A stretch of 23,094 nucleotides of DNA from a virus, in the IMG/VR virus record IMGVR_UViG_3300009155_000287, positions 1-23,094 of that record; one strand, 5' to 3'. Made by a program: the position numbers and the translations under genes. Shown piece after piece: positions 1-23,094 of this stretch; the stretch's first letter is position 1, and each line of letters starts with the position of its first letter. Under the pieces are notes generated by a model. It did not search any database. It saw only the letters and a list, made by a program, of their open reading frames with translations, and was not told the origin of the DNA.

Positions 1-2
1 AA

Positions 3-440
3 TTCTACAAGCTGTCAAAACACAAAGATCCTCTCAAATATCTGGTCGCCAACTTTATTGATGGCGATCTGAAATGGATCGGTGATCTGTTTGATGATAA
101 CTCAGAGAAAGTGTACAACGAATGGTTGAAGAGACAACAATCTCTTTCTTATATTTTTGAAGAAGATGTAAAAAAACTATGTACAAATTTCAATGATTGT
201 GTTATTGTAAAGAATGGGCAACATCCCTTCTTACTGAAAAAATATCTTCGTCGCGAGATTTCTATCGAGACGGTGATTATCCTCAATGATATTTTCGGGT
301 TCTTCGGTCATTGGAACAAGAAAATTGAGGATGGTGTCCTATGGCCCAGCATCCACAAGAAGCTGCTGAAGTATAAGCCGTTCTTTCATTATGATGCATT
401 TCGGTGCAGAAAAATTGTCAAGGACGTCTTTACTTCATGA
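3..440 (+). CDS. 59: gp59-like DNA helicase loader (5' truncated by window)
   Basis: Partial gene: frame 3 is open from the window edge to the TGA at 438-440, giving about 145 C-terminal residues. The T4 protein (217 aa) loads the gp41 replicative helicase onto gp32-coated ssDNA at forks and recombination intermediates. From memory, the stretch around KYLVANFIDGDLKWIGDLFD aligns with a segment of T4 gp59 having the pattern FISNLVANQDAWIGDISD, and the downstream FEEDVKKL and ISIETVIILNDIF match FEEDIRNI and ISFETFILLDSFL. The helical, basic, lysine-rich character fits the family. Its place directly upstream of gene 32 is the same as in T4 (33-59-32), which supports the call. A GTG at 111 could be mistaken for the start, but the homologous reading continues upstream of it. 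Confidence 0.88.
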   Translation, partial: FYKLSKHKDPLKYLVANFIDGDLKWIGDLFDDNSEKVYNEWLKRQQSLSYIFEEDVKKLCTNFNDCVIVKNGQHPFLLKKYLRREISIETVIILNDIFGFFGHWNKKIEDGVLWPSIHKKLLKYKPFFHYDAFRCRKIVKDVFTS

Positions 441-446
441 TAAATA
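439..446 (+). promoter_or_regulatory. Possible degenerate late promoter box (GATAAATA)
   Basis: The sequence GATAAATA matches 7 of 8 positions of the T4-type late box TATAAATA and sits about 70 nt upstream of the gp32 start, overlapping the gp59 stop. With T4 spacing the transcript would start near 452, inside the 5' arm of the hairpin at 450-465, so an RNA from here would lack the intact hairpin. A single 7/8 match in AT-rich DNA is weak evidence. Confidence 0.3.
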
Positions 447-448
447 CA

Positions 449-480
449 GTTGCAGTTCGCTGCAATCGAAATACATCGAA
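449..480 (+). promoter_or_regulatory. Candidate gp32 autoregulatory leader hairpin/pseudoknot
   Basis: A perfect 6-bp stem TTGCAG (450-455) / CTGCAA (460-465) closes a TTCG loop (456-459), and G449-U466 can add a wobble pair. The loop can pair with CGAA at 477-480 (11-nt linker) to form an H-type pseudoknot; another CGAA at 467-470 is sterically less likely. The stem starts 67 nt before the gp32 ATG. T4 gene 32 mRNA carries an autoregulatory pseudoknot at a similar distance, followed by an unstructured A/U-rich stretch to which gp32 binds cooperatively. Here the downstream part is A-rich with an imperfect repeat (ATCGAAATAC then ATCGAAACAT). The stem is seen directly; the pseudoknot and the autoregulation are inferred. 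Confidence 0.5.
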
Positions 481-504
481 ACATACCGTAAAAAACCGAC
501 ATAT

Positions 505-510
505 AGGAGA
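505..510 (+). promoter_or_regulatory. Strong Shine-Dalgarno of gp32 (AGGAGA)
   Basis: AGGAGA lies 6 nt upstream of the ATG at 517. This fixes the gp32 start at 517 rather than at an in-frame ATG at 391 inside gp59. Confidence 0.85.
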
Positions 511-516
511 TTAATT

Positions 517-1416
517 ATGTCATTTGCAGACCTCAAGCGTTCTTCCAATTCCTCGTTCGAGAAACTCACGAAAGAACTTGCTAAACAAAATACCACCTAT
601 ACAGATCCCGATGAGGGCAAATATTGGAAGCATACCGTCGATAAGGCTGGTAACGGCTACGCTGTCATTCGCTTCCTTCCTGCGCCGAAGAACGAAGACA
701 TTCCCTTCGTTCGCATCTGGGACCATGGATTCCAAGGTCCAACTGGGCTTTGGTATATCGAGCGGTCGTTAACGACCATCGGTAAAGACGATCCCGTATC
801 GGAACATAACAGCGTTCTTTGGAACACTGGTCTTGACTCTGATAAGGAGATCGCACGCAAGCAGAAGCGCCGCTTGGCATACCACAGCAACATCTATGTT
901 GTGAAGGATCCAGGCAATCCTGCAAACGAAGGCAAAGTCTTCTTGTACAAATATGGCAAGAAGATCTTTGACAAGCTGAACGATCTGATGAACCCGCAGT
1001 TCGAAGATGAGAAGCCAGTAAATCCTTTCGATCTTTGGTCAGGTGCTAACTTCAAGCTCAAAATTCGTAAGGTTGAGGGTTACCCCAACTACGATAAGTC
1101 TGAATTCGATACTCCCGCACCACTGTTCGATGATGACGCCGAGCTTGAGCGGGTCTACAATGAAGAGCGTTCGCTCACTGAAATTGTAGATCTGAAGCAG
1201 TTCAAGTCCTATGAAGATCTCAAGACTCGTTTGAATACAGTCCTTGCACTCTCTGCGGAGCCTGCAAAGATTCGTGGTGTTGATCTGGATGAAAATGAAT
1301 ATCGTGCACCTGCACCGACATTCAAGGAGGCGGAAGCAGTATCTGCTCCTACCTCCACAGTCAGTGATGATGACGATGATCTTGATTTCTTCAAACGGCT
1401 TGCCGAAGAAGATTGA
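517..1416 (+). CDS. 32: gp32 single-stranded DNA-binding protein
   Basis: 299 aa, close to T4 gp32 (301 aa). It coats ssDNA cooperatively during replication, recombination and repair. Visible parts: an N-terminal basic-Ser motif KRSS (residues 7-10) like the T4 LAST cooperativity motif; a core OB-fold region with family landmarks AGNGYAVIRFLP (44-55), WDHGF (68-72), LWYIERS (78-84), NIYVVKDP (125-132), NEGKVFLYKYGKKI (137-150) and SGANFKLKI (175-183); and an acidic C-terminal tail (DDDDDLD, 284-290) of the kind that recruits partners such as gp59. The T4 zinc site (H-C-C-C) is not conserved: the equivalent segment reads IGKDDPVSEHNSVLW (88-102), and the whole protein has no cysteine. It sits directly after gp59 with its own RBS, structured leader and terminator, consistent with separate high-level, autoregulated expression. 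Confidence 0.95.
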   Translation: MSFADLKRSSNSSFEKLTKELAKQNTTYTDPDEGKYWKHTVDKAGNGYAVIRFLPAPKNEDIPFVRIWDHGFQGPTGLWYIERSLTTIGKDDPVSEHNSVLWNTGLDSDKEIARKQKRRLAYHSNIYVVKDPGNPANEGKVFLYKYGKKIFDKLNDLMNPQFEDEKPVNPFDLWSGANFKLKIRKVEGYPNYDKSEFDTPAPLFDDDAELERVYNEERSLTEIVDLKQFKSYEDLKTRLNTVLALSAEPAKIRGVDLDENEYRAPAPTFKEAEAVSAPTSTVSDDDDDLDFFKRLAEED

Positions 1417-1428
1417 TAAGGTGGGAAA

Positions 1429-1453
1429 GGGCGGCTTCGGTCGCCCTTTTTTT
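1429..1453 (+). terminator. Rho-independent terminator after gp32
   Basis: The hairpin spans 1429-1446: 5' arm GGGCGGC, a UUCG tetraloop closed by C-G, 3' arm GGTCGCCC (one G-U pair), followed by seven T (1447-1453). This is a textbook intrinsic terminator. It starts 12 nt after the gp32 stop, and its T-run overlaps the stop codon (1452-1454) of the convergent minus-strand gene. Read on the minus strand the hairpin is followed only by TTTCCC, so it is probably weak in that direction. Confidence 0.92.
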
Positions 1454-3629
1454 ATACTGTTGCCGCTTGTTTATAATCGATCGGCGCAAATCCCATACGA
1501 GTTAAGTAATATTGAATGCTGGCGTTATCTCCAGTCGACTCAGCGATTTGCATTTGAGAAGAACTCGCAGAAGCCTTTGTATCTGTTGAACTCGACTTTA
1601 TCGTAGCAGCTGCAGATTCTATAATTTTTGAATCGACAATCGCATTTGTTTTTTCTCTTGCTGCTTTTCCTATATCACTTGACATTGTGCTATTAAAGCT
1701 ATTTTGAAGTTGTGATCCAGTAGTAATACTCATAGGTCCTAAAGCAGCACTTAGAATATTTCCAACTGCCTTGATCGCGCCCTCCGTTAAATCAACGCCG
1801 GCTCCAATCGCTTGTTCCAAAGCGCTATCTCCGGTTCCTCCTAATGGCGCTCCTCCCACTGCTCCTTTACCATATGGTTTTTGCGGGTTATATCTTCTTA
1901 TCTGCAATCCATTTTTAGCATTGTTATCTAAAAAATATCTCTTAACTTTATTGCTAGTGTTACCGGCTATGAGCTCGACTTTATTTCCTTGTCTTACGCC
2001 TGTTGCGATACCTACATGGCCACCACCAACATCTGGGCCTAAACCACGAGTTTGAATAACAATGTCGCCTTCTTGAACAGAAGATACTGGAACATTATCT
2101 CCCCATTTTTGAAAGCTATTGGCTACATTAGTTGCGCCTTTTAATCCAGCTTGAGCGAGCGTAGAGTTTACAAATGCCGAGCACCATTTTTCATTTCGCG
2201 GATCTAATCCGACTCCACCTTGTCTTAAATAGTTGCCTATTTGTGATTCGCCAATACCAACTTGGCTAGCAGCCAGTCGTGTAGCTTTACTCAATGATTC
2301 ATTAGAAGTTGCGCTAGGAGAAGATCCACCCGTTTGAGTTGCTTGTGCCGGCGCCGTAGATTTTGTACCATTAGCTGGTGCCGTAGTAGCTGGAGTAGCT
2401 GCAGGAGTTGCAGAAGAATTCGCAGGAGTTGCAGAAGCAGGCGCTGCAGAAGAAGGAGTTGTAGCTGCAGAAGAAGAAGGCGTTACAGCGGTTGCAGAAG
2501 AAGCGCGAGTAGCATCAGAACCCGAAGATCCTGTTGCTCCACCAGAAGCGCCGGACTTTGAAGAAGATTTAGGTCCTGGAAAAGCAGTTAAAATTTCTTC
2601 TGGTGAATTCGGCCCGCTTGAAGCTTTGTTACCGGAAGCAACAGATTGTTTTGGACCTGAAAATGATGTGGAATCTTCTGATTGATCGCTGGTTTGTTGC
2701 ATTTTACCAGCAGGTTGTGTTACGTCTTTTGCAGAAGAACCAGTTTCAGTCGATGATTTTTCTGCTGCCCTTGACTCTGGAGTTCCTACAATATTGCGTA
2801 GGCCGTCATTAAAAACTCCAGCTATTCCTGATGCAAAATCATAAACGCCTTTTGCAAAGCTTACAATAGCATTAAAAGTTTCTTTTACCGGATCGAGTTG
2901 AGATATAAAAAGAGCTCCAGCAGCAACGGCTGCACCTAATAATATACCACTGGATTCTTTATTTGCTTTTTCTACTTCAGCATCGACTTTTTCTTGTTCT
3001 AAATTAGGTGTAGCATCTGATTTCGTTGCACCTTGTTCTATCGATTGTTCTTTTGCAGACGCATTCTGTGAATTAGATAATGCCATATCATTGGCTAGTC
3101 TTTGCTTTAAATATCCATCAATGACAGATAGCTTCTCTATCATCTGAACGATAGGAGAATTAATTTTTATACTTGGCGCAGGAAGTTGACCTCCTCCAGA
3201 AGTAGCTTTTATTTTTTGTTTTCCGGCTTGTCCGGTTGCTCCCATTCCTGCAAAGACTTGTCCAGCAGCAGCTTTCTTCGCCCAACTTTCGTAAAGCTTT
3301 TCTTCTTCGGTCGTACCTTCTATAATACCTTGATAAGCAGCTTCAATCAGTTTACTAAAGGCAGGATTGGCAGCGTCTTTAGTTTTCTTGTCGATCCATA
3401 CGTTGCTATTCAGATCCCATACGTATTCTGTTTTACCGAGTTTTATAACAGGTCGAGAAGGATCAATACGAACACGCTTCTTCTTGCCTTCAGAAAGAGA
3501 ATTCTCAGATTGAAGATTATTCAGAAGCTTAAGTAAGCCTTCGGGCGCTTTTATTTTTGTCTTTTGATCTACCCATCCATCACCAGTTTTAATGAAGGTT
3601 TGGCCGCCAATCGTAACCGGTTCAGCCAT
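1452..3629 (-). CDS. Tape-measure-like tail protein with CHAP/NlpC-type peptidoglycan hydrolase domain
   Basis: 725 aa. Two imperfect ~35-residue repeats open the protein (about 5-40 and 60-97, each with a GWVDQKTK / VWIDKKTK core). Then come a helical region, a short hydrophobic segment (about 229-243), a long Ala/Ser/Thr/Pro linker (about 285-440) and a hydrolase domain (about 450-580) with KWCSAFVN (Cys483), GGGHVGIATG (His538) and IAGNTSN (Asn556). That is a Cys-His-Asn triad arrangement typical of CHAP/NlpC-like phage endolysins (TIGR02594-like pattern, from memory). Residues 616-649 (with LGPMSITTGSQLQNSFN) and 128-153 match modules in the upstream gene, so the two are paralogous in part. 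It starts at an ATG overlapping the upstream stop (TAATG). Position after gp26/gp51 and domain style suggest a tube-lumen or tape-measure-associated protein that digests the wall during injection. The role is inferred; the hydrolase domain is well supported. Confidence 0.75.
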   Translation of the reverse strand: MAEPVTIGGQTFIKTGDGWVDQKTKIKAPEGLLKLLNNLQSENSLSEGKKKRVRIDPSRPVIKLGKTEYVWDLNSNVWIDKKTKDAANPAFSKLIEAAYQGIIEGTTEEEKLYESWAKKAAAGQVFAGMGATGQAGKQKIKATSGGGQLPAPSIKINSPIVQMIEKLSVIDGYLKQRLANDMALSNSQNASAKEQSIEQGATKSDATPNLEQEKVDAEVEKANKESSGILLGAAVAAGALFISQLDPVKETFNAIVSFAKGVYDFASGIAGVFNDGLRNIVGTPESRAAEKSSTETGSSAKDVTQPAGKMQQTSDQSEDSTSFSGPKQSVASGNKASSGPNSPEEILTAFPGPKSSSKSGASGGATGSSGSDATRASSATAVTPSSSAATTPSSAAPASATPANSSATPAATPATTAPANGTKSTAPAQATQTGGSSPSATSNESLSKATRLAASQVGIGESQIGNYLRQGGVGLDPRNEKWCSAFVNSTLAQAGLKGATNVANSFQKWGDNVPVSSVQEGDIVIQTRGLGPDVGGGHVGIATGVRQGNKVELIAGNTSNKVKRYFLDNNAKNGLQIRRYNPQKPYGKGAVGGAPLGGTGDSALEQAIGAGVDLTEGAIKAVGNILSAALGPMSITTGSQLQNSFNSTMSSDIGKAAREKTNAIVDSKIIESAAATIKSSSTDTKASASSSQMQIAESTGDNASIQYYLTRMGFAPIDYKQAATV
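2310..2777 (-). repeat. Low-complexity Ala/Ser/Thr/Pro linker with GCAGAAG-type DNA repeats
   Basis: Residues about 285-440 of the CHAP-domain protein are almost entirely A, S, T, P, G, with runs such as TPSSSAATTPSSAAPASATP. On the plus strand this appears as recurrent GCAGAAG/GCAGGAG units, densest at about 2400-2500. It looks like a flexible spacer between the helical N-terminal part and the catalytic domain. Long antisense frames across it arise from this base composition and are not genes. Confidence 0.75.
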
Positions 3630-5872
3630 TATGCAATTACCAATTTTTGATGTTGCATATATTTTTCCATAAGCAAGCTATCGCTTGGGTAATTCGGATC
3701 AAAGTGATCTCGCTTACTATCGTTTGAAGATCCGGGTTTTCCAATAGGAGATATACTTGCAGATGCTGGTTCGGTTGCTGCTTTAGTAGAATCTAATTTC
3801 CCTAAATCAACAGTGTTTTGTAATTCTGTAGATATTTTAGAAATTTTGGCAGCTGCCGCAGATTCTGATTTTACAGGAGTTTGCATATTATTATTAAATT
3901 TATTAGATAACTGCGAACCGGTTGTAAGACTCATCTCTCCAAGACTAGCTTGAAGCACTTTACCGGCGCTTTCAATTGCACCTTTACCTAAATCAGCAAG
4001 AGAACCCATAACACCGGCTGATTGTTGCGAACTTGCTCCTTGCGAATCATAAGAAGAAGCCGAATATTTTCCACCTGTATAATCTGCCATCCATTTTGCT
4101 TGATATGCTTGTGGAGTCATACCATTGTTTACAGCAAGAGCTTTTGCCGACATCTTTCCTTGTATATTGCCGGTATACCAGGCAAGTGGAACTTTTGAAA
4201 CATCGCCGCCGGCTTTTTGTAATATCTCTTCAATGTATTTTGCTGCAACAGCATCTTGAATAGGAGGAGGAGCAAGATAAGCACTACTATATTCTGTTCC
4301 TATATTATACTTTTTGGTTAATCCTCTCCAAGATTCATTTGTAAAGGCATAAGCGCCAGATGCAGTTTGACCTGGCATACCATTAGGGTGTGGAATACCA
4401 TAATTGCCACCAGACTCGCGTGTTCTGATAGTAGCAAGGATTTTTTCTACATCCGCAGGAATTGAAGGAAGATTTTCCATTTGAGCTGCAGAAGCTGTCG
4501 GTGCACCCGCAATATTGCCTGAACTTGATACTGGGGTTGCATCAGGTGTTGCGGCTGTAGATACAGGCGATGCATTTGCTTTCTCGGCATCAGTTGCTTC
4601 TTGTGCTCTTGCCTCAGCGGTTTCTGAGAATTCTACCCAAATTTGATATAAATCCCACAGCAACCATGCAGCAAAACCCGCTGCAATTAGCTTTGTTACT
4701 ATCGCTGAGACGGCTGCGACAGGTATACCTACACCGGTAGAAGCTACAGCAGCTTCAGCAGCAGTAGTTGCAGCCGCAGTTGCTGCGACAGCAGCGATTT
4801 CAGCAAGAAGCCTTTGCTGGGCTTTTTTTTCTAAATATCTTAAAAAGAGATTCCACAATCTATTTTTGCCGTATGCTGAAAAAGCAAAACGTATAAAAGC
4901 TTTCTCTGCAAACCATGCACTAAATCTTGCAGCTTGTCTTGCGACAAATCCAGACACAGCACCGGCCGCCGCTTTTATGCCTTTATATGCAAATTTAATA
5001 GCGGTGACAGGAGCTATAGCTACTGCTGCGAGTGGAAAATTACTGACTATCGATGAAAGCAGTCCTTGACCACCTTCTCTTTGTCCTGTTTTTTCATTAA
5101 ATGTCCCATAAGCATCTTCATATATTTTCCCGCCAATTAATCCGAGAAGTGCTCCTCTCCACCCAAATGTACTTCCTATTGCAGCTCCTGCGATTGCTGT
5201 TGTGCCCATTGCTGCCGCAAAATTTTGAACGAAACCAATGATAGGAGATATCTTATCAGTAAAAGCAGACCAATTCGATTTTAGTTCTTCTAATTGTGAT
5301 GTGTCTAAATTTCCAAGGGCGGCGAGGCCAAGCGTACCAAGCAAACCTGCCCCGATTAAAAGTTTTCCAACAGTTCCAGCTCTTTCTTTGGCGTTATCCT
5401 TTATCGCGTCGAGTTTTTCTCCTAAATTACTAAATGGGTTTTGAAATGAGCTTCCGCCAGATTCGATCGAAGCTTCTTTTTCTGCCTGCGCTTGTTGTTG
5501 AAATGCTCTTCTTTCAAACTGAAGTTGTTGCTCAAGAGTTTTTTCAATCGAAGAAAGATAGTTGACTGCTACTAATAACAGTTTTTCTGTAGGCATATTT
5601 GGATTGACTGCCGGACGTGCAGATTTTTTAGGAGAAGCGGGAATCGTGCCCGAACCAGACACTTTCGACTTTCCGGCTTGACCTGCCATACCAACACCGT
5701 TAATAACAGTTACTGGTGCAGGAGAAAGAGCTCCTTCGAGAGCTCCTCCTACCGCTTCTCCAACGCCGCGCACGGCATTGCCAGCAGCTTCTACTACTTT
5801 TCCTGCTAGACCGAAAGTACCTTCGATGGTCGATTTTACTGCAGCAGAAACCGGTGTTTCAAATAACGCCAT
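3629..5872 (-). CDS. Tape-measure-like tail protein with SLT/lysozyme-type transglycosylase domain
   Basis: 747 aa. Order of parts: an N-terminal Ala/Gly-rich helical segment (1-60), a short motif GVGMAGQAGKSK (59-70) shared with the next gene, a Gln/Glu-rich coiled-coil-like stretch (105-135), several hydrophobic segments (about 168-187, 210-248, 280-310, 383-412), a linker, and a lytic-transglycosylase-like domain at about 475-600. That domain has RTRESGGNY (Glu486 the likely catalytic acid), SGAYAF (505-510) and PLAWYTGN (562-569), the usual motif order of SLT/goose-type lysozymes. Residues 633-663 (LGEMSLTTGSQLSNKFNNNM) repeat a module of the downstream gene. Directly following the gp26/gp51 chaperone-type genes, with alternating hydrophobic and helical content and suitable length, it is the best tape-measure candidate (T4 gp29 is 590 aa). 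It could instead be an internal pilot or injection protein. Confidence 0.75.
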   Translation of the reverse strand: MALFETPVSAAVKSTIEGTFGLAGKVVEAAGNAVRGVGEAVGGALEGALSPAPVTVINGVGMAGQAGKSKVSGSGTIPASPKKSARPAVNPNMPTEKLLLVAVNYLSSIEKTLEQQLQFERRAFQQQAQAEKEASIESGGSSFQNPFSNLGEKLDAIKDNAKERAGTVGKLLIGAGLLGTLGLAALGNLDTSQLEELKSNWSAFTDKISPIIGFVQNFAAAMGTTAIAGAAIGSTFGWRGALLGLIGGKIYEDAYGTFNEKTGQREGGQGLLSSIVSNFPLAAVAIAPVTAIKFAYKGIKAAAGAVSGFVARQAARFSAWFAEKAFIRFAFSAYGKNRLWNLFLRYLEKKAQQRLLAEIAAVAATAAATTAAEAAVASTGVGIPVAAVSAIVTKLIAAGFAAWLLWDLYQIWVEFSETAEARAQEATDAEKANASPVSTAATPDATPVSSSGNIAGAPTASAAQMENLPSIPADVEKILATIRTRESGGNYGIPHPNGMPGQTASGAYAFTNESWRGLTKKYNIGTEYSSAYLAPPPIQDAVAAKYIEEILQKAGGDVSKVPLAWYTGNIQGKMSAKALAVNNGMTPQAYQAKWMADYTGGKYSASSYDSQGASSQQSAGVMGSLADLGKGAIESAGKVLQASLGEMSLTTGSQLSNKFNNNMQTPVKSESAAAAKISKISTELQNTVDLGKLDSTKAATEPASASISPIGKPGSSNDSKRDHFDPNYPSDSLLMEKYMQHQKLVIA

Positions 5873-6054
5873 TACTTTCTTCTACTCTCTATTTCTTGTC
5901 TCTGTTCTTCAAGATGAGCCATTAACAAATCAACGTAGAGATCTCTTTCATAAGGTATTAAATTTTCAATCTCAGTGATCGAATATTTGTGATGTTGAGC
6001 CAAAGCAAAGATCATGCTATAGTAGTTCTGAAGCGAGTTATGACTCAGCGCCAC
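5872..6054 (-). CDS. 51: gp51-like baseplate hub assembly / tail assembly chaperone (small ORF)
   Basis: 60 aa if initiated at the GTG at 6054, which overlaps the end of gp26 by 10 nt. Core sequence SMIFALAQHHKYSITEIENL then IPYERDLYVDLL is the pattern of small phage tail-assembly chaperones (gp51-type in T4-likes). There is no convincing Shine-Dalgarno before the GTG, and the next in-frame Met is residue 14. The frame lies -1 relative to gp26 and is entered precisely by slippage on the T TTT TTT heptamer at 6063-6057, so the product may be made mainly as a gp26-gp51 fusion of about 294 aa. It ends in a TAATG overlap with the tape-measure-like gene, as expected for a chaperone adjacent to its client. 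Confidence 0.75.
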   Translation of the reverse strand: MALSHNSLQNYYSMIFALAQHHKYSITEIENLIPYERDLYVDLLMAHLEEQRQEIESRRK

Positions 6055-6755
6055 ATAAAAAAATCTTTGAGATTCGTTAACTCGATACTCCTATCATTAC
6101 CAAGTTCATTTGTGTATTCAATCTTATGATATAACTTCGGCATCTTCTCAAAGAATTGCCGAATTAAATCGAAAGAATTGACTGGCAATTGATCGAGAAA
6201 CTCTTCGAGTTCTTTGTCTGTATATTCAGAAGCAGGATAGATTTCATCTTCTGTTACGATCGTATCAATACAATTGATGATAAAGAATGTCATGAGATCA
6301 ACTTCATTATCAAACTGTGTGATTTTATCAGTGATGCTCGAGCTTGGATACTTCATAATCATTGCAATATTATCAGACAGTTTGATAGTCGAATCAACAC
6401 CTTCAGGCATTTCGACCTCAATTGTATCGAGGTTTAATTCAAAGTCATAGACTTTATCATCTTCGTTATCGCGATATGATAGCTTAACAATGTTGTTGAC
6501 AGATTTGGCGCGAAGCTTTAAGAACAAGTATTCAAGATCGAAAGTCGTCAGCTTATCAACATCAAAATCTTCGTCTTGCACACAGAGTCTTAAGATCTGC
6601 TTGATAGCCCTGATCACATCAGTGTCTTCTCCGCCTTGTTGAGAGATGAGTAAGATCTTTTCTTCTTTCACCAAGAATGGTCGAAAGAGAATCTTTTTCT
6701 TTGAAGAGGGAATCGTCACGTCAAAGAGTGGTTGGTCGATTTTTGGCAAAGGCAT
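6045..6755 (-). CDS. 26: gp26-like baseplate hub subunit
   Basis: 236 aa (T4 gp26 is 208 aa). It matches the T4-like 'baseplate hub protein' pattern: N-terminal LPKIDQPLFDVTIPSSKKKI, then FRPFLVKEEKILLIS, a helical EDTDVIRAIKQILRLC, and LTTFDLEYLFLKLRAKS at about 88-104. In T4, genes 26 and 51 are adjacent and act in hub assembly, and that adjacency is kept here. The start at 6755 has a strong AGGAGA (6768-6763) 7 nt upstream, the only good Shine-Dalgarno I find inside this operon, so expression is partly independent of the upstream genes. The last codons overlap gp51 and contain the candidate frameshift site. Acidic, soluble, no membrane segment. Confidence 0.82.
   Translation of the reverse strand: MPLPKIDQPLFDVTIPSSKKKILFRPFLVKEEKILLISQQGGEDTDVIRAIKQILRLCVQDEDFDVDKLTTFDLEYLFLKLRAKSVNNIVKLSYRDNEDDKVYDFELNLDTIEVEMPEGVDSTIKLSDNIAMIMKYPSSSITDKITQFDNEVDLMTFFIINCIDTIVTEDEIYPASEYTDKELEEFLDQLPVNSFDLIRQFFEKMPKLYHKIEYTNELGNDRSIELTNLKDFFMWR
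6057..6063 (-). other. Candidate -1 ribosomal frameshift site (T TTT TTT)
   Basis: In the gp26 frame the minus strand reads GAT TTT TTT ATG TGG CGC TGA. The heptamer T TTT TTT has the X XXY YYZ form. A -1 shift continues as TAT GTG GCG CTG AGT, exactly the gp51 frame, which is open upstream to a TAG at 6093-6091. A small stem GAGT(CATA)ACTC at 6046-6035 starts 10 nt downstream and could stimulate weakly. Seven T could also give polymerase slippage. Confidence 0.6.
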
Positions 6756-6762
6756 TATATAT

Positions 6763-6768
6763 TCTCCT
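6763..6768 (-). promoter_or_regulatory. Shine-Dalgarno of gp26 (AGGAGA)
   Basis: Reads AGGAGA on the minus strand, 7 nt before the ATG at 6755, in the 23-nt gap after the gp54-like stop. It marks a fresh translation start in an operon that otherwise uses stop/start overlaps. Confidence 0.8.
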
Positions 6769-6778
6769 AAATTATAAA

Positions 6779-8080
6779 TTATGATTCGACAGTTGTTATT
6801 TGATTTCCAAGAGTGTCATATCGTTTCGGAAACCCGGCGAGTTCAACGCCGCGGTTAGAAAATGTGTCTGGCGGAAGAGGAGGTGGCGAACCTCTTGATC
6901 TAAATCCATCGCCGATGATTGTAGTTTCATTTGATAGATCTGTCAGTTCGAGGCCGCGAGCACCTGTTGGATCGAGAGTAGCAAGATCAACAACACCTCC
7001 AGCACCCATTCCTTGAACCGCATACGGACCAGTCGCAGTTACTTTAATTTCATCATTAATCGATTGGCTTTTTTTATTCTTCGATTTCGATCTTTCAATT
7101 CGAAGATCAGTAAAAGAAAAAGTTATGTTTAATTTCATTAAAGTATTTTCTTCGCTCCATGACATATTCATACTTTGTATGCCGGTAGGAAAAACATCAT
7201 ATATATGATATTCCATCACAGCATTTTGTGACCGATCATATACAAATACATTTACATTCGGACACGCATACGTATCTTTGTAAGCGATCTCATATGGTCT
7301 TCGCATACCACCAATTTTATTATTATTCATATTCGCGCCACCAAAAGAGTCGCGATTGACAATTAAATTTAACCATTCTTCAAAGAATTCTACAACCAGC
7401 GCGTCTTTATCGACGATGAACTGAAGAGTAAAATCTCCGACATTTACGCCATACGCAACATTTTCAACTGGGCCAAATCCATATCTTCTAATGTTTTGTT
7501 CTTGTAATAGATTAATAGAAGGAAGAACAACGTTATCACATCTCATTGTCAGAATCGAATCGAGATTTCCGGCTGGAAACTTTTTTATTGCCCATGGCAT
7601 CGGAGCAAAAACTGTTAAGAAGCTGTGTGTAGGAAGTATACTATCTGCACCAGAAACTTCGGCTCGGAATCGACCGATATTAAATATGCTTTTAGTACGT
7701 TCACCCGTATCAAACGCAGAATTTTTAGTTTCAATTTCTTGTTTTGTATTAGTATTGATACCTTTAGCTACTTGTGTTTTTGCCACAGGCTTAGGTTTCG
7801 CGGTTGCTCCTTGTGCACCACCTCTGCTTGTTGCGCCTTGAGAGCCCCGCGCGCCTTGCGGATTATCACGAGCCTCAATCCTGTCAAATAATTCTTGATA
7901 AGCACGCTCAGTTGATCCTACTTTGGCTCTTCCTCCAGTATTTCCGCCTTTTACCTGACTCGACTGAACAAATGCACTGATAGGTTTTCCAGATACAGAC
8001 TCAACTAGTGGACTAAAAAAAGTTAAAAGTCTCCCGGCGGCGGTATTTTGTTTGGTTCTTCCTTCAGCTTTGTTTGACAT
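6779..8080 (-). CDS. 54: gp54-like baseplate tail tube initiator (tube-fold protein)
   Basis: 433 aa. The central part (about 135-330) has the gp19/gp54 tube-protein look: SFLTVFAP, LTMRCDNVVLPSINL, GDFTLQFIVDKDALVVEFFEEWLNLI (216-241), and the diagnostic YDVFPTGIQSMNMSWSEENT (294-313) followed by LMKLNITFSF. T4 gp54 (320 aa) seeds tube polymerisation on gp48. This protein is longer: it has a basic, Gly-rich N-terminal extension with collagen-like GXY triplets (about 76-93) and a Gly/Pro-rich C-terminal tail after residue 335. A separate gp48-like protein on the plus strand makes gp54 the better fit here, but another tube-fold hub-capping protein is possible. TAATG overlap links it to the upstream gene. 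Confidence 0.65.
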   Translation of the reverse strand: MSNKAEGRTKQNTAAGRLLTFFSPLVESVSGKPISAFVQSSQVKGGNTGGRAKVGSTERAYQELFDRIEARDNPQGARGSQGATSRGGAQGATAKPKPVAKTQVAKGINTNTKQEIETKNSAFDTGERTKSIFNIGRFRAEVSGADSILPTHSFLTVFAPMPWAIKKFPAGNLDSILTMRCDNVVLPSINLLQEQNIRRYGFGPVENVAYGVNVGDFTLQFIVDKDALVVEFFEEWLNLIVNRDSFGGANMNNNKIGGMRRPYEIAYKDTYACPNVNVFVYDRSQNAVMEYHIYDVFPTGIQSMNMSWSEENTLMKLNITFSFTDLRIERSKSKNKKSQSINDEIKVTATGPYAVQGMGAGGVVDLATLDPTGARGLELTDLSNETTIIGDGFRSRGSPPPLPPDTFSNRGVELAGFPKRYDTLGNQITTVES

Positions 8081-8679
8081 TACTTAGTAACTCCCAGCAT
8101 TCTTTTGGTATCCATCCAAACTTGATTCTTCTTTGCTTTGACGAAGCGTTCTGTTGGTAGGAATAAGGCGATATCCCATTCTGAAGGATAAACGTACATA
8201 AACTTTGATTGTACATGTGAAGCCAAATAATGCTTAATGCATGGAGCATACCATCTTAGCTTTGCTGCTTGAGTCATCAGTTCGTAGCTGAGTTTAAGCT
8301 TTGTTGACTCGTCGTAACGAGTGTTGTTTGCAAAGTCATATAACCCATCCATCAACTTCGCTCTTAGCTGCAAAGGAAGATAGTGTAGATTCAATCCCAT
8401 GAATCCACCCTTGACTTTCTTATATGGAAAGATCAAAGGAAATCTATCGTAATATGGAAGCTCTTCTTTATGTTTCGGATCGTAGTAGAACATGTACATT
8501 GAGCCGAGAAGAGGTTGAGTAGTCATACGACTCACGTCACCCTTCATCATCTCACGCTCATTAATACGACTCATCTTACCTGCAGTATCTCGAAACCAAG
8601 CACGCGCAGAGTTTGTACGTGCAGGAATCTGTCCTGAACGAACACCTTGTGTGATGATGGTATCAAATACGGTTGCCAT
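8080..8679 (-). CDS. Conserved-looking T4-like assembly/structural protein, function unknown
   Basis: 199 aa, basic and rich in Tyr, Met and Phe. I do not recognise a named family. Visible stretches: RMTTQPLLGSMYMFYYDPKH, then YYDRFPLIFPYKK and GGFMGLNLHYLPLQLRAKLM (92-111), which reads like a conserved phage structural or assembly protein core. The C-terminal half is helical (STKLKLSYELMTQAAKLRWY). No signal peptide or membrane segment. It is linked by 1-nt stop/start overlaps to gp4 upstream and the gp54-like gene downstream, so it is made with late head/tail assembly proteins, but whether it acts on the head, neck or tail cannot be told. Confidence 0.7.
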   Translation of the reverse strand: MATVFDTIITQGVRSGQIPARTNSARAWFRDTAGKMSRINEREMMKGDVSRMTTQPLLGSMYMFYYDPKHKEELPYYDRFPLIFPYKKVKGGFMGLNLHYLPLQLRAKLMDGLYDFANNTRYDESTKLKLSYELMTQAAKLRWYAPCIKHYLASHVQSKFMYVYPSEWDIALFLPTERFVKAKKNQVWMDTKRMLGVTK

Positions 8680-9119
8680 TAAAACTTAATTCCTAGTTCT
8701 TTTTCAGTAAGTATGTCGAACTTCCAACCACGATCGTTGCAGTATACTGCTGCAGCTCTCCATTTGGCTTCGTTGACACCCCATGTCATGACTTCATTAA
8801 TATAACGCTTATTAGGCTTATTTATCACCACTGGAGGCCGCGTCTGCGCATGGGGTTTTATTTCAACGACAATCGTATCGATTTTACCTTCTGGTGATTT
8901 CTTCTTTACGATGAAGTCTGGAAAGTATCGATGTACGCGATTGTCGAGAGGAGAGCGATAAGGAATGACTAACTCTTCGCTCCCCCATTGCACGACATTC
9001 GGATGAGAATCTAAGTACATCATGAACTTGAGTTCCCATCGACTACGATATACGATATTGTTCGAGTCTCCGAGATATTTCTTTATATCCTTTGGTCGAA
9101 ACTTTCCTTGATAAGCCAT
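8679..9119 (-). CDS. 4: gp4 head completion protein (PD-(D/E)XK/TnsA-like fold)
   Basis: 146 aa (T4 gp4 about 150). The ATG at 9119 gives MAYQGKFRPKDIKKYLGD, matching the T4 start pattern MAYSGKW; an upstream in-frame extension reaching about 9482 runs antisense through the opposite gene and is rejected. Nuclease-like residues are visible: YRSRWE (Glu29), RYFPDF (Asp68) and VVEIKP (Glu86, Lys88), the E...D...ExK order of TnsA/PD-(D/E)XK enzymes. C-terminal RYINEVMTWGVNEAKWRAA (105-123) matches the family. In T4 it acts at the packaged head before tail joining. It is the first gene of the minus-strand operon, and its ATG starts only 5 nt after a TATAAATA late box, so that promoter would give a leaderless message. 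Confidence 0.9.
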   Translation of the reverse strand: MAYQGKFRPKDIKKYLGDSNNIVYRSRWELKFMMYLDSHPNVVQWGSEELVIPYRSPLDNRVHRYFPDFIVKKKSPEGKIDTIVVEIKPHAQTRPPVVINKPNKRYINEVMTWGVNEAKWRAAAVYCNDRGWKFDILTEKELGIKF

Positions 9120-9124
9120 AAATC

Positions 9125-9132
9125 TATTTATA
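9125..9132 (-). promoter_or_regulatory. T4-type late promoter, minus strand (TATAAATA)
   Basis: An exact TATAAATA on the minus strand, followed by GATTT and then the gp4 ATG. With T4 late-promoter spacing (box about -13 to -6), +1 falls at or next to the A of the ATG at 9119. It shares 4 bp with the plus-strand box. Confidence 0.75.
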
Positions 9133-9136
9133 AATA
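9129..9136 (+). promoter_or_regulatory. T4-type late promoter, plus strand (TATAAATA)
   Basis: An exact TATAAATA on the plus strand; predicted +1 near 9142, giving a leader of about 27 nt to the gp48-like ATG. It continues as TTATAAATAAG, the same extended form as the box before gp25. Together with the minus-strand box it forms the perfect palindrome TATTTATAAATA (9125-9136). Confidence 0.8.
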
Positions 9137-9168
9137 AGCTGATAGCCTTTTTAAATTTGAGAGACGAT

Positions 9169-10467
9169 ATGGCAAGAGACGGATTTTTAGTAAGCTTAGA
9201 TGACTTTAAAAAAGGTTCGGGAGGACTTCTAAATAATATTGCTAAAAAGATTACGAATAAGCTTGAAGATAAACTCGAGAATGCCGTCGAAGATCTTTTT
9301 GCCAAAGCGTTAAAGAAGGTAGGATTTTCTGATGCAACTGCAGCTAAACTTTCTGCAAGATTCGGCGATTCTTTAACTGCCGGCCTTGAAGACAAGTATT
9401 TCCAAACATTTACAAGTGAAATGAAACGAGCATCTTGCGCCGACATTCGTAACAATTTTAATCCACAAAATGGTAATATCATAGGCGCTTCGGCTTTTGC
9501 CGAAACATATGTTGATGCTATTCAAAGAGCTTCGAATAAAATTACTCTTGCCGACGGCAAGGAAAGCTTAGATACGCTGCAGTTTCCTGATCATATCAGT
9601 GAAAATTATTATATGTCATTTAAGTTTAAACAATACCAACGTCCTTCTCCTCATACAAAAGGAGATCTCAAGTTTGTACAAGCATTTGCTCTTCCTCTTC
9701 CGAAAGGAATAAGAGAAAGCTTCGAAATCAACGTTGATCAAAGCCCGCAAGGTTTAAAAGGCGGAATTGCAGATGCGATGCAAAACTTTATAAGCTCACC
9801 CGGTGGTAAGGAACGAACACAAGCTATAACAAATTCGGTAGCGGCGCTTGCTTTTAGTGCGATGGTTCAATCAACAGGAGATATAGGAGCTCTCGGAGCT
9901 CAAGCGATTGGCGCTGTTCCAAATCCTCACATACAAGCTTTATTTAGCGGAGTCCCACTCCGTACTCACAGATTTGAGTGGACGTTTGCTCCTCGTAATC
10001 CAGAAGAAAGTCAACAGTTAATGAATCTGTTGAAAGCAATGAAAGCATATGCTTTGCCATCATATAGCAGCTTAGGAACTGCGGCGCTCGCATATCCTTT
10101 CTTATGTCAACCAGAATTAAGAATTATGAAAGGTGAACCTGGATTAATTCAATTTTTCCCGTGTCTTATTCAATCAATCGATCTAAATTATTCTCCGCAA
10201 GGAATTCCTGCATTCTTTGAAGGCACGAGTCATCCGGCATTTATTGAATGTTCAATTTCAATGCTTGAAACACAGATTCAAACTTCGCGCGACTATGGTA
10301 GAGAAGGCGGAGATCGGCTCAGTGAAACTTGGGAAACTTTCAAGAAACAAATACAAAAAGGCATTGATGCTGCGGGACTTGATTTTAATATTGATAAAAC
10401 AATAGCTGACACCACGGGTTACGTAGAAGGTGCTCTTAGCAATAAAGAAGAAAAGAAACCTCAATAA
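9169..10467 (+). CDS. 48: gp48-like baseplate tail tube cap protein
   Basis: 432 aa (T4 gp48 is 364). The ATG at 9169 (MARDGFLVS) has a GAGAG-like site about 5 nt upstream and is preferred to a TTG at 9157. The C-terminal half holds the tube-cap signature RTHRFEWTFAPRNPEESQQL (265-284), then a helical LMNLLKAMKAYALP, and FFPCLIQSIDLNYSPQGIPAF (329-349), matching the T4 gp48 pattern FTWDLTPRSTEDL and FGPCQIQSIRFDKTPNG as I remember it. In T4 it caps the hub and accepts gp54 to start the tube. The N-terminal ~80 residues are helical and charged. First gene of the plus-strand baseplate operon, joined to gp53 by a TAATG overlap. gp48 and gp54 are related, so the two assignments could be swapped. 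Confidence 0.75.
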   Translation: MARDGFLVSLDDFKKGSGGLLNNIAKKITNKLEDKLENAVEDLFAKALKKVGFSDATAAKLSARFGDSLTAGLEDKYFQTFTSEMKRASCADIRNNFNPQNGNIIGASAFAETYVDAIQRASNKITLADGKESLDTLQFPDHISENYYMSFKFKQYQRPSPHTKGDLKFVQAFALPLPKGIRESFEINVDQSPQGLKGGIADAMQNFISSPGGKERTQAITNSVAALAFSAMVQSTGDIGALGAQAIGAVPNPHIQALFSGVPLRTHRFEWTFAPRNPEESQQLMNLLKAMKAYALPSYSSLGTAALAYPFLCQPELRIMKGEPGLIQFFPCLIQSIDLNYSPQGIPAFFEGTSHPAFIECSISMLETQIQTSRDYGREGGDRLSETWETFKKQIQKGIDAAGLDFNIDKTIADTTGYVEGALSNKEEKKPQ

Positions 10468-11309
10468 TGGCAAGATATTTCGATCGATTTCCAATTGTAG
10501 ACTACGACGGAAACGTTGCCAAGAATATCTTGGCACGCGTCGACTTTACTGACAAAACGAAGAAAGAAATCTATTCTACTTTTCAGTTTACACTCGAAGA
10601 AGGCTTCGAGAGACCAGATATTTTGTCTTATAACTATTACGGATCTTCGAAATTTGATTGGATGATCTATCTTACGAACAACATCGTTGATCCTTACTAC
10701 GACTATTATAAGTCGATAGAAGATTTTAAAAGTTATATTGAAACAAAGTATGGATCAAATTCGAATGCTCGAGCGATTACTGTCTTCTATCGATTAAACT
10801 GGCATGAAGACGAAAGAATTATTACTCTTCAGCAGTACGATTCTCTCCTCGCGAATGAAACTACAAATACTCAAAAGTATTGGAAGCCAAAGCTTACGAA
10901 CACTGGTGCAGTGATCGGTTACGAAAGAATCAAAGAAGATTGGATAGTATCTACAAACAAAATACTATCGTTGACTCTTACTGCTTCTCCAACACAATTC
11001 GAAGTCGGAGACAAAATATCTCAGACGAGTACTGGGGCTGGTGCGACTATCGACTATATTGATCTTGAAAATAATAGCTTAACCGTAAAGCACGTGAATG
11101 GAACGTTTGCAGTCAATGAAGCAGAAGGAATACAAGCAATTACTCTGATAAAGCAAAATATTTCTGATGCAGAAACAGAATATTGGTATGCTGTAAATGC
11201 ATATGATGATGAGAAAGAAACAAACGAACTCAAGCGAAATATATTTGTTCTCAAGTCTTCTTATCTTGCCGAAACAGAAAAACAATTTATACAACAATTG
11301 AGTTTGTAA
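10467..11309 (+). CDS. 53: gp53 baseplate wedge subunit with inserted domain
   Basis: 280 aa against 196 in T4. The N-terminal region (1-100) carries the family pattern: YFDRFPIVDYDG, then RPDILSYNYYGSSKFDWMIY (49-68) and LTNNIVDPYYDYYKS (69-83), comparable with the T4 'GNPQLYWVLLMCNDNYDPYYGW' region from memory. gp53 joins neighbouring wedges and inserts toward the hub. Residues about 163-228 look like an insertion: PTQFEVGDKISQTSTGAGAT, then SLTVKHVNGTFAVNE, a small beta-rich 'VGD...SGA...V.GTF...E' module of the kind that recurs in phage baseplate and fibre proteins and in the gp7-like gene of this window. The C-terminal part (TEYWYAVNAYDDE onward) resumes wedge-like sequence. Follows gp48-like by a 1-nt overlap; gp27-like begins one nt after its stop. 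Confidence 0.83.
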   Translation: MARYFDRFPIVDYDGNVAKNILARVDFTDKTKKEIYSTFQFTLEEGFERPDILSYNYYGSSKFDWMIYLTNNIVDPYYDYYKSIEDFKSYIETKYGSNSNARAITVFYRLNWHEDERIITLQQYDSLLANETTNTQKYWKPKLTNTGAVIGYERIKEDWIVSTNKILSLTLTASPTQFEVGDKISQTSTGAGATIDYIDLENNSLTVKHVNGTFAVNEAEGIQAITLIKQNISDAETEYWYAVNAYDDEKETNELKRNIFVLKSSYLAETEKQFIQQLSL

Positions 11310-11310
11310 T

Positions 11311-12609
11311 ATGATTTCTCAAATTAGAGACGGACAGTTTAAACTTAACGCGTTTTTCATGATTGATAACACAGCAAAAACTGACGATTGTGGTAAAGTT
11401 GTTGATTTGACTCCTGTCTGTGTACAAGCAAACATATATGAATCTATACTCGAACCTGCTGTTCGTGCACAATTTGAATTCTATGAGGCGAAGGGCGCAG
11501 GAGATAAATTTGTTTTTACAGATAAGAAAATTATCATTGATTTTACAACAGATGAAGACAATTTAAAATCGTCTATTCGATATGAACTTTATGTTATTAA
11601 TAAACCAGTTACTTTTAATTCTCCCGATGATAAAGCATTAATTTATAAAGTGGAGTGTGTTACATATGAAGCCTGGAAAGCTTCGACTATTAAAAACACG
11701 CCGCTCGTTAGAAAAAATATTGAGTGCGAGAATATGGTAAAAGCGTATCTTAACTTGGTGAAATCAAACAAACCTTTCTTTGCAGAAAAAACACGTGGAT
11801 TGCACGCATTTAACTTTACTGAAAAGACTCCATTCGAGTGTATTGATCAAATTAGATTAGAGCACGCAATGTCTCAAGAATTTAACGGTCATTGTTTTTA
11901 CTTCTTTGAAAACAAGTATGGATTTGTTTTTAAAAGTATGGAAGCACTAATCAAAGAAGGCATAAAAAATATCGGCGATAAGTGTTTTACACAATCTACT
12001 TTAACCAACTTAAATGTAACCGGGGCAAAGTGGAGAAATATTTTAACTACTAAAATTATTCAAAGCGGCAACGAAGGAATTTTAAGATTAATTGGAGGTG
12101 GAAGATCGACGTGTCAACTACAAAATAGTGTCACTGGAGATATCATTTCTTTTCAAGCTGATCCAAAAAATTTACAATTCGAAACACTAAACGAAGGATC
12201 TGCATCTACAAATCTTAAAGCTCAGGTTGAAAAAACTGAAGATGGAAATGAAGGAGCTCCTCGAGCGATTCCTTTTGATCCGACTATTGGAAATGCAGAA
12301 AGAGCCGAAAAGTTTAATCATATGCCTTATTATATGAGTCATTTTTTAACAGTGGTTATGCAAATCACTATTTATGGAGATTCGGCCATTACTGTTGGGG
12401 ACGTGATTCACTGTCAATTACCCGAAGCGGCCGGCCTTACAAGAGGAGAAGAAAATCCTGTAAATGAAGATAGCGCTATCACGACAGGTAATTATGTTGT
12501 AACTAAATGTCGTCATATGCTGACTTTCAACGAAAAAGCAGAATATGCACAGGGGTTAGAGCTCGTAAAAGATGGCATCGGTGGATTGCCAAAAACACAT
12601 ACAGTTTAG
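11311..12609 (+). CDS. 27: gp27-like baseplate central hub protein
   Basis: 432 aa (T4 gp27 is 391). gp27 trimers form the hub cylinder that holds gp5 and the first tube ring. Support: N-terminal LNAFFMIDNTAKTDDCGKVV with beta-rich continuation (ANIYESILEPAVRAQFEFYE, 39-58), a VgrG/gpD-like first barrel (YELYVINKP, LIYKVECVTYEAW), a helical middle (ENMVKAYLNLVKSNKPFF), and a second beta region ending in VGDVIHCQLPE and GNYVVTKCRHMLT. The last motif is typical of hub proteins of the gp27/gp44/VgrG class. It lies immediately before gp5, the obligate partner. Sequence identity with T4 gp27 looks low, so the call rests on fold-like pattern plus synteny. Confidence 0.72.
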   Translation: MISQIRDGQFKLNAFFMIDNTAKTDDCGKVVDLTPVCVQANIYESILEPAVRAQFEFYEAKGAGDKFVFTDKKIIIDFTTDEDNLKSSIRYELYVINKPVTFNSPDDKALIYKVECVTYEAWKASTIKNTPLVRKNIECENMVKAYLNLVKSNKPFFAEKTRGLHAFNFTEKTPFECIDQIRLEHAMSQEFNGHCFYFFENKYGFVFKSMEALIKEGIKNIGDKCFTQSTLTNLNVTGAKWRNILTTKIIQSGNEGILRLIGGGRSTCQLQNSVTGDIISFQADPKNLQFETLNEGSASTNLKAQVEKTEDGNEGAPRAIPFDPTIGNAERAEKFNHMPYYMSHFLTVVMQITIYGDSAITVGDVIHCQLPEAAGLTRGEENPVNEDSAITTGNYVVTKCRHMLTFNEKAEYAQGLELVKDGIGGLPKTHTV

Positions 12610-12613
12610 AGGA
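12608..12613 (+). promoter_or_regulatory. Shine-Dalgarno of gp5 (AGAGGA)
   Basis: AGAGGA overlaps the gp27-like stop (TAG 12607-12609) and lies 6 nt before the ATG at 12620. It selects that ATG over an out-of-frame ATG at 12613. Confidence 0.75.
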
Positions 12614-12619
12614 TGATAA

Positions 12620-13429
12620 ATGCAAGTTCCAAGATTTTTTGAAGGTATAGTAGCAGAAGATCCGACGACAGATCTCGGTTTAGAAGCTGATAAACCACAA
12701 ACTGGCAGAGTTTTAGTAAGAGAACTTTTAGGTCACTCTAATCAAGTGAATTCTGAAGATTTATTGCCGTCATATATTATGATGCCAACTACGAGCGCCG
12801 GAGTTTCTGGAATTGGATTAAGTCCGACTGGTCTCTTAAAGGGATCTCGAGTGATGTGTATGAAGCTTCCAAATCAACAGTCAGCATATATTCTTGGTGT
12901 GTTAAACTATGCACCAGAAGATAATCATAGCGTATCTTCTTATGCTCGAGGTCAAGGCGAACCAGAACTGAAAACTCGTAATCGTATTAAAACCGATGAC
13001 GGGTTTGATGTTGAACCAGCATCAAAGTATAAAGCAAAGTATCCTTACAATAGTACGATGACTACTCGAAGTGGGCATATCCTTGAGTTTGACGATACTC
13101 CTGGATCAGAGCGTGTTCAAGTTTATCATAAGTCTGGATCTTATTTAGAGATCTTACCAGATGGTACGATTGTCACAAAGTCAGTAAACGATTATATTCA
13201 GTTGGCAGCTGGTAATATGACAATCTTCAATGCTGGTTCCGAAAGATCTGATCAAAACATCGAGATCGTTTGTAATCAGGGTAAGATTACGATCACTGCT
13301 CAGTCTGATGTTGACATCTTTGCAAATGAAGGCAATGTAGGAATCTTTGCAAATAATGGCAGTGTACAGGTTGTATCAAAATCTGGCGTAGTAGATATTC
13401 AAGCTGCACTTGTTGGAATCAATGCATGA
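12620..13429 (+). CDS. 5: gp5-like baseplate hub/spike protein lacking the lysozyme domain
   Basis: 269 aa against 575 in T4. N-terminal OB-fold-like domain: PRFFEGIVAEDPTTD, GRVLVRELLG, then LPSYIMMPTTSAGVSGIGLS (49-68) and GSRVMCMKLPNQQSAYILGV (75-94), the VgrG/gpV/gp5 pattern in which a flow-through pore protein is 'seen in the middle of a stack'. From about 150 on: MTTRSGHILEFDDTPGSERV and an IVTKSVNDYIQLAAGNMTIF region leading to a short beta-helix (EIVCNQGKITITAQSDVDIF then ANEGNVGIFANNGSVQVVSK). The ~165-residue T4 lysozyme domain that separates OB fold and helix is absent. It trimerises under gp27 as the membrane-piercing spike. Overlaps the next gene by ATGA. Confidence 0.85.
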   Translation: MQVPRFFEGIVAEDPTTDLGLEADKPQTGRVLVRELLGHSNQVNSEDLLPSYIMMPTTSAGVSGIGLSPTGLLKGSRVMCMKLPNQQSAYILGVLNYAPEDNHSVSSYARGQGEPELKTRNRIKTDDGFDVEPASKYKAKYPYNSTMTTRSGHILEFDDTPGSERVQVYHKSGSYLEILPDGTIVTKSVNDYIQLAAGNMTIFNAGSERSDQNIEIVCNQGKITITAQSDVDIFANEGNVGIFANNGSVQVVSKSGVVDIQAALVGINA

Positions 13430-14760
13430 AACCAATCGTCTATGTTCCTGATGTTCCTAATTTAGAATGTGGTTCTAACGGGCAAATATCTTTCCGTCAA
13501 ATGGAAGACTATTTCGTAGGCATTGCAAAGATCACGAGTCAACTCAAGTTACAAGCGAAGTTTATTCAAGATGACTGCGGTAAAGAATTGCTTGGTGCCG
13601 TTCTCAATATGGAAAAGCTGGTCGACGATATTACTGGCATTCTGATGACAGACGTCTTTAAAAAGATTAAGTCAAGAGAACAAGAGATGAAGTATAAGGT
13701 TCGAGAGTTTTTGAAAGAGATCGACGTCTTCTTTCAAAAGAAAATCGTAGAAGCTTTGCTGAAAATTGTTGATATTCTTGGAATTCCAAATCCACTTGAG
13801 ATTCCAATTCCGTTCATTACTGCTGTGACTCTCTTAGATGAAGCCGGTAATCCGATTAGTTATCAACCAGTCGTCAAGGATTTTTTTACAAAAGAAGGCA
13901 AAGTCAAGATCAAAGCCGCCATGGCAGAAGACATCGAATCGATTCGAGCATTTTTTGGAGATGGAAAATACGACGGCACATTTGGAATTAAAAGTCCAGA
14001 ACACGAGGCCGAAGAATTCTGGCAGAAAGCTTTGGCATGGATGAAAGAACTGCTGAGCGATTTTATTGGTGCATGTATCAATGCAATCATCGGATTGCTT
14101 ACTAAGCTTCCGCCTCCACTTGGAACACTTATTAAACAGCTTGGAGTATTTATCGATCCGACGAAGCCTATTAAAGAGCAATTAAAACTGAAGTATGAAG
14201 ATTTTAAGAAACGCATTAAGAAGGCAAAAGAAGACGTCTTATCTGGGAAAGCAGAGAAAGACTTGGGCGAAGAACTGCTTCAGGAACTCATAGACTTTGT
14301 CTTGAACTTGCCGATCCCGCTCTTCGGAACCTTAGGCAATTTAATTGGTTTCGATAACGAACAACGTAAAAAGAAAGAAACAATTCACTCGAAAGAAGAA
14401 TTGTGGCATCGAATTGAAGATGCATTTGAAGAAGCTATGGAAAAGATTAAGAGGTTCTTTCAGACAGATTTTATTGCCAAGATACATGATATCATACTCA
14501 AAGCTCCAGGTTGGATTCTGCAACAATTTCCAATCGTCGGCAAAATCCTCGACACAATCAAACTGATTATTGATATATGTCGCGGTAAAGTATCGATTTG
14601 CATGGTTTTAAATATCATTTTAAAACCAATATTTGGAATTCCAGATTTAATTTTAAAATTAATTCCTGATTGTATTGAGGTACGTCGAACAAAGTATGGG
14701 CTCGAACCGAATCCTGACACGTTGCCGAAGTGGGCTCAGCCTACTTCTGTCACCGTGTGA
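13426..14760 (+). CDS. Helical baseplate-operon protein of unknown function
   Basis: 444 aa, not recognised. It begins within the gp5 stop (ATGA overlap), so it is translationally coupled to the hub/spike. Predicted mostly helical: a charged region (60-115), an amphipathic/hydrophobic stretch 205-243 (SDFIGACINAIIGLLTKLPP then PLGTLIKQLGVF), a Lys/Glu-rich coil (250-290), a second similar hydrophobic stretch 290-310 (LNLPIPLFGTLGNLIGF), and a third hydrophobic block 350-415 (ILKAPGWILQQFPIVGKILD and onward). The 'L-P-x-P-L-x-G-T-L' pattern recurs. Position next to gp27/gp5 corresponds roughly to T4 gp28/gp29 hub genes, so a hub-interior or membrane-active role is possible, but that is inference only. 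A Cys pair near the N terminus (C15, C51) and three later Cys are present. Confidence 0.7.
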   Translation: MKPIVYVPDVPNLECGSNGQISFRQMEDYFVGIAKITSQLKLQAKFIQDDCGKELLGAVLNMEKLVDDITGILMTDVFKKIKSREQEMKYKVREFLKEIDVFFQKKIVEALLKIVDILGIPNPLEIPIPFITAVTLLDEAGNPISYQPVVKDFFTKEGKVKIKAAMAEDIESIRAFFGDGKYDGTFGIKSPEHEAEEFWQKALAWMKELLSDFIGACINAIIGLLTKLPPPLGTLIKQLGVFIDPTKPIKEQLKLKYEDFKKRIKKAKEDVLSGKAEKDLGEELLQELIDFVLNLPIPLFGTLGNLIGFDNEQRKKKETIHSKEELWHRIEDAFEEAMEKIKRFFQTDFIAKIHDIILKAPGWILQQFPIVGKILDTIKLIIDICRGKVSICMVLNIILKPIFGIPDLILKLIPDCIEVRRTKYGLEPNPDTLPKWAQPTSVTV

Positions 14761-14776
14761 AGTGGATTAAGCTGAC

Positions 14777-15361
14777 ATGTTAGATCAATATTCAGTATCA
14801 GAAAATGGATATTTCTTTACGGATGTCAGCGCACCGACTGTTTCTGATACTTCTTACGGGGATTTAAGTCCGCCAGTCGCAATACGATTTACTGTACAAG
14901 AACCTGGAGTCACTACGTTTGATACCGATGTAGTCGACGATTGGTATTTGCCAATATTTGTAAACGAAGCAAATTGTATTGATGATTTCTTTTTGTGCGC
15001 GGTTTTTGTTTTTGTAGAAGCTGATGATATTGCGGTCGATAATTGGTATCCTTTTCGATCTGAGAGTTATAATCCTACAGCTGGAACTGGAAGGGTTATT
15101 GCATATGAAGATGCTGAAGTCATTTTGAATAATTTTGTGTATGATGCAAACGATAAGCTTATTTCGTATATTGAAACAAACAAAGCTACATCAGCTATGA
15201 TACAGTATAGCTTTACTCGGTCGGCTGGTCCAGGATTAGACGCAATTGGTGGCAACGAAGATTATCAAACCTTTGCTTTTACAGGACAAGTTATTCTTCT
15301 CTCTGATGATGTTCCGAATGCTTCTATTGAAAACTACGAAGTAATACAAACAGTCGTATAA
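14777..15361 (+). CDS. Small acidic baseplate-operon protein of unknown function
   Basis: 194 aa, strongly acidic, beta-rich, rich in Asp, Val, Tyr and Phe; not recognised. It begins MLDQYSVSENGYFFTDVSAP. Other landmarks are PPVAIRFTVQEPGVTTFDTD, DDWYLPIFVNEANCIDDFFL and a C-terminal DDVPNASIENYEVIQTVV. No signal peptide or membrane span. Only a weak AGTGGA (14761-14766) precedes the ATG, 10 nt away, in the 16-nt gap after the 444-aa gene. A late promoter starts just after its stop. The setting between hub and wedge genes suggests a minor structural or fibre-attachment protein, but nothing in the sequence proves it. Confidence 0.65.
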   Translation: MLDQYSVSENGYFFTDVSAPTVSDTSYGDLSPPVAIRFTVQEPGVTTFDTDVVDDWYLPIFVNEANCIDDFFLCAVFVFVEADDIAVDNWYPFRSESYNPTAGTGRVIAYEDAEVILNNFVYDANDKLISYIETNKATSAMIQYSFTRSAGPGLDAIGGNEDYQTFAFTGQVILLSDDVPNASIENYEVIQTVV

Positions 15362-15365
15362 TCAT

Positions 15366-15373
15366 TATAAATA
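15366..15373 (+). promoter_or_regulatory. T4-type late promoter before gp25 (TATAAATA)
   Basis: An exact TATAAATA in the 29-nt gap between the 194-aa gene and gp25. Predicted +1 is near 15379, leaving about 12 nt of leader that still contains the AGGG ribosome-binding site (15383-15386). It shares the longer form TTATAAATAAG with the promoter at 9129. Confidence 0.85.
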
Positions 15374-15390
15374 AGATAAAGTAGGGTAAT

Positions 15391-15819
15391 ATGGTAGACA
15401 GAATAGACGCACTCACGACAAGGAAAACAACACAGCGTGATCCTGTGTTTACTGACTTCTATAATAATTTCAATATTCATCCTCAGAATAAGAGACTTGC
15501 TCTTCATACCGACGAACAAGCGGTGAGAAGATCGATGCGAAATATCTTACAGACCAATACCAAAGAACGTTTGTTTAATCCAGAATTTGGTGGAGGGCTT
15601 CGTCGATTCTTATTCGAAGATATCTCTGTCATGACATCTGATCTCATCAAAGATGCAGTGTTCGATTCGATTACCAAATATGAACAACGCGCTCGAATCA
15701 TTGACGTCTTGGTAGTATCAAACGAGTTTGCGCATTCTTATGAAGTATCAGTCTATTATGAGATAATAAATAATGCTAACCCGCAGACACTTCAACTCAC
15801 CCTTTATAGAGTAAGATAA
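15391..15819 (+). CDS. 25: gp25 baseplate wedge subunit (GPW/gp25 family)
   Basis: 142 aa (T4 gp25 is 132). Belongs to the gp25-like lysozyme-fold family (Pfam GPW_gp25, PF04965). Landmarks: a DEQAVRRSMRNILQTNTKER helix then LFNPEFGGGLRRFLFED (61-77), equivalent to the conserved 'EPR...FG..L...LFE' core; then a helix around SDLIKDAVFDSITKYEQRAR and beta strands IIDVLVVS and EVSVYYEIINNA. In the sheath-baseplate machinery gp25 with gp6 and gp53 forms the inner wedge core that first contacts the sheath. It has its own late promoter and AGGG site, and its stop overlaps the gp6 start (TAATG). Confidence 0.92.
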   Translation: MVDRIDALTTRKTTQRDPVFTDFYNNFNIHPQNKRLALHTDEQAVRRSMRNILQTNTKERLFNPEFGGGLRRFLFEDISVMTSDLIKDAVFDSITKYEQRARIIDVLVVSNEFAHSYEVSVYYEIINNANPQTLQLTLYRVR

Positions 15820-17696
15820 TGGCAGATTCAAGCATCGTCCTTACACAGTTAGACTTCGATTCCTATAAGGATTCGTTAAAAACATTTCTGAAATCACAAG
15901 ATCGATTTAAAGATTACGACTTCGACGGAAGCAACCTTTCGGTTCTTCTTGATGTGCTTTCGTATAACACATATCAAAACGCGTTCTATCTCAACATGAT
16001 CAGCAACGAGATGTTTCTCGATTCTGCGAAGTTACGCGACAGCGTCATTTCTCATGCCAAAGAATTAAACTATCTTCCGAGATCGTTTCGATCTTCGTCG
16101 GCTGTCATTCAATTGGTGATTACTTCGACAGATGCGGCAAAGAGATCGATCGTGATTCCAAAAGGTACATCGTTTACTTCGCGTGTCGATGATTTTACTT
16201 ATAACTTTAGTACTACTGAAAACTATGTGATTACTAACCGAACTCCATCGGGATCAAACTTTGTATATGAGAGCGAACCGATTCGAATATACGAAGGTAG
16301 CTATTTGAGTGATACTTACACAGTCAATTATAGTAATCCGCTTGTCTATAAAATTAGTAATAAGCGTGTCGATCTTGAAAGTGTATTAGTCACAGTCTTT
16401 GAAGATAACGGCACGTCTGTTCAGACTTATAAGAGAGCGACATCTCTTTTTGGTCACGATGAAAATGCAAAAGTCTTCTTCTTACAGCCAGGAATTGGTG
16501 ACACATACGAAGTCGTCTTTGGTGACGGAGTCGTTGGAAGAAAGCCAAAGAACAACTCTGCGTGTATCATTGAATATCGATCATGCAACGGCGAACTTCC
16601 GAACGGCGCATTCAGGTTTATTAATACAGCGCGTATCGATAACGAAACAAATGTTGTCATTGAAACTATTACTGCATCCGCGGATGGTGCAGTTGCAGAA
16701 GATCTCAGCTCAATTAAGTACAACGCTCCTCGTGCATTCACTACACAAGAACGTGCTGTGACTTCTGAAGACTATGAGAACTTGCTGAAAGCAAACTTTC
16801 CTGAAATCAATGCGGTGGTTGCATATGGTGGAGAAGATGCATCTCCTCCGCAATACGGCCGAATTTTCTTATCGATCGATCTTGATGAAGTTGATGGTCT
16901 TCCAAAGATTAAAGAAGCAGAATATAAAAGGTTCTTAAGATCTCGCTCTTCTGTGGCGATTGAGCCAATCTTTGTTTCTCCGGATTACACGTATCTATAT
17001 GTCAATACAAATATCAAGTACAATATTAACCTCACAGGTTTAAATCCGGAAGATATTCGTACTTTGGTAATTGACTCGATTCTGAATCACGCTTCTATCA
17101 ATCTGAATAACTTTGGTCGTACTCTTCGCTACTCGAAATTTATTCGTGACGTCGATACTGCAGAAACAAGCATTATTAGTAACGAAACAAAGATAGAACT
17201 TGTGAAGTATCTGACGCCAGTATTAAGTACGACTGTCACTGGAAGTGCCACAACTACTTCTGGTTCTCTCGTATCATTGGCAACTTCAGGTGTCGTATCA
17301 TCTGGTCAAAATGTAACGATCGACTTTAAAAATGCTTTGCAGAATGATATTCCAGGCAAAGGTTCAGAGTATCTTACCGGTGATATTCATGTCGTAAGCT
17401 CTTCGACATTCACATATAATGGTTTGCCAAATTGTCGTCTTGAAGATGACGGCGACGGCATCATGCGTATCGTCAATACTTCTGGAACAAATAACAGAAC
17501 TATTCTCTCCGTTGGAACTGTCGACTATGATACTGGTGTTATTCGAATCAATAACTTTAATATCACGAATTACACCGGCACTTCTCTTAAAATCTATGCT
17601 AAACCACGTACGCTTGATATCACTTCAACTCAGAACGTGATACTCAATATTCTTGAAAATGACGTCGACGTCTCAATTGAACAGATCAGAGAATAA
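15819..17696 (+). CDS. 6: gp6 baseplate wedge subunit (baseplate J-like)
   Basis: 625 aa (T4 gp6 is 660). gp6 dimers make the continuous iris ring of the wedge. N-terminal LDFDSYKDSLKTFLKSQDRF then YDFDGSNLSVLLDVLSYNTY (33-52) and QNAFYLNMISNEMFLDSAKL (53-72) are the standard start of gp6/J-like wedge proteins, followed by RDSVISHAKELNYLPRS, IPKGTSF and VVFGDGVVGRKP (the conserved 'GDG..G..P' turn). RAFTTQERAVTSEDYENLLK, preceding NFPEINAVVAYGGED, matches the J-like region where gp6-type proteins are most conserved. The C-terminal ~200 residues are beta-rich. Overlaps both neighbours by 1 nt, as in T4 where 25/6 and 6/7 proteins form one heterotrimeric wedge unit. Confidence 0.93.
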   Translation: MADSSIVLTQLDFDSYKDSLKTFLKSQDRFKDYDFDGSNLSVLLDVLSYNTYQNAFYLNMISNEMFLDSAKLRDSVISHAKELNYLPRSFRSSSAVIQLVITSTDAAKRSIVIPKGTSFTSRVDDFTYNFSTTENYVITNRTPSGSNFVYESEPIRIYEGSYLSDTYTVNYSNPLVYKISNKRVDLESVLVTVFEDNGTSVQTYKRATSLFGHDENAKVFFLQPGIGDTYEVVFGDGVVGRKPKNNSACIIEYRSCNGELPNGAFRFINTARIDNETNVVIETITASADGAVAEDLSSIKYNAPRAFTTQERAVTSEDYENLLKANFPEINAVVAYGGEDASPPQYGRIFLSIDLDEVDGLPKIKEAEYKRFLRSRSSVAIEPIFVSPDYTYLYVNTNIKYNINLTGLNPEDIRTLVIDSILNHASINLNNFGRTLRYSKFIRDVDTAETSIISNETKIELVKYLTPVLSTTVTGSATTTSGSLVSLATSGVVSSGQNVTIDFKNALQNDIPGKGSEYLTGDIHVVSSSTFTYNGLPNCRLEDDGDGIMRIVNTSGTNNRTILSVGTVDYDTGVIRINNFNITNYTGTSLKIYAKPRTLDITSTQNVILNILENDVDVSIEQIRE

Positions 17697-20600
17697 TGAA
17701 GAATATCGAAAAAAGAATATCTCCGTTAATTCAGAGTCAATTTCCTTCTTTTTATCAAGAAGAAGGTGAGAACTTTATTGCGTTTGTGAAAGCCTACTAT
17801 GAATGGCTTGAAAATTCTGGAACATATGTTAACTATTCTGGCAATACTGTTACTCAGTATATCGCTTCGAATAATGATATTATAGAAGTCACTGCTGATC
17901 AACTTGCTAACTCAACATATATGTCGAGTATCACACGATATCAACCAATTGATGCAAATCCGCTTTACCATGCTCGAAGGCTGCCAGACTATCGCGACAT
18001 TGATAGTACGACAGATGATTTTATCGTTCACTTCAAAGAGAAGTATCTAAAGAACATTCAGTTCGATACCGCCACGAATAAGAAACTTCTTGTCAAAAAC
18101 TCTCTCGATTTGTATCGTGCCAAGGGCACTGAGCGCGCAGTCGATCTCTTCTTTAAACTTGTATATGGTACGGCAGCAGAAGTTCGATATCCTGCAGAGA
18201 AGATCTTTCGCTTATCAGACGGAGTGTACGAAAAACCAGAATATCTTGAAATGGGATATTCGATCTATAACATTGATTATGTCGGTAAGCAAGTTGTTGG
18301 CCAACTTTCAGGAGCCAAAGCCTTCGTCGAGAAGTACATTCGGAGAAGAGTCGGAAAAGGCTTCGTCAACCTACTTTATATTTCTGGAAGACAAGGTGAT
18401 TTTCGTAACGGCGAAGTCATTGGTCTCAACATTAATAATCAACCTGTATTTGATATTACCAAAAGATCGAAGTTAATCGGTTCTGTCAAAAGAGTCACAG
18501 TTCAAACTCGAGGCAGAGATTTTGCCGTCGGAGATATAGTCAGATTTACAAACAGCGATCGAGGCCTTGGTGGTTTGGCAAGAGTAGAATCGATTAGTTC
18601 ACAAACAGGACTCGTGGATTTTATTTTTATCGATGGTGGTTATGGATACACACTCGACACCGAATCGATCGTCTCTGAAAAAGTATTAAATCTGAATGAA
18701 GTGACTGCAGACTTTACTTCAGAAAGTTACTATCGTCTCTTCGAACGCGGTGTTCAACCTGTAGTGAATATCGGTTATAGTTCGGCATCTTCAGATGTTG
18801 CTGTCGGAAACACCATATATCGCTACGCCGCAAATGGTATGCTTGCCGCTGAAGGCAGAATACTCGAAGTATCGACTTCTTCAAATACTGCAGGGTTTAT
18901 CTCTGTATCTCATACTTCAGGAGTCTTTGTTCCATCTGCTAACTATAGCACAGGAAGCAACAGTACGAATGGAATAACTTTTACGGCGAATACACTCACA
19001 GACAAGTCGATGTCTGGTAAGTTCATGAACATACCGACAGATTATGCTGTGATTATTACTGCACCTTCTGCCACATTCAATGTCGGTGATGTCGTACAAC
19101 AACAGAATGCAGGATATATTACGGCTTCTGGTACAGTGGCAAATGTCATTACACTTGAAAGTTCAGTGCAACTTACTCTTACCGATGCTCGCGGCGCTTT
19201 TAAGAATAGTAAGCGCATGGCGGATTGGGATTACAAAGTCGGCACAGGCACGATCACTACATCTACTACGAGTAATGTAGTCACTGGAACCTCTACAGCT
19301 TTTAATAACAACTATATTAATTCGACTCTTTATATCACTAGTAACGTGTCAATTGGTAATGTGGCGAGCGTAACCAATTCAACTTCTCTGATACTTTCTA
19401 CGAATGCTGCAGCCAACGCGACCGCAAATGTTCATAACTACGGTTTAACGTATAAGCTTATCAATCAAACTAATAATCAAGTCTTCGCAAACGTAAGTTA
19501 CGTGAATCTGAATGCTGGTTTATATGACATCAAGAAGCAGGTTCATGTTATCGAATTTGATGAATGTTCTTCGAATAACGTTACCTTTGCAAATAATATC
19601 TACATCTACAATAGCGCGAATGTGATTGTTGCTGAAGGTTCTGTGATCACTGCTAACTATGCTTCTGCATCAAATACGGGAACATTAACGTTTATCTCGC
19701 GTAAGGGATACTGGAACGAAACCGATACAGTATACACTACCTCAACTCCACCGATCTCTGTATCATTTAACGCGAATTCCTCGGTAACTAATGCGACAGA
19801 TGAGATTGCAATCACATCTGCAAATACTCTTTTTTCAGTTAATGACAGCGTTCTTTATACTGTTGCTGCCGGTAATACAGCACTAACAAACTTAGTTTCA
19901 GGTACTCGCTACTTTATTAAAACTTCAAATTCATCTGCAGTGACGCTTTCTAATACCGTCGGCGGATCTACTATCAATCTAACAAAAGGTTTAACTGAAG
20001 CAGGACACTCGCTAAACAGTGCAGATAACTTCAAGATCACATCTTATTCACTTGATATTACCGGCGGCGATTACGTTCGTTCATTCCCTTCAAAGATCAT
20101 TGCGCCGCTTTCAAATACTACCGCAAACATTTCATCAATTAGTTTTGGCACAGGCGCTGGGTTTGGTGTAGGTACGATCGGCGAAACAGAAGTCATCTTC
20201 ATCGGTACAGATCTGATTGCTGCAAATAGCCAAGATACACTCGACTATAGTCGTCTTCAACTCTCTGTGACAGCGAATACTGGGTTCGATGAAGGTCAAA
20301 GAGTATATCAACAGATCCGCAAGGTTTCATTTAATCCTTCGACTGCTGCAAATGCAACGACAGGGTTTATTACTATTACAAATGCTAATACTTACTATAT
20401 TGCAGGCGATCGAGTTACTTATGAAGTAGCAACAGGTAATACAGTAATCAGTGGACTCGAAAGCGGTAAACCTTATTACGTCGCATTCTCAAATACCACT
20501 GGACTCATTCTTTCGAGTCCTGCGAACAAGTATATTCATATCAATAGCACGAGTTTTCCTGGAGAAAGCTTTGCTAATACATCGTTCAATATTCCTGCCT

Positions 20601-23094
20601 TCGCTGCAACGCGAACAAATGAATCTGGTCACTTCTTGTATAAGACTGCACATGGTACACTCTATGACGTGACTGGAACGAATCTTCTTATCAAAGATCC
20701 TATTCGCGACTTTGGTTTTACAAATACGACGTCTGTTCCAGCAAACGGTAATATCATAGTATACGGCAATTCTGTTGTGAATACTGCAATTACAGCAGTA
20801 GCAGGATTACCAACTCTCGCTCAAGCAAATCAGGTGTTCGCTTCGCAATTTATCTCTTCAGACGCATTTGGCTTTCCTAAAAATCCTGAAGGCAATTTCC
20901 TCGATATACTATATTCGTGTTTGACATTTGGTAGATTTGAAATCGGTATCATTGGATCACTCAATCAAGTCAATCCAGGTGAAGATTATGATGTCGATCC
21001 TTTTGTGCTCGCACACCAACCATATATTGCAGGATTCGATCGTAAAGACTTTGTGATTACGTTTGAAAATGCAACGAAAAACTTTCTTCCTGGAGAAATA
21101 GTCAATCAATCACAAGCAAATCTCAAGTTCTATGATCTCAAGGTTTCTTCTGGTGCATATAGCAATACGTATGATGCCAAGACATTTACTGTACAATCTC
21201 AATTTGAAGCCAACAGTTCATCAGACTTTATCTTCTATCGAGACATCTCTACTACATTTAATGCCACTGATGAAGTCAACTCGAATACAGATTTCATTGA
21301 GATCGATGGAAATGTATATGCTGCAAATAACTTAGTTCGTTACTTTACTGAGCCAGGCAATACTGCACTAACAGGACTCAGCAATAATACTTTCTATTAT
21401 GTTTTAACAGCGAATTCGACAGGAGTTATTCTTACTACTGACGCTGGAAACACTGCAGCCAAAGTCAATATTACTCAAAGCTCAAATGTAGCAGAATTTA
21501 ACTCGAATACTAACGTACAGAATAGTAATGATTTCATTAGCATTGCCTCTGCAAATAGTAAATTTGCAAACGGTGGTCAAGTTAGATACGTAATCTCATC
21601 GAACACTACTGTTGTTCCTGGCTTAGAAGCAGAAGCGCTCTATTATGTTCGCTACGCAAACAGCACCGGATTGGCTCTTTCGATTACAGCTGGCGGAGCC
21701 AACGTAGATTTGACCGCAGCAAATCCTGGAAGCAATGGACACTTCTTGAGATATTACAATGCCGATATGGGTGGTCATAATCTACGTAACTTTACAAATG
21801 AGTTTGGTAATGGACAAATTGTTCAATACAAAATTCCGAATGGTAATACTGCGATCGGCGGTTTGACAGCAAATGCCGTTTACTATATTGTTTCTGCGAA
21901 TAACGTAGGATTTAAGTTGTCTTCTACTCTCAGCGGTTCTGCGATCAATATCACTGCCAACTCGACCGGTGGAGAGTCACACACGATTGCAACTCTTCCA
22001 GGTTATCTGCCAAAAGATAAGCTATTCCAAACGAATAGCACGAGTGGCATTGTTAATTCTTTCGTCTCTTCAGTTTTTTCCAATACCACTGGCGGTTATA
22101 TCAGAGTCACTGGAAATACTGCTCCGCTTGTCAATAATGCAATTATCTCTTCATATACTGTACCGACTGCGAATGGTCTCGTTTCAAGCGTCAGTCTCTT
22201 TGAAATTGTATCGACTGCCAAAGCCATCGTCAAGTCAAGTAATAGTAGTCATATGCTTGCAAAGAGAATTACATTCGAAAACACTTGGTTGTCAAGCGAT
22301 ACAATGATCGGAGAAGTTTCTGGTGCCGAAGCAAACGTAATAGGTGCGACTGAAGATTTATCAGTATTATATCCGATCGGATTAAATGCAGAAATCACAG
22401 CAAATGTTGTGACCGGAGACGGAGAAGTGACTGCACTACAAGTGCTCGATTCAGGTTTTGCATATTCGAATGCTGAAATTGTCGACTTTGTTTCAGAAGA
22501 TAATTTGAGAGCTGGCACTGCAAAGATCACCCTTGACGGTCATGGCATTGGTATCGGATATTATCGAAGCTCGAAAGGATTCTTGTCTGACGATATCTAC
22601 ATTCATGATAACGACTATTACCAAGAGTATTCTTATGAGATCCTCTCAAAGATCTCAGTAGACAGATACTCTGATATGTTTAAGAAAGTGATGCACGTCG
22701 CCGGAACGAAGTTCTTCGGATCTGCATTGATCGTAGAAGAAGCAAATGTTGCACTCGCAGTGTCAAACACTTCGACAGGAGAAGAAGTACAGTTCAATTC
22801 GAACGATGATGTTTCGACACCGAATGATACGATTGAAACAGATATCGAAGATGTGAGCTTTAAGTTTAATGTAGCGAATGTCGGCAATGATACTGATCTA
22901 ATATCGTTAGGGACTAATCCTTATTATACCACATTCCCATTAAATGTAAATGATTATTTACAATATACTACACTAGAAGCAAATCCAATCGGAGTAGGAA
23001 GTGCTTCGAGTCTATCGAATAATAGCTATTATTACGTAGTGCTTGCGAATACAACAGGTATCAAGATCTCTGAAACACAAGGCGGAGATGCTCT
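17696..23094 (+). CDS. 7: gp7-like giant baseplate wedge protein with tandem repeat domains (3' truncated by window)
   Basis: The ATG at 17696 overlaps the gp6 stop (TAATG). Frame 2 stays open to the window end, at least 1,799 aa (T4 gp7 is 1,032). The N-terminal ~200 residues (FPSFYQEEGENFIAFVKAYY; DYRDIDSTTDDF; DLYRAKGTERAVDLFFKLVY at 138-157; KIFRLSDG) resemble the C-terminal region of T4 gp7 with its DFYSTKGIEASYKFLFKVLY motif (recalled), so this looks like the gp7 wedge-binding part fused to a long new body. 'VGD..R' and 'SGA' modules follow, then Asn/Ser/Thr-rich beta repeats with cores like GNTALTGLSNNTFYYVLTAN and NSTGVILTTDAG. A non-repeat block near 22555-22740 (GYYRSSKGFLSDDIYIHDND, then YYQEYSYEI and MFKKVMHVAGTKFFG) resembles an attachment domain common in marine T4-like baseplate proteins. 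Third in the 25-6-7 order of wedge genes. The 3' end and full length are unknown. Confidence 0.8.
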   Translation, partial: MKNIEKRISPLIQSQFPSFYQEEGENFIAFVKAYYEWLENSGTYVNYSGNTVTQYIASNNDIIEVTADQLANSTYMSSITRYQPIDANPLYHARRLPDYRDIDSTTDDFIVHFKEKYLKNIQFDTATNKKLLVKNSLDLYRAKGTERAVDLFFKLVYGTAAEVRYPAEKIFRLSDGVYEKPEYLEMGYSIYNIDYVGKQVVGQLSGAKAFVEKYIRRRVGKGFVNLLYISGRQGDFRNGEVIGLNINNQPVFDITKRSKLIGSVKRVTVQTRGRDFAVGDIVRFTNSDRGLGGLARVESISSQTGLVDFIFIDGGYGYTLDTESIVSEKVLNLNEVTADFTSESYYRLFERGVQPVVNIGYSSASSDVAVGNTIYRYAANGMLAAEGRILEVSTSSNTAGFISVSHTSGVFVPSANYSTGSNSTNGITFTANTLTDKSMSGKFMNIPTDYAVIITAPSATFNVGDVVQQQNAGYITASGTVANVITLESSVQLTLTDARGAFKNSKRMADWDYKVGTGTITTSTTSNVVTGTSTAFNNNYINSTLYITSNVSIGNVASVTNSTSLILSTNAAANATANVHNYGLTYKLINQTNNQVFANVSYVNLNAGLYDIKKQVHVIEFDECSSNNVTFANNIYIYNSANVIVAEGSVITANYASASNTGTLTFISRKGYWNETDTVYTTSTPPISVSFNANSSVTNATDEIAITSANTLFSVNDSVLYTVAAGNTALTNLVSGTRYFIKTSNSSAVTLSNTVGGSTINLTKGLTEAGHSLNSADNFKITSYSLDITGGDYVRSFPSKIIAPLSNTTANISSISFGTGAGFGVGTIGETEVIFIGTDLIAANSQDTLDYSRLQLSVTANTGFDEGQRVYQQIRKVSFNPSTAANATTGFITITNANTYYIAGDRVTYEVATGNTVISGLESGKPYYVAFSNTTGLILSSPANKYIHINSTSFPGESFANTSFNIPAFAATRTNESGHFLYKTAHGTLYDVTGTNLLIKDPIRDFGFTNTTSVPANGNIIVYGNSVVNTAITAVAGLPTLAQANQVFASQFISSDAFGFPKNPEGNFLDILYSCLTFGRFEIGIIGSLNQVNPGEDYDVDPFVLAHQPYIAGFDRKDFVITFENATKNFLPGEIVNQSQANLKFYDLKVSSGAYSNTYDAKTFTVQSQFEANSSSDFIFYRDISTTFNATDEVNSNTDFIEIDGNVYAANNLVRYFTEPGNTALTGLSNNTFYYVLTANSTGVILTTDAGNTAAKVNITQSSNVAEFNSNTNVQNSNDFISIASANSKFANGGQVRYVISSNTTVVPGLEAEALYYVRYANSTGLALSITAGGANVDLTAANPGSNGHFLRYYNADMGGHNLRNFTNEFGNGQIVQYKIPNGNTAIGGLTANAVYYIVSANNVGFKLSSTLSGSAINITANSTGGESHTIATLPGYLPKDKLFQTNSTSGIVNSFVSSVFSNTTGGYIRVTGNTAPLVNNAIISSYTVPTANGLVSSVSLFEIVSTAKAIVKSSNSSHMLAKRITFENTWLSSDTMIGEVSGAEANVIGATEDLSVLYPIGLNAEITANVVTGDGEVTALQVLDSGFAYSNAEIVDFVSEDNLRAGTAKITLDGHGIGIGYYRSSKGFLSDDIYIHDNDYYQEYSYEILSKISVDRYSDMFKKVMHVAGTKFFGSALIVEEANVALAVSNTSTGEEVQFNSNDDVSTPNDTIETDIEDVSFKFNVANVGNDTDLISLGTNPYYTTFPLNVNDYLQYTTLEANPIGVGSASSLSNNSYYYVVLANTTGIKISETQGGDA
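19790..20643 (+). repeat. Protein-level tandem repeats R1-R2 in the gp7-like protein
   Basis: R1 (about 19790-20016) and R2 (about 20351-20643), roughly 75-98 residues each. Shared pattern: NATDEIAIT/ITNANTYYIAGD, YTVAAGNTALTNL or YEVATGNTVISGL, then G-x-x-Y-(F/Y)-(I/V), S-N-(S/T)-(S/T), and an end in GHSL or GHFLY. Similarity is clear in the protein but diverged in DNA, so the copies are old. Confidence 0.75.
21260..21992 (+). repeat. Protein-level tandem repeats R3-R5 in the gp7-like protein
   Basis: Three back-to-back units of about 80 residues: R3 (21260-21500; GNTALTGLSNNTFYYVLTAN), R4 (21501-21755; VVPGLEAEALYYVRYANSTG) and R5 (21756-21992; GNTAIGGLTANAVYYIVSAN). Each runs N-x-F/Y...V-x-Y, a GNTA-x-x-G-L turn, a YYV strand, an A-N-(S/N)-T/V-G turn, an L-S strand and a G-x-x-(I/V)-(N/D)-(I/L)-T end. 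Confidence 0.8.
22882..23094 (+). repeat. Sixth repeat unit of the gp7-like protein, cut by the window end
   Basis: NDTDLISLG..., LNVNDYLQYTT, SSLSNNSYYYVVLANTTGIK and ISETQGGDA fit the R3-R5 pattern. It lies about 890 nt after R5, beyond a non-repeat block, so the repeat series probably continues past the window. Confidence 0.65.

Follow-up and report, generated by a model that had tools for sequence, protein, structure and literature searches.

The products of genes 26 and 51 are reportedly the tail-assembly chaperones of T4-like phages, and frameshifting to produce the long chaperone is said to be apparently conserved in several T4-like groups; T4 itself is said to use 26 and 51 as separate genes. 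The lambda pair gpG/gpGT is alike in consisting of a short chaperone and a -1 frameshifted long form; its slip heptamer and its protein family differ from those of the locus described here. According to PMC12846349 (citing Vladimirov et al. 2022), poly-T -1 signals occur in the genes for the short chaperone, TAC-N, of T4-like phages, and PMC10885494 (citing the same work) describes some T4-like phages in which frameshifting is replaced by a short gene plus a longer, fused one. The gp26/gp51 locus analysed here, in a window of 23,094 nucleotides (IMG/VR virus record IMGVR_UViG_3300009155_000287), has the same two genes and a poly-T -1 site at the TAC-N end like these T4-like chaperones (Vladimirov et al.), but its clade differs in the absence of the Shine-Dalgarno-like (SD-like) upstream element of many relatives and in a tail of four codons after the slip. 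Ribosomes very probably slip back one base near the gp26 end, as in lambda. Because frameshifting has already been proposed for the T4-like 26/51 chaperones, the site is a well-supported new example of a known mechanism; likewise, the unification of the T4 and lambda systems, which the first-pass annotation had put forward, is not new (Vladimirov et al. 2022, as cited in PMC10885494 and PMC12846349). The site of the window itself is not named in the titles and abstract openings that literature searches returned.

The coordinates and frame relations first given for this locus, i.e., the heptamer, gp51 in the -1 frame and a predicted fusion of 233 + 61 = 294 aa, were confirmed in the sequence (Table 1). 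The gp26 gene ends with CTC AAA GAT TTT TTT ATG TGG CGC TGA, and the -1 reading is TTT TTT TAT GTG GCG CTG AGT CAT, which stays open from FFYVALSH to SRRK and ends at a TAA (5874-5872) that overlaps the ATG of the next gene as TAATG. The frame is also open upstream across the slip, as had been claimed: the closing TAG lies at a distance of ten codons in this arrangement, and among the letters read between it and the slip site there is no ATG, GTG or TTG in the -1 frame.

Table 1. Features of the gp26/gp51 locus (window coordinates)
Feature	Position	Strand	Basis
gp26 homologue, proposed short chaperone TAC-N, 236 aa	6045..6755	-	PF12322, phrog_150, AlphaFold2 model
Slippery heptamer T TTT TTT	6057..6063	-	Sequence; conservation in relatives
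-1 ORF, slip site through gp51 (63 codons + TAA), proposed TAC-C of the 294-aa fusion	5872..6063	-	Open frame; phrog_634; alignment
gp26 stop TGA, fourth codon past the heptamer	6045..6047	-	Sequence
Upstream TAG closing the -1 frame	6091..6093	-	Sequence
GTG, only near-normal gp51 start close to the slip; the next is an ATG at codon 16	6052..6054	-	SD pairing -0.9 kcal/mol
Region with a fold more stable than that of synonymous recodings, possible stimulator	6004..6054	-	p = 0.013, 150 synonymous controls
Next gene, 747 aa, in tape-measure position	3629..5872	-	Position; ATG overlaps the gp51 stop

The heptamer alone is weak evidence, because the window is not short of in-frame X XXY YYZ heptamers: the 17 window ORFs scanned contain 28 of them in 7611 codons, and T TTT TTT is also found in frame in two other genes. 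The gp26 heptamer is the sole one in these ORFs that lies at most 10 codons from a gene end; the second nearest is at 31 codons. A single site of this kind is suggestive only, and gains its significance from being conserved in relatives. Relatives were collected by scanning viral contigs with the window gp26 (best 80 of 151 relatives taken, 69-100% identity), with the HTVC008M (11 relatives), S-PM2 (best 80 of 276) and Cr30 (2) queries, and with a ten-sequence alignment (best 80 of at least 595 relatives). With 22 named phage regions added before counting, the collection came to 275 loci, 3 of which stop before the site.

Comparison of the gp26 3' ends, which the first-pass annotation had proposed as a check, bore out its reading, the heptamer and the -1 placement of gp51 being kept even in very distant relatives: among the matches listed, 266 of the 272 untruncated loci have T TTT TT(T/C/G) within the last ten gp26 codons together with gp51 in the -1 frame (T TTT TTT in 133, T TTT TTC in 132 and T TTT TTG in 1). 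Of the 267 sequences with the heptamer, the window among them, 253 have a -1 frame that reaches a stop, 252 of these with at least 50 codons; in the other 14 it runs off the contig. The gp51 part is conserved at the protein level and could be aligned from FF onward in 73 sequences. The gp26 stop follows two codons past the slip in most relatives; in three contigs (L216, L223, L267) it comes nine codons past the heptamer, leaving a longer stretch that is read in both frames.

Seven named records were added later; the heptamer is present in S-BM3, P-RSM1 and ACG-2014e and absent from four Tevenvirinae, which brings the total to 21 of 29 named phage records, a small hand-picked part of the 1130 phage records with a gp26 match, many of which are coliphages. 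The carriers include Kyanoviridae, Pelagibacter phage HTVC008M, Caulobacter phage Cr30, Sinorhizobium phages phiM12 and phiM9, Desulfovibrio phage 7757, Stenotrophomonas phage Mendera, and Straboviridae that their records do not place in Tevenvirinae (AS-yj, PX29, Ci1, ValKK3). The lambda-type scheme of a short and a long chaperone is thus usual among the sampled relatives, T4 and the other Tevenvirinae examined being the exception. Some records miss or truncate gp51 in their annotation: S-BM3, P-RSM1 and ACG-2014e have no annotated gp51 in the region shown, the -1 ORF being open over the 30 codons read, and the annotated gp51 of HTVC008M starts inside the conserved domain.

Loss of the heptamer in relatives had been named beforehand as evidence against frameshifting; apart from its retention in nearly all loci, it was found to be lost in two lineages. 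Six loci are without a counted heptamer. In Pseudomonas phage Cygsa01 and Vibrio phage K361, gp26 ends in SIFT and SLFK, respectively, with TAATG overlaps, no heptamer and gp51 directly downstream. These two phages may lack the long form, and since both lost the heptamer with gp51 still directly downstream, the fusion would be dispensable in some lineages. In the tree they group with Bakedbeans, which carries the heptamer (the sites lie at 1890-1945 of L090 for Cygsa01 and 1825-1880 of L271 for K361). Two metagenome contigs, L037 and L098, have an early stop in gp26 and keep the heptamer further on. A third sequence, L076, is a member of the window clade and has an intact heptamer and a stop after 27 gp51 codons. 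With the slip site intact in all three, these stops could reflect either sequencing errors or broken genes.

The remaining two loci, T4 and Acinetobacter phage W16, carry gp51 on the other strand. T4 belongs to a set of five Tevenvirinae (T4, Melville, AS6, GRNsp7 and CF1; T4 and GRNsp7 are of one genus) that serve as a natural control: all five have retained GLKEFF at the end of gp26 and encode its last residues as GAR TTC TTY, i.e., in non-slippery codons. All five also have a separate baseplate gene at the gp51 position, upstream and on the other strand, which carries a gp51 or hub assembly annotation in T4, Melville and CF1 and just a baseplate one in AS6 and GRNsp7. T4 gp26 aligns to the gp26 profile with residues 6-207 of its 208 (E 2.7e-14); T4 differs from the window in having 26 and 51 as separate genes on opposite strands and no slip site. 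T4 gp51 aligns to the gp26 profile with residues 12-187 (E 7e-4, probability 26) and to the gp51 domain with residues 200-244 (E 9e-5, probability 59), both alignments being of a single T4 sequence and weak taken alone. T4 gp51 thus weakly resembles an in-frame N+C long form fixed as a gene of its own.

The principal alternative to frameshifting is translational coupling, in which gp51 would be a separate product of ribosomes that, having finished gp26, restart at GTG 6054 (or, in relatives, at an ATG near the stop), with the T run reflecting no more than a Phe-Phe constraint. The GTG, at gp51 codon 3, is found in 70 of 70 complete members of the window clade, which were chosen by the ATGTGG motif that contains it. 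Possible starts were surveyed in 90 non-redundant sequences (<70% identity) picked from the loci with heptamer and complete gp51 among the matches listed: some start is present in -1 codons 2-19 in 57 of them, and an ATG overlapping the stop (TAATG or TGATG) in 14. These 57 starts, the GTG of the window clade and the missing SD-like element of the window count against frameshifting, and the TAATG overlaps of Cygsa01 and K361, found without a heptamer, are in keeping with coupling. However, the other 33 of the 90 have no ATG, GTG or TTG in codons 2-19. Within the four-codon subtype of the window, 9 of 15 have no start before codon 14; L203 has none before codon 20, L234 none before codon 31, and L250 and L258, sisters of the ATGTGG clade in the tree (support 99/96), none before codons 34-35. 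In many relatives frameshifting is therefore the one plausible way to full-length gp51, since the stretch without starts is itself conserved at the protein level. The starts that do exist are poorly equipped: for the earliest gp51 start available, SD pairing has a median of -0.9 kcal/mol in the 57 loci, compared to -5.95 for gp26, and the GTG of the window reaches the value in Table 1 against -7.3 for gp26, in agreement with the first-pass annotation, which had noted the GTG start and the lack of a good Shine-Dalgarno sequence. A Phe-Phe constraint is also at odds with the five Tevenvirinae, which retain FF in non-slippery codons. Translational coupling therefore appears improbable, and with negligible SD pairing at the GTG and relatives without starts, frameshifting is more likely to be the route to gp51 in the window itself.

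A second alternative moves the slip to transcription: RNA polymerase would slip on the T run, and mRNAs one base longer or shorter would encode the fusion. Homopolymers of seven T in the window and eight in HTVC008M would suit such a process. A run of six T is short for efficient bacterial transcriptional slippage, however, and 47 of the 90 non-redundant loci have just six T followed by C; moreover, the run always keeps the X XXY YYZ codon phase, and the SD-like signals and the downstream folding accord with slippage of the ribosome. The polymerase-based explanation is thus very improbable. A third alternative, that the shift in frame does nothing, being a relic or a mistake of assembly, and that gp51 can be dispensed with, has next to no probability: T runs are error-prone and early stops occur in L037, L098 and L076, but the same frame relation recurs in separately deposited phage records as well as in the listed contigs, and gp51 is conserved as a protein.

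Ribosomal frameshifting thus stands as the supported reading, on the conserved heptamer with gp51 in the -1 frame, the relatives without starts and the non-slippery Tevenvirinae. In E. coli, slippage on U_UUU_UUU is weaker than on A_AAA_AAG (Atkins 2016). Upstream, 55 of the 90 sequences show SD-like pairing of -5 kcal/mol or stronger within the 24 nt that precede the slip codons, 51 of them with an 8-mer ending 5-10 nt before the heptamer, and GGAGG lies exactly 10 nt before it in 17. The pairing averages -5.5 versus -4.1 for synonymous recodings, with 12 of 90 sequences passing p 0.05 and 44 passing p 0.25; the LEGL peptide might account for part of this signal. In the window it is only -2.5 kcal/mol, and among the sequences with a four-codon stop (window included) 1 of 15 reaches -5. 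The median is -2.2 in this subtype compared to -5.8 in the others (rank test 2e-7, uncorrected for kinship, 14 of the 15 belonging to one clade of 18).

Downstream, codons 3-20 fold more stably than synonymous recodings, with a mean z of -2.25 in the four-codon subtype (8 of 15 at p 0.05) and -1.72 in the others (31 of 75). Control stretches passed the same threshold in 4, 14 and 4 of 90 sequences (three stretches of gp26), in 2 of 15 and 6 of 75 (gp51 codons 20-37), and in 0 of 15 and 9 of 75 (codons 36-53); the corresponding region of the window is listed in Table 1. No single stem common to the relatives was seen: clades fold differently, and the exact fold varies even within the window clade. 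The GAGT/ACTC stem that had been pointed out is present in the window, but as a conserved 4-bp element it was rejected, being paired in 68.8% of cells without compensatory change among 28 distinct clade sequences. A 5-bp UGUGG/UCAYA stem is formed in all 28 and another register is paired in 96.4% of cells, with no double change in either among these sequences. As a stimulator the UGUGG/UCAYA stem is unproved, because it shows no double change and starts one base past the heptamer; its sequence is under codon constraint from both frames as well.

Tentatively, these observations might be read together as follows, a possibility we rate somewhat below an even chance: the site of the relatives would be a three-part signal, with an SD-like element about 10 nt before the slip, a T-run heptamer and a clade-specific downstream fold, and would have been re-tooled in the window lineage, where the SD-like element would be gone, a run of seven T with A after it fixed and the gp26 stop shifted to four codons past the slip, with slippage relying on the run and downstream folding alone. 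If true, the relatives form a natural series for measuring the trade-off between frameshift stimulators, and natural variants with and without the SD-like element would make the contribution of each stimulator measurable.

The gp26 protein matches PF12322 (T4_baseplate; 8.4e-55, 186 bits, cut-off 24.5) and phrog_150 (baseplate hub; 6e-60), and the gp51 residues from the GTG on match phrog_634 (baseplate hub assembly catalyst; 1.3e-23). An AlphaFold2 model of gp26 built from 73 sequences has a pLDDT of 92.6, and that of gp51 reaches a middling 73.9. With residues 1-95 of gp26, the best of 999 re-aligned chains were 3fgx (RBSTP2171; Z 8.1), 2ob9 (HK97 tail assembly chaperone; 7.3) and 3klu (YqbN; 7.0), the fourth falling to 2.5, where a Z under 8 can reflect a common arrangement. 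Given this clean gap in Z and the nature of 3fgx and 3klu, which we take to be chaperone-like phage proteins, the N-terminal part of gp26 is likely a TAC-N domain by its predicted structure. Despite the shared predicted fold, gp26 differs from the three proteins in some 140 further residues, and no sequence match beyond chance level was found to any solved chain. Foldseek alone ranked 2ob9 third with the gp26 model (E 0.58, probability 0.60) and returned no hit with E < 0.001, and profiles of gp26 and gp51 gave no E < 0.04 against solved-structure sequences, the best falling on unrelated molecules.

Taken together, we consider it highly probable, judging from sequence comparison, that gp26 and gp51 form one expression unit for a -1 frameshifted tail-assembly chaperone. 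That slippage occurs, how efficient it is and what each product does are inferred: most ribosomes would read gp26 to its stop, yielding the 236-aa short form (TAC-N), and a minority would slip back one base on T TTT TTT, which encodes Phe-Phe in either frame, bypass the stop four codons further along and translate gp51 as well, giving a 294-aa TAC-NC whose junction reads ...LKDFFYVALSH.... Roles can be proposed from the analogous lambda gpG/gpGT: coating of the tape measure protein would fall to the short form, and the long form would use its C-terminal domain to recruit the protein of the tail tube. The G/GT-type interpretation put forward in the first-pass annotation thus gains support from the predicted gp26 fold and from the weak N+C-like character of T4 gp51.

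The same annotation had placed tape-measure genes next to gp26/gp51. From their position the next genes are likely tape measures, and in Cr30, phiM12 and HTVC008M one small gene is annotated between gp51 and the tape measure; similarity in sequence was not found by BLAST between the 747-aa protein and a 259-aa part of the annotated Cr30 tape measure, the portion compared. Two consecutive long genes on the minus strand occupy this position (1452-3629 and 3629-5872) and give weak peptidoglycan-hydrolase-like matches, CHAP at 1.6e-5 (just under the Pfam cut-off) and transglycosylase-like at 0.024 (below the cut-off). Near their C-termini they have a common motif, LGEMSLTTGSQLSNKFN / LGPMSITTGSQLQNSFN, as if duplicated. 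On the plus strand, an ORF at 17696-23092 of at least 1799 aa runs off the window and contains repeated stretches of the type YYVxxANSTGxxLS.
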